A DNA stretch of 64,000 nucleotides. It comes from an uncultured Flavobacteriales bacterium (GTDB lineage: Bacteria; Bacteroidota; Bacteroidia; Flavobacteriales_G; Salibacteraceae). The position numbers were made by a program, and so were the translations under genes. Positions 1 through 64,000 of this stretch are shown here, in pieces. Numbering within the stretch: position 1 is the stretch's first letter; each line of letters begins with the position of its first letter. The notes beneath the pieces are model-generated. The model ran no database searches. It was not told the origin of the DNA and saw only the letters and a program-made list of their open reading frames with translations. The DNA lies in NCBI GenBank assembly GCA_937899835.1, contig CALCCE010000023.1:1-64000 (forward strand). Reading direction: 5' to 3'.

Positions 1-1
1 T

Positions 2-640
2 TTTTTCTTAGTGTTACTGTTGCTGATTTTGCTGCCGGTATGGATCAAACTCAACTGGGCCAGCCAGTTGGCGCCCAGCCTCTCTAACAAAACCCTCGTT
101 TTGCTTTGGATGCGCCAACTGCTGAAGCGTGATCTCTTAGAAGCCTGGGAATTGGTGCAGGCCCACCAACTCCACCTTGCGTTGAGTGACCTGGAAACAA
201 GCTGCACCTTGGGGCTGTCTCCCTTAGAAGTCGTACAAGCCACCTTGGACAGCAACTATAAGGGCAAAAAATATACCCACAATCAAATCGTAACGATGGG
301 TTTGGCTTCCGGCAACCTCAAGAAAGCCATGCAACTGGTGCTGCAACCGATTGATTTCAAACTGGAAAACACCTCCATTCAAGATCAAAAAGGGCGAACA
401 GTCCTACTCCATTTCGAGGGCCGCTATGAACTTTCCATCGATTGGGCCCCCACATTTATGAAGCACCAAGGAGAGATGGCTGGGTACCTGACCGAAAGTA
501 TAGCTCAACACCTTCAAGGCTACGATAAACAGCAGTTAGAACAAGCAACACAAGACTTTTTGCAAAAGCTGGAAGGTACGTTCTGGCTTTCCTATGGCCT
601 GGAGCCCTTAGAGCAGCGGTTGGAACTAAAGTGGAAGTAA
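2..640 (+). CDS. Truncated-at-edge flotillin-like (FloA/UPF0365-like) membrane protein, partial
   Basis: The frame is open to the window edge, so the true start may lie upstream; a GTG at position 11 could also start it. The product begins with a hydrophobic membrane segment (LLLLILLPVW) followed by about 195 cytoplasm- or periplasm-exposed residues. By eye the order of blocks follows bacterial flotillin FloA: hydrophobic anchor, a 'TLV..MR..' stretch, 'LE......VVQATL' where FloA has 'LESHYLAGG..VVNAL', and 'LASGNLKKAMQL' where FloA has 'LAGRDVLEAVQM'. FloA normally continues into a long Ala/Glu-rich coiled coil of over 100 residues, and this protein stops just after the SPFH-like part (ending LELKWK). 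It is convergent with the kinase gene that ends 18 bases later. The family call is an inference from pattern only. Confidence 0.5.
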   Translation, partial: FFLVLLLLILLPVWIKLNWASQLAPSLSNKTLVLLWMRQLLKRDLLEAWELVQAHQLHLALSDLETSCTLGLSPLEVVQATLDSNYKGKKYTHNQIVTMGLASGNLKKAMQLVLQPIDFKLENTSIQDQKGRTVLLHFEGRYELSIDWAPTFMKHQGEMAGYLTESIAQHLQGYDKQQLEQATQDFLQKLEGTFWLSYGLEPLEQRLELKWK

Positions 641-657
641 AGCTTCCTACCACCGCG

Positions 658-3600
658 TCAGGTTGCATCTGGCGCTTCGGGCGGACGTAGGGGCAAGGTA
701 ATGATGAAGGTGGAACCCTTGCCCATCTCACTTTCTACCTTGATTGTACCGTAATGGTTTTCTATGATGCCAAAGCTGATCGACAAGCCCAATCCCGTGC
801 CACTTCCTACATCTTTGGTGGTGAAGAAGGGTTCAAAAATATGGTTGCGGACCTCATCTTTCATGCCCTTGCCCGTATCGCGGATGGAAATGTGCACAAA
901 CTCGCGGTCGGCCCAGGTTTTGAGGTAAATCTTTCCGGGTCCATCAATGGCCTGCCCGGCATTGGAAAGAATGTTCATGAACACCTGATTCAGCTTGCCT
1001 GGAAAACAGAGTATCGAGGGCAGTTCGCCAAAGTCTTTCACTACTTCTACCCGGTTTTTGAATTCGTTTTGCAAAATCAGCAACGTTGATTGCAATCCCT
1101 CATTGAGGTCGGCCAGCTTGGCTTCGTTTTCATCTAATCGCGAAAAGTTTTTGAGGCCCTTCACAATTTCGGCGGTCCGCCTCGCTCCTACTTCTATCCC
1201 CTCGATCAACTGGCCAATTTCCTGCACTAAAAATTCGTAATCCAGTTCGTCTTTCAAGGCTTTCACCCGCTCAAAGCGGTCCGTAAGCCCCTGTTCTTCG
1301 ATCACTTCATCGTAGTTCGAAAGCACTTCCAACAAATCGTTCAGGTCGCGCTTGAGCGGCTGCACGTTGCCACTTACAAAGTTGATCGGGTTGTTGATTT
1401 CGTGGGCCACACCAGCGGTGAGCTGCCCCAACGAGGCCATTTTTTCCGAGGCCACCAGTTTGGTTTGGGTTTTGGTCAGCTTGTCCAAAGTCGCGTTGAG
1501 CTCTTCGTTCTTTTCAGCCACCTGATCGCGCTGTTGGGCTATTTCCTGGCTAATCTGTTCCAGGCGTGCATTGGTTTTTTCAATCTTATCTTTTTGGGCC
1601 ACCACTTCGCGGGTGCGTTCCTGCACCATGCGTTCCAACTCTTTGCGAATTTGTCGGGCTTCCTGGGTGCGTTTCAACACAATGAGAAACACCAGGGCCG
1701 AACCACCGGCGATGCACAGAAAGTAGAACCATACCTGCTGGTAAAATGGAGGCGTAATGGTGATGCGCAACGAAGTGCCTTTTTCGTTCCACACCCCGGC
1801 ATTGTTAGAAGCCTTTACGTGAAATACATATTCCCCCGGATCGAGGTTGGTGTAAGTCGCGGAGCGGTTTTCGCGCACATAGTTCCAGTCGTCCTCCAAA
1901 CCTTCGAGGTAAAATGCATACTGGTTCTTATCGCTTTCGATGTAATTGAGCGCGGCAAACTCAAAGTAGAGCATGTTTTGCTCGTAGTTCAACTCAATGG
2001 ATTCGGTGAAGCCAATGTGTTGTTTCAGCACACTGCGTGGCCCTTCTTCAATGGGCACAGGTTCAAAAAACAGCTGAAAATCGGTAAGGGTTACCGGCGG
2101 CAAATAGGTATTGCCCTTGATGTCTTCGTGGTGAAAATAAACCACCCCTTGGTTGCAGCCGAAAAACAAGACCCCATTCTTGTTGCGGAAGTGCGCACCA
2201 ATGTTAAAGTCGTTGCAGGGCAACCAGTTTTCCGAGTTGTAATTCACCACCGAAAACTGCCGCTGGTCGGTTTGGCGCTTCAAGCAACACAAACCGTAAT
2301 CGGTACTCAACCAAAGGTTTTGCTCACCATCTTCTAAAATGCCATACACAATGTCGTTGGGCAAACCGAAAGACTGATCGTAAATGATCGACTTGTGCGA
2401 CTGGAGATCAATTTGCCAGCCGCCAAAGCCATCGGTGCCCACCCATAGGGCTCCTTTCGAATCCAGCCACATGGAGAAAACCGTGACATTTTCCAGGCTT
2501 CTGCCCTCGGTATCAAAACGGCTAAAACGTTGCGTTTCCCGCTGAAAGCGGTACAACCCATCGTTGGTGCCCAAGAGCAAATCTCCACCGGGCAATTCAA
2601 GCAGGCACAAAATAGCATCTACCGGCAAGCTTTCAGGATCTTCTACCTCACGTTGGTAGTTGGTAATTTCTGTGCGGTCGGGATTGAGAGCACTCAGCCC
2701 CTGGGCAGTACCCACCCAAAGCACCTCATCGCTGGTTTCCAACAGGCACAACACCTCGTCATCTACAATGGTGTTGCTCTTTTTCGGTCCCTTACGGTAA
2801 TGCAATACACGGTAGTTGTAGGTGGCCGTGTCCAGCACAATTCGGTCGAGGCCCGATCCACCGGTGCCCACCCACATGTTGAGCTTTTTGTCTTGCAACA
2901 AGGCGTATACCGTGTTGCCGCCCAAACTCAAGTCGGGATTGGTTGGATCGTGATTGAGGTAATAGGTTTGACCAGTAAGTTGATCGAGGGCAGCAAGACC
3001 ATTGTCCGTGCCAATGGCCACCGGACCGTCGTCGGTATCAAAAATGGCGTATACATCCTCACCGGGCAATTCTCCATTGTTGTCTTTCGAACTGAGGTAA
3101 CCAAAGCGCAATTGCACCAAATCCAGTTTGTTGATACCGCCACCGTAAGTTCCTACCCACAACACCCCCGAACGGTCTACCCGCAAGCCCACCACAAAGT
3201 TGTTGGTGAGGGTGCCTGGCTCCGCATTTTGCTGGTATTGATAATGGCTCAACGTCCGGGCCTTGTAGTCGTAGCGGTAGAGCCCTGCACCAAACGTGCC
3301 GATCCACAAGTTTTGTCGCGCATCTTCGGCCAGTGCATATACTTCAATCTCGCCCCGGTTGGGATCGGTGGGCAGGTAGCGGTCAAAACCATTCAGGTAA
3401 TCGCGAAAAGCGTTGACGCCCTTGTTCGTGCCTACCAACAAGTCGCCGGTTTGCGCATAGTAAAGGCAGTGCACCGTGTTATCGCTCAACGAAACCGGAT
3501 CATCTGGTCGGTGCTGGTACCAACGAATGTTTTTACGATCAGGACTCCAACACAGCAAACCTTGGTTCGTGCCAATCCACAGCCATCCGTCAGGATCTTC

Positions 3601-4152
3601 CAACAGAGCGTTGATCATGCTGGGAGAAGTGGTTCCTACCGAAAGGTCGATTCGGTCGAACAATCCTTGTTCCCTGTCGAAGCGGTTGAGGCCGGCATCT
3701 GTGCCTACGTATAGCGTGCCGTTGCGGTCCACCACCAACGACAAGACCTGATCGCCCGAAAGGCTGCGTTTGTCGTTGGAATTGTGTCGAAAATTCTCAA
3801 AGGTCTCGGTTTTAGGATCAAAGCGGGAAAGCCCCTTGCTATCGGTGCCAATCCAGATATAACCGTATTGATCTTGCAGCAAACACCGCACATAGTTGCC
3901 AGGTAGAGAGTTGGGGTTATCGTCCTCTTTCTGATACACATCAAACTGATATCCATCGTAGCGGTTGAGCCCGTCCTGGGTGCCAAACCACATGTAGCCC
4001 TGCTCGTCTTGCAGCAGCGCCATCACCACACTTTGCGACAAACCATCCTTCAATGAAATTTGCTGAAACCGTTCTCCACTTCCAGCAGCCAGCAACCCCA
4101 AAGAAGTGAACAGCATCGCCCAACAAAGCACTATAGCGCGATAAGCGGTCAT
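658..4152 (-). CDS. Beta-propeller sensor histidine kinase (Reg_prop / Y_Y_Y / HATPase)
   Basis: This 1164-residue inner-membrane sensor kinase has a signal peptide (about 1-23), a long periplasmic region of two-component-regulator propeller repeats (about 25-700; recurring 'GYMWFGTQDGLNRYD'-type motifs), a Y_Y_Y domain (about 720-800), one membrane helix (about 807-827), a coiled coil (830-905) and a kinase core. The phosphoacceptor is H917 in 'GVAHEINNP'; the ATP-binding part shows the N box near residue 1060, 'DTGKGM' and 'GSGTGLGLS'. There is no receiver or DNA-binding domain, so the partner response regulator must be encoded elsewhere. Its ATG overlaps the stop of the yfiR-like gene by one base (TAATG), so the two are translationally coupled. 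The propeller presumably senses a periplasmic ligand or partner. Confidence 0.93.
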   Translation of the reverse strand: MTAYRAIVLCWAMLFTSLGLLAAGSGERFQQISLKDGLSQSVVMALLQDEQGYMWFGTQDGLNRYDGYQFDVYQKEDDNPNSLPGNYVRCLLQDQYGYIWIGTDSKGLSRFDPKTETFENFRHNSNDKRSLSGDQVLSLVVDRNGTLYVGTDAGLNRFDREQGLFDRIDLSVGTTSPSMINALLEDPDGWLWIGTNQGLLCWSPDRKNIRWYQHRPDDPVSLSDNTVHCLYYAQTGDLLVGTNKGVNAFRDYLNGFDRYLPTDPNRGEIEVYALAEDARQNLWIGTFGAGLYRYDYKARTLSHYQYQQNAEPGTLTNNFVVGLRVDRSGVLWVGTYGGGINKLDLVQLRFGYLSSKDNNGELPGEDVYAIFDTDDGPVAIGTDNGLAALDQLTGQTYYLNHDPTNPDLSLGGNTVYALLQDKKLNMWVGTGGSGLDRIVLDTATYNYRVLHYRKGPKKSNTIVDDEVLCLLETSDEVLWVGTAQGLSALNPDRTEITNYQREVEDPESLPVDAILCLLELPGGDLLLGTNDGLYRFQRETQRFSRFDTEGRSLENVTVFSMWLDSKGALWVGTDGFGGWQIDLQSHKSIIYDQSFGLPNDIVYGILEDGEQNLWLSTDYGLCCLKRQTDQRQFSVVNYNSENWLPCNDFNIGAHFRNKNGVLFFGCNQGVVYFHHEDIKGNTYLPPVTLTDFQLFFEPVPIEEGPRSVLKQHIGFTESIELNYEQNMLYFEFAALNYIESDKNQYAFYLEGLEDDWNYVRENRSATYTNLDPGEYVFHVKASNNAGVWNEKGTSLRITITPPFYQQVWFYFLCIAGGSALVFLIVLKRTQEARQIRKELERMVQERTREVVAQKDKIEKTNARLEQISQEIAQQRDQVAEKNEELNATLDKLTKTQTKLVASEKMASLGQLTAGVAHEINNPINFVSGNVQPLKRDLNDLLEVLSNYDEVIEEQGLTDRFERVKALKDELDYEFLVQEIGQLIEGIEVGARRTAEIVKGLKNFSRLDENEAKLADLNEGLQSTLLILQNEFKNRVEVVKDFGELPSILCFPGKLNQVFMNILSNAGQAIDGPGKIYLKTWADREFVHISIRDTGKGMKDEVRNHIFEPFFTTKDVGSGTGLGLSISFGIIENHYGTIKVESEMGKGSTFIITLPLRPPEAPDAT

Positions 4153-4691
4153 TAGTGTACTATATATCCCCGTTTTAGCAATTCCTCAGCCATCACCAAT
4201 TGGTGCGCTTTCATTGTGTCGGTGTTGATCTCAAATCGCAAGCTGTCGTTGTCCAAGGTAATAAAGTTGATGCAGGCTCCTTTCTTCGCCAAACCGCCCC
4301 GCTCGGCCACTACCAGCGTAGGTTTTCCTTCCAGGCGTTCGAGGATGCTACGCAAATCACGGCTTTTTGAACTCGCAAGATACAACACATGCAGTCCGTC
4401 CAACTCGTCGAGACTTCGGATGTGTTTCACCACGATTTTTTGTCCGCTTCCCGCCCGTTTGAGGGCCGCCATCAATTCCAGGTCTTTTTGTATCGGACAA
4501 TTGCCATACACCCCGATCACAAAATCACCTGTACGGGCTTCGGCGGGCCAGGTAATGTATTTGGTAAATTGATAGATGTAGAGCGATTGTGATTTGTAAT
4601 TCACATTCTGCCCCACGGCCATACTGCTCCAGCCGGCTATCAAAAGCACGAATACCCAACGGCACCAACGGTATGACAACAGGTGAATCAT
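4152..4691 (-). CDS. YfiR-like periplasmic protein (DUF4154)
   Basis: The 179-residue product has a signal peptide cleaved after 'MAVGQ' and a body typical of the YfiR/HmsC family (DUF4154): 'YIYQFTKYITWP' near the N-terminus, 'FVIGVYG', a central 'HVLYLA' strand, 'TLVVAERGG' and a terminal 'INFITLDN..RFEIN' block. In Pseudomonas, YfiR is a periplasmic repressor of a membrane signalling protein. Here the gene sits between an outer-membrane TonB receptor and a membrane sensor kinase, overlapping the first by four bases (ATGA) and the second by one. That makes it a likely periplasmic relay between receptor and kinase; the relay role is an inference from context. Confidence 0.88.
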   Translation of the reverse strand: MIHLLSYRWCRWVFVLLIAGWSSMAVGQNVNYKSQSLYIYQFTKYITWPAEARTGDFVIGVYGNCPIQKDLELMAALKRAGSGQKIVVKHIRSLDELDGLHVLYLASSKSRDLRSILERLEGKPTLVVAERGGLAKKGACINFITLDNDSLRFEINTDTMKAHQLVMAEELLKRGYIVH

Positions 4692-6957
4692 TCGGCTTTG
4701 GCTGGCTTTTTAGCCGAGCGTGGTTTGAATGGAATGGCGTAGGCCGCTTTCACAGTAAATTCTATGCCTGGCCCAGGCAAAGGAGTATTCAAACCGAAGA
4801 AAGGTTGCACAAATTCATAATCGCGGTTCCACAAGTTGTTCACACCAAAACCCAGGTCGAAACCGGGCGTAAACACATCGCGCCCGCGGATGTAGAGGTT
4901 GGTCAACACCACCGGATCGTATTCTTTTAAGCCACCAAATACATTCTGCTCCGCCGGAATCACCACATTGCCGTTGGCATCTAAAGAATCCCCTTGGAAG
5001 ATCACATCATACCCGTACCGGCGGCCATACAAATGGTTGGTGAGGTTAAACGACCAGTTTTTACAGTAGATGGTCAGCGTAGCATTGATCCGATGACTGG
5101 GAAAAGCCAATACCTGGTCGTCTTCCTGAATCACGCGCAAACTGCGATCGGGCTGAAATTGAGCGATGGCATAATCTTTCAACACCGGCTTGAATTGAGT
5201 GGTGTAGAACGAGTAGTTGAAACTCAAATACCCCCAGCGGTCCTGAAAGCGGTAATCCAATTCAAACCCGGTGGAGCCACTGCGCGCGAAATTGCGGTAC
5301 TGGTTGGTGCCCGCCACAGGTCCAAAAACCTGTGTGAGGGTAGAATCCTGGAAATAGCTGTAGACAATCGGATTCCGGCTGTTGATATCGAACAGGTTGA
5401 GGGTGATGATGTTGCGGCTGCCGATCTGATAGCCCATTTCGGCCTCAAAAACCAGGGCCTCCTCTGCGGTGAGTCCTGTGCCAATGTCTGTAAAGTTTAC
5501 ACCCGTCGAATCTTCGTTGATCGTATATTCACCTTCGCTGGAAAGGGCCACATTGCCAATGGAAGGCGCGCGAAACGCATCGCTGCCCATCAGCTTCATG
5601 TGAAATCGGCCAAACTGCCGGGTGAGGGCCACCCGGGGCACAAAATTGGACCCGTATTCGGTGTTGTATTCGTAGCGTGCTCCCAGTGTCAGATTGGCCC
5701 AGGGCTTTTTCACGAGCGTTTGGCCAAAGACCGCAATGTTCTCATATTGAATATTGAAAGGCACGAAAAAAGGGCCTTCATTGCTCTCCTCTGCAAAATC
5801 GAAACGCACCTCTGCCCCACCAATAAAATTGACCCGATGGTTGATGTCCCAGTCTGCGGTGAGGCTGTATTGGCTGCGATTGATGGTGTTGTCGGCAAAT
5901 TCGTTGTCGTTTCGCCGGCTGCGTTGCTCGGGAAACTGATTGAGCACATATATCCGGGGGCTCAGGGTAAAGTTGTCGCGCAATTTCCAGTCGTAGCGCA
6001 AATCGTGGTAACTGGCCTGAAAACCAAACTGGGTACTGCGTTTGCCGGTAGAATCCAGCATCGCAATGTTGGTGAGTTCGTAAAAATCAGTGATGCTGCG
6101 GTAGCGAATGCCTTTCCACTCTACTCCCAGGTTGGCAAAGAAGGGGTGAATGTCCGATTCTCCGGAAAGGGAGCGGTAGCGCCCCACTCCATTTTGAACA
6201 ATGAGTGAGTCGGGAAACATGGCAAAGTGCCTGCCATTGCTTCGTTGCCCTTGCCCGGCGAAGAACGAAGCATTGAATTTCCAGGATTTGAACTTTCGGG
6301 AAACGTAGGCGTGGCCGGTTCGGCGGCTGTAGGTCTCCTCCATCCGACTGTAGGTTAATCCTGCGCGTAGTCCCTCAAAATCGTCTACCTGCGTAGTGAT
6401 GATGTTGATGACCGCATATTCGGCAAAACCACCATAAATGGCCGAACCCGGGCCGCGGACAATTTCGATGCGCTCGATGTTGTCCACCGGAAAATGGTTG
6501 CCAAAATAGAGTTGGGCCTGGTAGCTTTCGTTCATCTCCACCCCATCAATCAACATGAGCACCTTTCCCTCGTGCGCCCAGTTGCCCCGCACCCCAGTCC
6601 GATACGGCCATCGATGTCGAGGCCAAAATGAAAGCCCGGCACCATGCGCAACACATCGATCAGATCGCGCGCTCCCTGGTTGCGGATCTGTTCTTTGGTA
6701 ATGAGCGATACTACGCTGGGTAGTTTTCGGGTAGATTGAGATTTACCTGTAGCTACGGCCATCAGGCTGTTGATGAATTTTTCCAGTTCACTGGAAACAC
6801 CCGATGCTTTCACCGAGTCCAGTTGCTCCAACGACATGTCGTAGAAGGCAGCCAGGGAACTGCTGTCAATTTTGGTGGTATCCTGCGCAAGGAGTTGCTT
6901 ACTGCCCAAAAGCAGGGCCAACAACGCCAGGTACCTGAGCAATCGAAAAGGGGACAT
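4688..6957 (-). CDS. TonB-dependent outer-membrane receptor, split by a one-base frameshift
   Basis: The N-terminal part (6957 down to about 6595) encodes a signal peptide ending 'LLAQ' and the start of a plug domain ('LPSVVSLITKEQI', 'GARDLIDVLRMVPGFHFG'). The remainder in another frame continues exactly where the plug should ('RGNWAHEGKVLMLIDGVEM', 'IERIEIVRGPGSAIYGG') and runs through a complete beta barrel to a terminal aromatic-rich strand. Adding one G to the run of four at 6592-6595 (C on the plus strand) restores 'GRIGLGVRGNW' and a 756-residue protein. Without correction a GTG at 6592 could start the second piece, but that would lack a signal peptide. First gene of a tight operon with the yfiR-like and sensor kinase genes. 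No carboxypeptidase-like N-terminal extension, so a simple receptor rather than a SusC type. Substrate unknown. Confidence 0.88.
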
Positions 6958-6988
6958 AAAGTGCTTTTGGTATACGGCTTAACAAAAT

Positions 6989-6996
6989 CAAAAATA
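6989..6996 (-). promoter_or_regulatory. Candidate Bacteroidota -7 box for the TonB/YfiR/kinase operon
   Basis: Read on the minus strand this is TATTTTTG, a full match to the Bacteroidota primary-sigma -7 consensus TAnnTTTG, 32 bases before the ATG at 6957. No good -33 TTTG is seen at the expected spacing, so the call rests on the -7 match and position. Confidence 0.35.
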
Positions 6997-7223
6997 CTTT
7001 TAAATACGGAACCGGGGCCGATTTACGTTTTATTCACTGAGGCGGTTTTTCCGGTTGAAGCGGCTTGCTTACTTTCGCAGCAAATCTTCTTCGATCGGTA
7101 CTTATTTTACCTGCCATTGCTGTTAATTAATTTGTGGATAATCGGATACGACCACCGGGCAAACCTCTGTTGATTTGTCTAATTTTGTTAGAGTTCCCCT
7201 ATCTACAACTACTTTCCCCCTGG

Positions 7224-8639
7224 ATGAAAGAAGAAAAAGACCCCTCTTTTGAGGAAAACGATAACGCCCTCCTGGTAGAGCGTTACGAGCGCATGATGGC
7301 CAAGGGTGAGCACCACTTCTACGATGTAGAAGAATTCGAGGACATTATGGACCACTACATGGCTTTCGGCAAAATCGCCCAGGCCATGGAAGTGCTGCGG
7401 CTTGCCAAAGCACAACACCCCTTCGATTTCGACCTTATGATGCGGGAAGCCGAGTTGCTTGCCGTTTCCAATAAACCCAAAGAAGCCCTCAGCCTGATCG
7501 AAAAAGTAGAGATGGTAGAGTTCAACAACCCTGACGTGTTGTTGATCAAGGCTTCGATTCTCAGTCAACTGGGCCGTTCCAAAGACACCATCGAGTGCTT
7601 GAAAACGGCCGCCCGAATGACCAAAGAAAACCGGGATACCATTTATCTGAGCCTCTCCTACGAATACCAAAACCTGGAACGCTTCACGGATGCCTTGCGC
7701 TACCTCCATTTGGCCTTGCAAGCCAATCCCGCCAACGAAGACGCCCTCTACGAATTGGCGTTTTGCTACGATCAGTTGGAGCGCATGGAGGAGAGCATTT
7801 TGTTCTATCAGGAATTCATTGACCGTCGGCCCTACTCTCAACATGCCTGGTACAACCTGGGCAATGCTTACAGCCGGTTGGGCCGTTTGGAAGAAGGCAT
7901 TGACGCCTACGACTACGCCATCATCATTCAAGATGATTTTGCGGCCGCTTATTTCAACAAAGCCAACCTGATGGCGCGCCAAAAGCGCTACCAGAAAGCC
8001 ATTGAAGTTTATAAAGAAACCGAGAAGTTTGGTTTTGCCGATGCCCTCACCTTCTACTACATTGGGGAGTGCTTTGAAAAAATGGAACAATGGGACAGTG
8101 CCCTGGCCAACTACCGCAAGGCAGTAGCCAAAGATGAATTTCTCGCCGATGGCTGGTTGGGAATTGGCATTGTACTCGACTACCAAGGCCAACACCGCGA
8201 GTGTTTGTCTTACGTGCAAAAAGCCATTGACCTGGACGCCGACAATGCCGACTATTGGTATGTGCTGGCCGAAGTGCAGGAAAAACTGGAAAACTTTGAA
8301 GCTGCCAAACAGGCTTTTGAAAGGGTCTTGGCCCTGGAATATGCCGATGAAGACGTTTGGCTCGACTATTCTAACCTCTATTTTAAGCAAGGAGTGACAG
8401 AACGGGCGGTGGAAGTGGTGCTGGAAGGCATGGCCCATCACCCCGACAAAAGTGACTTGTATTATCGCCTTACCGCCTATTTGCTGGGGTGGGGACGCGA
8501 AAAGCAAGCCTTAGAAATGTTGCAACTTGCGCTTGAATTCGACCCGGGGAACTACAACGCCCTGTTAGATTACCTGCCCAATGCAAGTAAATTGTCCTCA
8601 GTGGTTGATATGATTCAAAACTACCAACAACCAGAATGA
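7224..8639 (+). CDS. Tetratricopeptide repeat protein
   Basis: The 471-residue product is built almost wholly of TPR units (for example 'WYNLGNAYSRLGRLEEGI', 'AAYFNKANLMARQKRYQKAI') and has no signal peptide, so it is probably a cytoplasmic scaffold. An in-frame upstream ATG at 7134 would add a 30-residue stretch that reads like untranslated DNA; the acidic start MKEEKDPSFEEND at 7224 is preferred. Its stop overlaps the next start (ATGA), and the following four genes are co-directional and tightly packed, so it leads an operon with the ComA-like enzyme. The same TPR / phosphosulfolactate synthase pairing is, from memory, common in Bacteroidota. A near match to the -7 box (TACTTTCG) lies in the 266-base divergent spacer shared with the TonB operon. 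Confidence 0.85.
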   Translation: MKEEKDPSFEENDNALLVERYERMMAKGEHHFYDVEEFEDIMDHYMAFGKIAQAMEVLRLAKAQHPFDFDLMMREAELLAVSNKPKEALSLIEKVEMVEFNNPDVLLIKASILSQLGRSKDTIECLKTAARMTKENRDTIYLSLSYEYQNLERFTDALRYLHLALQANPANEDALYELAFCYDQLERMEESILFYQEFIDRRPYSQHAWYNLGNAYSRLGRLEEGIDAYDYAIIIQDDFAAAYFNKANLMARQKRYQKAIEVYKETEKFGFADALTFYYIGECFEKMEQWDSALANYRKAVAKDEFLADGWLGIGIVLDYQGQHRECLSYVQKAIDLDADNADYWYVLAEVQEKLENFEAAKQAFERVLALEYADEDVWLDYSNLYFKQGVTERAVEVVLEGMAHHPDKSDLYYRLTAYLLGWGREKQALEMLQLALEFDPGNYNALLDYLPNASKLSSVVDMIQNYQQPE

Positions 8640-9418
8640 ATTTTCAACTTCCTTATTTGCCTGAGCGCTCGGAAAAGCCCCGAGAGTCAGGCCTTACTAT
8701 GGTGATGGACAAAGGGCTGAGCCTTCGCCAGGTAGAAGATTTGATAGAAAGCTCCGGCCACCTGATCGACTTGGTGAAGCTGGGCTTTGGTACTTCGTAT
8801 GTAACTCCTAATCTGAAGGAGAAGATTACCCTGTACCACCAAAACAACATCCGCTGCTACCTTGGTGGCACTCTTTTCGAGGCCTTTATCGTGCGCGGCA
8901 TGTTTGATGACTACCGCAAGTTGCTCGATGACTACGGGCTCTCTACTGCAGAGGTATCCGACGGAGCCATTGCACTACCCATGGAAGACAAGTGCAACTA
9001 CATTCGGCAATTGGCCGAACAGGTAACCGTGCTTTCCGAGGTAGGTTCCAAAATGGAAGACACAGTTTTTACCCCGTCTGAATGGGTGAAAATGATGAAC
9101 ACCGAGCTGGAAGCCGGTTCCTGGAAGGTGATTGCCGAGGCCCGCGAAAGTGGTAAGTTGGGCATTTACGATTCTGCCGGGCAAGCCAACACCGGGTTAA
9201 TTCAAACCATAATGTCCGAAGTGCCTACCGATAAAGTACTCTGGGAAGCTCCGGTTAAACCGCAACAAGTATGGTTCATAAATCTTTTGGGTTCCAGTGT
9301 GAATTTGGGTAACATTGCCCCGCATGATGTTATCCCATTGGAAACGTTGCGGCTCGGACTGCGGGGAGATACCTTTTTCTCTTTTCTACCCGAGGCGCTT
9401 GCACAAATGAAACCCTAA
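8636..9418 (+). CDS. Phosphosulfolactate synthase (ComA-like)
   Basis: This 260-residue protein matches the ComA family in length and layout of a TIM barrel that joins phosphoenolpyruvate and sulfite to give phosphosulfolactate. Visible family features are the N-terminal 'PRESGLTMVMDKGLS', 'VKLGFGTSYV', 'CYLGGTLFEAF', 'VEVSDG'-like 'AEVSDGAIALP', and the late 'LLGSSVNLGNIAP..VIPLETLRLGLR'. In methanogens ComA feeds coenzyme M synthesis; in Bacteroidota, which lack that pathway, the sulfonate product may feed sulfonolipids or be excreted, which is an inference. It overlaps the TPR gene by four bases and is followed 25 bases later by a rhodanese. Confidence 0.9.
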   Translation: MNFQLPYLPERSEKPRESGLTMVMDKGLSLRQVEDLIESSGHLIDLVKLGFGTSYVTPNLKEKITLYHQNNIRCYLGGTLFEAFIVRGMFDDYRKLLDDYGLSTAEVSDGAIALPMEDKCNYIRQLAEQVTVLSEVGSKMEDTVFTPSEWVKMMNTELEAGSWKVIAEARESGKLGIYDSAGQANTGLIQTIMSEVPTDKVLWEAPVKPQQVWFINLLGSSVNLGNIAPHDVIPLETLRLGLRGDTFFSFLPEALAQMKP

Positions 9419-9442
9419 TCCCCCCAAATTGCTTTTGAAATC

Positions 9443-9760
9443 ATGAAGGAAATCACCGTACAGGAGCTGAAGGAGAAGTTAGACGCCAACGCCCCCATCC
9501 AGGTTATTGATGTACGAGAGCCTTATGAATACGATATCGTTCACATCTCTGGTTTGCTCATCCCCATGGGTGAAGTGATGAACCGGATAGAAGAGATCGC
9601 TAAAGACAAAGAAGTAGTGGTGCATTGCCGCAGTGGAAAACGTTCGGCTGCGGTGATCGATGCCTTGGAACGCATGCACGGCTACGACAACCTGTACAAC
9701 CTGAAAGGTGGCATTTTGGCTTATGCAGCCGAAATCGATCCCTCACTTCCCACCTACTGA
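9443..9760 (+). CDS. Single-domain rhodanese-like protein
   Basis: The 105-residue cytoplasmic protein is one rhodanese domain: 'VIDVREPYEYDIVHI' at 21-35 and the active-site loop 'VHCRSGKRS' with C62. The six-residue loop CRSGKR is typical of sulfurtransferases acting on small sulfur donors such as thiosulfate. It lies between the phosphosulfolactate synthase and DUF368 genes in one operon; a sulfur-carrier or sulfite-supply role for the neighbour enzyme is possible but only inferred from position. Confidence 0.9.
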   Translation: MKEITVQELKEKLDANAPIQVIDVREPYEYDIVHISGLLIPMGEVMNRIEEIAKDKEVVVHCRSGKRSAAVIDALERMHGYDNLYNLKGGILAYAAEIDPSLPTY

Positions 9761-9796
9761 GCAGGCTTTGCCGCCCAAAAGGAAGCGCTTACCCTC

Positions 9797-10774
9797 ATGA
9801 AACGTACCTTAAAGGACTACCTCCTGCTTTTGCTGAAAGGCATGGCCATGGGAGCGGCCGATGTGGTACCCGGAGTATCCGGTGGCACCATTGCGTTCAT
9901 CTCTGGCATCTATGAAGAATTTCTAAACTCGCTAAAGTCCATCAACCTCGATGCTTTCAAAGCTTTGAAAACCGGTGGCATACCAGGAGTTTGGAAACAC
10001 GTCAACGGTAATTTTCTGCTGGCCCTGTTCCTTGGAATTGGCATCAGTTTGGTCAGTTTGGCCAAGGTCTTTACCTACTTGTTGGAGCACCAACCGGTAT
10101 TGGTTTGGGCCTTTTTCTTTGGGCTTATTTTGGCGAGTGTGTTTTTTGTAGGGCGCATTGTCCGAAAATGGAACGCCCTCAATGCCGTTGCTGTACTGAT
10201 CGGTGCGGTAATCGCCTGGGTACTGACCGGCCTTCCCTCCTTTCCAGGTAATGATGCGTATTGGTATGTTTTTCTTTCAGGATTGGTGGCCATTTGTGCC
10301 ATGATCCTTCCCGGAATCAGTGGGAGTTTCATTTTGCTTATTCTCGGTTCCTACCAATTCATTTTAGGATCGTTAAAGGATTTCAAGGTGGCCATCATTG
10401 CCGTTTTTATGGCGGGTTGCGTCACCGGATTGCTTTCTTTCAGCCGCTTGTTGTCTTGGTTGTTCAAGCGCTACCACGATTTTACGGTAGCCATCCTCAC
10501 TGGATTTCTCATCGGTTCTTTGCGCAAAATCTGGCCTTGGAAACACGTAGAAGAGATCTATGTGAAACACGCCGGCGAACCCGACGAAGAGGTGATTCAT
10601 CTGGTGGAGACCAATGTATTGCCCGGTGGGTACGATCTTCCACAAGTTACTGGTGAGCAAATCACCGGCTATACCTCTACCGACCCACAATTGTTGTTTG
10701 CCATCGGTTGCGCCCTGGTTGGCTTCGTCATCATTTTTGGCCTGGAACGTTTGGCAGTATCCAAAACCGATTAA
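9797..10774 (+). CDS. DUF368 membrane protein, polyprenyl-phosphate transporter (PopT-like)
   Basis: The 325-residue multi-spanning protein carries the two hallmark re-entrant motifs of DUF368: 'ADVVPGVSGGTIAFISG' near residue 18 and 'MILPGISGSFILLILGSY' near residue 172, one in each pseudo-repeated half. Members of this family have been shown in other bacteria to return undecaprenyl phosphate across the cytoplasmic membrane for reuse in cell-wall and surface-glycan synthesis. The stop is directly followed by the aroE ATG (TAAATG). Confidence 0.9.
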   Translation: MKRTLKDYLLLLLKGMAMGAADVVPGVSGGTIAFISGIYEEFLNSLKSINLDAFKALKTGGIPGVWKHVNGNFLLALFLGIGISLVSLAKVFTYLLEHQPVLVWAFFFGLILASVFFVGRIVRKWNALNAVAVLIGAVIAWVLTGLPSFPGNDAYWYVFLSGLVAICAMILPGISGSFILLILGSYQFILGSLKDFKVAIIAVFMAGCVTGLLSFSRLLSWLFKRYHDFTVAILTGFLIGSLRKIWPWKHVEEIYVKHAGEPDEEVIHLVETNVLPGGYDLPQVTGEQITGYTSTDPQLLFAIGCALVGFVIIFGLERLAVSKTD

Positions 10775-11512
10775 ATGGCAGAATTTGGCCTCATCGGTTA
10801 TCCTTTAGAGCACTCGTTTTCTCCCGGTTGGTTTGCCAAAAAATTCCAGCGCGAAGGAATTACCCATCACCAATACCGCGCTTTCCCCTTGGTGCGCATA
10901 CAAGATTTCAGCGACCTGGTGAGGCGACACCCCGATTTAGCTGGTCTCAATGTCACCATTCCCTACAAGCAACTCATCATTCCCTTCCTCGATCGGCTTT
11001 CGCCAGAGGCCATTGCGGTGAGTGCAGTCAATACGCTGGCGCGAGAAAAAGGCGAATGGGTGGGATATAACACCGACATTATTGGTTTTCGCGAAACTCT
11101 GAAGCCCCTATTAAAGACCCATCATCGGCATGCCCTCATCCTGGGTTCTGGTGGCGCCTCATTGGCCGTAGGGTTTGTACTCGACCAATTGGGCATCGAA
11201 TACCGGGTGGTTTCCCGAACCCCTTTCAACAATCAGTTGGCCTACGATGCGCTGGATGCGGTAAGCATGGACTACTACTCCGTAATTATCAATACCACTC
11301 CGGTAGGCATGTTTCCGCACGTGAACCACGCCCCAACCATTCCCTACCCGGCCATTGGACCACAGCATTTACTGTACGATTTGGTTTATAACCCAGCGGA
11401 AACCCAATTTTTACAAAAGGGGAAAGCACAGGGTGCACAAGTAGTGAACGGTTTGGGAATGCTGGAAATGCAGGCAGAAGCTTCCTGGGATATTTGGAAC
11501 GCCAACCTTTAA
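10775..11512 (+). CDS. aroE: Shikimate dehydrogenase
   Basis: The 245-residue enzyme reduces 3-dehydroshikimate to shikimate with NADPH in aromatic amino-acid synthesis. The substrate site is seen in 'HSFSPGWF' (usually SxSP), the catalytic lysine in 'NVTIPYKQ', and the aspartate in 'NTDIIGF'; the nucleotide fold shows 'LGSGGAS'. It is slightly shorter than E. coli AroE (272) but complete, ending with the usual 'GLGMLEMQAEASWDIW' helix region. Last gene of the 7.2-11.5 kb operon, touching the DUF368 gene. The other shikimate-pathway gene here, aroQ, lies at 38 kb. Confidence 0.95.
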   Translation: MAEFGLIGYPLEHSFSPGWFAKKFQREGITHHQYRAFPLVRIQDFSDLVRRHPDLAGLNVTIPYKQLIIPFLDRLSPEAIAVSAVNTLAREKGEWVGYNTDIIGFRETLKPLLKTHHRHALILGSGGASLAVGFVLDQLGIEYRVVSRTPFNNQLAYDALDAVSMDYYSVIINTTPVGMFPHVNHAPTIPYPAIGPQHLLYDLVYNPAETQFLQKGKAQGAQVVNGLGMLEMQAEASWDIWNANL

Positions 11513-11778
11513 CGCAACTTTTCGGTCAACTCCTGGATATCAATGTGATCCAGGTAGTTATGTAAGGTACGGTCAGAATTTACCGGCTCTATCCAATAGA
11601 TTTGGCTAAGGCCCAAGCGCTGCCACACTTCTACGTAGAATTCTTCGATGAAAAAGAGGTGAACATGGTAAGAATCGAACATGCGTGAACCGATGAATTC
11701 TCCTCCCCGTTTTAACCGGCGGTACTTTTCGTTAAGCGAAAGCTTCTTGAATTCTTTTTTGGTCAGCGACTCTGCCAT
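11509..11778 (-). CDS. Small conserved-looking protein of unknown function
   Basis: The 89-residue product starts MAESLTKKEFKKLSLNEKYR and is charged at both ends with an aromatic-rich middle ('YHVHLFFIEEFYVEVWQRLG'). No signal peptide or membrane helix is seen. It is convergent with aroE, the two stop codons overlapping by four bases, and it follows a 54-codon gene on the same strand after 9 bases, so the two are probably co-transcribed. I do not recognise the family. Confidence 0.75.
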   Translation of the reverse strand: MAESLTKKEFKKLSLNEKYRRLKRGGEFIGSRMFDSYHVHLFFIEEFYVEVWQRLGLSQIYWIEPVNSDRTLHNYLDHIDIQELTEKLR

Positions 11779-11787
11779 GGTGGTGGC

Positions 11788-11952
11788 TTAGAATACGAAC
11801 TTGATGAGCATTATAATGAGGCAAATCAAGAACATAAAAATGGAAATCCGATTGATGCCGTGCATCATTCGCAAGTTGAAATTCTTATTGCCTGTAGACT
11901 TGCGAAATGGAGCCGTGATATCAAGGTATCCGATGATCTTTTTGAACAGCAT
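11788..11952 (-). CDS. DUF6728-like small membrane protein (54 residues)
   Basis: This gene is below the usual length cut-off. It reads MLFKKIIGYLDITAPFRKST and continues to a strongly patterned 'NFNLRMMHGINRISIFMF' followed by one membrane helix ('LICLIIMLIKFVF'), ending in TAA. The 'NLRMMHGINRISI' block is, from memory, the signature of the Bacteroidota DUF6728 family. The opposite-strand reading of the same DNA (11801-12007) has no such pattern. It precedes the 89-residue gene by 9 bases. Function unknown; the single helix suggests an inner-membrane accessory subunit. Confidence 0.7.
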   Translation of the reverse strand: MLFKKIIGYLDITAPFRKSTGNKNFNLRMMHGINRISIFMFLICLIIMLIKFVF

Positions 11953-12066
11953 AAAATCCTTTCAACTGAAACGGTTGGCCTTCGAAAAAGTTCAACCAAA
12001 TTGTTGAAACAAAGAAAGTAAAAAGTTGGCTTCGCAACGCATGACTATTGGTTGAAATCAAAGGGG

Positions 12067-12074
12067 TAGTTTTG
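12067..12074 (+). promoter_or_regulatory. Candidate -7 box for uvrB
   Basis: TAGTTTTG matches TAnnTTTG exactly and lies 22 bases before the chosen uvrB ATG. A TTGGTTG about 17 bases upstream could act as the -33 element, at slightly short spacing. Confidence 0.4.
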
Positions 12075-12095
12075 CAGGAAATCAGCTGCTTTAAC

Positions 12096-14123
12096 ATGGA
12101 ATTTGAACTCACTTCTGAATTTGAACCAACCGGCGACCAACCCGAGGCCATTCGCCAATTGTCGGAAGGTGTGGTGAACGGTGTTCCACACCAGGTTTTG
12201 CTGGGGGTAACGGGCTCTGGAAAAACCTTTACGGCCGCCAACATCATACAGCAAGTGCAGCGCCCAACCCTGGTCTTGAGCCACAACAAGACCCTTGCAG
12301 CGCAGCTTTATGGCGAGTTCAAGCAGTTCTTCCCTAACAATGCGGTGGAGTATTTCGTGTCTTACTACGATTACTACCAGCCAGAGGCCTACATGCCCAC
12401 CTCCGATACCTACATCGAAAAAGACCTGAGCATCAACGATGAGATCGAGAAGTTGCGCCTGAGCACCACCTCTTCCCTGCTCTCGGGCCGCCGAGACGTT
12501 ATTGTTGTTTCCTCGGTTTCCTGCATTTACGGTATGGGCAACCCCGAGGAGTACAACGAAAATGTGATCGATGTGCACAAAGGGCAAGTGATAAGCCGCA
12601 ACCGTTTTTTGCACAGCTTGGTAGAAAGCCTGTATTCGCGCACCACCACCGATTTCAAACGTGGCACCTTTCGGGTGAAAGGAGATACGGTAGATGTTTA
12701 CCTCGCGTATGCTGATTTTGCCTTTCGCATTCACTTTTGGGGTGATGAGGTAGAAGAAATTGAATCCATCGACCCGATCAACAACCACAAACTCGACCAG
12801 CATACCGCCGTGCGGATATATCCAGCCAACCTGTTTGTGACCACACCGGACACTATGAAGCGCTCGATGATCGAGATTCAAAGTGATTTGCAGGACCGTT
12901 TGCAGCAATTTCAGGGCGAAGGCAAGTTGCTGGAATCGAAACGACTGGACGAGCGGGTGAATTACGATTTGGAGATGATGCGGGAACTGGGTTACTGTTC
13001 GGGTATTGAGAACTACTCGCGCTACTTTGATGGACGCCGGCCCGGTATACGTCCGTTCTGCTTGCTGGATTATTTTCCGGATGACTACCTGCTAATGGTA
13101 GATGAAAGTCACGTGACCATTTCGCAGGTGCACGCGATGTATGGAGGCGACCGTGCCCGAAAAGTGAACCTCGTGGAATACGGCTTCCGCTTGCCGGCCG
13201 CGATGGACAACCGACCACTAAAGTTTGAGGAGTTTGAGACGCTATTGAATCAGGTGGTTTACATCTCGGCTACTCCGGCTGAATATGAACTGCAAAAGGC
13301 CGAGGGCGTGGTGGTGGAACAAGTCATCCGGCCTACCGGCTTGCTCGACCCGGTCATTCTCATCCGCCCTTGCATCGATCAGGTAGACGACCTGATGGAA
13401 GAAGTAGCCAAACGTACCGAATTGAAAGAACGGGTATTGGTGACCACGCTTACCAAACGCATGGCCGAAGAACTGGCGCGCTACATGGGCAAATTGGGGA
13501 TTCGGTGCCGCTACATCCACTCCGATATCGACACCATGGAACGCGTGGAAATTTTGCGCGACCTGCGCTTGGGTAAATTCGACGTGTTGATTGGCATCAA
13601 CCTGCTGCGAGAAGGATTAGACCTGCCGGAAGTGTCGCTGGTGGCCATCTTAGATGCAGACAAAGAAGGCTTTTTGCGCTCGGAGCGTTCGCTGACTCAA
13701 ACTGCTGGCCGTGCTGCCCGAAACGTCAATGGAACTGTGATCATGTATGCCGATACGATTACCGATTCTATGCAAAAAACCATTGACGAAACCAACCGTA
13801 GGCGGGAACGCCAAATGGACTACAACGCAGAACACGGCATCACACCTACCCAGATTGTGAAGTCGACCGAATCTATTTTGAGCCAAACCAAGGTGGCCGA
13901 TGGTGCAGGGCCCACCCGCGAACCCAAAGCTTACATCGAGGAAGATCTTACGCCACTGGCAGCCGATCCAGTGGTGCAAGTGATGACTACCGAACAACTG
14001 CAAAAAGCCAAAGCGCAAACCCAAAAAGCCATGGAAAAAGCCGCAAAAGAGCTCGATTTCATCGAGGCGGCCCGCTTGCGAGACGAAATGTTTGCCTTGG
14101 ACGAGTTGTTGAAAAAGAAGTGA
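12096..14123 (+). CDS. uvrB: Excinuclease ABC subunit B
   Basis: The 675-residue protein is the damage-verifying helicase of nucleotide excision repair, working with UvrA and UvrC in the cytoplasm. It has Walker A 'GVTGSGKTF', the DNA-clamping beta hairpin '[17 protein letters not shown]', the DEAD-like box 'MVDESHVT', helicase motifs V/VI ('[17 protein letters not shown]', 'QTAGRAARN') and a C-terminal UVR motif ('[15 protein letters not shown]') for UvrC contact. A TTG at 12048 would add 16 unrelated residues; ATG 12096 gives the standard [15 protein letters not shown] start and the same length as E. coli UvrB (673). Confidence 0.98.
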
Positions 14124-14218
14124 CGCTTTAGTTTCCTGTGAAAAGTTCATCCTTGATCCTGCTACTCATTGCTGGCTACTGCTTCTGCTTTTGCTAAAAC
14201 GATGCGTATCTTCGGGTA

Positions 14219-15310
14219 ATGCAATGGAGATGGATATGGTTTGGCTTACTGGTGTTCGCACTCTGGGCGTGTGAAAAGGACAGTTCCCCTCCTACTGCTC
14301 CATCCAACAATCAACCCGAGACACAGGAGTTGGTACGCGCCTTAGACCTTTCCTACCTTCCCGAGATAGAAGCAGCCAATGTCAACTTTCTGGATGAGGG
14401 TGGCAACCCCGTTCAATTGTTGGCCTATTGCCAGGAAAGAGGTGTAAATACCATTCGGGTACGTCTTTGGCATACACCGGCAACAGCACATTCCGGGTGG
14501 CAAGAGGTGGAGGCCTTCTCCCGCCGGATTCATGAAGCCGGACTGCAATTGTGGATCACCCTTCACTACTCCGACACTTGGGCCGACCCGAACAACCAAC
14601 AAGTGCCACAGGCCTGGCAAGGTTTGGACTTTGCCACTTTGAAAGACCGGGTTTACGAGTACACCCAACGCGTGGTAGCAACCATGCAACCAGAATGGCT
14701 GCAAATTGGCAACGAGATCAATCCGGGGTTCATGTGGCCTTACGGCAACTATCCCGCCGAACAAGAACAGTTTGTGGCGTTGATTGCGGAAGCCTCCCGG
14801 GCCATTCGCGCCACCTCTGACCAAACGCAGATCATGCTGCACAGCGCAGGCCACGCAGAAGCAGATTTTTTGCTGCAAACCCTGCAAGCGGTAGACTACG
14901 ACTGCATGGGCATTAGTTACTACCCCAAATGGCACGGCAAAGATTTGGCACAATTGGCAACGAACCTTCAAAACCTTCACCAGAAGTATCAAAAACCAAT
15001 CATGATTGCCGAAACGGCTTATCCCTTTTCGCTCGGTTGGAACGATTGGACCAACAACATTTTGGGGTGGGAAAGTGATTTGCACCCCGATTACCCGGCT
15101 AGTCCTCAAGGGCAATTGGATTTTCTTTTGGGGGTACGCAGCACCGTTGAAAGTCTCGGCAGCGAGGTCGGCATGGGCTATTGCTATTGGGGTGGCGAAT
15201 GGGTGGCCTACAAAGGTCCTCAAGCCACCAATGGTTCTACCTGGGAGAATCAAGCCCTTTTTGATTTCGATCTGAAGGCGCTGCCCGTGTGGGCGGCTTT
15301 TCAGCCGTAA
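14219..15310 (+). CDS. GH53 endo-beta-1,4-galactanase, lipoprotein
   Basis: The 363-residue enzyme hydrolyses beta-1,4-galactan side chains of pectin-type polysaccharides. It has a lipoprotein-type signal with cysteine 18 (ALWAC; the W at -2 is atypical) then a Ser/Pro/Asn linker. The GH53 barrel shows 'VRLWHTPA', 'LHYSDTWADP', the acid/base E166 in 'QIGNEINPG', 'GISYYPKWHG' and the nucleophile E265 in 'IMIAETAYP'; 'YWGGEWVA' closes the site. It is probably tethered to a membrane surface. It stands alone, with no SusC/SusD pair or other glycoside hydrolase beside it, so it is not in a typical polysaccharide utilisation locus. Confidence 0.92.
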   Translation: MQWRWIWFGLLVFALWACEKDSSPPTAPSNNQPETQELVRALDLSYLPEIEAANVNFLDEGGNPVQLLAYCQERGVNTIRVRLWHTPATAHSGWQEVEAFSRRIHEAGLQLWITLHYSDTWADPNNQQVPQAWQGLDFATLKDRVYEYTQRVVATMQPEWLQIGNEINPGFMWPYGNYPAEQEQFVALIAEASRAIRATSDQTQIMLHSAGHAEADFLLQTLQAVDYDCMGISYYPKWHGKDLAQLATNLQNLHQKYQKPIMIAETAYPFSLGWNDWTNNILGWESDLHPDYPASPQGQLDFLLGVRSTVESLGSEVGMGYCYWGGEWVAYKGPQATNGSTWENQALFDFDLKALPVWAAFQP

Positions 15311-15470
15311 CTTCACCCGCCCGACACACTTCGGCTTTTACAAGCAGGCCTATTCCGATAAGATAAGATTGGACGGGCCAATCTTTAACCCCAATAACTA
15401 CCGGAACAACACCTTTTCGAAGGTGCGGGCAAAAAGAAAATGGGTGAAGCAACACCGTTGTCCAACGATG

Positions 15471-15878
15471 TCAAATCGTTAGGGATGTCCCAAGGACAGG
15501 ATCGCTTTTGAACGTTAGTCGTAGCAATCCGTTTTCATATTCAGCTACTACTTTTTCAGGGTTGATGTTTTGCCGCAATTGAAACCTCAATACGAAAGGC
15601 TGGGGTGTAAATCCTTTTTGAAAACAGGCTTTCCTTTTTCCTTGACAGCGGTGGATGTTGGGCGTTGCTACGGTGAGCATATTTTGGTGTACTCGGAGCT
15701 CAATCTCTTTTTCTTCTATTCCTGGCACTGCCAATTCAATTACAAAACGGTTGGGGCTCGCCGTCAAGTTCACCGCCGGAGTTTCTTGCACTTCTTCCGG
15801 CCGATCCGGCCAAAAATCATCTTCAAAGAAATCCCAGAAGTGGCTCCAGGTGGGAAAGCTGGTTTTGATAAGGGTCAT
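15471..15878 (-). CDS. Hsp20/alpha-crystallin family small heat-shock protein
   Basis: The 135-residue protein has a short N-terminal arm rich in Trp and Phe ('WSHFWDFFEDDFWPD'), an alpha-crystallin domain beginning 'VNLTASPNRFVIELAVPGI', and the late 'AEYENGLLRLTF' strand equivalent to the family 'A.NGVL.I' motif. The usual C-terminal I-x-I/V anchor is represented only by 'TSLTI'. Family members are ATP-independent holdases forming oligomers. The middle carries several Cys and basic residues ('HRCQGKRKACFQKG') that are unusual for the family. Confidence 0.88.
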   Translation of the reverse strand: MTLIKTSFPTWSHFWDFFEDDFWPDRPEEVQETPAVNLTASPNRFVIELAVPGIEEKEIELRVHQNMLTVATPNIHRCQGKRKACFQKGFTPQPFVLRFQLRQNINPEKVVAEYENGLLRLTFKSDPVLGTSLTI

Positions 15879-16067
15879 GATACCGGTGTTTTGGGTTTGA
15901 CTTCAACACAAAGGTGGCTTCATCTTACCGCTCCCACCATGATGATGGTCATGCTTCGCCCTGATTAACCTACGGAGAAAATATGATACACATCAGCTCC
16001 CGATTTTGCCTTAAGTGAAAGAGCAAAAAGGGCGCCAGCCAATTTAAAAGTTGGGGCCATTGCCCTT

Positions 16068-16075
16068 CAAATCTA
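16068..16075 (-). promoter_or_regulatory. Candidate -7 box upstream of hsp20
   Basis: Read on the minus strand this is TAGATTTG, an exact TAnnTTTG match. It would give an hsp20 leader of about 180 bases. It lies just before the start of the divergent AraC gene, so both genes would be controlled from the same 203-base spacer. Confidence 0.3.
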
Positions 16076-16081
16076 AAAAGG

Positions 16082-16978
16082 ATGGATATCTTTTGGTCAC
16101 GAACCGGCATCTACCTCATGTTCATCAAGCATCAACACTACGACCTGTTAAAGCACGTCATTTTAGAACGCGCCATCTTTCAGCCTCCTATCCATACGCC
16201 GGCCGATATGCAAAATGAGGCGTGTTTCCTCTACCTGGTTAACGGCCAATCAGTCTTGCACAGCCCTACGGAGACCATACCGCTTTCCGCCAATGAAGGA
16301 GTTGTCATGAAATGTGGCAATTACCTGAACCGCTACCTGAGTTCTGAAAGCGACTCGCCATATGAAGTACTCGCCGTACATTTTTACCCTGAGGTGCTGC
16401 GGATGGTATACAAAGACGAAATTCCTGTATTTCTCAAACAGGATATACAACCTACCCAGCGAATGGTAGAAAAGGTAAAAGTGGATGCCATGATGCGGCA
16501 ATACGTGGACAACTTGCGGTTTTATTTTGAGAACCCTTCCCTCATCAACGATGAGTTGGTGATCTTGAAAGTGAAAGAACTCGTCCTGCTGCTGGTCAAT
16601 TCTGATGAAACCGGTAAAGTGCAAGAAATTCTGCGCGACCTTTTCAATCCGGCAGTTTATAGCTTTAAGCAAGTCATCCACCAACATTTGTTGGAAAACG
16701 TTTCGGTAGAGCAGCTCGCTTTTTTAACCAACCTGAGCGTTTCCTCTTTCAAACGCAAGTTCAAAGAGGTGTTCAATGATTCGCCGGGGCAATACATCCG
16801 TACCAAACGCCTGGAAAAAGCGGTTGAGATGCTTAAAATCAACCATTTGCGTATAATGGATATTGCTTACGATTGTGGATTTAATGATGTAGGGCACTTT
16901 TCTAAATCCTTTTCCCAGCAGTACGGCTGCCCTCCGTCGGAGTATCGCGAACGGCTCCTGGACCAAAAGACCAAATAG
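16082..16978 (+). CDS. AraC-family transcriptional regulator
   Basis: The 298-residue protein has an N-terminal cupin-like sensor half (about 1-175) and a C-terminal double helix-turn-helix of the AraC family (about 195-293). The DNA-binding part shows 'VSVEQLAFLTNLSVSSFKRK' in the first motif and the diagnostic 'IMDIAYDCGFNDVGHFSKSF' then 'GCPPSEYR' in the second. A second start at residue 13 (MFIKHQHYD) is equally plausible. The next gene, a secreted SRPBCC protein 73 bases downstream, is separated by several inverted repeats and may be its target. Confidence 0.93.
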   Translation: MDIFWSRTGIYLMFIKHQHYDLLKHVILERAIFQPPIHTPADMQNEACFLYLVNGQSVLHSPTETIPLSANEGVVMKCGNYLNRYLSSESDSPYEVLAVHFYPEVLRMVYKDEIPVFLKQDIQPTQRMVEKVKVDAMMRQYVDNLRFYFENPSLINDELVILKVKELVLLLVNSDETGKVQEILRDLFNPAVYSFKQVIHQHLLENVSVEQLAFLTNLSVSSFKRKFKEVFNDSPGQYIRTKRLEKAVEMLKINHLRIMDIAYDCGFNDVGHFSKSFSQQYGCPPSEYRERLLDQKTK

Positions 16979-16984
16979 TTGAAC

Positions 16985-17045
16985 CTTTTGGCCAAAAGCT
17001 TCCAAAGGATCGGGGGCATCTTTGGGTTGTTAATAATCAACAACC
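16985..17045 (+). promoter_or_regulatory. Cluster of inverted repeats before the SRPBCC gene
   Basis: The 73-base spacer holds a perfect 14-base palindrome (CTTTTGGCCAAAAG, 16985-16998), an inverted repeat of CCAAAG with CTTTGG, and a 7-base-arm hairpin (GGTTGTT / AACAACC, 17025-17045) ending six bases before the ATG. They could be operator sites for the adjacent AraC protein or a hairpin that limits ribosome access. CATCTTTG at 17017-17024 is a one-mismatch -7 box. Confidence 0.35.
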
Positions 17046-17051
17046 TACCAA

Positions 17052-17633
17052 ATGAAAACCATTCTCAAATCGCTACCGATCCTTTTGCTGGCACAACTTG
17101 CCTTTGCTTCTCTTCAGGCGCAGCAAAAAGTACAAACCATTTACATTGAACGCATCATCGCACTGCCTGCCGAACAGGTATGGGCCATTGTTGGAGAAGA
17201 TTACGGTGCCATTGCCCATTCGCACCCGCGCATTGTTTCGTCCCAATATATCAATGGAAGTTTAAAAGCAGGCGAAGGAGCCGAGCGGGTGTGCAATTTC
17301 AACGAGAAAGGCACCCAATACCTGCGCGAACGCATCATGAGTTACAGTCCGGAGTCGATGACGTTGACCAACCAAGTATTTCAAGCGGGCAAATTTCCAG
17401 TAGATCCGGAACTGACTAAAGCGGTTTATAAAGTAGAAGACCTGGGAAATGGCACCTGCAAGCTCAGTTTCGATTTTCAATACCGTACCAAGCCAGCCAT
17501 GATGGGCAGCCTCATGAAAGGCCGGTTCACCAGCTTGTTGGAAGACTATTTTATTGCCGTTGAACACCACGCCAAAACCGGCGAAAAGGTGAACAAAGAA
17601 AATTTCAAAGCCATCAAAAAGCAGTATACCTGA
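17052..17633 (+). CDS. Secreted SRPBCC (START-like) family protein
   Basis: The 193-residue product has a clear signal peptide ('LLLAQLAFASLQAQQ') and then a polyketide-cyclase/SRPBCC-type fold: 'IALPAEQVWAIVGEDYGAI' at the start, 'GAERVCNFNEKGTQYLRERI' in the middle, 'CKLSFDFQYRTKPAMMG' and a long C-terminal helix ('LLEDYFIAVEHHAKTG'). The family forms a hydrophobic-ligand cavity; the ligand is unknown. Exported members are less common than cytosolic ones. It follows an AraC regulator and is followed by a strong terminator. Confidence 0.85.
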   Translation: MKTILKSLPILLLAQLAFASLQAQQKVQTIYIERIIALPAEQVWAIVGEDYGAIAHSHPRIVSSQYINGSLKAGEGAERVCNFNEKGTQYLRERIMSYSPESMTLTNQVFQAGKFPVDPELTKAVYKVEDLGNGTCKLSFDFQYRTKPAMMGSLMKGRFTSLLEDYFIAVEHHAKTGEKVNKENFKAIKKQYT

Positions 17634-17726
17634 AGGGCTACTTCATCAAATCTCCGTCCTCCAAGTTTTGGAGAATTGTTTCTGGATTGGCCACTTTTAT
17701 AATAAGGCTACTCCGGCCAATCAAAG

Positions 17727-17764
17727 AAAAAGGGATGTCTCCGCACGAAGACATCCCTTTTTTT
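17727..17764. terminator. Bidirectional intrinsic terminator
   Basis: A 14-base stem (AAAAAGGGATGTCT / AGACATCCCTTTTT) with an 8-base loop is flanked by A-runs and T-runs, so it can end transcription from both the SRPBCC gene (plus) and the giant surface-protein gene (minus) that converge here. Confidence 0.9.
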
Positions 17765-17787
17765 ATTGGTTTATGAAGTTGAATGAA

Positions 17788-20700
17788 CTACCGCACGATG
17801 ATGCGGTGCACTTCCAACTGCTCGTTAACGGTCAAACGAACCAGGTAAATGCCTGAGCTTAAACCGTCCAGCGAAATAGCTTCCTGCGTTCCAGGCGCCA
17901 GGCGCACTTGATTGCGTTGTGCGGTTTTTCCGGTCAAATCGGTGATGATCACTTCCACCACTTCGTTCTGATCGGCTCCTGCAATCCACAGTTGATCCAC
18001 TGCTGGATTCGGGAACAAGCGGAAGCGGTTGTTGAGTGCGACCTCAGTCACACTGACACAATCATCTACAAAAATGGTATCGGTGTTGGTACATCCATTG
18101 GCATCGGTAATCTCAACGGAGTAAGTTCCTAAGGTATCGGCCACCAAGGTTTGGCCAGTTGTACCGTCGTTCCAGAGGTAGGTAAATCCAGCTCCGGCAT
18201 CCAACAACACGTCCCCTCCACAGAGGTTGGTATCGGGCCCCAGGTCTACTACTGGCAGCGCATTCTCGATTACCTCCAGCGAATCGGTATTGGTACAACC
18301 GTTACCGTCAGTAATCACTACAAAGTAGTTGCCGTCGGTGCTCACGTTCAAGGTTTGAGCCGTACTGGTACCGCCGTTCCAGCTATAAGTAAATCCGGAA
18401 CCGGCGTCCAGGGTCAAATTGATGGTTCCTCCGGCACAGTAGCTGGTATCGTTTCCCAGGTTGAGGGCAGGCACCGCATTTTCTACTACTTCGATCGAAT
18501 CGGTCGCACTACAGTTGTTGCCATCGGTAATGACTACATCGTAGGTGCCACTGCTAATCACCGTAAAGGTTTGCGTGGTAGCAGCACCATTGTTCCAATC
18601 ATAGCTAAATCCTGCACCGGCATCCAACGTAAGGCTAAAGGGCTCATTGGCACAGTAGCTGGTATCGTTGCCCAGGTTTACCGTTGGGTTGGCGTTAACC
18701 ACCAGGTTCAACGTATCCATAGCCACACAGTTGTTGCCATCCGTAATTTCAACGGTATAGCTACCGGTGGTATCGGCATTCAGGGTTTGCGTGGTCACTA
18801 CTCCCCCGTTCCAGCTATAGGTAAATCCTGCTCCTGCGTCAAGCGTAATGCTGTTGCCGGCACAGAAAGCCGTGTCTGCTCCAAGGTTCACCACTGGTGA
18901 TGTAAAAGTGGTTACTACCAAATCATCGGTAGCAGCACATCCATCTGCATTGGTTACTTCTATGGTGTAGGTACCCGCCATCGTTACCGAAAGGGTTTGT
19001 GTAGTGGCAAGACCACCGTTCCAATCATAACTGGCAAAGCCTGCGCCCGCATCCAGTACAACGGTCTCACCAGTACAAATAGAGGTGTCGTTGCCAAGAG
19101 CTACGGTTGGGTTAGCCAAAATAGAGATCGCTAAACTCAAAGAGTCGTTATCCACTACTTGATCACCGGTAAGGCCAGTGAAACCAGACAAGTTGATGTT
19201 GGTAGCAGTACTCGTATTTAAGAAACCGAGGAGCACCGTGTCGTTGTCCTGAAAGGCAATGCTTCCTGAGGTACCGGTAAGGCTGGTGGTTAAATCACCC
19301 GTTACGTTTACCGTGATGTTTACTCCGGTTTGTGACAACAAGCCATTGTTGGTCAACACCACAAATACAGCTTGACTATCGGAAGCACAAACGGCTGTAT
19401 CGGGCTCCAGATAAGCCACGAACTCAATATCGTTGAGCAACACATCAAACTCGATGGCACCAGGATCCGGTGTGGTGGCAGGGCGCGCATCTCCAAAGAA
19501 ATCTTCCATCACGCCCAAGGAATCACCTTGGTTGTTGAAGGTAGTATCGCCCGGTGTGAAATCCGCATTAGCAATGTCGGCAAACAAAGGATCAACGCTC
19601 CAACTGTTTTGATCATAGGCACCACTGTTCGCCGTTTGCCAATCGGCAAACGAAGTGAAGTCGGTGCTGTAACGACCGTAATGCTGAGCACCGGAACCGG
19701 CACTGTTCACATACAGAACGTTGTTATCGCTTTCGATAGTAGAACCAGTAGCGTTGAAATACAAGCCGTGCTTGGTGCCACTACCGCCACGGGTAATCGA
19801 AATGATGTTGTTTTTGATTTCGATGTTGCTGGCCGTAGTAGTTTGATAGACCCCACGGGTAGTACCACCCGTTGCAGACGTATGATCCAACGAAATGGTA
19901 TTGTGGTAATAGTATACTCCGTTCGAACTAAAGTTGTAAAGGGCGTAAACCGTCCCGTTACTGTTAAAGTTGTAGGCAAGGTTGTTAACCACAAGGTTCT
20001 CCTCTCCTACCGGAGCATCACAACTCGATGAGTAGATGGCATAAGCCGATCCTGTTTGGCTGGTCGCATTGTCGTGGGTGTTGTGAATTTCATTCTGCTC
20101 CACCAGCACATTGCGGTTTCCAGCAGTCATGAAAACCCCGTAGAACGTAGTTACCGAAGTACGGTTAGCGCGACTGATATCGTTGCCTTGTACCCAGGCA
20201 CCATCATTGTCGTCGAGGTACACTCCATAAGCGTAGAAATCACGCACCTCGTTTTCCACTATTTCGTTATCCAAGGCATCAAGACCACCAGAATTTCCAT
20301 TGAGTCGGATGCCATAATATCCACCAATGACTTCATTGTTTTCAATCACCAGGTAGCTGGCGTTGTTTCCTGAAGTGGAAGTGCTGATATTAGAGCCAGA
20401 AGCCAAAATACCGGTACTATTAGAAGAAGAAGTACTGGTTACATCACCCAAGTCAATCACCGAATTGGTGATGGTGTTGGAATCTGCCCCATTGGTGAGG
20501 TGTACACCATAGCCATAAGTGGTGCTGGTGCTTTTGATCACCATACTGTCCAAGGTCACGTGGCGTGCTCCATTGAGCCGCACAAGGTAACGGTCTGTTG
20601 AAGTAGCATTAAACTGCAGTGTGTCTAATTTACCGTTGAAAGTAATGGTATTGGTGGCACTGGAACCCACTACATCGCCAAGCACAATTTGCTCGTTGTA

Positions 20701-23700
20701 AGGTCCTGAACCAGGTACTACTTCAAACACGACAGGACCACAAATACCAAGGTTGTTAAGGGCATTCACCGCATCGGTATAACTCTGATAGTTGGTGCCA
20801 CCGGTAGCCACAGCTGAGTTGATGGAATAGGTACCAGCCGCAAGCGATGGCAAAAGCCCTACAATGTTCAGGGTGTCGTTGGAAGCATCAGCATCCGTTT
20901 GGTTGTTCGGTCCCTCGTTCCAGGCGAGAATATCGATTGAGCCTGTTACATTGATGGTACCCAATACAACACCGTCGGTATTACCCGGTGCTAAGGGGCC
21001 CATGTAAGTCAATGAATCGATGGCACCTCCGTTCACACTCCAAAATACTTGTACTGAATCCAAGGTGTCTGCACCAAAGTTGGTCAGCTCTACCTCCAGG
21101 GTGTTCAAACCTGGACAAGCTGGAATCGGTTGCAACAGTTGCGAAATTCCGGCATCATCGGCCGGTGGCGAAAATTCAATGGCTCCAAAGTCGGGGGCTA
21201 CCCCGCGAGCGATACCGAAGAAATCCTCGGTTACACCTACCAATGCCGCTACGTTGTTGAATGCCGAAGCATTGGGCGTGTAGTCGTCGTTGGCAAGGTC
21301 AATAAATTGCGGGTCGGCCGCAGCACTGTTTTGACCATAGGCTCCACTATTCGCAGTTTGCCAATCGAGCAGCGTGGTGAAATCGGAAGTACCGTAACGA
21401 CCGAAGTGTTGGGTGCTACCGCCGGTTCCTCCCATGTGTACTCCGTTGTTATCACTCAGGATGGTAGAACTCGTGGTATTAAAATAAAGGCCATGGTGTG
21501 TACCGCTACCTCCGCGGGTGATGGAGAAAATGTTGTTGACAATTTCCACATTCGTTGCGGTAGCTGTTTGGTAGAAACCACGCGTGGTTCCCGCAGTAGC
21601 TCCCTGGTGATCCAGCGATACGGTATTGTGGTACCAGTGCGATCCATCACTGCTGGAGTTGTACAAACCGTAAATCAAACCGGTAGTACTGTTCATATTG
21701 TATACCAGGTTGTTTACAATGATGTTCTCCGATCCTATCGGTGCATCACTTCCTGAGAGGTAAATACCGTAAGCTGAACCAGACTGGCTGCTAGCATTGT
21801 CGTGCGAGTTATGCACGCGGTTTCTTTCAATCAAACCATCGGTATTACCAGAGGTAAAAAACACCCCGTAGAAGGTAGTCACCGAAGTACGGTTGGCACG
21901 ACTGATATCGTTCAGGCGTATTACCGGGCTGGTGTTGTCGTCCATGTAAATCCCGTAGGCATAGAAATCGCGAACGATGTTGTTTTCAACCGTGTTGTTT
22001 ACAGCATCCGATCCTCCGGTGTTTCCATTGAGGCGAATACCGTAATACCCTCCAATTACTTCGTTGTTCATTACCAACAAGCTATTGGCGTTGTTGCCAG
22101 CTGTGGAGGTGCTGGTAGGAGAACCAGAAGCGAGAATACCGGTGGTGTTGGTAGAAGAGGTACTGGTGACGCCACTAAGGTCGATCACACAGTTTTGAAT
22201 GGTATTGGAATCAGAAGCATTCGTCAAAGCAATACCGTATCCGTAGGTGGTACTGGTAGAAACAATCACCAGACTATCTACGGTCAAATGGTCTACCCCG
22301 CTGAGGCGCAACACGTAACGATCGCTGGACGTAGGAGCAAAGGCGAGGGTGTCGCCATTACCGTTGATGGTGATGGTATTTACACTGCTGGTTCCTAAAA
22401 TTTGAGGAATATCCACCTGCTCGTTGTAGGTGCCCGAGCCGGGTACTACGTCGAATACTACCGGACCACAAATACCGGCCAAAGCCATGGCACTCACCGC
22501 ATCTCCAAAAGATTGGAAGTTGGTACCACCGGTAACCACTGCTGCATCAATGGTATACGTACCACTGGCAAATCCAGGTTGAAGACCGGTTATGGTCAAG
22601 GTGTCGTTGTTGTTGTTGGCATCGGTTTGTCCGTTCGGGTTCACCGTCCAAATCACAAAGTCAGTTGCTCCGGTAATACTTACCGATCCCAGTGATATTT
22701 GTTGGTTGTTACCTGGAAAAATGGTTCCCGTAAAGCTCTGGCTCATCACACTACCACCGTTCATGGTCCAGTTGATGGTAACGCTATCCAGGGTATCTGC
22801 ACCAAAGTTGGAGAGCTCCACTACCAGGTTATTGGCACCTGCACAAGCTGGCACAGGCGATATCAAAGCAGAGATACCAGCATCGTCGGCTGGAGGCGTA
22901 AATTCAAAAGCCCCCGGATCGGGTGTCGTTGTACGTGCAACACCAGCCAAATCATCGCCTACGCCAAGGTTAGCACCAATATTGTCAATCAAACTGGCAG
23001 CAGGAACATAGTTGTTGTTGGTAATGTCAACGAACAAAGGGTCTGCTGCTACACTGTTTTGGCCGTAGGCGCTGCTGTTGGCAGCTTGCCAATCGGCCAA
23101 AGTGGTTTGGTTACCGCTGTAGTAGCCCACATGTAAACCTCCACTTCCGTTTCCACCCACGTGAATGGCATTGTTGTCGGAGAGTACGGTAGAGGTGGTA
23201 GAACCCAGGTAAACACCGTGTTTACTGCCCGAACCTCCACGAGTAATGGAAAACAAGTTGTTGAAAACCTGAATGTTGGTTGCGGTCGAGGTTTGATAGA
23301 AACCACGGGTGGTTCCACCGGTAGCCGGGGCATGATCCAACGAAACGGTATTGTGGTAAAAGTAAGTACCGTCACTTCCGAAGTTGTACAAGCCGTAAAT
23401 GGTACCATTACCGTTAAAGTTGTAAATCAAGTTATTTACCGCAATGTTTTCTGATCCTGCTGGTGCATCACAACTGGAAAAGTAAATGCCGTAAGCCGCA
23501 CCAGTTAAACTAGAAGCGTTGTCGTGGGTATTGTGGATTCGGTTTTTCTCCACGATCACGTTACGGTTTCCTGCCGTACAGAAAACACCATAGAAAGTGC
23601 CCACCGAAACCCGGTTGGCGCGTGAAATGTCATTACCAAACACCAATGTACCATCGGTATCGTCGAGGTAGATACCGTAGAGGCGATAGTCCCTAACGGT

Positions 23701-24372
23701 GTTGTTGGTAATGATGTGCCCGGAGGCATTCAAACCACCCGTTTGCCCATTGAGACGAATACCATAATAACCGGTAACGATCTCATTGCTGTCCAAGGTG
23801 AGCGCATTGGCATTGTCACCTGAGGTAGTAACGCTGGTGTTGGACCCTGATGCTACTACGCCAATGGAATTGGAAGAAGAGGTACTGGTTACCGCAGAAA
23901 CATCAATGTAACAGTTTTTAACGGTATTGGAATCTGCCCCATTGCGCAGTTGAACTCCCCAACCGTAGGTGGTGTTGGTCGCAACAATGACCAGATTGTC
24001 GATGGTCATGTACTTGGCACCATCCAGGCGTATCACGTGCCGGTCGGAACTGGAACCAGAGAAGCTAATGGTATCTCCGTTTCCATTGATGGTAATCGAA
24101 TTGACCGGGCTGGCGCCAGCAGCCGCGGTAAAGGTCACTTGTTCATTATAAGTGCCTTGAAGAACATTGAATACTACCGGTCCGGCAACTCCGTTGAGCC
24201 CAAGGGACGAGGCAGCATCGCCGAAGGTCTGGAAGTTGGTTCCTCCAGTCGGTGTAGAAGAGTCGATGGTGTAACTCCCGACCAGGGGCTGTGCCAAAGC
24301 CGCTGTGGAGAAAATACCCATCGCTACCAAGGCCAAAAGGCCCCGGATGATCCTGCGATAATGTGTTTGCAT
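17788..24372 (-). CDS. Giant T9SS surface protein with three beta-helix blocks and five Ig-like repeats
   Basis: The 2194-residue protein has a signal peptide ('MGIFSTAALAQ'), three homologous blocks of about 480-575 residues (roughly 32-604, 605-1177, 1178-1660), a CARDB-like linker, five Ig-like repeats (about 1745-2110) and a C-terminal T9SS type-A sorting domain ('RLFPNPAVDQLWIAG' to 'IYLVRLTV..RIIVR'). Each block opens with 'YTID..V.TGGTNFQSFGDA', then 'GPVVFDV..G.YNEQV', then right-handed beta-helix (pectate-lyase-like) rungs such as 'NNIVRDFYAYGIYMDD', and the first two end in 'DPG(A)FEF.PPADDAGIS' linkers. No polysaccharide-lyase catalytic residues can be assigned, so an adhesin or surface-layer role is more likely than an enzyme. 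Opposite-strand open frames inside it are by-products of its repeats. Confidence 0.92.
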   Translation of the reverse strand: MQTHYRRIIRGLLALVAMGIFSTAALAQPLVGSYTIDSSTPTGGTNFQTFGDAASSLGLNGVAGPVVFNVLQGTYNEQVTFTAAAGASPVNSITINGNGDTISFSGSSSDRHVIRLDGAKYMTIDNLVIVATNTTYGWGVQLRNGADSNTVKNCYIDVSAVTSTSSSNSIGVVASGSNTSVTTSGDNANALTLDSNEIVTGYYGIRLNGQTGGLNASGHIITNNTVRDYRLYGIYLDDTDGTLVFGNDISRANRVSVGTFYGVFCTAGNRNVIVEKNRIHNTHDNASSLTGAAYGIYFSSCDAPAGSENIAVNNLIYNFNGNGTIYGLYNFGSDGTYFYHNTVSLDHAPATGGTTRGFYQTSTATNIQVFNNLFSITRGGSGSKHGVYLGSTTSTVLSDNNAIHVGGNGSGGLHVGYYSGNQTTLADWQAANSSAYGQNSVAADPLFVDITNNNYVPAASLIDNIGANLGVGDDLAGVARTTTPDPGAFEFTPPADDAGISALISPVPACAGANNLVVELSNFGADTLDSVTINWTMNGGSVMSQSFTGTIFPGNNQQISLGSVSITGATDFVIWTVNPNGQTDANNNNDTLTITGLQPGFASGTYTIDAAVVTGGTNFQSFGDAVSAMALAGICGPVVFDVVPGSGTYNEQVDIPQILGTSSVNTITINGNGDTLAFAPTSSDRYVLRLSGVDHLTVDSLVIVSTSTTYGYGIALTNASDSNTIQNCVIDLSGVTSTSSTNTTGILASGSPTSTSTAGNNANSLLVMNNEVIGGYYGIRLNGNTGGSDAVNNTVENNIVRDFYAYGIYMDDNTSPVIRLNDISRANRTSVTTFYGVFFTSGNTDGLIERNRVHNSHDNASSQSGSAYGIYLSGSDAPIGSENIIVNNLVYNMNSTTGLIYGLYNSSSDGSHWYHNTVSLDHQGATAGTTRGFYQTATATNVEIVNNIFSITRGGSGTHHGLYFNTTSSTILSDNNGVHMGGTGGSTQHFGRYGTSDFTTLLDWQTANSGAYGQNSAAADPQFIDLANDDYTPNASAFNNVAALVGVTEDFFGIARGVAPDFGAIEFSPPADDAGISQLLQPIPACPGLNTLEVELTNFGADTLDSVQVFWSVNGGAIDSLTYMGPLAPGNTDGVVLGTINVTGSIDILAWNEGPNNQTDADASNDTLNIVGLLPSLAAGTYSINSAVATGGTNYQSYTDAVNALNNLGICGPVVFEVVPGSGPYNEQIVLGDVVGSSATNTITFNGKLDTLQFNATSTDRYLVRLNGARHVTLDSMVIKSTSTTYGYGVHLTNGADSNTITNSVIDLGDVTSTSSSNSTGILASGSNISTSTSGNNASYLVIENNEVIGGYYGIRLNGNSGGLDALDNEIVENEVRDFYAYGVYLDDNDGAWVQGNDISRANRTSVTTFYGVFMTAGNRNVLVEQNEIHNTHDNATSQTGSAYAIYSSSCDAPVGEENLVVNNLAYNFNSNGTVYALYNFSSNGVYYYHNTISLDHTSATGGTTRGVYQTTTASNIEIKNNIISITRGGSGTKHGLYFNATGSTIESDNNVLYVNSAGSGAQHYGRYSTDFTSFADWQTANSGAYDQNSWSVDPLFADIANADFTPGDTTFNNQGDSLGVMEDFFGDARPATTPDPGAIEFDVLLNDIEFVAYLEPDTAVCASDSQAVFVVLTNNGLLSQTGVNITVNVTGDLTTSLTGTSGSIAFQDNDTVLLGFLNTSTATNINLSGFTGLTGDQVVDNDSLSLAISILANPTVALGNDTSICTGETVVLDAGAGFASYDWNGGLATTQTLSVTMAGTYTIEVTNADGCAATDDLVVTTFTSPVVNLGADTAFCAGNSITLDAGAGFTYSWNGGVVTTQTLNADTTGSYTVEITDGNNCVAMDTLNLVVNANPTVNLGNDTSYCANEPFSLTLDAGAGFSYDWNNGAATTQTFTVISSGTYDVVITDGNNCSATDSIEVVENAVPALNLGNDTSYCAGGTINLTLDAGSGFTYSWNGGTSTAQTLNVSTDGNYFVVITDGNGCTNTDSLEVIENALPVVDLGPDTNLCGGDVLLDAGAGFTYLWNDGTTGQTLVADTLGTYSVEITDANGCTNTDTIFVDDCVSVTEVALNNRFRLFPNPAVDQLWIAGADQNEVVEVIITDLTGKTAQRNQVRLAPGTQEAISLDGLSSGIYLVRLTVNEQLEVHRIIVR
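18045..19120 (-). repeat. Five tandem Ig-like/SprB-type repeats of about 70 codons
   Basis: Each unit follows 'V.LG.DT..C.G...LDAGAGF.Y.WN.G..T.TL.V...G.Y.V.ITD.NGC..TD'. Two conserved cysteines per unit suggest a disulphide. The same repeat type occurs in the SGNH protein at 49.5-52.4 kb. Confidence 0.85.
19400..24290 (-). repeat. Three tandem beta-helix blocks of about 1.45-1.7 kb each
   Basis: The block boundaries on the minus strand are near 24280, 22560 and 20840. Whole phrases recur with few changes between copies (for example 'YGIRLNGNTGG', 'SRANRTSVTTFYGVF', 'ITRGGSGTKHGLYFN'), so the gene grew by internal duplication. Confidence 0.85.
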
Positions 24373-25035
24373 AAAGGATAATTATGGTTTAACTGGAACA
24401 ATTGATTTACAATCCAAATTCCCGATTACGGAACGACCAACGAGCAATGGTGCGAAGACAGGCCGGTTCAAAAACCTATCATCTGGTCCACCAATACATC
24501 AACAAGTTGTCATGATAAGCCAGGGCTCGTGAGTACAGCATGCCTTCAAATGAAGCTCGTGGAAAGGACATTTTTGTAACACGGCGGGACACAATTTACG
24601 TCCACCTACCGGCTCAGAACCAAGGGAAAATCGCCGAATCTTGAGTGGCTACCCCTGCCCTTCAGCGTAAAATGAAATAGAAAGGAAAAAGTCGGAGGCG
24701 AATTCGTCTAAACTGGGAACGAATCTGACCTTAAAAATCAAAAACTGATCGACAAGTGTTCAAAATCAATCCAAGTGAAATTTAGATACGAAAACAGCCC
24801 TTTCTTGGAAGGCTAATTGCAAGCATTGTATCTTTTCAACAATTTCAAGGTCTTGTTTAAACACGAATAAAAATCAATTATAGGATAAAACCCATTCAAA
24901 ATAGACTCTCCATGGAAACCACTATTGATTTCCTATTATTCATTTTTCATCTTCCTTTGTGCAACAAATACCCTATATAGGGGCTATTGGAAATGTATTT
25001 GTTAGGCAGTAAATTGCGATTCAAAATCTACATTT
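24373..25035. other. 663-base intergenic region, A+T-rich, with one perfect palindrome
   Basis: No coding pattern is seen on either strand. It must hold the minus-strand promoter of the giant surface-protein gene and the plus-strand promoter of the DUF6958-like gene. A perfect 12-base palindrome, CCCTATATAGGG, lies at 24971-24982, about 54 bases before the latter start, and could be an operator. Confidence 0.5.
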
Positions 25036-25335
25036 ATGAGTACCGAACCCCGAATCATGACCCTTCATCCGCAGGGAAAAGCTGGTGTAAACATCCTCTT
25101 AAGAAGGTATGAACAGGTAAAAACTGTTCTTCTGGAAATCGTTTCAGAAACCAACCCTATTCCTTTCGACTCCCTGACCGACAAAGCCGAAGAACGCCTA
25201 AAAACAGAAAAGTTTGATGGCAAACCGCTTTGGTATATTGTTTCAGTCAAATTAGACCTGGAGGCACGCGGAATTCTGAAACGTGTTCCCAAAACCAGTC
25301 CGCACCAACTCCGATTGACGCAAGTAGAAGATTGA
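25036..25335 (+). CDS. DUF6958-like small protein
   Basis: The 99-residue product contains 'LHPQGKAGVNILLRRYEQVK', 'FDSLTDKAEERLK', 'FDGKPLWYIVSVKLDLEARG' and ends 'SPHQLRLTQVED'. This layout resembles, from memory, the DUF6958 family of Bacteroidota; the helical pattern with a final 'VKLDLEARGILKR' looks like a small winged-helix domain, so a regulatory role is possible. The DNA at its 3' end and just downstream is repeated at 33.45-33.59 kb. TACATTTA, a near -7 box, lies too close to the start to be a normal promoter. Confidence 0.75.
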   Translation: MSTEPRIMTLHPQGKAGVNILLRRYEQVKTVLLEIVSETNPIPFDSLTDKAEERLKTEKFDGKPLWYIVSVKLDLEARGILKRVPKTSPHQLRLTQVED

Positions 25336-25430
25336 GCGTAATTTTTTTTACTACCCAAAGCAGAATTCCTGCTTCCAAGGCATTGAATGCGTTCAGTCTT
25401 TTGTGGTCGAGTGCCGCAATTGGTATTGAA
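25298..25430 (+). repeat. Direct repeat copy A (partner at 33451-33591)
   Basis: Starts inside the last 13 codons of the DUF6958-like gene and runs into the spacer before the hybrid regulator. Shared blocks with copy B in the same order include GTCCRCACCAACTYCGRTTG, TTTTT..CT.CCCAAAG, ATTCC, GCAYTGAA, CTTTT.TG.GGT and TGCCG.AA.TGGT.TTGAA. About two thirds of positions agree by eye. The opposite strand stays open in both copies and also conserves a short 'GILLW' reading. Confidence 0.7.
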
Positions 25431-25670
25431 TTCATCATTTGCTACCCCTATTTTACACCCTTCCTTAACACCCTGATATCGCAATCCATAAATCAAAACT
25501 CAAGTTCTGCTTATTAATGAAGCAGCGACTCATCGCGTTACTTCTTATCTATGGTGCACCAGGATCAAAAAGGATCATCTGGCAATGCCCTTAAAATGGC
25601 TTCTATTGACTGTTCTGTGGACTTGAACACCAACTTGATGCTTGCACGCATGCACCTTAATCTAACCTTC

Positions 25671-28600
25671 ATGCCCTTGTTTGTATTACCTCAATCTGCT
25701 CGGCGGTGGGGCCTTCACCCCACTTCTACCCTATTAAAATGCGAGCTTATCGTGCTGCTATTGCTCCTGATTGCGGTGCACACCTATGGAAATACTACAC
25801 CCATCTACTCCCGTGCCCAACTCCGCACCTGCGAACAGCAATTCAGAACCGCCACCAACGAAAAAGAGCGCATTGCCCAATGGATACACCTCGCCACATA
25901 CTACAACAGATTCAACTGCGATACCGCGGCCATGTACGGGCAGCAGATGATGGATTATGGCAAGGAAACCGGAAACGAATGGCTATACCACAAGGGCTGG
26001 TATTGCCGGCTGAATGCTCAGAAAGAGTTGAAACCACTACAGGAAGTTTATCCTAAGGTAGAAGCGTGCTTCCAATGGTTTACCAAACATGGGTACAAGT
26101 ACGATGCCTTGCTGTGCCGCCTCATTCTTAACGATTGTGGAAATTCCCTTTATGGCGCTAGCAGCATTCAACAGTTGCTGGGTGAGCAATTAGCAGAGGC
26201 GCGAGATTTCAATGATGCCATGTTGATGGCTGAAATTTGGAATAGTATCGGTACTACGAAACCCTATCATGAAAACTCAAAATACGCTCCATCGCCGATG
26301 GATTCAGCCGCGTTTTACTTTGAGTTGTGCGGAGATTCTGCAAGAGCATTAAAGGCTCAGGCATTCAATTTGTACCCGAAAATGGGATCGCCTGAAATGC
26401 TTCGGTTTACCCGGATGGTACTGACGAAAAGCAAAGCGTGGGGAAATAGTAGTCTTATGAGCTTTGCTCACTCCTTCCTGGGAGTAGCGTTTATTGCAAA
26501 AAGAATGCAAGATTCTGCGCTTTACCATATCGACAAGTCGGCTCTGTATGCGCAGCAAAGAGGAAGTGTCTTTCAAAAGCTAATGGCCTCTTACACAAAA
26601 ACGTATTACTACCTACAAAACAATAGGCACCAAGAGGGCCTTGATCTGAACCGTCATTTGATTGAACAAACCGGATTCTATGGTATTAAAAGGATGAAAT
26701 TGATCCACCTATTGCACCTTGTCCTTCATCACAGCAAAAGGCATGAATATGAGTCTGCTATCCAAGCAGCGACACAATTACTCACCTTATCCAGGCAGCT
26801 GGATGATCGACACCATACTTTCCAGGGCCAAATTAAGCTAGCAAATCTTTACCGTGAAACCGCTAGTTTCCAAGAGGCAAAAGCCATTTACAAGTCCGCC
26901 TTACCGTGGATTAAAGAAACCTACGAGGGCAAGATCCGAAACAGGCTGTTGTGTGATGTCTATTCCGAATTTGCAAAAACACAAATCGCTAACGATTCTT
27001 TAATGCAAGCCAGGATACTCCTCGGCAAATCCCTTGAGCACATCAAGGATCAGCCAGGGCATATCATTTCAAAGATGCAGCTGCAGCTCATGGAGGTCCT
27101 TGTTGATCTTGGAGATATACAACAAGCAGATAGCATTTACCAGGCACAGGTCAACCGGTATGGAGAGAAGCAACTCAAGCAATGGCATCCGAGCTATCAT
27201 TCCGTTGCAGGTAGATTGTTCATCGCACTTAAATCCTACGATAAGGGGGTTAAATACCTCGAAACCGCTACTGCAAAAAGCTTGTCTGATTACAGCAAAC
27301 GGCAGCAAAAATCCTACTTCGATTTGAGCAAGGGTTACGAAGCGCTGGGAAAGAATGATCAGGCGCTGGATGCCTACCGCAAATATTCAGAAATCAAAGA
27401 CAGTCTCACCTTTGGGCAGTCTGTGGCCAATGTAGTCAAGCTCCAAAAGGCCTATGAGCTGTCGCAAAAGCAACAAACAATAGACAACCTGGAACAACAA
27501 AAGCAGTTTGACGACCTGCAACTTTCCCAACAAGAAGGACTACTGAAGCTGCGCCAGGCCTGGATCATCATCTTAGTGATTACTGCGCTGTTGGTACTCA
27601 CTTCAGCCGGTTTGTTTTACCGAAGGCTCAATCAGCGAAAAGAAAAGGAAAAATACCAGCTTGAAATTCAAGCCCTGGAGGCCCGTCAGGAAAATGAATT
27701 GTTACAGGCCAAAAATGCTCTTTTTGAGAATGTTTCCCACGAATTTCGCACCCCACTTACCCTGATTCAGATTCCGCTCATGCGCCATCGTGAACAGATA
27801 CCTGCAACGGAGCGGCCTTTGTTTGACAACGTCCTTAGAAACGTAGATGAACTGTTGCTTTTGGTGAATGACCTGTTGCAAGTGGATTCCACGGTGGATG
27901 CGAAAGTAAAGCTGGACAAACAGCCCTTTGACCTGGTGCACCTGCTGAGGGAATTGGAGGGAATGTTTGCTTCATTGTTTGATAGTAAACATATAGCGGT
28001 TTATTGGGAGTTGGCCGGAGACCTTGGTCAATTGCATGCGGATGAGAAAAAAGTGCGTATGGTGATGAACAACCTACTTAAAAATGCTTTCGCACACACT
28101 CCTGCCAACGGAAAGGTCAAAGTAGAAGCCAGGGTGGTTTCGCAATCGGATGGGGCGAAGCTTTTTGTGAGTGTATACAATACCGGAGCACCGATTTCCA
28201 ACACGCACCTCAATCATGTTTTTGACCGATTTTACCGGGGAGAAAACCCACGGTACACCGGGAGTGGGATCGGACTTGGATTGAGCAAAGAAGTGGTGGA
28301 AGCACACGATGGCAACATCGGGGTGTCCAACGATGAACAAGGCGTTCTGTTTTACTTCACCATCCCAGGAATCACCGCTCAGGTGACCACCTTTGAGAAA
28401 GACGTGGAGTCCCCAATGCCTTTGATAACCGACCAGGAGACCAAAGCCGGATTGCCTTCGCTTCTAATCGTAGAAGACAACATTGAAATCATGCAAATGC
28501 TGACCGACCTTTTTGCCGAGACCTACCACGTTTTGCATGCCTATAATGGAGCAGAAGGCTACAAGATAGCGCATTCGAAACAGCCGTCCCTCATCCTGAG

Positions 28601-29213
28601 TGACATCATGATGCCCGTGAAAAACGGCTTTGAACTGTTGCAGGAGCTAAAGTCCAACCTGGCAACCAGCCATATACCCGTGGTACTGCTCACCGCAAAA
28701 GGCGATGCGGCAAGCAAGGTTAAGGGACTGGAATTTGACGCAGATGCCTACCTGGCAAAGCCTTTTCACCCAGATGTGCTGCAAGCGACACTCACCAACA
28801 TCCGCAGGCAGCGAAAGCGGTTGCAGGAGCAGTTTATTCAAAATCCAATGTTGTCACTGGATGAGTTTAACTGCACGCCCAAAGATGCCTTGTTCATTAA
28901 GAAAGCCAGGAAAATCCTCGAAAAACATTACCAAAATGAGGAATTAACCGTAGAGGAATTTTGCTCCGCTCTGGCATTGAACCGCAACAGTGTACACAAT
29001 AAGCTCAAAGCATTTACAGGTGAAAACACCTCCTATTTTATTCGCAATTACCGGCTGGAAAAAGCGGTGAAACTACTTTCGGAAACTGACCAGTCCATCA
29101 CCGAGGTATGGATGTCCACCGGATTTAAAAGTGCCCAGGTTTTCTCCAAAGCATTCAAAAACAAGTTTAAACTATCTCCTTCGCAGTACCGATCGCGCTT
29201 AACCCCTTCCTGA
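25671..29213 (+). CDS. Hybrid two-component system regulator (TPR / kinase / receiver / AraC)
   Basis: The 1180-residue inner-membrane protein has an N-terminal hydrophobic export signal ('CELIVLLLLLIAVHTYG'), a periplasmic TPR-rich sensor (about 60-620), a membrane helix (about 629-650), a histidine kinase with H690 ('NVSHEFRTPLTL') and 'GSGIGLGLSKEVVEAHDG', a receiver with D978 ('LILSDIMMPVKNGFELL') and lysine in 'AYLAKPF', and a C-terminal AraC helix-turn-helix ('ITEVWMSTGFKSAQVFSKAF', 'LSPSQYRSRL'). It therefore senses, phosphorylates itself and binds DNA as one chain. The start is uncertain: 25551 is also in frame, but its extra 40 residues do not look like protein. Likely targets are the two secreted propeller genes that follow. 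Confidence 0.9.
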   Translation: MPLFVLPQSARRWGLHPTSTLLKCELIVLLLLLIAVHTYGNTTPIYSRAQLRTCEQQFRTATNEKERIAQWIHLATYYNRFNCDTAAMYGQQMMDYGKETGNEWLYHKGWYCRLNAQKELKPLQEVYPKVEACFQWFTKHGYKYDALLCRLILNDCGNSLYGASSIQQLLGEQLAEARDFNDAMLMAEIWNSIGTTKPYHENSKYAPSPMDSAAFYFELCGDSARALKAQAFNLYPKMGSPEMLRFTRMVLTKSKAWGNSSLMSFAHSFLGVAFIAKRMQDSALYHIDKSALYAQQRGSVFQKLMASYTKTYYYLQNNRHQEGLDLNRHLIEQTGFYGIKRMKLIHLLHLVLHHSKRHEYESAIQAATQLLTLSRQLDDRHHTFQGQIKLANLYRETASFQEAKAIYKSALPWIKETYEGKIRNRLLCDVYSEFAKTQIANDSLMQARILLGKSLEHIKDQPGHIISKMQLQLMEVLVDLGDIQQADSIYQAQVNRYGEKQLKQWHPSYHSVAGRLFIALKSYDKGVKYLETATAKSLSDYSKRQQKSYFDLSKGYEALGKNDQALDAYRKYSEIKDSLTFGQSVANVVKLQKAYELSQKQQTIDNLEQQKQFDDLQLSQQEGLLKLRQAWIIILVITALLVLTSAGLFYRRLNQRKEKEKYQLEIQALEARQENELLQAKNALFENVSHEFRTPLTLIQIPLMRHREQIPATERPLFDNVLRNVDELLLLVNDLLQVDSTVDAKVKLDKQPFDLVHLLRELEGMFASLFDSKHIAVYWELAGDLGQLHADEKKVRMVMNNLLKNAFAHTPANGKVKVEARVVSQSDGAKLFVSVYNTGAPISNTHLNHVFDRFYRGENPRYTGSGIGLGLSKEVVEAHDGNIGVSNDEQGVLFYFTIPGITAQVTTFEKDVESPMPLITDQETKAGLPSLLIVEDNIEIMQMLTDLFAETYHVLHAYNGAEGYKIAHSKQPSLILSDIMMPVKNGFELLQELKSNLATSHIPVVLLTAKGDAASKVKGLEFDADAYLAKPFHPDVLQATLTNIRRQRKRLQEQFIQNPMLSLDEFNCTPKDALFIKKARKILEKHYQNEELTVEEFCSALALNRNSVHNKLKAFTGENTSYFIRNYRLEKAVKLLSETDQSITEVWMSTGFKSAQVFSKAFKNKFKLSPSQYRSRLTPS

Positions 29214-29236
29214 GAGCCCATAATCGTCGATAAATG

Positions 29237-29267
29237 ACATGTCATTAACCAAAAGATACATGTCATT
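29237..29267 (+). promoter_or_regulatory. Two 10-base direct repeats spaced 21 bases, probable AraC-type binding site
   Basis: ACATGTCATT occurs at 29237-29246 and again at 29258-29267, a centre-to-centre spacing of exactly 21 bases (two helical turns), the geometry AraC proteins use. The first copy sits in the perfect palindrome ATGACATGTCAT. The site lies 24 bases after the hybrid regulator gene and about 190 bases before the first secreted propeller gene. Confidence 0.55.
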
Positions 29268-29457
29268 CAACCTTTTTCCATCGGTTCATTGATCATTGCT
29301 TTCGCCTCTTTTCGGGTGCTGAGCGGTTCTTGGCGACACCTACCGTATGTATGCCTTGAGGCAGGTATCGTTCTACTCAGCTTTTCCTTAGAGACGGCAC
29401 CCTTTATTGCGGAAGCCGAAAAGCAAGCAGAGTAGGCAGCTATATTCTTTCATCCTC

Positions 29458-31167
29458 ATGAGAAACACTTCTATTTTAATCGTGTGCCTCTTGATTGGGC
29501 AGTTGGGCTTTGGGCAAAACACAATTGTTCATTTCGAGCCCAACCCCTTGAATGGCACGACACCAAGGCCGACCACCTATGCCGGTCAAACAGAAATCAT
29601 TGAATTATCTACTAACGGTGCTGAATATGCGACTGTAGGCACGGCTACGTTCAATCAAAACTCATATTCTAATCCTGTGGTTGGGCAATTTGACATTGTA
29701 AATACACATTGGTGGCTCCATGAAATCAAAATTCCGGGAACCGACCGGCTGAACGGTATGCAGTTGTGTGTTGGAGATAACGAGGAAATCTTTGTGGGTG
29801 CAATGGATTATCAGACTGTTACACAAACACTCCACAAATACCTGATCAAACTCGACCCTCAGGGTAATCCGTTGTGGGCCATAGACCTTGGGCCAGGGAA
29901 TATAAGAAGCATGATTTATGACCAACACGATAACAAAGTGATTGTGCATGGGGATCAGGATAATCGACTCTACCTTGCCAGTATTGATGGCTCCAATGGC
30001 GCATTAGAATGGGGGTTTACTTACAGTGGAAACCCGGTAGACGCTCAACACATTGCAGGCCAAGTGCTTCTTGATCCTGCAGACGAAGAGTTGGTGATGA
30101 TCGGTACGGGAGTCAATAGCAATGGAGGGCGAGATATCCTTGCCTTTAAAATTGAGCGGAATTCGGGTCAGGTGATCTGGGACAGACGTTACAGACGTTC
30201 ATTTGTTAATGCCCAAGAGTCTGCTATTTCTGCTTGTTTCCATCCAGGTGCCAATGGAAACCACTCCTTGACACTGGTTGGCCGGGCGCACAACAATTCC
30301 GTACTTACCCTGAATATTAATCCCGACACAAACCCTGCTGTGAGTGGAATAATCAATTGGCAGACCCTACACCGTGCTTCAGGTTGGATCTTTGATGTTC
30401 AGAAAAGTGCCTATAATCCTATCAGTGATCGACTTTTTGTAGCGGGTGGAGCCCGCGATGGTGGTGGGTACAGCCAAGGACTCCTCATGCCCATTGATCC
30501 AACGAATGGACAAGGCATGGGAACATTTGGAACTTGGGGCACTAGCGTTGCTCAAGTTGCGTTTCCAAATGATGGCAACTGTATATTCAGGGATATTGAT
30601 GTACACTCAGGCCTTTACAATGGGGCCATGCGATTAACCGGGAATGCACTGATGAGCAATAATGCCGCAACCGGTGAGAACCCAGCATTATGGTCGGTAA
30701 ACGTGAATTCGCAAGGAGTCGACCAAGAGGTACTCTGCACCCAAACTGTGCCCTTTACTACGAAGCAATTCAATATGTTCGAAGGTGATGGAGTTACTCA
30801 AATTGATCTTCCAATTCCTCCGTTCGTCCCGGTGAGTATTTCACCAATAAATGGGCCCTCAGTCAATGATTGTCATATTATAGGAATAAATCGACAAAAT
30901 CTGGCAGACCTTCCCCAAGAAGCAGAAATCATCGATTTTAACGTTTTTCCCAATCCAGCTTCAGAAACGCTGACCGTTCAGCTGACTGAGGTTTCGAAAG
31001 ATACGCGGGTCCTTTTACGAGATGCCTCAGGGAGGTTAGTAGATGCTCCTGTGTTGCGCAACAAGCAAGGTTTTATCCTCAACGTTAGGAACCTGTCCAG
31101 CGGTATGTACTTCCTACAAGTGAACAGCACAGATACACACTATTCACAGAAAGTAGTGATTGATTAA
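29458..31167 (+). CDS. Secreted T9SS-sorted propeller-like protein, copy 1
   Basis: The 569-residue protein starts MRNTSILIVCLLIGQLGFGQ (signal peptide); an upstream in-frame ATG at 29407 adds 17 unrelated residues. The body has repeated strand patterns of a quinoprotein/SBBP-like propeller ('YLIKLDPQGNPLWAIDLG', 'LYLASIDGSNGALEWGFTY', 'LAFKIERNSGQVIWDRRY'). The C-terminus is a T9SS type-A sorting domain ('NVFPNPASETLTVQLTE' to 'SSGMYFLQVN'). It is a clear paralogue of the next gene over the full length. It follows the hybrid regulator and a candidate binding site. Function unknown; it could bind or display a ligand at the cell surface. Confidence 0.88.
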   Translation: MRNTSILIVCLLIGQLGFGQNTIVHFEPNPLNGTTPRPTTYAGQTEIIELSTNGAEYATVGTATFNQNSYSNPVVGQFDIVNTHWWLHEIKIPGTDRLNGMQLCVGDNEEIFVGAMDYQTVTQTLHKYLIKLDPQGNPLWAIDLGPGNIRSMIYDQHDNKVIVHGDQDNRLYLASIDGSNGALEWGFTYSGNPVDAQHIAGQVLLDPADEELVMIGTGVNSNGGRDILAFKIERNSGQVIWDRRYRRSFVNAQESAISACFHPGANGNHSLTLVGRAHNNSVLTLNINPDTNPAVSGIINWQTLHRASGWIFDVQKSAYNPISDRLFVAGGARDGGGYSQGLLMPIDPTNGQGMGTFGTWGTSVAQVAFPNDGNCIFRDIDVHSGLYNGAMRLTGNALMSNNAATGENPALWSVNVNSQGVDQEVLCTQTVPFTTKQFNMFEGDGVTQIDLPIPPFVPVSISPINGPSVNDCHIIGINRQNLADLPQEAEIIDFNVFPNPASETLTVQLTEVSKDTRVLLRDASGRLVDAPVLRNKQGFILNVRNLSSGMYFLQVNSTDTHYSQKVVID

Positions 31168-31462
31168 GCTGAAAATATCGGCCTCTCACCCATTTGGCGA
31201 ATCAACCTGAGTCTCTTTTTCCTTATTTGAAATCGAGGTTCAGGTTTGTTCCTTCTCCATCCCTATTACACCAACTTCAACTCCATCTTCTGCTGTGGAG
31301 CAATCTGCGCGGTTTAACCTTCATTGTCCTCCTAAAAACACCTTATAATCAGGCAGTAGATATAAACAGCGCGGTGTTTTCGTCGGCTACACTAAGAGGT
31401 TGTACCTTATGTTGCAGAAGCCGAAAAGCATCCGGAGCAGGTAGCTTTATCAATTCATTTTC
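31168..31462 (+). other. 295-base spacer with partly duplicated leader
   Basis: The last 75 bases before the second propeller gene resemble the same stretch before the first (shared GC.GAAGCCGAAAAGCA, GTAGCT or GCAGCT, TTTCAT.CTCATGA). The duplication therefore included the leader. The ACATGTCATT repeats seen before copy 1 are absent here, so copy 2 may depend on read-through. Confidence 0.5.
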
Positions 31463-33172
31463 ATGAAAAACGCTTCTATTTTACTCGTATTCCTCTTGTT
31501 GGGGCAGTTGAGTTTTGGGCAATTGACCTTTGCCAATCAAATTGCCCATTTTGTTCCCAATCCCATCGTGAGTGGTACACCTTGGCCTACCACCTATGGA
31601 GGTCAAACTGAAATCATTGAATCCTCCCCGGGACCGATCTATCGCACAGTAGGCACGGCTACGGATGATATTACCGGTGGATCTAATCCTGTGGTAGGAG
31701 CATTTGATCCGGGGTTTGGCCATTCATGGCTCCATAAGATCCTTATTCCGGGAACGGACTTGCTGAACGGCATGCAATTGTGCATTGGAAACAATGAGGA
31801 GGTCTTTGTTGGGGCGATGGACTATCAGACTGCTACGCAAACGCTACACAAATACCTGATCAAGCTCGACTCCCAGGGCAATCCGCTATGGGCCCTTGAT
31901 CTTGGCCCAGGGACGATAAGGAGCATGATTTATGACAACATCGATTATAAGGTGATGGTGCATGGCGAGCAGGATAACCAGCTTTACCTTTCTAGCATTG
32001 ATGCCACCAGTGGCGCAATGGACTGGGGGTTTACCTACAGTGGTACCCCCGTGGATAATCGACACATAGCGGGTGAAGTGCTCATCGATCCGGCAGACGA
32101 GCAGCTGGTGATGGTAGGCACAGGAGTGGACGGCAATGGTCGAAGCGATATTTTGGTATTTAAAATTGACCGGACTACAGGTATTGCAGATTGGGGCAGA
32201 CGCTACAAGCGTCAGGCTCCTGTTTTTAATGAATCGGCCATAGCAGCCTGTTTCCACCCTGGCATGAACGGCATGCCTTCACTGACCATCGTTGGTCGAA
32301 CAACAAATAATGTTGTGCTGACCTTGAATATCAATCCAGCCACCACATTGAACGGACCTGGAATAATCAATTGGCAGAGAAGACATCGATCACCCAGCTG
32401 GACATTCAACGTTCAACGGATTGCTTATAACCCCATCAGCAAGAAGCTCTTTGTAGTTGGTGGAGCTCGTTCAACCGGTGGGTTTAGTCAAGGTTTTGTG
32501 ATGCCCATAGATCCCGCCAGTGGACAAGGCCTTGGGACGTTTGGAGTGTGGGCTACCAGCTATTCGCAGACTTCTTTTCCTGGTGATGGTGACTGCATTT
32601 TCAGAGACATCGACGTGCATTCACAGACCTATGCAGGAGAAATGAGATTGACCGGAAATGCGCTCCTGAGCAATAATTCAGTATCGGGCGCGAATCCTGG
32701 ACTATGGTTTGCAGGCGCTACCTTAGACGGTATTGATGATGAAGCTGGTTGCGCAAATCAAGTGCCGTTTACGACCATGAACTACAACATGAACTTCATT
32801 GATGGTAAAAATCAAATTGACCTGCCTATTCCGCCCTTTGTTCCTGTATATATTGCCGCGATGAATGCACCAACACTTGACGACTGTAGCTACTCTTTTA
32901 GGTACCATCAGGATAACCCCCTACCCAAAGAGAGCGTTGTGTTCAACGTCTATCCCAATCCCACCTCAGAAAAACTGACCATTCAAATGGCCGAGGTGCC
33001 GGATGATTTGCAGGTTGTCTTAATGGACGCCTTCGGCAAGTTGGTAACCGTTCCTGTAGTGCGAAACGAACAGGGGTTTACCGTTGATGTCAGCAACCTG
33101 AGCAGTGGCGTTTATTTTTTGCATTCAAACGGTGTAGAAACACGCTTTACACAAAAAGTCTTGGTTGAATAA
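31463..33172 (+). CDS. Secreted T9SS-sorted propeller-like protein, copy 2
   Basis: Also 569 residues, starting MKNASILLVFLLLGQLSFGQ. It aligns with copy 1 end to end ('LLNGMQLCIGNNEEVFVGAM', 'NPLWALDLGPGTIRSMIYD', 'GQGLGTFGVWATS', 'CIFRDIDVHSQTY'). The T9SS sorting domain is intact ('NVYPNPTSEKLTIQMAE' to 'SSGVYFLHSN'). Divergence is moderate and without stop codons, so both copies appear functional. The N-terminal 60 residues and the region before the sorting domain are the most variable. A large hairpin follows the stop. Confidence 0.88.
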   Translation: MKNASILLVFLLLGQLSFGQLTFANQIAHFVPNPIVSGTPWPTTYGGQTEIIESSPGPIYRTVGTATDDITGGSNPVVGAFDPGFGHSWLHKILIPGTDLLNGMQLCIGNNEEVFVGAMDYQTATQTLHKYLIKLDSQGNPLWALDLGPGTIRSMIYDNIDYKVMVHGEQDNQLYLSSIDATSGAMDWGFTYSGTPVDNRHIAGEVLIDPADEQLVMVGTGVDGNGRSDILVFKIDRTTGIADWGRRYKRQAPVFNESAIAACFHPGMNGMPSLTIVGRTTNNVVLTLNINPATTLNGPGIINWQRRHRSPSWTFNVQRIAYNPISKKLFVVGGARSTGGFSQGFVMPIDPASGQGLGTFGVWATSYSQTSFPGDGDCIFRDIDVHSQTYAGEMRLTGNALLSNNSVSGANPGLWFAGATLDGIDDEAGCANQVPFTTMNYNMNFIDGKNQIDLPIPPFVPVYIAAMNAPTLDDCSYSFRYHQDNPLPKESVVFNVYPNPTSEKLTIQMAEVPDDLQVVLMDAFGKLVTVPVVRNEQGFTVDVSNLSSGVYFLHSNGVETRFTQKVLVE

Positions 33173-33207
33173 GAAACCCGACAAACGGAGTTAGTTCGAT
33201 TCGCACC

Positions 33208-33249
33208 GAAGCCTGAATTTCCCGCCAAAAGCGGTGAGGTTCAGGCTTC
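33208..33249 (+). terminator. Long hairpin after propeller copy 2
   Basis: GAAGCCTGAA pairs perfectly with TTCAGGCTTC, enclosing an inner CCGC / GCGG stem. There is no T-run, so it may be a factor-dependent terminator or an RNA-stabilising structure. Confidence 0.5.
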
Positions 33250-33450
33250 CTTACTATGATGCAGTTTTACGACCGTACAACCTGTGCGCTGAAACCTGCC
33301 ACAATTACACGAAAGCAACACCAAGTGGCAGCATGGTATACAACATACTTAGGCACGACCAGAGCGTTGGTCTCACCAATGATGTATCTACGAAGGAAGG
33401 CGGATTGAATCGATTTTCAATCATGGTTGATAACTTTCCAGGACCGGTAT

Positions 33451-33591
33451 GTCCACACCAACTTCGGTTGGGCCCAACAAAGGTTTAACGAAAATTTTTC
33501 TTCTTCCCAAAGAAGGATTCCAACGTTTAAGGTTTCCAAGCACTGAACAACTCTATGCTTTTTGCGGTTGAATGCCGTAACTGGTGTTGAA
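33451..33591 (+). repeat. Direct repeat copy B with remnant of a DUF6958-like 3' end
   Basis: Matches copy A at 25298-25430 in the same orientation. The first codons still read PHQLRL in the same frame as the intact gene, with only synonymous differences (CCG/CCA, CTC/CTT, CGA/CGG). The upstream open frame (from 33234) does not otherwise resemble DUF6958, so this looks like the decayed tail of a second copy. The rest of the spacer 33173-33651 holds the hairpin at 33208 and no other recognisable feature. Confidence 0.6.
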
Positions 33592-33651
33592 CAGGCCATT
33601 TTCTATCCCTGTTCGATAGCCTTACATTTGTGTGCTGATCTTGAAAGCCTT

Positions 33652-36135
33652 ATGTCCCAGATTTCTACCTTCTTCTCGTTGAAGAAGTTATACTTCACGT
33701 TGCTTCTTTTTGTGGGATGCTTGTGTTCGATGGCCCAGCCTGGTCAAGGTGGTCCTCCGGGCAGACAACGGCCTTCCTTTCAAGTAAGCGGTCAGGTAAC
33801 CGATGCGTCCGATCAACTCCTCCCCTACGCCAATGTGGTTTTTTACCGCCTGCGCGACAGCAGTCTGGCACTCGGTGGTGCCACGGACGAAACCGGAAAA
33901 TTTGATCTTAAGGTGCCTGCGGGAATGTATTACGTAGAGGTTTCCTTTCTTTCTTTGGAATCTACCTTAATTCCTAAAATTATGGTAAGAGGTGGCCCCC
34001 AAGACTTGGGTACGGTGGTTTTAAAAGCCAAAGCCTCTACTTTGAATGAAGTAACCGTGGTGGCCGAAAAGAGCGATGTGGAATTGCAGGTGGACAAGCG
34101 GGTGTTCAACGTTGGCAAAGACTTGCAAAATGCCGGGGGAAGTGCCGCCGAAATGCTGGACAATTTGCCTTCCATAGAGGTGGACCCCGATGGCAATGTG
34201 GCGTTGCGAGGGAGTCAAAACGTGCGTATTTTAATCAACGGCAAACCATCGGGACTCATCGGGACCAGCCCAGCGGATGCCCTGCGCCAATTGCCTGCAG
34301 AATTGATTGAAAAGGTGGAAATCATCACCAACCCTTCCGCCCGCTATGAGGCCGAAGGCGAGGTAGGCATCATCAATATTGTGATGCGCAAAAACGACCA
34401 ACCCGGCACCAACGGCTCCATTTCGATCAACGGAGGCTATCCTGAACAAGCCGGAGTGGCACTCAATTTCAACTTTCGAAAAAAGCGGATCAATTGGTTT
34501 GTAGGAGGTGGCGTCAACTACCGAAATCAACCTGGTACAGGAGAATCATTTCAACGCTTTTTCGCCGATTCCATTTTTTCTTACGAACGTGACAGGGAAC
34601 ACTTGCGTGGTGGATTTAGTGGCAACCTGAGGGCTGGAGCGGATATCGACCTGCACCGCTTTCACTCCATCACTATTTCCGGGCGTTCGCGTATTTCCAG
34701 GGGAGACAACGAATCTGTTTTGCGCTACCGGGATTTTGATGCCAACCGGTTTTTGATTGCTGAAACCATTCGTGATGAAACCGAAATCGACAACGGTGAA
34801 ACCTGGGAAATGGCTTTTAATTACACCCGCACCTTTCCCAAGAAAGACCGCAAGTGGACCACCGACATTACATACACCTATGGCACGGATATCGAAACAG
34901 GTGATTTAACGGAAACCCGCCGATTTTTTGGCCCTCCTCCTTCAGTGCCGCCAAGGCCGCCCTTGCAACAGCTTACTGACAACGACACCTACGACCAGCG
35001 TTGGTTGTTCCAGAGCGATTACATCCACCCCTTGTCAAAAGGTTGGTTGGTAGAAAGTGGTGTTCGGTATTCTTTCCGGGAACTCGACAATGACTTCCTG
35101 GTATCGATACGGCAACCCGACGGTGATTTTGCCCCCCTGCCGGCTTTTGACAACCGATTTATCTATTCGGAGCACATTTATGCCGGCTACCTTCAAATGA
35201 AAAAGGAGTGGGACAAGTTGGGTTTACAATTTGGTCTGCGGGGCGAGTATACAGATATCGGTATTGAGATCGAAGCCAGTGAACCGGTAAATCCTAAAGA
35301 GTATTTCAATTGGTTTCCCAGTGCCAACCTTTCCTACAAACTAAGCCCAACCCAAAGTGTACAATTCAGCTACAGCAGAAGGATAAGCCGACCGCGATAC
35401 CGCAACCTACTGCCCTTTTTTAGCTACAGCGACAACCGTAATTTCTTTTCTGGTAATCCTGACTTGGATCCTGAATTTACCCAATCGCTGGAAGCAACTT
35501 GGCTGCGCAGATGGCCCAAAGGCACCCTGCTCAGCAGTGTTTATTACCGCTATCGCACCGATGTGTTCCAACGGGTCTCTACGGCGGACACTAACGGCTT
35601 TATCTCTACTTTTCCTATCAACATCGGCACTCAGGATGCTTATGGGTTAGAATGGACCACCTCTTATTCGATCAAACGCTGGTGGCGCATCAGTGGCAAT
35701 GCCAATTTCTTTCGGGCCATTACCCAGGGAGAATTCGAAGGCACTTCTTTGGATGCCGATGCTTTTACCTGGACTACGCGTTTTAATTCCAGGTGGAGCT
35801 ACCACAAAAAGAACAACTTTCAGGCGTCCTGGCTCTACCGTGCACCCCGAGAAACGCCTCAGGGGCGTTCGTTGTCGTTATGGTCCCTGGACCTCTCGCT
35901 TTCGCGTGAATTGTTGAAGGGAAAAGGAACCTTGAGTGCCAACGTAAGGGACCTTTTCAATACCCGCAAACGGCGTAGCATCACCGAAACCGACCGTTTT
36001 TATTCTGAGTCTGAATTTCAGTGGCGCACCCGCCAGTTTCGGCTGAGTTTCACCTATCGCATCAACCAGCAAAACCGCAAGCGAAGTGGCAATAGTAATC
36101 GTTCTTCGCAAAGCTGGGGCGATGAAGAGTTTTGA
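33652..36135 (+). CDS. TonB-dependent receptor / outer-membrane beta-barrel family protein
   Basis: The 827-residue protein begins MSQISTFFSLKKLYFTLLLF (signal peptide ending 'CSMAQ'), followed by a Gly/Pro/Arg-rich linker, a carboxypeptidase-regulatory-like beta sandwich ('VSGQVTDASDQLLPYANVVF', about 45-125), a plug ('AAEMLDNLPSIEVDPDGNV', 'VRILINGKPSGL', 'EKVEIITNPSARYEAEGEVG') and a 22-strand-type barrel of the PF14905 kind. An in-frame ATG at 33562 would add 30 residues with no signal character. The barrel ends in a basic Ser/Asn-rich tail ('NRKRSGNSNRSSQ'), unusual because barrels normally end in an aromatic residue; here the final residues are 'WGDEEF'. Substrate unknown. Confidence 0.92.
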   Translation: MSQISTFFSLKKLYFTLLLFVGCLCSMAQPGQGGPPGRQRPSFQVSGQVTDASDQLLPYANVVFYRLRDSSLALGGATDETGKFDLKVPAGMYYVEVSFLSLESTLIPKIMVRGGPQDLGTVVLKAKASTLNEVTVVAEKSDVELQVDKRVFNVGKDLQNAGGSAAEMLDNLPSIEVDPDGNVALRGSQNVRILINGKPSGLIGTSPADALRQLPAELIEKVEIITNPSARYEAEGEVGIINIVMRKNDQPGTNGSISINGGYPEQAGVALNFNFRKKRINWFVGGGVNYRNQPGTGESFQRFFADSIFSYERDREHLRGGFSGNLRAGADIDLHRFHSITISGRSRISRGDNESVLRYRDFDANRFLIAETIRDETEIDNGETWEMAFNYTRTFPKKDRKWTTDITYTYGTDIETGDLTETRRFFGPPPSVPPRPPLQQLTDNDTYDQRWLFQSDYIHPLSKGWLVESGVRYSFRELDNDFLVSIRQPDGDFAPLPAFDNRFIYSEHIYAGYLQMKKEWDKLGLQFGLRGEYTDIGIEIEASEPVNPKEYFNWFPSANLSYKLSPTQSVQFSYSRRISRPRYRNLLPFFSYSDNRNFFSGNPDLDPEFTQSLEATWLRRWPKGTLLSSVYYRYRTDVFQRVSTADTNGFISTFPINIGTQDAYGLEWTTSYSIKRWWRISGNANFFRAITQGEFEGTSLDADAFTWTTRFNSRWSYHKKNNFQASWLYRAPRETPQGRSLSLWSLDLSLSRELLKGKGTLSANVRDLFNTRKRRSITETDRFYSESEFQWRTRQFRLSFTYRINQQNRKRSGNSNRSSQSWGDEEF

Positions 36136-36137
36136 TA

Positions 36138-36860
36138 TCAAACGGCTTTTACCAAAATCTTTTCTACTGATTCAAACATCTGCCGGAAGGAGCGAATCTC
36201 TACATAAGTTTCCTGCACCACATCATTGCGAAAAGGCCTTTGCATCACACTTTCACGGTCATAAGCTACTACTGGAATTTCCGGTTGTAGCGCACGTGAA
36301 GCTTCTTTGAAGGAGGAACACAAGCCTGCGCCATAAACCTTTCGTTCTCCTTCTTCTTGCATCACGCCAAATTCGATGGTAAACCAGTAGAGCCGTTGCA
36401 GTGCAATCACTCTTTCCGAAGTGGTGGCAGCACACCCCAAAACTCCAAACCACTCCATGAATCGTCGGTAATCTTCATTCAGCAACAGCGGAATGTGACC
36501 AAAAATATCGTGAAACATGTCGGGCTCTTCCAGGTAATCCAACTGCTGGCGGCTACGTACCCAGGTTGAGGAGCAAAACTTGCGTTGGCTCAATAAGGCA
36601 AAGAATTTTTCAACCGGAATCAAACCGGGAACAATTTCAATCTGCCAGCCGGTTCTCATGGCCAAAAAAGCATTGAGCACTTTCAGGTTGGGCAAGTCGT
36701 GAGGGTGCAGTACCGGTTCCATGGCCTTCAAACAGCTCAAATATTCGGAGCAGGCTTTGTCTTGAAGGTTCTCCAATTGCCGGGTAAAAAGTGTATTCCA
36801 AACCCAGCGGTCTTCTTCAGTGTAGCGGTCAAAGTGTTGTTCCATGGTAAAAAAAGACAT
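36138..36860 (-). CDS. phhA: Phenylalanine 4-monooxygenase
   Basis: The 240-residue enzyme hydroxylates phenylalanine to tyrosine using tetrahydropterin and a non-haem iron. The iron ligands are visible: H117 and H122 in 'PDMFHDIFGHIPLL' and E163 in 'WFTIEFG'. Other family marks are 'RTGWQIEIVPGLIP' and 'YGAGLCSSFKE'. No regulatory ACT domain is present, as in other bacterial forms. The start at 36860 (MSFFTMEQHF) is chosen; 36845 (MEQHF) is also possible, and 36923 would translate through a hairpin. It converges with the outer-membrane barrel gene two bases away. A terminator-like hairpin abuts the start codon (36861-36889). Confidence 0.95.
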   Translation of the reverse strand: MSFFTMEQHFDRYTEEDRWVWNTLFTRQLENLQDKACSEYLSCLKAMEPVLHPHDLPNLKVLNAFLAMRTGWQIEIVPGLIPVEKFFALLSQRKFCSSTWVRSRQQLDYLEEPDMFHDIFGHIPLLLNEDYRRFMEWFGVLGCAATTSERVIALQRLYWFTIEFGVMQEEGERKVYGAGLCSSFKEASRALQPEIPVVAYDRESVMQRPFRNDVVQETYVEIRSFRQMFESVEKILVKAV

Positions 36861-36889
36861 AAAAAAACCCCGACAAATTCTTGCCGAGG
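36861..36889 (-). terminator. Terminator-like hairpin abutting the phhA start (possible attenuator)
   Basis: On the minus strand CCTCGGCAA pairs with TTTGTCGGGG (nine pairs, two G-T) and is followed directly by seven T, then the phhA ATG. It is oriented to stop transcripts coming from upstream, including any phhA transcript begun before it. It is either the terminator of the lipoprotein gene at 37.0 kb or an attenuator of phhA. Confidence 0.6.
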
Positions 36890-37010
36890 TACATAATGAT
36901 TGAAAGTATACAACTTCGCTCACGCACTTCCCCGGTCAGGAAAAGCCCAATAGCGATAAGTCATTACTTGTGAATTCATATTCATGAAAGATAAAGATAG
37001 CTTTTTAACG

Positions 37011-37850
37011 CTAAAACCCCACTTTTGGTATTGAAAATTTATTTGAAATGACCTGAAAATTTTCCCGCAAAACAAACTTGTCTTCGTTTACTGCGGCAAA
37101 TTCTACATTGGAAACGAAAGCTTCTCCTAACTGATCGGTGAGTCCCTCTTTTTCGCGCCAGCCGTAAAACAACCAACGGTGAGCAATGGGCACCCCATCC
37201 ACTTCCTGATAATCTTCATAAACTACAGCATGTGGATCTTCACTTGCTGCTTCGGCCGATTGCCCAAAGGTCACAATGTAAGCCGCTGCCTTTACCTGAT
37301 GGGTCTCGGGATCGAAATAGGTTTGGTACCAATCATCGGGAGAATCGCCGGTGCCAGAAGCAAAACTTAGCCGACCGCTAAGCCATTGTTTATCCATCAG
37401 GCGCTTGGAGGCAAATTCGCCCCAAAAGGTTCCAGGATCACTTAGTTTGTAGGGAAAGGCAAAAAAGTAGGGCCAGGTAAGTACATCAAACCGGGCGCCT
37501 GCGGATTTTGCTTCCATGGGTTGCATGCGCACTTCTGCGTCCTTGTACACTAATATCCTGCCCCCTTCTTCTTCCAATCGAATGCGGGAACCTTCAGTAG
37601 TTTGCCAAATGCGCCCACGGAAGCGTTCTTTTCCTCCGAAAGTAAGCACGAGGTCATAGGCTACCATTCCCTTATCCATAAAAGTGGATTTATGATGGGC
37701 CTTTTCAGACATCATGATGGGGTGGTCAACCTTCTCCGTCTCATTTAGTCCGGGAGGCGAAATGTTGGCATTGTTTTGTGTTGGAGGGTTTTGGCAGGCA
37801 GCGAGTGCTCCGAAAACCAATATGGCGGCTGTAATTGTTCGAATCATCAC
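37011..37850 (-). CDS. Lipoprotein of DUF6503-like type
   Basis: The 279-residue product has a classic lipobox (GALAAC, C19) and an exported body with 'VAYDLVLTFGGKERFRGRIW', 'RIRLEEEGGRILVYKDAEV', 'WPYFFAFPYKLSDPGTFWG', 'YFDPETHQVKAAAYIVTFG' and 'VVYEDYQEVDGVPIAHRWLF'. From memory this order of motifs is seen in DUF6503 proteins of Bacteroidota; the fold resembles LolA/LolB-like beta barrels that bind lipids, which is only an inference. Two adjacent ATG codons start it. Confidence 0.75.
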   Translation of the reverse strand: MMIRTITAAILVFGALAACQNPPTQNNANISPPGLNETEKVDHPIMMSEKAHHKSTFMDKGMVAYDLVLTFGGKERFRGRIWQTTEGSRIRLEEEGGRILVYKDAEVRMQPMEAKSAGARFDVLTWPYFFAFPYKLSDPGTFWGEFASKRLMDKQWLSGRLSFASGTGDSPDDWYQTYFDPETHQVKAAAYIVTFGQSAEAASEDPHAVVYEDYQEVDGVPIAHRWLFYGWREKEGLTDQLGEAFVSNVEFAAVNEDKFVLRENFQVISNKFSIPKVGF

Positions 37851-37957
37851 GGTACTATTGGGTAATTCAATTGCTTACCCAAAAGTGCATCACCTGTAAG
37901 GAGTTGCCAAATGAAAAACCGGGCCATGTCGGCTATCCGACAATGCTTCGTCAATTA

Positions 37958-38395
37958 TTAGGATTCTTGTCGTGGACTTGACAAAAAGCTGCAGACAGCC
38001 AGAAAATACCCCTCTAAGCCAAACCCGGTAATGATGCCTTTACAATGCTTGGCCATCAAAGATTGGTGCCGGTAGGTTTCGCGTGCATACACGTTGGAGA
38101 TGTGGACCTCTACCACTGGTGTGGTGATGCCCGCTACGGCATCGGCAATGGCTACCGAAGTGTGTGTAAAAGCAGCTGCGTTCATTACAATGCCATCGAA
38201 TTCAAACCCGACACGGTGTAGTTCATTGACCAACTCACCTTCTACATTGCTCTGAAAATAGGAGAGTTCTATGGGCTCCGGAAATGCTACGCGCATTTCC
38301 TCCAGGTATTGCTCGAAACTCTGAGCACCATAAACTTCTGGTTCACGGGTGCCGAGCAGGTTGAGGTTAGGTCCGTTAATGATGGCAATTCGCAT
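37958..38395 (-). CDS. aroQ: Type II 3-dehydroquinate dehydratase
   Basis: The 145-residue enzyme dehydrates 3-dehydroquinate to 3-dehydroshikimate in the shikimate pathway. The active site is complete: 'NGPNLNLLGTREPEVYG' with Y22, N72 in 'MNAAAFTHTSVAIADA', and H98 with R105 in 'EVHISNVYARETYRH'. It is divergent from xerD across 108 bases, a neighbourhood often seen in Bacteroidota. The product of its reaction is the substrate of the AroE encoded at 10.8 kb. Confidence 0.96.
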   Translation of the reverse strand: MRIAIINGPNLNLLGTREPEVYGAQSFEQYLEEMRVAFPEPIELSYFQSNVEGELVNELHRVGFEFDGIVMNAAAFTHTSVAIADAVAGITTPVVEVHISNVYARETYRHQSLMAKHCKGIITGFGLEGYFLAVCSFLSSPRQES

Positions 38396-38503
38396 GGTTC
38401 CATTTCACAAGCTCCTGTTTGCAATCTTTGGCGCTACACCATTTTCCAATGGCAGGAGCAATTATTTTCGTAATCACTCCAAAGATATTATTTCCACTTC
38501 TTT

Positions 38504-39418
38504 ATGGCGGTTTGGATTTCACATCGAAAAGGTTTTGCGGCATACCTCAAGTTAGAGCGCTCGTTGTCGGCCAATTCCATTGAGGCCTATCAACGCGACA
38601 TTGCCGCTTTTGCTGATTATTTGGAACGGCAGGGGCATGACAAACTGCAACCGGGACAAGTGAACCTCCAACAGTTGCAAGGTTTTTTAAAGGAGATTGG
38701 TGAAATAGGTTTGGCAGCCAGCACTCAAGCCCGAATTATTTCGGGCCTGCGGGCATTTTTCAAATACTTATTGATGGAGGACCTTCTGAAAGATGACCCA
38801 ACACAGCTATTGGAATCACCAAAGCTTGGACGCAAATTGCCGGATACGTTAAACAACGATGAGATTGAAGAATTGCTGGGAGCGATCGACCTGAGCAAAC
38901 CCGAGGGCGAACGCAACAAAGCGATGATCGAAGTGCTTTACGGCTGCGGCTTGCGGGTTTCGGAGTTGATCAATTTGCGCATTACACAGTTGTATTTCAA
39001 CGAGGGCTTTATTCGCGTAGTGGGCAAAGGAGACAAAGAACGCCTGGTTCCTATCGGACAGATGGCGCAAAAACAAGTGGTCCGATACAAGGACGAAGTA
39101 CGGGTACATGTCCCCATTCAGCCAGGTTTCGAGGATGTGCTTTTTCTCAACCGACGGGGTAAAATTCTTACCCGGGTAATGGTGTTTACCATCATTAAAC
39201 GTTTGGCGGTAGTAGCACAGATCAAGAAAAACATTAGCCCTCACACTTTTCGCCACTCGTTTGCCTCAGAATTGGTGAATCGTGGGGCCGACTTGCGTGC
39301 CGTGCAAGAAATGCTTGGACACGAATCCATCACCACCACAGAAATTTATACCCACTTGGACCGGGACTATTTGCGTAGTGCTATTCTCGAGCATCACCCC
39401 AGGCACCAGCAATCCTAA
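38504..39418 (+). CDS. xerD: Site-specific tyrosine recombinase XerD
   Basis: The 304-residue recombinase has the SAM-like core-binding domain (about 5-95) and a catalytic domain with all key residues: R151 ('YGCGLRVSELINL'), K175 ('VGKGDKERLVP'), H247 and R250 ('SPHTFRHSFA'), H273 ('LGHESITTTEIYTHL') and nucleophile Y282. Length and motifs fit the chromosomal dimer-resolving XerC/XerD type rather than a phage or transposon integrase; no attachment site or mobile-element genes are adjacent. It is followed 53 bases later by the 7TMR-DISM gene. Confidence 0.93.
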   Translation: MAVWISHRKGFAAYLKLERSLSANSIEAYQRDIAAFADYLERQGHDKLQPGQVNLQQLQGFLKEIGEIGLAASTQARIISGLRAFFKYLLMEDLLKDDPTQLLESPKLGRKLPDTLNNDEIEELLGAIDLSKPEGERNKAMIEVLYGCGLRVSELINLRITQLYFNEGFIRVVGKGDKERLVPIGQMAQKQVVRYKDEVRVHVPIQPGFEDVLFLNRRGKILTRVMVFTIIKRLAVVAQIKKNISPHTFRHSFASELVNRGADLRAVQEMLGHESITTTEIYTHLDRDYLRSAILEHHPRHQQS

Positions 39419-39471
39419 TTCATTCATCGAAGAAATCGAGTTGAACCCGGCTTTTGTCGTAATTTTCCCAC

Positions 39472-41637
39472 ATGGGGCAACGTATTTTTTGGGTGTGGGT
39501 TATGATCGTATTCTATCCGGTCTTTACCCAAGCCGCTTCGATCTATCCAATTGAGGCAGATACCGAGCAAGCCATATCGCTCCACAGCCATGCCCTTTAT
39601 TTTGAAGACGCCGAGCAGGTCATTTCCTGGGAAGAGGTCCAATCCCTCTCTGCAGAGGATACGATTTATCAGCAGCTTAAAGCCCCTATCACCAATTTCA
39701 ATTTCACCACATCCCGCTTTTGGGTGCGGTTTGAGTTGGTCAACGAAACGGCCAAACACCAAAGCTTTTTCCTCGAAACCGGTCGGCCACTCACCAACGT
39801 GGTCAACCTTTATTGCAAAGACGAAACGGGAGAAATTCAAGTCTTTAACAATGGAGACGGTCAGGTTTTTAATCAGCGCTTCATTAAAGATCGTCGGGTA
39901 TTGTTCCCCATTGAGCTATCGCCCGGGGCTCGGGCAGAATATTGGGTGGAACTGATCAGCGATGGAGAAATCATTACGCTGCCGCTACTCTTGTGGCCCA
40001 AACGCACTTATTTGGCACAAAATGGTCGGGAAGCCCTGTTTCATGGCGTTTATTATGGGGTGCTACTCCTTGTTTTGGTGCTGTTCACCTTTTTCTTCAT
40101 CGCCATGGGCGAGAGGGTGTTCCTCTATTACGTGTTGTATGTCTTTTGCCTTAGCTTCTTTCAATTCACTCTAGACGGTTACAGCTTTCGCTATTTGTGG
40201 CCCAACCTGGTTTGGTGGGGCAACCACGCATTGCTTTTCACTACCTCCATTGCAGTTATTTCTGTATTGATATACGCCCGGGCATTTCTAACCTTGTGCA
40301 AAAACTTACCCGGAATCAATCGGGTATTTCAGCTACTCATCGCCCTTACGGCAGTTGTAGCCCTCATGTCGCTCACCGATGGGGTACTCTACGAACTGGC
40401 CTTTCCGCTCATCAATTTTCTGAGCCTGATTTCAACGGTAACCATTCTGATAACCGTACTTATTGCCATGTACAAGCGCCTGAAGGTGAGCATTTTCTTC
40501 TCACTGGCGTTCTTAGCACTCATGCTTGGCGGCATCTATTTTATTTTGGGGAATGTGAACATCATTGAAAACACACCAATTACTGAGAATGCTATCAAGT
40601 TTGGTTCGGCTCTGGAAGTGATCTTACTTTCTATTGCGATGGCCGGACGCTACCGCGACCTACAGCTCGAAAAAGAGAAAGCCCAACAGACTGCGCTTGA
40701 AAAATTGGAGGAAATGAACCGCTTGAAAGACCGACTCAACATCGAGCTGGAACAACAAGTACAGGAACGCACCTCGGTAGTAGAACGACAGAACAAAGCA
40801 CTCGCCGAGATAAACAAGGACATCACCGACAGCATTCGTTATGCGAAGCGAATACAAATGGCGATTCTTCCCTCCCAGCTTACAGTTGAAAGCCACCTGC
40901 CGGATTCCTTTATTTTATACCGGCCCAAAGATATTGTGAGCGGTGATTTTTATTGGCTACGTGCTACACCTGAAACAGTGCTGTTTTCTGCCGTAGATTG
41001 TACTGGTCACGGTGTGCCGGGCGCATTTATGTCTATCGTCGGGCAAAATGGCCTCAACCAGGCCGTAGACGAATACCACTTGCGACAACCGGGGGAAATT
41101 TTGGAACACCTCAACCAGGTAGTCGCCCTTACCCTGAAACAGCGAGAAGCCGACACCCAGGTTCGTGATGGCATGGACATCGCACTTTGCGGACTCAATT
41201 ATGCCAAGCGATTGCTTGAGTATTCCGGGGCCTACAATCCACTATGGATCGTGTCTCAAACTCCTCCCTTGGTCAATGGCCTGCCGCTTGAACCCTATGC
41301 AAGAATCTCATCGGAAAATTTGAGTTTCTATGAAATAAAAGCCGATAAGCAACCCATTGGGGCCTACGTAGATCGGAAACACAAGCAATTTACCAACCAT
41401 CAGATACAGTTACACTCCGGCGATACCTTTTACATTTTCACCGACGGTTATGCCGATCAATTCGGAGGGCCCAAAGGAAAGAAATTCAAGTACTTGCCCT
41501 TAAAGCGGTTGTTGATGGAGCTTTCTTCCCAAACTATGGCAGAACAACAAAAATCCCTTTCAGAAGCCTTCGATTCTTGGAAAGGTGACCTGGATCAGGT
41601 AGATGATGTTTGTATGCTTGGCGTTCGGGTTCCTTAA
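39472..41637 (+). CDS. 7TMR-DISM sensor with SpoIIE-type protein phosphatase
   Basis: The 721-residue membrane protein has a signal peptide, an extracytoplasmic 7TMR-DISMED2 beta domain (about 30-180; 'TTSRFWVRFELVNE', 'NVVNLYCKDETG'), seven membrane helices (about 190-395), a coiled coil with basic/acidic repeats (395-455; 'LNIELEQQVQERT') and a PP2C-like SpoIIE phosphatase (about 470-720). The phosphatase shows 'YRPKDIVSGDFYW', 'DCTGHGVPGAFMSIVG', 'GMDIALC' and 'FYIFTDGYADQFGG', with the metal-binding aspartates present. Such proteins dephosphorylate anti-sigma-antagonist type regulators, but no STAS or anti-sigma gene is nearby. Confidence 0.93.
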   Translation: MGQRIFWVWVMIVFYPVFTQAASIYPIEADTEQAISLHSHALYFEDAEQVISWEEVQSLSAEDTIYQQLKAPITNFNFTTSRFWVRFELVNETAKHQSFFLETGRPLTNVVNLYCKDETGEIQVFNNGDGQVFNQRFIKDRRVLFPIELSPGARAEYWVELISDGEIITLPLLLWPKRTYLAQNGREALFHGVYYGVLLLVLVLFTFFFIAMGERVFLYYVLYVFCLSFFQFTLDGYSFRYLWPNLVWWGNHALLFTTSIAVISVLIYARAFLTLCKNLPGINRVFQLLIALTAVVALMSLTDGVLYELAFPLINFLSLISTVTILITVLIAMYKRLKVSIFFSLAFLALMLGGIYFILGNVNIIENTPITENAIKFGSALEVILLSIAMAGRYRDLQLEKEKAQQTALEKLEEMNRLKDRLNIELEQQVQERTSVVERQNKALAEINKDITDSIRYAKRIQMAILPSQLTVESHLPDSFILYRPKDIVSGDFYWLRATPETVLFSAVDCTGHGVPGAFMSIVGQNGLNQAVDEYHLRQPGEILEHLNQVVALTLKQREADTQVRDGMDIALCGLNYAKRLLEYSGAYNPLWIVSQTPPLVNGLPLEPYARISSENLSFYEIKADKQPIGAYVDRKHKQFTNHQIQLHSGDTFYIFTDGYADQFGGPKGKKFKYLPLKRLLMELSSQTMAEQQKSLSEAFDSWKGDLDQVDDVCMLGVRVP

Positions 41638-41681
41638 TATCTTGTGCTGATTCTTTGTAGCTTTATGCCAAAGCTTTACCA

Positions 41682-42176
41682 ATGAAACGTTTCCTCCTAT
41701 TTCTTTCGCTTTTAAGTTGTTCAGGTGCTACATGGGCCCAATCAGTGGACAGTACGGCCTATGACAACATGCTGCTCGATCTGCTTTCGCATACAGTAAA
41801 AGAGGTAGCGGTGAACCAATGCCCACAAGATGGATCGGTCGTTTATGTAGACAGCCGGGAGAAGAAAGAATACCAGGTAAGTCACATCAAAGGTGCGGTT
41901 TGGGTAGGTTACGACAATTTTGACGCCTCCCGAATGGGCGATGTTGCTAAAGACACCCCCATTGTGGTGTATTGCTCGGTGGGCTACCGCAGCGAAAAAA
42001 TTGCTGAAAAGCTGCGAGACATGGGCTATACCAATGTGTCTAACCTCTACGGAGGCATCTTTGAATGGGTAAACCAGGGACAAACGGTATACAACAACAA
42101 CCAGCCCACCAAAGCTGTGCATGCCTATGACAAAAACTGGGGGCAATGGCTAAACCGAGGGAAAAAAGTATACTAA
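41682..42176 (+). CDS. Exported rhodanese-like protein
   Basis: The 164-residue product has an N-terminal export signal; 'SLLSC' at 9-13 could be a lipobox, otherwise cleavage would be after 'TWAQ'. The rhodanese domain shows 'VVYVDSREKKEYQVSHIKGA' and the active-site loop 'VVYCSVGYRSEK' with C98, followed by 'LYGGIFEWVN'. It probably acts in the periplasm on a sulfur donor or as a redox/binding module. The 3' end overlaps the YcxB-like gene by 31 bases, so the pair is coupled. Confidence 0.88.
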   Translation: MKRFLLFLSLLSCSGATWAQSVDSTAYDNMLLDLLSHTVKEVAVNQCPQDGSVVYVDSREKKEYQVSHIKGAVWVGYDNFDASRMGDVAKDTPIVVYCSVGYRSEKIAEKLRDMGYTNVSNLYGGIFEWVNQGQTVYNNNQPTKAVHAYDKNWGQWLNRGKKVY

Positions 42177-42720
42177 CACCCGAAGAGCCACTCGAACTTC
42201 AGGTAGAACTTGCCTTGGAAGACTACTTGGCTTTCATGAACTACCACCATTTAGGGCGTCCTGAAAAAAGAAAGCAGAGCAGAAAAAGAAAGGTAATTTT
42301 TGCCACAACCTTTATCCTTTTACTTTTTGTGCTAATGGTGGGGCTGAAACAGAATTGGTTCGCTTTCTTCATCAGCTCGGGATTTATCTTATTGTTTTAT
42401 TGGGTAATTCTGGACTATCTCGTCAAAGGCAATTTATTGCAGCAGGCAAAGCAAATGGCTTACGGCAGCACAAAAAATCCCATGCTGCGCCCCTTCACCT
42501 ATCGGCTGTCCCCTTCCCATCTTCACGTTGAAGAAGAATTGTCAAAAACCGAGATCAGCTGGAAGCTTTTAGAGCATATGGAACAGGGTTTAAATCATTT
42601 TTTCTCTACTATGGTACGGTCCAAGCCTTCATTGTTCCTCACCGGGTTTTCGACTCTTCTGAAGCTCGGGACGCCTTTGCTGAAAAGGTTTTCCAGTACA
42701 TGAACCGTGCTCAGCTTTAG
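42146..42720 (+). CDS. YcxB-like membrane protein, frameshifted near its C-terminus
   Basis: The N-terminal part reads 'PEEPLELQVELALEDYLAF' and two membrane helices ('VIFATTFILLLFVLMVGL', 'FFISSGFILLFYWVIL'), then the YcxB-type block 'YRLSPSHLHVEEELSKTEIS' and 'WKLLEHMEQ'. After about 42590 the expected continuation 'FFLYYGTVQAFIVPHRVF' and 'AFAEKVFQYMNRAQL' lies in another frame, ending at the TAG at 42718. Adding one G to the GGG run at about 42583-42585 restores a 190-residue protein; uncorrected, the frame ends at 42703 with an unrelated tail. No alternative to the ATG at 42146 is available, despite the 31-base overlap with the rhodanese gene. Role unknown. Confidence 0.75.
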
Positions 42721-43045
42721 ATTGATTTCGCAAAAGGAAATAAATCTAAATTCAGTTTTTCCAAACTTTTATTTGGTCGAAAGCAATATTTCGGAATAAG
42801 CTACCGTTTTTATCTCGAAGCAAACGCAACAACCGCTGTTTTCAAGTAGTCAGTAAACCAACAGCAAGTTGCCCGCCTTAACCGGCAAAAACAGGAAGCA
42901 AATGAATATCAGGTTATCGAATTTCCCCGTACTTCGGTTGCTATTTCAGGCACCCATCCCCGAACTACCCATTTTAACTTTTTTCCCTCCGAATCAGCCC
43001 CATATTTCCCTCCGGAGCTGTCTACCAACACCAATTTGAGCCATA

Positions 43046-43092
43046 GGAACCCCGTTACAGGCCAATTCCCCCGGCCTGGGGTTCCTTCTTTT
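43046..43092 (+). terminator. Intrinsic terminator-like hairpin
   Basis: GGAACCCC and AGGCC pair with GGCCT and GGGGTTCC around a short C-rich loop, followed by TTCTTTTTC. It would end transcripts from the rhodanese/YcxB genes or an RNA made within the spacer. Confidence 0.65.
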
Positions 43093-43150
43093 TCAACCCT
43101 TCTTTTCTTAAAAAGCATTTAGGCGACACCTAAAACGATGTGTGTCTGAG

Positions 43151-43238
43151 CGCCACCGCAGGATTTTGTTCTGTTTCCTTCATTTGAGGCGAGGGAGATT
43201 ATAGAACACTTCGTCACCCTGCGGTGGCGTATTTTTTT
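43151..43238 (+). ncRNA. Structured RNA candidate ending in a T7 terminator
   Basis: A perfect 12-base closing stem (CGCCACCGCAGG with CCTGCGGTGGCG) is followed by ATTTTTTT. Inside it are two further nested stems, GTTCT with AGAAC and TTTCCTTC with GAGGGAGA (two G-T pairs), giving one long rod with internal loops and an apical loop near ATTTGAGGC. It lies 110 bases before a TonB receptor gene on the same strand, so it may be a small RNA or a terminator-type leader control element. It lacks the conserved boxes of the cobalamin riboswitch, SRP RNA and tmRNA. Confidence 0.5.
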
Positions 43239-43347
43239 GGACCATTCCCACCTACAAGTATATAAGCCGTGACAAATGAGTGACGATTTAGTGGTCCAGG
43301 CAGGCGGGCTTTTTCCTAATATTGGCCGCTAAATTCTAATCACAATT

Positions 43348-45297
43348 ATGAAAAAGCTTGCTTTTTGCCCATTCAAGGTTCTTTTCATCAGTTTCCTTGT
43401 CTTTAGCATTTCTCCGCTTAGTGCCCAGAAAGTAGACTCTTTGCAACTGCAAGAAGTCACTGTCTTCGGTTCTCAACTTGATTTGCAACCAGAACAAACC
43501 GGCCGAAATACTACCGTGATTCCTGGTCGGCAGATCTCAGAACTTCCCGTCAACTCTTTCGACGAGTTGTTGTGGTATTTGCCTTCCCTCGAAGTTCAGG
43601 CCCGGGGTGGATTTGGGTCCCAATCAGATATTTCATTACGGGGTAGCACCTTCAATCAAGTACTTATTTTGATCGACGGTATGCGGGTGAACGATCCCTT
43701 AACCGGACACTTCAATGGTTATTTGCCGGTAGCACCGGGTGAAATCTACCAAATTGAGATCATTCGTGGACCAGCCTCCGCCATTTATGGCCCTGACGCA
43801 GTAGGCGGGGTTATCAACATTGTTACTTATGCCTTTGCTGCTCCCGACACTGGATCGGCTACCGGGATTGAGTTGGGACTCACTGCCGGGGAATACGATT
43901 TTGTGAGTGGCCAAAGTGGTTTTCACCTGCGCAAGGGGAAATTTCACCTCAGTGGAGGTACTTTGCTCAACCAAAGCAATGGCCAAAGGTTGCCAGAAGA
44001 CACCCTGAGAAGTGAATTCAACCTACAAACCTATTCGCTGGGGGCCAGCTTTAAGCCCAATGAAAAATGGCAGTTTTCTGCTCGTGGTGGTTGGGATTAC
44101 CGCGATTTTAATGCGGTTTATTATTACACCCGCAGCACCTTTGACCGATCGCGCGAAACCGTGAGGCGCGGCTGGGCACAAGGAACCGCCCGTTTTCGAC
44201 CCAACAAATCGATGCAAACTTTGCTCCAGGCATCCTACCAATGGAACCAGGATTCCTTCCTCTTCAACCCTGCGTTTACGGGCAACAACCACACCTCTCA
44301 ACTTATTTCCAGCCGTTTGACCCAACGCGTTCGCGTAATGGACAACCTGGAAATTCAATTAGGAGCCGAGGCAAACCAACGCACCATTGAAAGCAACGAC
44401 CGTGGCAACCACGATACGTTCCATTGGGGTAGTTTTTTACAAGGACATTACACCCCGATTGCGGGAATTTCCGTGGTTCCTGCCATACGGGTAGACCAGG
44501 ATGATGCCTACGGCTTAGAATTCTCCCCGCAAGTCAACCTTTCCTGGAATCGGCCGAAAATTGTTTACCGAGCGGCCGCCGGTCGGGCCATTCGCGCAGC
44601 AGATTTTACCGAGCGCTTTGTTTCCAACAACCTTCCGGGACCACTGCCCTCTAACCGGAACTACGGAAATCCCGACCTGGAAGCAGAACGGAGTTGGAGT
44701 GGCGAACTGGGTGCTGACATTACCCTTCTCCCCTGGCTTACGCTCAAATCTACCGGGTTCTATCGTCAATCCACCGATTTGATCGACTTTGCCTTGACTC
44801 CTGCCAGTGCGATTCCCAATGGAGATAATCTGGACCCCGATGGCGAGTACTTTTACACCACCAACTTGAGTGAATTGGCCACTTATGGGATGGAAAATGA
44901 ATTGTGGATTCAAAAGAAAATCGGCGATTTGAAGTTGCAATCGGTAGTAGGGTATTCCCGCATCATCACCGATGAACAAAAGGATGTGAATTCCAAGTAC
45001 GTGGCCAATCATGCCGGCCATGCCATATCGGGCAACCTAACGATAGGGTATAAAAATGCAGGTTTGAGTCTCACTGGCAGGTACAAAAACCGGGATTCAG
45101 ACGATGCGGAAGCCATCAACCGGGAGTTAAAAACCGATTACCACGTTTGGAACCTCAAGGTAAGTTATCAGGTGTGGAAACAGTTTCAAGTGCACGCCAC
45201 GGTACTCAACCTGTTGGATGAACAGTATTCGGATATTTTGGGTGCGTCTATGCCACGCCGGTGGTCCATGGGTGGCATCACCTGGAGGCTTAATTAA
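43348..45297 (+). CDS. TonB-dependent receptor (BtuB/FepA-like)
   Basis: The 649-residue protein has a signal peptide ending 'SPLSAQ', a possible TonB-box region ('LQEVTVFGS'), a compact plug ('INSFDELLWYLPSLEV'-type, 'DISLRGSTFNQVLILIDGMR', 'IEIIRGPASAIYGPDAVGG') and a barrel that ends with 'WRLN'. No N-terminal carboxypeptidase-like domain is present, which fits cofactor or siderophore receptors more than SusC-type glycan importers. No vitamin B12 or iron genes adjoin it. A structured RNA lies upstream and a terminator follows 60 bases after the stop. Confidence 0.92.
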   Translation: MKKLAFCPFKVLFISFLVFSISPLSAQKVDSLQLQEVTVFGSQLDLQPEQTGRNTTVIPGRQISELPVNSFDELLWYLPSLEVQARGGFGSQSDISLRGSTFNQVLILIDGMRVNDPLTGHFNGYLPVAPGEIYQIEIIRGPASAIYGPDAVGGVINIVTYAFAAPDTGSATGIELGLTAGEYDFVSGQSGFHLRKGKFHLSGGTLLNQSNGQRLPEDTLRSEFNLQTYSLGASFKPNEKWQFSARGGWDYRDFNAVYYYTRSTFDRSRETVRRGWAQGTARFRPNKSMQTLLQASYQWNQDSFLFNPAFTGNNHTSQLISSRLTQRVRVMDNLEIQLGAEANQRTIESNDRGNHDTFHWGSFLQGHYTPIAGISVVPAIRVDQDDAYGLEFSPQVNLSWNRPKIVYRAAAGRAIRAADFTERFVSNNLPGPLPSNRNYGNPDLEAERSWSGELGADITLLPWLTLKSTGFYRQSTDLIDFALTPASAIPNGDNLDPDGEYFYTTNLSELATYGMENELWIQKKIGDLKLQSVVGYSRIITDEQKDVNSKYVANHAGHAISGNLTIGYKNAGLSLTGRYKNRDSDDAEAINRELKTDYHVWNLKVSYQVWKQFQVHATVLNLLDEQYSDILGASMPRRWSMGGITWRLN

Positions 45298-45356
45298 TCA
45301 TTTCCATTGCTCATGTTTTCCACAACGGAGTTCTAAAAAGTTTAGCATTATGAACC

Positions 45357-45396
45357 AAAGCAATGGTAGTTTCGTACTATCATTGCTTTGCTGTTT
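45357..45396 (+). terminator. Terminator after the TonB receptor gene
   Basis: AAAGCAATGGTAGT pairs with ACTATCATTGCTTT (one mismatch) around a five-base loop, followed by GCTGTTTTA. Confidence 0.75.
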
Positions 45397-45949
45397 TATA
45401 CTTACCCCAACAAAATCTCCTTACCTTTTCCAATACATTGCTACAAATACGTCATTATATACGTATAAATACGGTGTGAAAAGTGGCATTTCATTTCCAC
45501 ATTTAAGTACTCTGTCGAATTTTTTTCTTGAAAAAAGGCCACTCATAACAGTTCCGAGCCACCCTTTCAACAGATTTGTTTTTTCAAAAAAGTCAAGACA
45601 TAAAAAAAAGGCTTCCCTCAGTACTTTTACGTCATAGAACAGCGCCCCGTCCTCCTCCCCGAACTTTCGCTGTTCGATTTGATTTATTGACGTTTCTGTG
45701 GCTTTTGCCACTCATCTGAATGTACGATAACGCATATTTAATTAGCCCCAGTCGAAAGACTCCTTGCGGAACATCAACAATGCTTCCCCATTTCGCAAGC
45801 ACAAGACAACCCACAGGCGACCTGCTCACGACAATCTCTTGCCCACTCTTCGGGATTGCCAAAGCACATCAATAAAAAATTGAGCCCCAAGCCATTTTCC
45901 TGAATGTGGGTTGTCTTTTTACTGCCCTTATCCGTTAAAACGTCAGGGC
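45397..45949. other. Intergenic region without a recognisable gene
   Basis: The stretch is A+T-rich. Overlapping minus-strand open frames (45421-45711 and 45632-45862) lack a family pattern, and neither looks like protein. It separates a plus-strand gene from a minus-strand gene that ends at 45950, so it should hold terminators only; no promoter-like element was confirmed. Confidence 0.4.
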
Positions 45950-46669
45950 TTATTTAGACCAGATGTTGTACTTGAGAATGCAAAAGATGGCTCTGAATCC
46001 ATCTTTCCAATTGATCTTTTTCCCTTCGGCGTAGGTTCTGCCATAATAAGAAACACCAATCTCGTAGATTCTAACTTTGGGTATCCGACTGATTTTGGCA
46101 GTCACCTCCGGCTCAAAACCAAAACGTTTTTCGCGAAGCTCGAGGCCCTTCAACAAATCCGCACGAAACAGCTTGTAGCAGGTTTCCATGTCGGTGAGGT
46201 TGAGGTTGGTAAACATGTTGGAAAGAAAGGTGAGAATCTTATTTCCGATAGAATGCCAGAAAAATAATATTCGACGCGGGTGTCCACCCATGAAGCGAGA
46301 GCCATAAACCACATCTGCAAATCCTTCTAAAACAGGCTTCAATAGCAGGTTAAACTCCCTTGGATCATATTCCAGATCGGCATCCTGCACGATGATATAA
46401 TCGCCGGACGCCAATTGAATGCCGGTATGCAGGGCAGCTCCTTTGCCCCGGTTTTGTGGATGCTTGGTGTAAGATATATCTACCGAGGGGAAGGCTTTTC
46501 TAAAACGCATCACTTCATTTTCAGTACCATCGCTGGAAGCATCATTGACGACCACCAATTCCATCGTTACATTCCCAATCAACTCAACACTCTTGAGTTT
46601 CTCCAGTACCTGGTAAATGGTCGCCTCTTCGTTGTAGGCTGGAACCAAAACGGACAGTTTAATCATCAA
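45950..46669 (-). CDS. Family 2 glycosyltransferase (dolichol-phosphate-mannose-synthase-like)
   Basis: The 239-residue enzyme is a GT-A fold transferase: 'KLSVLVPAYNEEATI' at the start, 'VVNDASSDGT', the metal-binding DxD-type 'IIVQDADLEYDP', 'GSRFMGG' and the acceptor-side 'DMETCYKLFR'. It ends 'FRAIFCILKYNIW' with no membrane helices, so it is the short soluble type that usually transfers a sugar to a polyprenyl-phosphate carrier. It is last in a minus-strand run, 54 bases after the DUF4846 gene. A -7 match 19 bases before the start suggests its own promoter. Confidence 0.92.
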   Translation of the reverse strand: MMIKLSVLVPAYNEEATIYQVLEKLKSVELIGNVTMELVVVNDASSDGTENEVMRFRKAFPSVDISYTKHPQNRGKGAALHTGIQLASGDYIIVQDADLEYDPREFNLLLKPVLEGFADVVYGSRFMGGHPRRILFFWHSIGNKILTFLSNMFTNLNLTDMETCYKLFRADLLKGLELREKRFGFEPEVTAKISRIPKVRIYEIGVSYYGRTYAEGKKINWKDGFRAIFCILKYNIWSK

Positions 46670-46687
46670 TTATTTTATTGAAGCCCC

Positions 46688-46695
46688 CAAATGTA
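46688..46695 (-). promoter_or_regulatory. Candidate -7 box for the GT2 gene
   Basis: TACATTTG on the minus strand matches TAnnTTTG exactly and lies 19 bases before the ATG at 46669; transcription would begin a few bases before the start codon. Confidence 0.35.
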
Positions 46696-46723
46696 AGAAA
46701 ATGAAACTGACCCATCGATTGAA

Positions 46724-47521
46724 CTAAAATCGGCGAATATCCTGAGCCATAAAGGTCCAGGAGGGCGTTTCCAACTCCTCGCCAAAGTGGATGGAATACC
46801 AGGGAGAACTACCGGGTTCATTGAGGTTGCGCACAATGTGGATACTTTGTGCTGGCATATAACTCTGTGAAAGTAAAAATACCTTGTCCCGGGTGGTGGG
46901 ATTATAGGCTACATCCACAACCAACATGGCATGCCCATACGGATTACCCGTTTGAACAAATACATCACCGGGTTCCATATTTTGCAGGTCTGCAAGGCCT
47001 TGCATTTGCCCATGAAGCGAACGGGTATTCGCGTAGGCAAACACATAATCCATGTATTTCCTAAATTTTTCTGGCGAGCGATCGTTTTGGGCATAATCCA
47101 ACCAGCGGCTGGTAGAACCATTGGCAAAATCAAATCCAATGGCTGCCTCCTGTCCTGATTGATACAGGTATTCTCCACGCAAGCGCATTACTGCATCCGC
47201 GCACTGTTGCAGGTCCCTTTTCCCTACATCGATGTCTAAAACTGCATAATGCTTCCGCTGATTGCCTTTTTTTTCACCCGTATACAGGTAGACTGTATTG
47301 TCAATGGTATTGAGTGGAAAAGACCTTAAAAAACTTCCAAAAGAGCCTTGGTCTACTTCTATCCGTTGGTATCCTTCCGGTACAGGGATTGCTCCAATGG
47401 TGGCTGGCAACTCTTGCGGATCAATTTGCGGGTTTACCCATCCGTAGCCGCCAAGACCAAAAATGGCGATCCCCAAAAAAGCTATTGGTTTCCAGAATAA
47501 ACGGATTGGTTTAGCCACCAT
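46724..47521 (-). CDS. DUF4846 family protein
   Basis: The 265-residue product has one N-terminal membrane or signal helix ('WKPIAFLGIAIFGLGGYG') and an exported body with DUF4846 marks: 'IPVPEGYQRIEVDQGSFGSF', 'AVLDIDVGKRDLQQCADAVM', 'LRGEYLY', and the histidine-containing 'GDVFVQTGNPYGHAMLVVDV' followed by 'FLLSQSYMPAQSIHIV' and 'SPWYSIHFGEE'. The GHA motif and the preceding 'MEPGDVFV' resemble NlpC/P60-type cysteine peptidases, but the catalytic cysteine is not evident. The ATG at 47521 is preferred to 47533; both overlap the end of the TPR gene, so the two are coupled. Confidence 0.85.
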   Translation of the reverse strand: MVAKPIRLFWKPIAFLGIAIFGLGGYGWVNPQIDPQELPATIGAIPVPEGYQRIEVDQGSFGSFLRSFPLNTIDNTVYLYTGEKKGNQRKHYAVLDIDVGKRDLQQCADAVMRLRGEYLYQSGQEAAIGFDFANGSTSRWLDYAQNDRSPEKFRKYMDYVFAYANTRSLHGQMQGLADLQNMEPGDVFVQTGNPYGHAMLVVDVAYNPTTRDKVFLLSQSYMPAQSIHIVRNLNEPGSSPWYSIHFGEELETPSWTFMAQDIRRF

Positions 47522-48572
47522 AATAGCTTGCAACCCAACCGTAGAATGCTTTCACTTTGGCTTCATTATCGGCAACCCATGTCCGTGCTTCGGCTTCTTT
47601 TTCGTCTCCCGAGTTGATGAGGTTACATAAGGTTTCGACGTGTCCTTCTGCTTTGAGTTGGACAAAAAACGGAGCGTAATGCTCCCAAAAAAAGCCTTTG
47701 TTTTTCTTGTCGGTATTGAGCACATCGAAGACCATACTAAACTGCTTGGCCAATTTCTCCGGGTTGGAGAGTGGCTCAGCACCTTCTTCCATGGCCAATG
47801 CGGATGAAAAAGACAACAACAACTCTACCGCCTTAAAGTCATTTTCCTTCTCCTTTTCGTCTAAAGAATTGGCATCGATGTTGATTGTGATTTGATTTTC
47901 TCCATTTTTGGTCACATTGGAAGCCATCCGTTGGTAGAGCACCGGTAAAAAACGGTTGGCCCGTTCTCCTTCTGGCGACAACAACAAAAAGTGAGTCATG
48001 GCCAAAATGGTAGGAATACGGTTTCCGCTTTGATCGGCCACAATGGCCATATAATAATGAGAAGAGGTGTGTAGGGGATTGATGGTCAGTGCCTTTTCAA
48101 AAGCCTTTTGTGCATTTTCCATGTCGGAAGAACGCAGGTAGGTCACCCCCATGTTGAACGGCAACAAGTAGGAATCTGGTGCTTTTTTCATTCCCTCTTT
48201 GTAAACCTTGATGGCTTCTTTGGTATTCTCTGTTTGATCGAGGCAATTGCCGTAAAGCGTATAGAGGCCTTCGAGCTTATCGCTCTTTTTGTGTTTGGCA
48301 ATCGTTTGTTTGCAAACCGAAATGGCCTTGCTACAATCTCCTTTGGCCTGATGACTCAACGCCAGTTCATACCAGGCTAATACATTGTCGGGATCTATTT
48401 CGAGGGCAGCTTCGTACTTGGCAATGGCTCCATCATAATCGCCTTTATCGTGTAGGGCAATTCCATCCTTTAACAGGGTTTTGGCATCACCAATTTGAGC
48501 CATCAGTCCACTTGGAAGAAGGAACAGACAACACACGAAAAGACCTAATTTAAGAGAGATTCTGGGGCGCAT
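47511..48572 (-). CDS. Exported TPR protein
   Basis: The 353-residue protein starts MRPRISLKLGLFVCCLFLLP (signal peptide to 'GLMAQ'); 48599 is an alternative start adding nine residues. At least four TPR units follow ('DYDGAIAKYEAALEIDPDN', 'ENAQKAFEKALTINPLHTSS'), then a C-terminal helical domain with 'ITINIDANSLDEKEKENDFK' and 'FFWEHYAPFF'. It probably works in the periplasm as a binding scaffold. The gene overlaps the DUF4846 gene by 11 bases. Confidence 0.85.
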   Translation of the reverse strand: MRPRISLKLGLFVCCLFLLPSGLMAQIGDAKTLLKDGIALHDKGDYDGAIAKYEAALEIDPDNVLAWYELALSHQAKGDCSKAISVCKQTIAKHKKSDKLEGLYTLYGNCLDQTENTKEAIKVYKEGMKKAPDSYLLPFNMGVTYLRSSDMENAQKAFEKALTINPLHTSSHYYMAIVADQSGNRIPTILAMTHFLLLSPEGERANRFLPVLYQRMASNVTKNGENQITINIDANSLDEKEKENDFKAVELLLSFSSALAMEEGAEPLSNPEKLAKQFSMVFDVLNTDKKNKGFFWEHYAPFFVQLKAEGHVETLCNLINSGDEKEAEARTWVADNEAKVKAFYGWVASYYGG

Positions 48573-48644
48573 GCATTCGGGATTTTGATTCCCGTCCAAG
48601 GTAAAAATTTATTTCTGCCTTTGGGTTTACTCCAAGGGTAGAAA

Positions 48645-49418
48645 TCACCAGCCGGGCGTGAATAATCGGCGGGCTCCGTTGATGCCACAATGCTGATACC
48701 GATCGTAGGCATTGGCCGCCCTTTCGCAAATCGCATCTGGCGTTTCATTCCACACCCAACCTTGCAAAACAGCTTCTAATACATAAGCTTCCGGGGCCAT
48801 CAGGCCGGTGGTGAGCAACACCGACCGAGCTCCTCCCCGCTGTAGCGGATCGGAAAAATAATCTTTACTGACACAACAAATGGCCATTGCATCGGCTCTA
48901 CGATTTTCTTTGGCTACCGGATACTCTTCTAACTGAAAATCCATCAACCCATTGTGTCCCAGGTAAATGACCAAATTGGCGCTACCGCCAATACCGACTG
49001 TACCTTGCTGTTCTGTGGCCAAAACATCGGCATCGTATCCGGCTACGTAACGAAAATAGTCGAAGGTAGCCTGGGCAATGTGCTGCCCGTCGTAGGCGTC
49101 TGCCACCATAAAAACAGCCTCATCTACATGCTTGAAAACTAGTCGTTCTAAGACCGGCCCCTCAGAAAGTTTCTCCTTGGTCAGTAATTCCCAATCTCCG
49201 CTATTGCTAAAAAAGGTGCGCACTCCATACATGGCTCCCCAATACAAGTTGCTGCTGGGATTCTGTCCGTTGCCAAGGTGGTCGGGCACGGGCACAATGC
49301 CCTGGTAATAGTTGTCGGCAAGCGCCACCAAGACATGAATAGTGCGAGGTTCTTGCGCCTTTCCGGCGAAAATCAAGGCCCAAAGAGCGAATAGTAGAAG
49401 GGTGATTTTGCGGGTCAT
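48645..49418 (-). CDS. Secreted protein with caspase-like (clan CD) motifs
   Basis: The 257-residue protein has a signal peptide ('LLLFALWALIFAGKAQ') and then 'HVLVALADNYYQGIVPVP', 'NLYWGAMYGVRTFF', a buried strand ending in 'LVIYLGHNGLMDF' with H155, and a second strand 'ADAMAICCVSKDYF' with C181/C182. A strand-end His-Gly-type motif followed some 25 residues later by a strand-end Cys is the layout of clan CD cysteine peptidases (caspases, metacaspases, C13). The spacing and fold order fit, but I cannot place it in a named family. C-terminal 'INGARRLFTPGW' lacks a sorting domain, so it is probably periplasmic. Same strand as the SGNH and TPR genes on either side. Confidence 0.7.
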   Translation of the reverse strand: MTRKITLLLFALWALIFAGKAQEPRTIHVLVALADNYYQGIVPVPDHLGNGQNPSSNLYWGAMYGVRTFFSNSGDWELLTKEKLSEGPVLERLVFKHVDEAVFMVADAYDGQHIAQATFDYFRYVAGYDADVLATEQQGTVGIGGSANLVIYLGHNGLMDFQLEEYPVAKENRRADAMAICCVSKDYFSDPLQRGGARSVLLTTGLMAPEAYVLEAVLQGWVWNETPDAICERAANAYDRYQHCGINGARRLFTPGW

Positions 49419-49504
49419 ATATTGTGAAATACCAACATGCGTATAAGTAACCGCTTTCGAAACAAAAAATTTTATAGCGTGAACAATTGCTACTTCGAGC
49501 CCAC

Positions 49505-52387
49505 CTACTCTTCAAGTATGGTTAAACGTCCAATGCCTAAAATTTCATTGGACGTAGTTACACGATACAGGTAGGTGCCGGAAGGCAACTCCTTCAACAG
49601 CACCGTGGTTGGCAAGTTCAAGCCTTGCGCCTGGTAAAGCAATTGCCCTTGAAGGTTGTAGAGGTACAATGCCACTGCCGATTCGGGTTTAGAGGTCCGC
49701 AATTGCAAGGCTCCTCGGGTAGGGTTAGGATATACCGTTAAGGCTGCCCTGTTCACTACCGGAGAAGTGGTTGAACTTAGGTTGACTTCTACCGTTTGCT
49801 GGGTGGTATCGCTACCACAGGAGTTGAAAACCACTTGCAACACGGTAAAACTGCCATTGTTGGCATACGTATATACCGGATTGGCCTGGTTGGAGGTGTT
49901 GCCATCACCAAAGTCCCAAAACCATTGGGTAGCTCCCTGGCCTTGATCACTAAAAGCTACCAGGCCTCCATTCATCAATGCCGAAAAGCCAGCAGTAGGT
50001 GGAGCCTCTACCGTTACCAATTGAGCATCGATGGCATTGCCGCAAGCGTTGATTACTTCTACCCAGTAATTTCCGGTTTGCTGTACGGTGAGATTAGCGG
50101 TGGTATCGCCCGTTGACCATAAATAACTGGCTCCGGGAAAGGTGCCGGGTGTGAGTACCGCCTGATTACAAACTACGGTATCGGCTCCAAGTTCTACCAA
50201 CAAAGCACTGTCGATGTATACCTGAACGGTATCGGATAGGTTGGCGCAAAGGTTGGACACCGCAAGGGTATAGGTTCCTGAAGAAGCAATGGTGACAACT
50301 TGGGTGGTGTCTCCACTGCTCCATTGATAGTCGCTTCCAAGGTTACCCGCATCCAGCATAACCGTGCCTCCGCATTGCCTGATCTGCTCGGGTAATACGG
50401 CCACAGGAGCAGGCTGATTGGTAATAGAAATGGTATCGATGGCCACGCAAGCCGAAGAGAGCTCGGTGACAGAAACGGCATAGGTACCGGTGGCGACTAC
50501 CTGAATGGAAGCCGTAGTATCCCCGGTCGACCACTGGTAGGTATTCCCTACTCCCGCATTCAAAACGATTGGAAACGAAGGACAAATCACGGTGTCGTTG
50601 CCCAAATTCACCGAAACAGCCGATCTGATGCCCACTGCGGGGAGGCGTTCGCTGGTACAATCGCCATTGGGGTTGAAACCATGGTGATAGAAGACCTCAC
50701 CGTTCCAATTGCGTGGAAAAAAGGTATTGCTAAAGTTGTGACTGATGCCACTACCAGTAAGAATACTCAATTCACCGGAGGAGAAACTCCCGGTGGAACC
50801 ATTGCTGAGGTAAGAGAGATTGGACGAGGGATTGGCCATTTGCAGGTAGATGCCCATGGTATCGCCCGGCAGCAAGGTGAGCGGTACGGTAACGATGCGC
50901 ACGGGTTCATCTGGGTCGGTGACTTGAACGGTATCGATACCGGCAAGGGTCCAAGCCAAACCGTTGCCTTCAAACCCCTGATAGCTACCGCTTTTGTAGT
51001 ACCATTCTACTGCCTGGCTACCCAAAGAGTTGACTTTCAATGCTAAACTATCGATCACCAAACTGTCCTGCGCCACCAAATCAAACATGCACCCATTCCA
51101 GTTGATATTGGAGTTAAAGGTGGTCAACACATTTCCCCTAAAAAACAAATCTCCACGAACGGCCTGCGCATACGCACTTACTGGACCGTTTCCGGGAGGA
51201 AGCGCCAAAACCGAGCCGAAACCCAACAGGCTACCACCGGACAACGAGTCGTACCACAATACGGTGTCTTGAGTGGACGTATTGGCCTGCAAGAAAAAGG
51301 AATCTCCCTGGCAGGCGAAGGTAGAATCTGTGGTTAAAGAAGGATGTCCATTAAAAAGGTCTTGACGGGTAGCGGTATCGTTCAAAGGAGTGGTATCTCC
51401 TGGCATCACGAGATAGGCCTTCATTTGATAGTTGCCTCCTGAATAGGTATTGAGTATAAAATTCAAGGTATCCAGGCTACAAGAAGACAGGCCTCCTAAA
51501 AGGGTATCGGTGAACAACTGCGTTCCACTTCCGGAATTCACCTCCACCTCCAAGGGTAAATTGTAAAGGGCATCACTGCCCAAATTGCCCACCACAACGT
51601 GGTAGAGGCTGGCGCTATCGCCACAAACACTGGAGTTGGCCAGTGCGAAATCTAAAATGCCCAGGTTGGGGCCGTTAAAGGCCGCAGTATCCAACAAAGC
51701 ACCGGGTAAATTGGCTTGCTTCACCACCTCAAATAACAGTCCGTGACCAGCATCGTTGAGGTGCACACCATCCCCGGAATCAAACGCCGGATCGATGGTG
51801 TTGCTGAGGTTGGCAGCTCCACTCCAAAAGTCGAGGGCCATGTTGCCAAATTGGATCAAAATGCTGTCGCGCACTTCCAGTTGAATTTGAATCGCGGCAG
51901 GTCCAAAATTTCGAGGTTGGGTGGTACATACCCAAACGGGTACACTTTGGGCCACTCCCTCATTGTACATCGCGATGAAATTGCTCATCTGCTCTACCGT
52001 GCCATATCCCGATGCGGCATCGTTGGAAGGTAAATTGATAATGATGGCATCTGGGTTGAGGGAAAGGGCCTTGGTGATGTTGCGTGCTGTATCGGGCAAA
52101 GGACGGTTCATCGGCGGCACAAATGCAGAGGGCATGAGCCGGTAAGTGTTGTAGCCACCCTGGGCCAGGTTGATGACCTCGTTGGCTGGCTGAATGGAAT
52201 CTAAAAAAGTACGGTAACGGTTGACCCAGGCATTAGCCGGATTGGAAGCACCGGTTCCGGCTGCGGTGGACGACCCGATGACCACAATTCGAAAACTATC
52301 GTTGGCCAAACAGGGATTGGGTTGAGTTTGCCCTTGTGCATAAATAGTCCATAAAAGGCCTAACAAAATGGAGATCAGTGCTTTCAT
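49505..52387 (-). CDS. SGNH/GDSL hydrolase with Ig-like and PKD domains and T9SS sorting domain
   Basis: The 960-residue protein starts MKALISILLGLLWTIYAQ (signal peptide). The N-terminal 230 residues form an SGNH esterase: S40 in 'VVIGSSTAAG', G in 'NLAQGGYNT', N122 in 'INLPSND', and D206/H209 in 'DGVHLNDAGH'. CARDB-like and Ig-like beta domains follow ('DSTFACQGDSFFLQANTS', 'LGNDTVICPSFPIVLNAG'), then a PKD domain ('DQGQGATQWFWDFGDGNTS') and a type-A T9SS sorting domain ('LTVYPNPTRGALQL' to 'PSGTYLYRV'). It is likely a surface-anchored or released esterase acting on an acylated glycan or lipid. An in-frame start at 52417 is less likely. Confidence 0.9.
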   Translation of the reverse strand: MKALISILLGLLWTIYAQGQTQPNPCLANDSFRIVVIGSSTAAGTGASNPANAWVNRYRTFLDSIQPANEVINLAQGGYNTYRLMPSAFVPPMNRPLPDTARNITKALSLNPDAIIINLPSNDAASGYGTVEQMSNFIAMYNEGVAQSVPVWVCTTQPRNFGPAAIQIQLEVRDSILIQFGNMALDFWSGAANLSNTIDPAFDSGDGVHLNDAGHGLLFEVVKQANLPGALLDTAAFNGPNLGILDFALANSSVCGDSASLYHVVVGNLGSDALYNLPLEVEVNSGSGTQLFTDTLLGGLSSCSLDTLNFILNTYSGGNYQMKAYLVMPGDTTPLNDTATRQDLFNGHPSLTTDSTFACQGDSFFLQANTSTQDTVLWYDSLSGGSLLGFGSVLALPPGNGPVSAYAQAVRGDLFFRGNVLTTFNSNINWNGCMFDLVAQDSLVIDSLALKVNSLGSQAVEWYYKSGSYQGFEGNGLAWTLAGIDTVQVTDPDEPVRIVTVPLTLLPGDTMGIYLQMANPSSNLSYLSNGSTGSFSSGELSILTGSGISHNFSNTFFPRNWNGEVFYHHGFNPNGDCTSERLPAVGIRSAVSVNLGNDTVICPSFPIVLNAGVGNTYQWSTGDTTASIQVVATGTYAVSVTELSSACVAIDTISITNQPAPVAVLPEQIRQCGGTVMLDAGNLGSDYQWSSGDTTQVVTIASSGTYTLAVSNLCANLSDTVQVYIDSALLVELGADTVVCNQAVLTPGTFPGASYLWSTGDTTANLTVQQTGNYWVEVINACGNAIDAQLVTVEAPPTAGFSALMNGGLVAFSDQGQGATQWFWDFGDGNTSNQANPVYTYANNGSFTVLQVVFNSCGSDTTQQTVEVNLSSTTSPVVNRAALTVYPNPTRGALQLRTSKPESAVALYLYNLQGQLLYQAQGLNLPTTVLLKELPSGTYLYRVTTSNEILGIGRLTILEE

Positions 52388-52429
52388 CCGGGGGAGGTAT
52401 TCTCCCAAAGATAACAAAGCGTCTCAAAA

Positions 52430-52924
52430 TCAGGAGCGTAGAATCAAAAGTACTACCCTACGGTTGAGCTGGTGCAGGGCTTCTTTTTCCGCATCTGTAG
52501 CAGCCGCTGCAATTTGTTGGTCTGTGACCAATGGCTCGCTTTCACCGTATCCCATTGGCATCATTCTTTTCAGTGGTACTCCCAAATCGTGCAGGTGCTC
52601 GACCACCGCCTTTGCCCTTTTTTGGGAGATCACCATGCAAGCCCGGTCGCCTCCTCTTGTATCGGTATGCACCCCGATTTCGATGGTAACAGTCGGGTTG
52701 TTTTTCATGAAGGTGGCGATGGCCTGAAGTACGGAATCGGTTGGCACATCATTGCCGTATAAGTCTTTGCCTAACCACAAGCGAGGCGACAAATCAAAAA
52801 GAATGTCACGGGTGGTATAGCTACCGCTTACTACACCAGTGTCGGTGAGCAAAAAGGTACTGTCGGACTGGGAAAACCCGCGGCCTGCCCAGAGAATAAA
52901 AACAAGAATAATGAGGTGTTTCAT
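52430..52924 (-). CDS. OmpA-family peptidoglycan-binding protein
   Basis: The 164-residue product starts MKHLIILVFILWAGRGFSQ (signal peptide) and is mainly one OmpA C-terminal-like domain: 'DILFDLSPRLW', 'VTIEIGVHTDTRGG' (the conserved G.TD..G), 'ISQKRAKAVVEHLHDLGVPL', 'MMPMGYGESEPLV' and 'NRRVVLLILRS'. The domain binds peptidoglycan, and without a barrel the protein would be a free periplasmic linker or part of an envelope complex. 42 bases before the SGNH gene on the same strand. Confidence 0.9.
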   Translation of the reverse strand: MKHLIILVFILWAGRGFSQSDSTFLLTDTGVVSGSYTTRDILFDLSPRLWLGKDLYGNDVPTDSVLQAIATFMKNNPTVTIEIGVHTDTRGGDRACMVISQKRAKAVVEHLHDLGVPLKRMMPMGYGESEPLVTDQQIAAAATDAEKEALHQLNRRVVLLILRS

Positions 52925-52967
52925 GCCTTTTTTGGAGGCATAATCCACCGGTTCTAAAAAGTCACGC

Positions 52968-54683
52968 TCAAGAGGCAGCTAAGTCGCGCAGCGCTTTGCT
53001 GATGACTTTTTTGCGGGCCATCAATTCGTCTCGTTGTGCCTTGCTTCGATCAATCTTCTCATACACTTCCTTCACCAAGGGATTATCACCTTTGGCGTTG
53101 GCAAAGAAACCAAGGTTGTTTTCGTACTGATTGATGGTTTCGTCCAGCTTTTTGATTTTGTCCCGGAGTTGACGTTGCTCACGTACCAGTTCTGATTCTG
53201 CTTCTTCCGATCCACTCAAACGGTCCACTTTTTCGCGGAAACGCAGGTCGGCTAGTTTTTTTCGATCCATGCCCAATTGTTGGTACAAGGCTTCCAGGGC
53301 TTTACTGAACTCTGCACCTACCTCGTTGCGCACCTTGTTGGGAACCGGACCAATAGCCGACCACTTGCTGCTGAAACCACGAATGGTTTCCATCTTGGCA
53401 TCGTGTTCTCCTTCCAGCTTCACTTCCGCCATGGAAGCTATCAGTTCTTTTTTGGCTTTCAGGTTGTTGTTTTGGCGCTCGTCCATGCCGCCATAGAAAG
53501 CCTTTTTGGCACTAAAAAAGTGATCGCAAGCTTCCCGGAATTGCTTCCAGAGCTTCTGCTCGTCTCGCTGCTGGGTGGCGCCCACTTTTTTCCAGGCCTG
53601 CTGCAGGTCGATGATGGCTTTGGTGGTCGACTGCCAATCGGTGCTGTCTTTTAAAGCAATGGCCTGGTCAATGAGCTTGCGTTTGGCGGTTTTGTTTTGC
53701 TTAAAAGTCTCTTTGGCAGCATCAAAAAACGATTTTTTGGCTTCAAAAAAGCGATCGCAAGCTTCGCGAAAACGCTGCCACACCACCTCATTCTTCTTCT
53801 TTGGCGCGAACCCTACGGTACGCCATTCCTTTTGCAATTCAAGAATTTTGTTGGTCGCCTCTTGCCATTGCTTGGCTGCTTTGGGCACTTCGGCCATCAA
53901 GGCTTCGGCCTGCTCACAGAGTTGATTCTTTTTGTCCAGGTTTTGCTTTTGCTGGTCGCGCAGCTGCCCGTAGTGTTCTCTTATTTTCTGGTATACGGTA
54001 GAGGTAGCTTCCCGAAACTGGTCGCGAATTTCTTCCCACTTTTCGCGAAACGTGGGCCCTATCTCATCCCAATCGGTTTGATAGGTGCGCACCTGCGCCT
54101 CCATTTGGCGAATGTTGTCTGATTTGGCCAACTCTTGCATTTGGATCACCAACCCCATCTTTAGGGCGAGATTTCGGTTGAGGTCGTGCTCCTGCAGTTG
54201 CTTGTAGATGTTGATGTTGTAGAAGAAAAGCTCAATCTCACGGCTGTAAAGGGCCTGTATTTCTTTGTATTTCTTATTGGCCACCGGGCCAGTGTTTTTC
54301 CACTTTTCCTGCAAGTCGCGAAACACCTGAAAGGCGCGGCCAATGTTTTCCTCTTCTTTGTTGAGGGTAGCCAAACTGTCGATGATCTCTTTCTTGGTAA
54401 CGAGATTTTCGGCTTCGGCCTGAGCTTTTTCTTCGTCCCGTTTCCTCTTGCGTTCCTTGATCTCGGCCACCAACTCTTTGTAGCGGCTATCTGCCGGATC
54501 GGTAGGCATTACAAAATCGATGGACTCTCCCCTATCGGCTAGGAATTTTTCCCGTGCGCTTTGACGGGCTTCGCGGTCGGCTTGCGTCCATTGCTCCTGC
54601 AATTCTTCCAGTGCATCAAGCGTGGCATCCAGGTCTTCGCCTTTGGCCAACTCTTCCAGACGTTCAATCAGCTCGGATTTCAT
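52968..54683 (-). CDS. DUF349 repeat protein
   Basis: The 571-residue cytoplasmic protein is almost entirely helical and made of about five to six DUF349 repeats of 70-80 residues, each with a 'LQEKWKNTGPVANKKYKEIQ' or 'WQEATNKILELQKEWRTVG' type core followed by 'W..FREACD.FF..KK.F'. The C-terminus is a coiled coil ('QLRDKIKKLDETINQYENNL'). No enzymatic residues are seen. Proteins of this kind occur throughout Bacteroidota as large coiled scaffolds of unknown role. It starts a close group with the OmpA-like gene. Confidence 0.9.
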   Translation of the reverse strand: MKSELIERLEELAKGEDLDATLDALEELQEQWTQADREARQSAREKFLADRGESIDFVMPTDPADSRYKELVAEIKERKRKRDEEKAQAEAENLVTKKEIIDSLATLNKEEENIGRAFQVFRDLQEKWKNTGPVANKKYKEIQALYSREIELFFYNINIYKQLQEHDLNRNLALKMGLVIQMQELAKSDNIRQMEAQVRTYQTDWDEIGPTFREKWEEIRDQFREATSTVYQKIREHYGQLRDQQKQNLDKKNQLCEQAEALMAEVPKAAKQWQEATNKILELQKEWRTVGFAPKKKNEVVWQRFREACDRFFEAKKSFFDAAKETFKQNKTAKRKLIDQAIALKDSTDWQSTTKAIIDLQQAWKKVGATQQRDEQKLWKQFREACDHFFSAKKAFYGGMDERQNNNLKAKKELIASMAEVKLEGEHDAKMETIRGFSSKWSAIGPVPNKVRNEVGAEFSKALEALYQQLGMDRKKLADLRFREKVDRLSGSEEAESELVREQRQLRDKIKKLDETINQYENNLGFFANAKGDNPLVKEVYEKIDRSKAQRDELMARKKVISKALRDLAAS

Positions 54684-54800
54684 GAAAATGTAGTTGATGT
54701 AATTGGGTTCTTCGTGAAAAAGAGATACAAAAATACCGTTAACCGGCTGTTTAGAAAAGATGGATTGAAAATTTGAGCTATTGTTAACCTTAGTTTGTGC

Positions 54801-56090
54801 CTAACGCAGAAATAAGGGCCGTTTTAGCAAAGTACCATTGAGGTTTACGCGCACCAAATAGATGCCTTCCGGATACATTTCCATGTTGATAACGGTTTCT
54901 ACTCCGGTTAACCGGCGTTGGACCAAAAGGGTTTGCCCAGCCTTGTCAAAAACAGCAATAATGGCATCTGGCGACCAATCTTCGTTGTCAACCTTCAAGG
55001 TAATGATCTTTCCGGCGGCAAACAGTTTGGCATCACGAATGCGCACCTTGGGGTAATATCGATCATCGGGCGGTGGGGCCTCGGCTTTTGGTATGGGCGG
55101 TAGTTCCTGATCGGTTTTTGCTTTTTCAGTGGAAACGGTATTGGGGGTGGGTAACGGAGGGTTTTCCAACATCACCACGGGCGGACGCGTCAACTGCATT
55201 GGAGCAGAAACGGTATATCCCGGTTGTAGCCTCGACCCGGGGCGTGGCTTACTCCATACTACTAGGCAATAGCTCCGGTTTTCTTCAATCGCTTCGCCAA
55301 ACAAATCGGGCAAATTGGCCGGTAATTCGGTCCCCAGATCGCGCCCCTCGGGCACCAAGGTGAGGTAACGCAGTCGACTTTCGGGCATGAGGAGGTAATT
55401 GAGGTTGGCATCTGCCGGTGCCACGCTTACCCGGTATTCGAAAATGCCTGACTCATCCTCGGCGGGTAAAAAGTGCAGGTAAAAATCACTTGCATTGCCT
55501 GCATCTCCCACATCGGCAAGGTAGATGTTGGGCACGGTAGGCACCATAGGGCGCGTTGCTCCACGGTCTCCGGCTGCAATGGGTTTGTCCCGGGTGGTCT
55601 CAAAAGCATACCCGGTAACCACGAAAGCGTCTTCCGATTCGCGCAGTTCTACTTCTACCCAGGCATAATGTGCTCCATTATCCAATAAGAGTCGGCAAGC
55701 CAAATAGCCTTTCACAGTTTGAGGGGCATTGACTTCCGGCGATGAAAACCGCACGCTTTCACCCCCACCAGATATCCAATCTTCCAAAGAGGCATCAATG
55801 GTCGTACCTGCTTGCACCAACCGGGGTTCCACTAAGCCATCTTTTAATTTTCCGGCCACGGCATGCCCATCGAAAGTGCTTACCCGAAAGGTATTTTGCC
55901 GCAAGGGAACAAACAACCACAGCGCCAGATCGGCTTTGTTGTTTTGGTCCACATCAATCAAAAAGCGACTCAACGGACGGTTCTCAAAATGCGGAGGTTG
56001 TAAGGGGACGTAAATCACCTCCGCCCAAACCGGTAAGGCAAGCATACCAAAAAGGAAAAGGCAAAATAGACGGATCAAAGGGGCAGCCAT
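54801..56090 (-). CDS. Exported protein of unknown function with T9SS-like C-terminal domain
   Basis: The 429-residue product starts MAAPLIRLFCLFLFGMLALP (signal peptide to 'PVWA'); the in-frame start at 56135 is less likely. The body is beta-rich ('FLIDVDQNNKADLALWLFVP', 'DAFVVTGYAFETT', 'SDFYLHFLPAEDESGIFEYR') with a Pro/Thr/Lys-rich linker (about 320-350). The last 75 residues look like a T9SS sorting domain ('AIIAVFDKAGQTLLVQRRL', 'YPEGIYLVRVNLNGTLLKRP') but lack the usual FPNP motif. Early 'NKADLALWL' is similar to VCBS-type motifs. It lies between a GT2 and the DUF349 gene; I do not recognise the family. Confidence 0.75.
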   Translation of the reverse strand: MAAPLIRLFCLFLFGMLALPVWAEVIYVPLQPPHFENRPLSRFLIDVDQNNKADLALWLFVPLRQNTFRVSTFDGHAVAGKLKDGLVEPRLVQAGTTIDASLEDWISGGGESVRFSSPEVNAPQTVKGYLACRLLLDNGAHYAWVEVELRESEDAFVVTGYAFETTRDKPIAAGDRGATRPMVPTVPNIYLADVGDAGNASDFYLHFLPAEDESGIFEYRVSVAPADANLNYLLMPESRLRYLTLVPEGRDLGTELPANLPDLFGEAIEENRSYCLVVWSKPRPGSRLQPGYTVSAPMQLTRPPVVMLENPPLPTPNTVSTEKAKTDQELPPIPKAEAPPPDDRYYPKVRIRDAKLFAAGKIITLKVDNEDWSPDAIIAVFDKAGQTLLVQRRLTGVETVINMEMYPEGIYLVRVNLNGTLLKRPLFLR

Positions 56091-56118
56091 TGGTGGGATA
56101 AACGCTAAAACTATTGAA

Positions 56119-57066
56119 TTATTCGCCTTTAGCAACGGATTCCGGCCGATTGAAAATGGCGTCTCTCATCCCTTGGTTGCGCTGGTTGCTAATGTTGAGC
56201 AACAATACCCCGAGCACAAAAAAGCCAATGCACAGCATGGAAAGGTTAAGCAAGCCCAAAGCAATGGTACTGGTCCAGCCAGTGATGGCAGTTCCAGCAA
56301 TGAATTTTTGATACAACACATTGCCCATGGCCAATATAAACAACCCAAAAACGGCGATAAACAGCTTTAAAAAGACAAAAAGAAGGTCTTCGGCATATTC
56401 TACAAAGGATTTAAAGGCATGATAAAGCAACCCCTGAAGGTTCATTTTAGATTGCCCTTGCAGCCGGGGATCGCGGTCCCAGGTCACCGCCATTCTACTG
56501 GCTTTTTGTCGTGATAGAAAAGCCGGAAAATGGATGTAGGAACTAAAAACGGCATTTTCCAACACCTTGCGGTGAATCATGCAATAGTTGCCAAAGTTCA
56601 TTTGCTTGCCTGTGATGGCCCGAAAGAGGATGCGGTAGAAACGATAGAACAAACGAAAGGAAAGACTCTCGTTGCGCTTGCCTCTTTTTACGTGTACGAT
56701 CTCTGCATCCGAATGTTGAATCATCTCTAAAATGGCTTTGGGGTTGTCTTCCCCGTCGGAATCCATTATGATGAAATGATCGGTTGGCAAGGTCTTGGCA
56801 GCCAACATGCCTTGATAGATGGCTTGTTGGTGCCCTACATTGAAACGCAAGGTTACCGGATGTTTACTCAAGTTCCTGGCCTTGAACTCAAATGCCAGCA
56901 AAAGGTTCAAAGTGTTGTCGGCCGAGCAATCGTCTACCACCACCACATGAAAGTGTGTATCATTTCCTCCCAGGTGGTTTTCCAGCTGTTCCAAAAACCG
57001 GATCAGGGTGGTGTTTTCGTTATAAGCGGGCGTAATGATTGCTACGGAAGCAGGAGTAGAACTCAT
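56119..57066 (-). CDS. Family 2 glycosyltransferase with two membrane helices (GtrB-like)
   Basis: The 315-residue enzyme has a GT-A domain ('VAIITPAYNENTTLIRFLEQ', 'VVVDDCSADNT', metal site 'IIMDSDGEDNP', 'VKRGKRNESLSFRLF', 'NFGNYCMIHR') and two C-terminal membrane helices ('LFVFLKLFIAVFGLFILAMG', 'LSMLCIGFFVLGVLLL'). That layout is of GtrB/ArnC-type enzymes, which load a sugar onto undecaprenyl phosphate at the inner membrane. The DUF6311 membrane protein gene lies 75 bases upstream on the same strand, so the pair may form a donor-and-transfer module. Confidence 0.92.
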   Translation of the reverse strand: MSSTPASVAIITPAYNENTTLIRFLEQLENHLGGNDTHFHVVVVDDCSADNTLNLLLAFEFKARNLSKHPVTLRFNVGHQQAIYQGMLAAKTLPTDHFIIMDSDGEDNPKAILEMIQHSDAEIVHVKRGKRNESLSFRLFYRFYRILFRAITGKQMNFGNYCMIHRKVLENAVFSSYIHFPAFLSRQKASRMAVTWDRDPRLQGQSKMNLQGLLYHAFKSFVEYAEDLLFVFLKLFIAVFGLFILAMGNVLYQKFIAGTAITGWTSTIALGLLNLSMLCIGFFVLGVLLLNISNQRNQGMRDAIFNRPESVAKGE

Positions 57067-57141
57067 GTGGATGGAGAATGGCGCTTTTGGGTGGGGTAAA
57101 AATAAAGATTTAAGCCTTGCCAGTCCTCGAAGTAGCTTCCC

Positions 57142-59637
57142 TCATCGGATTTCGATGCTTTGAGTGCTCATTTGATGGACAGCACTTTCCCCAGGCGGTT
57201 GCACAATCACTCCTAAGGTATAGCTTCCCGGGGGAAGAAAGCGTTTTTTAATCTCCAACAAGAACCCCGAGGTGTCGTAATTAAAGCCAGTATTAAAGTA
57301 GGCGGTTACGTCTTGGCGCAACATAGAAATGGTTTCGGTCACCAGGTGCCCTTGGTCGCTGCTCCACACCACTTGTACCTCTCTTTCGGTCGCATCCCGG
57401 TCCATAAACATGGCCCAGCCACTGATTTTAATGCGATCGTTCAGGTCCGTCACGGTTTCTAAATTGGCACGCAATCGTCCATCGCCTGCGGGAGGCAACT
57501 GTTCCAACTTGCGCGGTCGAAACTCAGGCACCACCGTCAGTTCTTCCATATCGGGAAACTGATAGAAAATCGTATCTCCGGTAGCTTTACGAATGGCCAT
57601 GCCCAAAGCGTATACCCCTGCCGGTAGGTGGTGGGTATACACATAAGAATCGAAACCTGCCTGATCCAGGTTTTCGGCTTCAAAAAAACCGGTAACGTCT
57701 TTGCGTTCCGTAGATCGAACGGCCGCAAGGTAATTGCCAGTATGGTTGCTGAGGACCGCGAAAGTGGTATCTCCTTGATTGTTGGAGGTGCCGTTGGCAA
57801 AAGCCCAGCCTTGTAGCTGTATCACCCGGTTGGTATATCCAAAGCTTTCTAAATTATAACGAAAGGAGGCACTGTCCGATGCAGGTAAGGTCGCCGGAGC
57901 CCAATTCCCATGTCGGGCCAAAGCGTGGTATACCGAATCTACTTGGTGGGCATTGCTATCGGCCGTCGTATAGCTTACTTCCTGATTTCGAGAATCGTAG
58001 AGGTAATAATATCCATCCAAATAGCCTAAAATCAGTTTGCGGTTGAACAACAGCGGTTCAAAGGGCAACAAGTGCTCTTGGGTGGTAATGAAAAGTTCGT
58101 TAGAGTCCAACACCTCTTTCCCTAATCGCATCTGAAGTGTATCTAAATACTGGCGATTGATGCCCGTAGTTTCGCGCGCAACATAACCCATGGCAATGGG
58201 CTTTTCCTGTTGGAGCATTAGGAAGCAAAGGTCTTGGTAATCGCTCGGGTACAACAAATCGTTTTTATGGGGTGGATAAGTAATCACGCGGTCAAAGGGG
58301 GCTACCAGTTCGGCCCAGGCTTCATCATTTAGTGGAGCTGGCGAATAGGCGCCATATCCCAAATCTTTGCTGAAGAAAAGTTGGGTATCGTAAAACTGAA
58401 CACTACAAATGACTCCCAGGGTAATCAGTTTCGCAACCGTAGGCAGCTTCCAACGGCTGAGACCGATCAAAGCTCCCAACAACAACACATAGTACAACAG
58501 CCAGATAAACCGTCCACTGGCCCGAAAAATGCTCCCCAGTTTTTGTAGCGCCTCGGGGATAGGCACTTCTACCAATAGTCGATCGCCCCAGGTAAGTTGA
58601 TGGGTGATGGCAAAAACAGCATATCCCCCAACCAGCGGCAACAACAACCAGAGCGGTTTTGGTAATCCTTGTTTTTTCAAAATCCAACGGAACGACCAAT
58701 AACTGCACCCCACCAGTAAGAGTAGCATACCACCGAGGCCCAGGTAAGCATATCCTTCGTATTGTAAAGGACTATGGTACGGCAGGTGCTCAAAAAGGAA
58801 GGAATAACCGGCTGAATTGATGAAGGCATTGAGGTTGGTGCTGTACAAGCCATAGCTGTTGGCTACTTCCATGCTCACTTCATTGTTGAAACTGAGCATG
58901 CCCAGCACCATCCATGATAGCACTACACTGCCCATGGAGATGATGACGAAGCCACCCGCTTTCCACCAAGGGAGCAAGCGATCAATAAAGGCGTGGCGCA
59001 GTGGCAAAATGAGGTTGAAGCCTACTACAAACAAAAACAAGTAGGGATTGATAAGGGCCGCAATCACCACCAGCCCAATCTGTTTCCAATTGCATTGCAT
59101 CACACTTGCTTTCGCAACTGGCCGTAAGTAATAGTACAAAGAAGCCAACAGCAACCAATGAGCGGTAGTGGCTGGGTGGATTCCGCGATAGAATAACAAG
59201 GGATTTAATCCAACGAAAATGGCTGCCAAAATGAGGAGTGGCCCTGCTACCCGGTAGTGTTTGAGCAGACGAATGGTGAATGCACCAGTAAGCAAATGAC
59301 TGGTGAGAATATAGGCGCCCAAATACTGAAAAGTACCGGGAAGCAATCCGGAAAACACCTTGAAAAACAGCGCCAACAGCGGGATGGAATCCATATATCC
59401 TACGTTGGTTCCCGCCGGATAATTGATGTCTTCAATGGTGCCCAAGGGAAACTGCCAGGGGGCATCGCGAAAGTAGGCCCATCCCAAATAGTGTTGCCCC
59501 CAGTCGTGGTACACCTCCATGAGCCATTGAATGTTGGTGGGATCAATCACCGCCAGTCCATAACTCCAATGAAAGCCCAGCAAAATTCCCAAAAGGGAAA
59601 TGCCATACACCCACCGGTCTGAAAGGTTGCGCATCAT
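57142..59637 (-). CDS. DUF6311-like GT-C-type membrane protein with two C-terminal beta domains
   Basis: The 831-residue protein has about 12 membrane helices in the first 440 residues. The first loop carries 'DPTNIQWLMEVYHDWGQHYL', 'FRDAPWQFPLGTIEDINYPA' and 'YMDSIPLLALFFKVF', which from memory mark DUF6311 and have the acidic-loop layout of GT-C glycosyltransferases. A soluble part (440-600) is followed by two tandem beta domains of about 105 residues: each has 'GWAF' or 'GWAM', 'R.DVT.FF' or 'R.DVTAYF', a 'GF' turn and 'LP.G.Y.LG'. The start MMRNLSDRWVYG (59637) is chosen. With the GT2 gene downstream it probably attaches sugars to a lipid or surface molecule. Confidence 0.88.
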   Translation of the reverse strand: MMRNLSDRWVYGISLLGILLGFHWSYGLAVIDPTNIQWLMEVYHDWGQHYLGWAYFRDAPWQFPLGTIEDINYPAGTNVGYMDSIPLLALFFKVFSGLLPGTFQYLGAYILTSHLLTGAFTIRLLKHYRVAGPLLILAAIFVGLNPLLFYRGIHPATTAHWLLLASLYYYLRPVAKASVMQCNWKQIGLVVIAALINPYLFLFVVGFNLILPLRHAFIDRLLPWWKAGGFVIISMGSVVLSWMVLGMLSFNNEVSMEVANSYGLYSTNLNAFINSAGYSFLFEHLPYHSPLQYEGYAYLGLGGMLLLLVGCSYWSFRWILKKQGLPKPLWLLLPLVGGYAVFAITHQLTWGDRLLVEVPIPEALQKLGSIFRASGRFIWLLYYVLLLGALIGLSRWKLPTVAKLITLGVICSVQFYDTQLFFSKDLGYGAYSPAPLNDEAWAELVAPFDRVITYPPHKNDLLYPSDYQDLCFLMLQQEKPIAMGYVARETTGINRQYLDTLQMRLGKEVLDSNELFITTQEHLLPFEPLLFNRKLILGYLDGYYYLYDSRNQEVSYTTADSNAHQVDSVYHALARHGNWAPATLPASDSASFRYNLESFGYTNRVIQLQGWAFANGTSNNQGDTTFAVLSNHTGNYLAAVRSTERKDVTGFFEAENLDQAGFDSYVYTHHLPAGVYALGMAIRKATGDTIFYQFPDMEELTVVPEFRPRKLEQLPPAGDGRLRANLETVTDLNDRIKISGWAMFMDRDATEREVQVVWSSDQGHLVTETISMLRQDVTAYFNTGFNYDTSGFLLEIKKRFLPPGSYTLGVIVQPPGESAVHQMSTQSIEIR

Positions 59638-59742
59638 CTGTTTAGGAAGAGGATTGATGTGTTTAGGTAGTCTGGGGCATAGAAAACACAACTATCGCGC
59701 TGAATACCAACACTTTGTATAGTTCGTTTTGATAATTGGGCG

Positions 59743-59750
59743 CAAATATA
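59743..59750 (-). promoter_or_regulatory. Candidate -7 box for the DUF6311/GT2 genes
   Basis: TATATTTG on the minus strand is an exact TAnnTTTG match about 105 bases before the DUF6311 start. The expected -33 region is T-rich but has no clean TTTG. Confidence 0.4.
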
Positions 59751-59984
59751 AACATCTTAACTGTTAAAAAAGAGAGGACAATCAGCCGCGATCTACTGAT
59801 TCTTGGTGCGCTTCTATGCCTTGGTATGAATTATAGTCGGTAGGTCCTGTTGAACAAATCCCTGTCGAGGAAAGACAAAATTATAATTGCCAAGGCCTGT
59901 TGTAAAAGTTTTACAATTAGGACTTTACGTAAGAGCAACCTTAAAAGATGAAAGAAGCTTTCACAACATGGAACGATTATAGAC

Positions 59985-60190
59985 AAAAAAAGAGGACCCT
60001 AAAGTCCTCTTTTTAAACCCAACTACAATTCGGATATCGCTTCTTTGGCTTACTTCACATTTCTAATCCGAATCAATCAATGCTGCACAATTCGCTTTTG
60101 CTTAAATGGTAAGAACGTAATTAAAAACTCAACTAATCACCTTATTGAAAAGACCTTGCCAAAATTGGGTTTGCTTTTCTTTGTTCATTT
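59985..60190 (-). ncRNA. Small structured RNA candidate, unit 1
   Basis: On the minus strand the unit begins near TTGGCAAGGT, has an 8-base stem (ATTCGGAT / ATCCGAAT, 60028-60035 with 60066-60073) around a 30-base loop, then AGTTGGGT, then a terminator (AAAAAGAGGAC / GTCCTCTTTTT, 59987-60014) with a long T-run. Unit 2 shows the same order of elements with a different stem sequence. The 5' end is not defined. Confidence 0.4.
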
Positions 60191-60219
60191 GGTATCCTTC
60201 ACCTCTATACAATCGCAAC

Positions 60220-60236
60220 TGTCTAAATATTAGACA
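60220..60236. promoter_or_regulatory. Perfect palindrome before RNA unit 1
   Basis: TGTCTAA and TTAGACA are separated by ATA. The site lies about 30-40 bases before the presumed 5' end of RNA unit 1 on the minus strand, a position suited to an operator. Confidence 0.3.
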
Positions 60237-60314
60237 TCAGGATTAAAATGCACACTAACCCAAAATGGAATTTTTTTCCTTCGCGGTTTTGGCTTCTGCC
60301 TTTTGGATTCTTCC

Positions 60315-60346
60315 CATTTTGAAACATTTGATTCATTTTGAAACAT
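60315..60346. repeat. 13-base direct repeat with 19-base period
   Basis: CATTTTGAAACAT occurs at 60315-60327 and 60334-60346, separated by TTGATT. The 19-base period is close to two helical turns, so a pair of protein-binding sites is possible. Confidence 0.4.
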
Positions 60347-60516
60347 CATGTGTTTGCCTGTAAAGGGAAAGGCACATTTAAAAATGGGCGGTTCATGGCT
60401 TCTTTTGTGGGGAGGAATTTGTTTTTCTGGATGACACATAGGCATCTGTTTACCGAAGTAGGCATATATTAAAGTTATCTACTGGGTTTTAAAGTCCTCC
60501 TACTATCAACGGTAGT

Positions 60517-60690
60517 AAAAGAGGGCCGAAGCCCTCTTTTTCACCCAACTTACTGTTCGAGTCATCACAATTCATTTCCACTTAGTCTTTCGAACAGCTC
60601 TCTACAGTTGTTTCCAACATGCATAACTAATTAACCCGCACCACTAATAGGAAATACCTTGCCAACTAAGGAACAAGGATTGATTTTAGA
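60517..60690 (-). ncRNA. Small structured RNA candidate, unit 2
   Basis: On the minus strand: TTGGCAAGGT near 60670, an 8-base stem (CTGTTCGA / TCGAACAG, 60553-60560 with 60590-60597) around a 29-base loop, AGTTGGGT, then a terminator (AAAAGAGGGC / GCCCTCTTTT, 60517-60540, tetraloop CGAA on the plus strand, TTCG on the RNA). Stem sequence differs from unit 1 at several positions but pairing and spacing are kept. A 19-codon open frame inside it is not shared with unit 1. Confidence 0.4.
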
Positions 60691-60815
60691 CTCCCCGAAA
60701 CGCCTTAAAGCATTGATAAACAAATAGTAAGAAATTTTACTCAGGAATAAGACAGCACCATAGAGTGGCAGTCAAAGCTTCCAATTGGTGGAGAAACCCT
60801 CCACTTTTCGGAAAA

Positions 60816-61025
60816 TCAAGGCTCGTTTTCGTCAGAAGTAAATTCCTGATAAGCCTGCTCGCTGGAATCGAACAGTTGCTCTTCTTCCGTAATTCGTTGT
60901 TCCTCTATTTTAGAAATTACCTTGTGGTGGAAGCGTTCCTTGGCCAGGTCGCACCACAAAAGGAGGCTACCCACCACCGCCGAAGAACTGGCAATACAAA
61001 GTAAAACGATTAGAAAGCGCATCAT
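60816..61025 (-). CDS. Small membrane protein of unknown function
   Basis: The 69-residue product has one N-terminal membrane helix ('FLIVLLCIASSSAVVGSLLL') and a charged, Glu-rich tail ('ISKIEEQRITEEEQLF', 'YQEFTSDENEP'). The pattern fits a single-pass membrane protein with a cytoplasmic or periplasmic acidic tail. It lies 58 bases after clpB on the same strand, but the intervening space holds a strong terminator, so co-expression would need read-through. No family recognised. Confidence 0.55.
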   Translation of the reverse strand: MMRFLIVLLCIASSSAVVGSLLLWCDLAKERFHHKVISKIEEQRITEEEQLFDSSEQAYQEFTSDENEP

Positions 61026-61031
61026 TTGATC

Positions 61032-61073
61032 GAAAAGCTGTTCCAGGCCTACCTTCAGTTGCCTGGAACAGCT
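61032..61073 (-). terminator. Intrinsic terminator after clpB
   Basis: On the minus strand a perfect 13-base stem (AGCTGTTCCAGGC / GCCTGGAACAGCT, 61061-61073 with 61036-61048) is followed by TTTTCG. The loop is 12 bases. Confidence 0.75.
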
Positions 61074-61083
61074 GGTTTACAAC

Positions 61084-63708
<2,625 letters not shown>

Positions 63709-63950
63709 GGGTTCCGTGTTTGTGCCGTCTCCGACAGTTCGCACGGCATTTTGCAAAAACCTTTCCCTTCGCTTTTTTCGGAAAAATTGACAGCACCTTC
63801 GAAAATCATCCGACGATTTGACCGGCTATCTTTCTGAAAACTGGCGATTTGACACCTTCGGGGAGGTAGGAAGCACCTTAAGATTGATGAACAACCACTG
63901 AAAGTTCAACGCTCATGGACGGGAAACAGCCTGCTGCTCCAAATCACTGC

Positions 63951-64000
63951 TCAAATATCGGGTAAACCCATCACCACCGGATTATGCGTTCCATTCATGC
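63951..64000 (-). CDS. Possible C-terminal end of a gene cut by the window edge
   Basis: On the minus strand the last 16 codons read 'NGTHNPVVMGLPDI' then TGA. The stretch looks protein-like, but too little is visible to assign a family, and chance is possible. Confidence 0.25.
   Translation of the reverse strand, partial: MNGTHNPVVMGLPDI

Follow-up and report, generated by a model that had tools for sequence, protein, structure and literature searches.

Does a short sequence repeated just 3′ of a regulator gene mark the site at which that regulator acts? The window (the whole 64,000-nt stretch of DNA that was analysed) contains two perfect copies of ACATGTCATT on the + strand (29237–29246 and 29258–29267), the second starting 21 bp 3′ of the start of the first. 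Both lie within the 245-base spacer (29214–29458) between the gene of a hybrid two-component regulator (HTCS) and that of a predicted secreted β-propeller protein, as a sequence-only reading of this DNA had described. On both strands of the window ACATGTCATT had three matches, against 0.24 expected from shuffles; the third (29233–29242, − strand), an addition to that reading, arises because copy 1 sits inside a perfect 14-bp palindrome (AATGACATGTCATT, 29233–29246). When the spacer was dinucleotide-shuffled 20,000 times, a perfect run of at least 10 appeared at period 21 in 3 shuffles and at periods 20–22 in 12. The earlier reading had named a genome search for further pairs at 21-base spacing as one check, and frequent recurrence of the pair as evidence against it. 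With up to three mismatches, the ACATGTCATT pair at exact spacing was found at one place in the 6.9-Mb genome (its own shifted reverse complement aside), so that the reading was not refuted. A genome-wide regulon of ACATGTCATT sites was rejected, as the genome holds one pair only. Neither a recognisable Bacteroidetes −33/−7 promoter 3′ of the repeat nor a plasmid match for 25000–36200 was found.

The HTCS gene (25551–29213, + strand) encodes 1220 aa as called, the true start being tentative. Pfam and the translation gave an N-terminal hydrophobic segment, a TPR sensor, a transmembrane segment and then HisKA, HATPase_c, REC and HTH_18 domains in one protein, bearing out its description as an AraC-type hybrid regulator. 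The N-terminal periplasmic sensor of an HTCS is usually COG3292; here TPR repeats were found instead (hydrophobic segments judged by eye). In the REC domain the sequence TSHIPVVLL was found, agreeing with the S/CHIP motif of the α3-β4 loop that is given as a mark of AraC-type HTCS in the available text of PMC11253607. Among 13 window proteins scanned there was a TonB/OMP_b-brl_3 receptor but no SusD, and thus no SusC/SusD pair of a polysaccharide-utilisation locus beside the HTCS gene. Just 5′ of the HTCS gene lies a DUF6958 gene (25036–25335) of uncharacterised function. This gene and the HTCS start region (25042–25558) have a decayed homologous copy at 33205–33721, before the TonB receptor gene (score 157, against at most 72 in 100 shuffles), and GGTYGARTGCCGYAAYTGGTRTTGAA, the core of this homology, occurred at these two places only in the genome.

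On the other side of the repeat, the presumed target gene (29458–31167, + strand) encodes propeller protein 1; its start was placed at the ATG at 29458, the mechanical open reading frame opening at a TTG at 29407. The earlier description of it as a secreted propeller was supported at the level of fold, while Pfam detected a T9SS sorting tail only. The AlphaFold model had a mean pLDDT of 56.5 (about 80 in its best part) and Foldseek found YncE propeller matches (E values of the best three chains between 5.5e-7 and 8.4e-7, with TMt about 0.70), so the predicted β-propeller fold is held with modest confidence. A paralogue, propeller 2 (31463–33172, + strand), was 63% identical and also carried a T9SS sorting tail. 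As had been claimed, it lacks the repeat: no half-site with up to two mismatches was present in 31168–31463. Full-length propeller relatives outside the genome itself were absent from the 199 genomes searched, the matches listed in the other 198 spanning little beyond the sorting tail, and a further scan of the genome contigs for relatives found none. A third relative, 31% identical, lies on another contig of the same genome (C178, locus L072, 479–1990). Footprinting on orthologous loci failed, since no orthologous propeller locus was found.

Between the repeat and propeller 1 lies a DUF805b RNA leader (RF02914; 29406–29438, + strand), which the sequence-only reading had missed. It scored 40.1 bits, passing the Rfam gathering threshold of 35.6, is separate from the repeat and ends 19 nt before the ATG; the function of the family is uncharacterised, and a literature search found no paper on this RNA. 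Before propeller 2 a DUF805b-like, decayed remnant (31414–31429, + strand) scored 15.2 bits, below threshold.

According to the available text of Ravcheev et al. (2013, PMC3878776), every one of the 16 HTCS motifs predicted for Bacteroides is a direct repeat, and the distance averages 21 bp. Repeats beside HTCS genes were counted afresh, the published motifs being unused, as 12-mers that matched in 10 or more of their 12 positions at a given period within 300 nt 3′ of the HTCS stop. Period 21 was found downstream in 15 of 71 loci from the same genome and its relatives (mean over 48 periods 1.56, next best 5) and in 18 of 75 loci of an independent GTDB set (mean of other periods 1.89, next best 6). 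After leaving out the window locus and removing short-period repeats, the counts were 13/70 and 16/75. Poisson comparison of the downstream counts gave 9e-12 (relatives) and 2e-12 (GTDB), values that serve as guides because loci that share a genome are only partly independent of each other. The GTDB counts came from 80 fetched loci, of which 75 (downstream) and 72 (upstream) were counted, the others being of insufficient length or having no open frame. The G012_5061 locus and several more have an internal stop, so that their downstream region may be offset. Upstream of the HTCS gene, period 21 occurred in 13/71 relatives' loci versus 3/72 GTDB loci (one of the three a run of N), and the enrichment therefore holds in both sets downstream only. 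CDS controls also showed period 21 (5 and 3 of 71 in the relatives' set, 2/80 in the GTDB set), so the signal may be coding-like in part, yet these controls lay far below the downstream counts. The fresh counts extend the 21-bp rule, as a rule of predicted sites, from Bacteroides to many Bacteroidota.

The repeat of the window also resembled the other downstream sites in its core. ACAT was present on the + strand in both copies at 8 of the 33 period-21 sites, window included (7 of the other 32), and ATGT at 2 of the 33 (1 of the other 32). ACAT ranked among the most frequent 4-mers common to both copies at the 32 other sites. As ACAT is commoner than ATGT, the ACATG of the window has the common core in the common orientation.

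The best HTCS match outside the genome lay in another genus of the same family (genome G003, contig C20), with 32% identity over query residues 88–1215 and 49% in the REC-HTH part. ALNRNSVHNKLKA, taken to include recognition helix 1 (the helix label is our own reading), was identical in the two proteins. Its 3′ flank contained ATGACAGCGGTTTCA and ATGACAGCAGTTTCA spaced 21 bp, with ATGACA in common with the window, and downstream were an above-threshold DUF805b element and the gene of a protein of 1024 residues that matched the DUF5122 propeller and carried a T9SS tail. The two loci are alike in having a TPR-type HTCS, a 21-bp repeat, a DUF805b leader and a T9SS propeller in the same order. They differ in that the G003 site forms no hairpin, the propellers are weakly similar and the half-site is on the other strand: ATGACA is on the + strand in G003, whereas in the window it is carried by both copies on the − strand only, and by copy 1 alone on the + strand. 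Within the window's own genome, ALNRNSVHNKLKA was present in a paralogue on contig C299, but no comparable repeat followed it directly, and the four other HTCS genes had no equally good repeat right downstream (best 10/12, at contig C164). More HTCS sharing this recognition helix were sought among the 80 GTDB loci kept and none was found. The paralogue at C164 (L105) has about four ACATGT-like repeats (GCAACATGTTAG, 2607–2675) 20–21 bp apart around its 5′ end, perhaps for autoregulation. In a pattern search, 3 of 151 HTCS genes (the window, contig C47 of the same genome and G003 C20) had a + strand DUF805b-like element no more than 2 kb downstream; all three are in the window's family, which supplied 19 of the 151.

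Since the repeat is real and its spacing is found beside many such regulators, it is most likely the predicted landing site of the regulator itself. The proposal of the sequence-only reading that the regulator binds here is supported by the 21-bp enrichment downstream of HTCS genes in two sets and by the G003 parallel, and we regard the tandem ACATGTCATT pair as the probable operator of the HTCS whose gene directly precedes it. The ACAT core in the common orientation and the array at C164 speak for this too. Speaking against it are the equally possible reading as an inverted repeat with a good RNA fold, the absence of an orthologous locus among the genomes searched, the strand of ATGACA relative to G003, the upstream enrichment that did not recur in the GTDB set, the poorer repeats right downstream of the other HTCS genes of the genome and the lack of a recognisable promoter. 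The repeat and its spacing, the domain composition of the HTCS, the leader and the rule for the class are all directly established, and from them we infer a model comprising a signal, binding, a promoter and activation rather than repression. The signal would be perceived by the N-terminal, presumably periplasmic TPR region, and the kinase would phosphorylate the receiver domain within the same HTCS. A dimer would then place two AraC-type DNA-binding domains on one helix face, two turns (21 bp) apart. The bound HTCS would activate transcription of the first propeller gene, and the transcript would run through the 5′ leader with its DUF805b element.

Such an operator would most likely be a familiar type of site in new surroundings. 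As in the Bacteroides operators described in the available text of PMC3878776, an AraC-type HTCS gene is accompanied by a pair of direct repeats spaced about 21 bp. Those operators are described there as preceding SusC/SusD polysaccharide-utilisation genes, whereas here the gene that follows encodes a T9SS-secreted propeller and has a DUF805b leader; the TPR-type sensor and the partly palindromic half-site are further differences from the systems described. A hybrid regulator that stands apart from polysaccharide utilisation thus gains a concrete candidate operator, and the locus hints at a regulatory setting in which the uncharacterised DUF805b RNA may take part.

Because copy 1 is part of a palindrome, the pair can also be read as a 10-bp hairpin, which the sequence-only reading had overlooked. 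AATGACATGT (29233–29242) would pair with ACATGTCATT (29258–29267) to form a perfect 10-bp stem with a 15-nt loop (29233–29267, + strand), and the direct repeat would be a consequence of the palindromic core. The RNA could then act as a weak terminator or as a stem that stabilises the 3′ end of the HTCS mRNA, a role that its position 20 nt 3′ of the HTCS stop would suit. The predicted fold had −11.3 kcal/mol (z −3.37; 1 of 200 shuffles equally good), and inverted repeats of at least 8 bp were present within the first 120 nt of 21 of 145 HTCS 3′ flanks. However, only 3 of the 10 stem pairs are G-C and a T5 run comes 5 nt beyond the stem, in place of the G+C-rich stem and immediate T run of an intrinsic terminator, and a terminator scan (loop limit 8) did not list the site. 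The hairpin would also make the exact spacing of 21 a coincidence. Of the 33 period-21 sites, just 4 (window included) had inverted arms of at least 7, and the G003 counterpart did not fold (z +1.20), indicating that the direct-repeat reading is better supported; a hairpin as the function of this DNA is unlikely, though it is the chief rival to the operator.

This DNA could conceivably serve instead as the operator of a different regulator, such as a LytTR-type protein or a dimeric repressor that binds AATGACATGTCATT. LytTR sites, too, are tandem repeats about 21 bp apart. The 14-bp palindrome is perfect, the genome encodes many response-regulator or AraC-like proteins (89 matches to a REC-HTH query), and a DUF805b gene elsewhere in the genome (L115) follows a LytS/LytTR-like pair, as judged by eye. 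Yet the adjacent regulator is AraC-type. In the 6.9-Mb genome AATGACATGTCATT had no further copy with 0 or 1 mismatch, which argues against a multi-site regulon, and with up to two mismatches it had 9 places per strand, versus 23 for the reversed control. An operator of some other regulator is accordingly quite improbable. That the repeat is a functionless product of chance is hardly credible: 22 of 2,000 spacer shuffles did contain a perfect 10-mer repeat with a period anywhere between 10 and 60, but period 21 was as rare as given above for the 20,000 shuffles, and it is the very period enriched beside HTCS genes.

DUF805b had 19 matches in the window's own genome and was present in 35 of 60 genomes searched. 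The sample comprised 79 sites (L115–L133 and L223–L282), i.e. the 19 from this genome and 60 from a longer list, mostly the strongest. Upstream sequence of sufficient length was available for 78 of them, and 15 of these 78 had an upstream period-21 repeat (at least 10/12; mean 1.56, next best 4), a count that includes L115, whose repeat lies in a coding region. When the two sites linked to an HTCS were excluded, the 35–75 nt upstream of the element showed a base identity of 0.304 at period 21, versus 0.262 at other periods (z 4.4). Tandem 21-bp repeats were over-represented at this distance upstream of DUF805b leaders generally, also where no HTCS was nearby; some of the repeats may resemble LytTR sites. 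No fixed promoter just upstream of the element was seen in the 78 aligned sites.

These upstream repeats are a lead, not a mechanistic result. The exported-protein genes of the family may carry a two-layer cassette, a tandem 21-bp two-component operator followed by a DUF805b leader, with DUF805b leaders in general, and not just the HTCS-linked ones, having an operator at a preferred upstream place; we put this forward tentatively and hold it to be somewhat doubtful. If tandem operators do stand upstream of DUF805b in general, the element would single out a set of transcripts governed by two-component systems, with an RNA step still uncharacterised. By a crude count, 51 of 72 proteins encoded downstream of DUF805b had a hydrophobic N-terminus.

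Follow-up and report, generated by a model that had tools for sequence, protein, structure and literature searches.

Two tandem members of a putative four-copy small-RNA gene family in an uncultured Flavobacteriales genome

Results and discussion

Sequence comparison indicates that four units of one bacterial genome, here called A, B, C and D, are a real four-copy family of putative structured small-RNA (sRNA) genes. Two of them, A and B, lie in the window (the whole 64,000-nucleotide stretch of DNA analysed here). We lean towards the reading that the family is lineage-restricted and that its members have their own promoters and act in trans as base-pairing sRNAs. The family is known from one assembly, consisting of 307 contigs.

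Layout and setting of units A and B

Both units are on the minus strand (A at 59987-60162, B at approximately 60515-60665) and share the same order of parts: TTGGCAAGGT, a perfect 8-bp stem, AGTTGGGT and an intrinsic terminator. From the 5' element to the end of the terminator a unit measures about 150-175 nt. An earlier sequence-only reading of the window had described such a pair with shared, ordered elements, and each element it named is indeed found at its place on the minus strand. In unit A the promoter-like 5' element TTGGCAAGGTCTTTTC (60147-60162, including TTGGCAAGGT at 60153-60162) is followed by the stem arms ATTCGGAT (60066-60073) and ATCCGAAT (60028-60035), which enclose a loop of 30 nt. 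Next come the conserved linker AGTTGGGT (60017-60024), a candidate seed or protein site with a weak signal on the target side, and the GAGG-type intrinsic terminator AAAAAGAGGACTTTAGGGTCCTCTTTTT (59987-60014). Unit B has the conserved 5' element TTGGCAAGGTATTTCC (60650-60665, including TTGGCAAGGT at 60656-60665), the arms CTGTTCGA (60590-60597) and TCGAACAG (60553-60560) around a 29-nt loop, the linker AGTTGGGT (60543-60550) and the GAGG-type intrinsic terminator AAAAAGAGGGCTTCGGCCCTCTTTT (60517-60541). The distance between stem and terminator, reported before as 11-13 bases, is 13 nt in A and 11 nt in B.

The GAGG-type terminators that had been pointed out are present in both units, but terminators of the same kind also occur after other genes of this genome. 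Their likeness alone is no evidence of homology, and the similar ones after other genes are ordinary terminators.

Units A and B sit between a 69-aa ORF (60816-61025), itself downstream of clpB (61084-63708), and the gene of a DUF6311 (PF19830) membrane protein (57142-59637), which lies about 350 nt past the terminator of unit A. All of these are on the minus strand. Both units are intergenic and carry an intrinsic terminator of their own, as sibling sRNAs do. Between the 69-aa ORF and unit B no clear minus-strand terminator was seen, so B may be located inside the 3' UTR of the clpB-orf69 transcript.

Some further features surround the units. A basic 71-aa ORF between B and A (60230-60445, minus strand) shows no sign of being a gene. 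In the gap that separates unit A from the DUF6311 gene, at 59898-59968, the inverted repeats TTGTAAAACTTTTACAA and GAAAGCTTCTTTC are possible operator sites for the downstream gene. Upstream of unit A there are an inverted repeat GTCTAA-TAT-TTAGAC (60212-60226) and a direct repeat TGTTTCAAAATG (approximately 60315-60345), both of which are absent from B, C and D.

A second tandem pair in the same genome

A search of the 6.9-Mb genome with the pattern TTGGCAAGGTNTTTNC yields four exact matches. Two are A and B; the others, C and D, form a second tandem pair on contig C158. The rest of the layout is shared by C and D (stem AGAGGTCA/TGACCTCT, a 26-nt loop, linker TTGGGTGAAAA (TTTGGGTGAAAA) and a terminator), and the genome thus contains more than one related putative RNA gene, four copies in all. 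With the two-part pattern TTGGCAAG-N106..136-TTGGGTNNAAA exactly A, B, C and D are retrieved from the genome, against 0 matches for the reversed control. The same pattern gives one match (in one genome) and one control match among 34 other genomes of the bacterial family, and we take the former to be an unrelated chance match.

The bodies of the units are related: the A/B, A/C and B/C alignments outscore all 200 shuffles (a MAFFT alignment of the units splits the stems). Together with C and D, the further copies keeping the 8-base stem that a genome search has brought to light, these alignments bear out the earlier suggestion of a duplicated small-RNA family whose stem changes while its pairing is preserved. 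Alignments of the 200-nt regions upstream of A, B and C, on the other hand, are not clearly above shuffles. The proposal that palindromes and direct repeats between the units serve as shared promoter or operator sites is not sustained by this comparison.

Over a block of 226 nt, which begins 47 nt before the element and extends just beyond the terminator, units C and D show 100% identity. The approximately 350 nt directly upstream of this block, by contrast, contain many differences between the copies. The diverged flank consists of the duplicated tail of a secreted-protein gene (the secretion domain) with its own terminator-like repeat, which stays paired in both copies (CCGGAA...TTCCGG in C, CGGAA...TTCCG in D). 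The duplication spans about 632 bp. At approximately 7670-8530 of the contig the C-terminal domain of the secreted protein is tandemly duplicated along with the sRNA unit; the domain has diverged and the unit is unchanged. Selection and gene conversion can both explain this constancy.

Less strict searches of the same genome added no further members. Copies of the element with a single mismatch are nearly all located within or at the edge of ORFs, and we rejected them. A scan for diverged units over 1.6 Mb returned only A and B, plus candidates with four mismatches that we read as chance; the terminator rule it applied was strict enough to pass over C and D, and units with bulged terminators can escape it.

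Constraint on the stem

The 8-base stems of A and B had been described as different in letters but identical in pairing, and this is exact in both units. Each unit was compared with 1000 dinucleotide shuffles, where a stem was counted if it had at least 8 Watson-Crick base pairs, ended at most 6 nt from TTGGGT and enclosed a loop of 20-40 nt. Such stems appeared in 2 shuffles for A, 2 for B and 3 for C (0.2-0.3%; each p approximately 0.002-0.003). Units A, B and C have three distinct 8-bp stems at the same place, with different letters and with pairing kept on both arms; since the letters are unrelated across the three units, the shuffle results are near-independent events. The stem thus seems to be under constraint, and the folded shape of the putative RNA seems to matter.

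Promoter or RNA: the nature of the 5' element

Because the bodies align and the upstream regions do not, the 5' element either is itself the promoter or forms the 5' end of the transcript. Predicted folding of unit B gives a stem probability of about 0 when the element is included (a penalty of approximately 10 kcal/mol) and of 0.96-0.99 for starts at least 20 nt downstream. For A and C the stem is predicted to cost just 1-2 kcal/mol with starts at 0 or +27, and it is not the dominant fold for most start sites. As the stem of B is predicted to fold only when transcription starts some 20 nt or more downstream, a role as promoter is more likely for the element than one within the folded RNA. A scan for canonical Bacteroidota promoters (TTTG/TAnnTTTG) found nothing consistent at the units.

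The Qrr and GlmY/GlmZ sRNAs are driven by sigma-54. By analogy, the element of the present family may be a true sigma-54 (RpoN) promoter at which an enhancer-binding activator switches the siblings on; the sRNA family itself would be the same. We regard this as possible but doubtful. The element matches the sigma-54 consensus at 9 of 11 positions with exact GG-to-C spacing, and the -24 TTGGCA with the GG-N10 spacing is present in all four copies. RpoN was found in the genome itself and in all 40 relatives searched, a sigma-54-type site TTGGCAAGTCCTTTGA lies upstream of another gene of the same genome, and a sigma-54 start would fall at about +26, a start site from which the predicted fold of B includes the stem. 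However, the -12 G (TTG) is missing in all four units, which have TTTC or TTCC instead. In the upstream regions of this genome TTGG-N8-TTG is over-represented (60 against approximately 40 at other spacings), but TTGG-N8-TTT is not enriched and TTGG-N8-TTC only slightly (47 against approximately 35). Most of the clpB promoters inspected in relatives likewise carry TTGG-N8-TTG, with the TTG at the -12 place. Possible as it is on these motifs, the sigma-54 assignment fails one defining feature, the -12 G.

The upstream region of clpB in the window contains a sigma-54-like GG-N10-GC site, AGGGAAAGGTTTTTGCA, at approximately 63752-63768 on the minus strand. A recent survey (PMC12316311) reports that sigma-54 controls heat-shock and Clp-type genes in Bacteroidota, in the light of which the clpB neighbourhood of the units is suggestive only.

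The element could instead belong to the RNA, with the whole block transcribed from about 50 nt upstream as an RNA of approximately 200-230 nt and with TTGGCAAGGT as a 5' seed in the manner of OmrA/OmrB. The identity between C and D begins 47 nt before the element, and the element is the best-conserved stretch, as such a reading would have it. We nevertheless think it unlikely: if the RNA includes the element, predicted folding disfavours the stem of B by approximately 10 kcal/mol, the surroundings of start codons show no excess of sequences complementary to the element, and no shared promoter is seen further upstream.

A coding function for the element is very improbable. Small-protein genes or type I toxin-like tandem units, with the element coding for a portion of a short peptide, might be suggested by a 19-aa ATG ORF after a purine-rich stretch in A and by a 40-aa ORF in C/D whose ATG opens the identical block. 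Yet B has no ATG start, the peptides are dissimilar, and the short ORFs overlapping the element differ in length and use different frames in A, B and C, which makes a peptide product unlikely. The notion that the units are not RNA genes but mobile or repetitive DNA is scarcely credible in spite of the tandem copies and the 632-bp duplication, given that there are just four copies, that no terminal repeats or transposase were recognised, and that every unit has a terminator and keeps its stem despite different letters.

Distribution of the family

BLASTN searches of A, B and C against 59 relatives produced short chance matches only, and those inspected are in ORFs or terminators. As no homolog was seen beyond the genome itself, the case for conservation rests on the paralogs. 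The DUF6311 protein and the 69-aa ORF are likewise without a match among these 59 relatives (the latter has no family match either), which indicates that the collection contains no close neighbour of this genome. A strict pattern scan of GTDB r220 (84,980 genomes), which diverged homologs with changed elements could escape, gave four matches that were judged to be chance in coding-like sequence; the sole Bacteroidota match falls inside an 814-aa ORF. The pattern scan of IMG/VR gave 0 matches. Apparently, then, the family is lineage-restricted.

In the region of the units no Rfam 15 family reaches its gathering score, and up to an E-value of 5 there are chance matches only. The sole Rfam match in the window is a DUF805b RNA (RF02914) at 29406-29438 on the plus strand (40.1 bits, cut-off 35.6). 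This site is located downstream of a large hybrid two-component regulator and just upstream of the ATG (approximately 29461) of a putative secreted protein.

Proposed mode of action

For the favoured reading, that of trans-acting sRNAs with their own promoters, we infer transcription, start site, promoter identity, mode of action and targets as follows. Each gene would most likely be a separate transcription unit, with transcription from the promoter-like TTGGCAAGGTNTTTNC starting some 20-30 nt past the first base of this element. The resulting RNA of approximately 120-150 nt would consist of a variable 5' part, the 8-bp stem with its 26-30-nt loop, a single-stranded TTGGGT linker and the terminator hairpin. 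It would act in trans by base pairing of the invariant UUGGGU, with or without an RRM-type protein, and the siblings would share some targets.

The UUGGGU between stem and terminator is, in all copies, the invariant putative single-stranded stretch downstream of the putative start. Its complement ACCCAA occurs 22 times in the 40 nt before start codons against 11.6 expected (rank 93 of 4096, uncorrected for multiple testing), and complements of the 5' element show no over-representation before start codons. The seed signal of UUGGGU is weak, and we treat it as a lead, not a result. One RRM_1 protein is encoded in the genome, and RRM proteins are known as partners of sRNAs in Bacteroides (PMC11697453).

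Comparison with known sRNAs

The units are best read, from their layout and sequence, as a new family within a known kind, the sibling or paralogous sRNAs. The FopS family of Bacteroides thetaiotaomicron (PMC11697453), which is defined by its R1' sequence, resembles them by description in being multicopy, mostly intergenic, found in Bacteroidota and composed of paralogs that partly share sequence; the occurrence of RRM-1 proteins in the lineage is a further point in common. However, FopS RNAs are approximately 65-70 nt long, with 14 copies, a Bacteroidaceae-wide distribution and canonical promoters (PMC11697453). OmrA/OmrB (PMC4211561) are likewise intergenic siblings in tandem, alike at their 5' and 3' ends and divergent in the middle, but they are shorter (82-88 nt) and conserved across enterobacteria. 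The present units differ from them also in forming two tandem pairs and in a middle that keeps an 8-bp stem through changes on both sides. Qrr and GlmY/GlmZ are listed among the sibling sRNAs as well (PMC4211561), and the units share with them a compact -24-like element preceding the genes, though the -12 G is lacking and no activator site was identified.

6S RNA, including 6S-Flavo (RF01685), is also structured and approximately 150-200 nt long, and duplicated 6S copies are known. We rejected it as a candidate: the 6S covariance models (RF00013/RF01685) give no match in the region up to an E-value of 5, and the CTGTCC...GGCCT features of weak 6S-like matches in other families are absent from the units.

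Significance

To our knowledge, sRNA regulation in Bacteroidota has been little mapped beyond the gut genera. The family described here would show that tandem duplication yields sibling sRNAs in this lineage too. A stem changed on both arms within one genome offers a ready covariation test, and the four natural variants are useful for target finding. With little confidence, we can go one step further and picture a tandem sibling sRNA family that is driven by a degenerate sigma-54-type promoter and has one pair beside the heat-shock gene clpB. If true, this would tie RNA regulation to the activator-dependent sigma factor in Bacteroidota.
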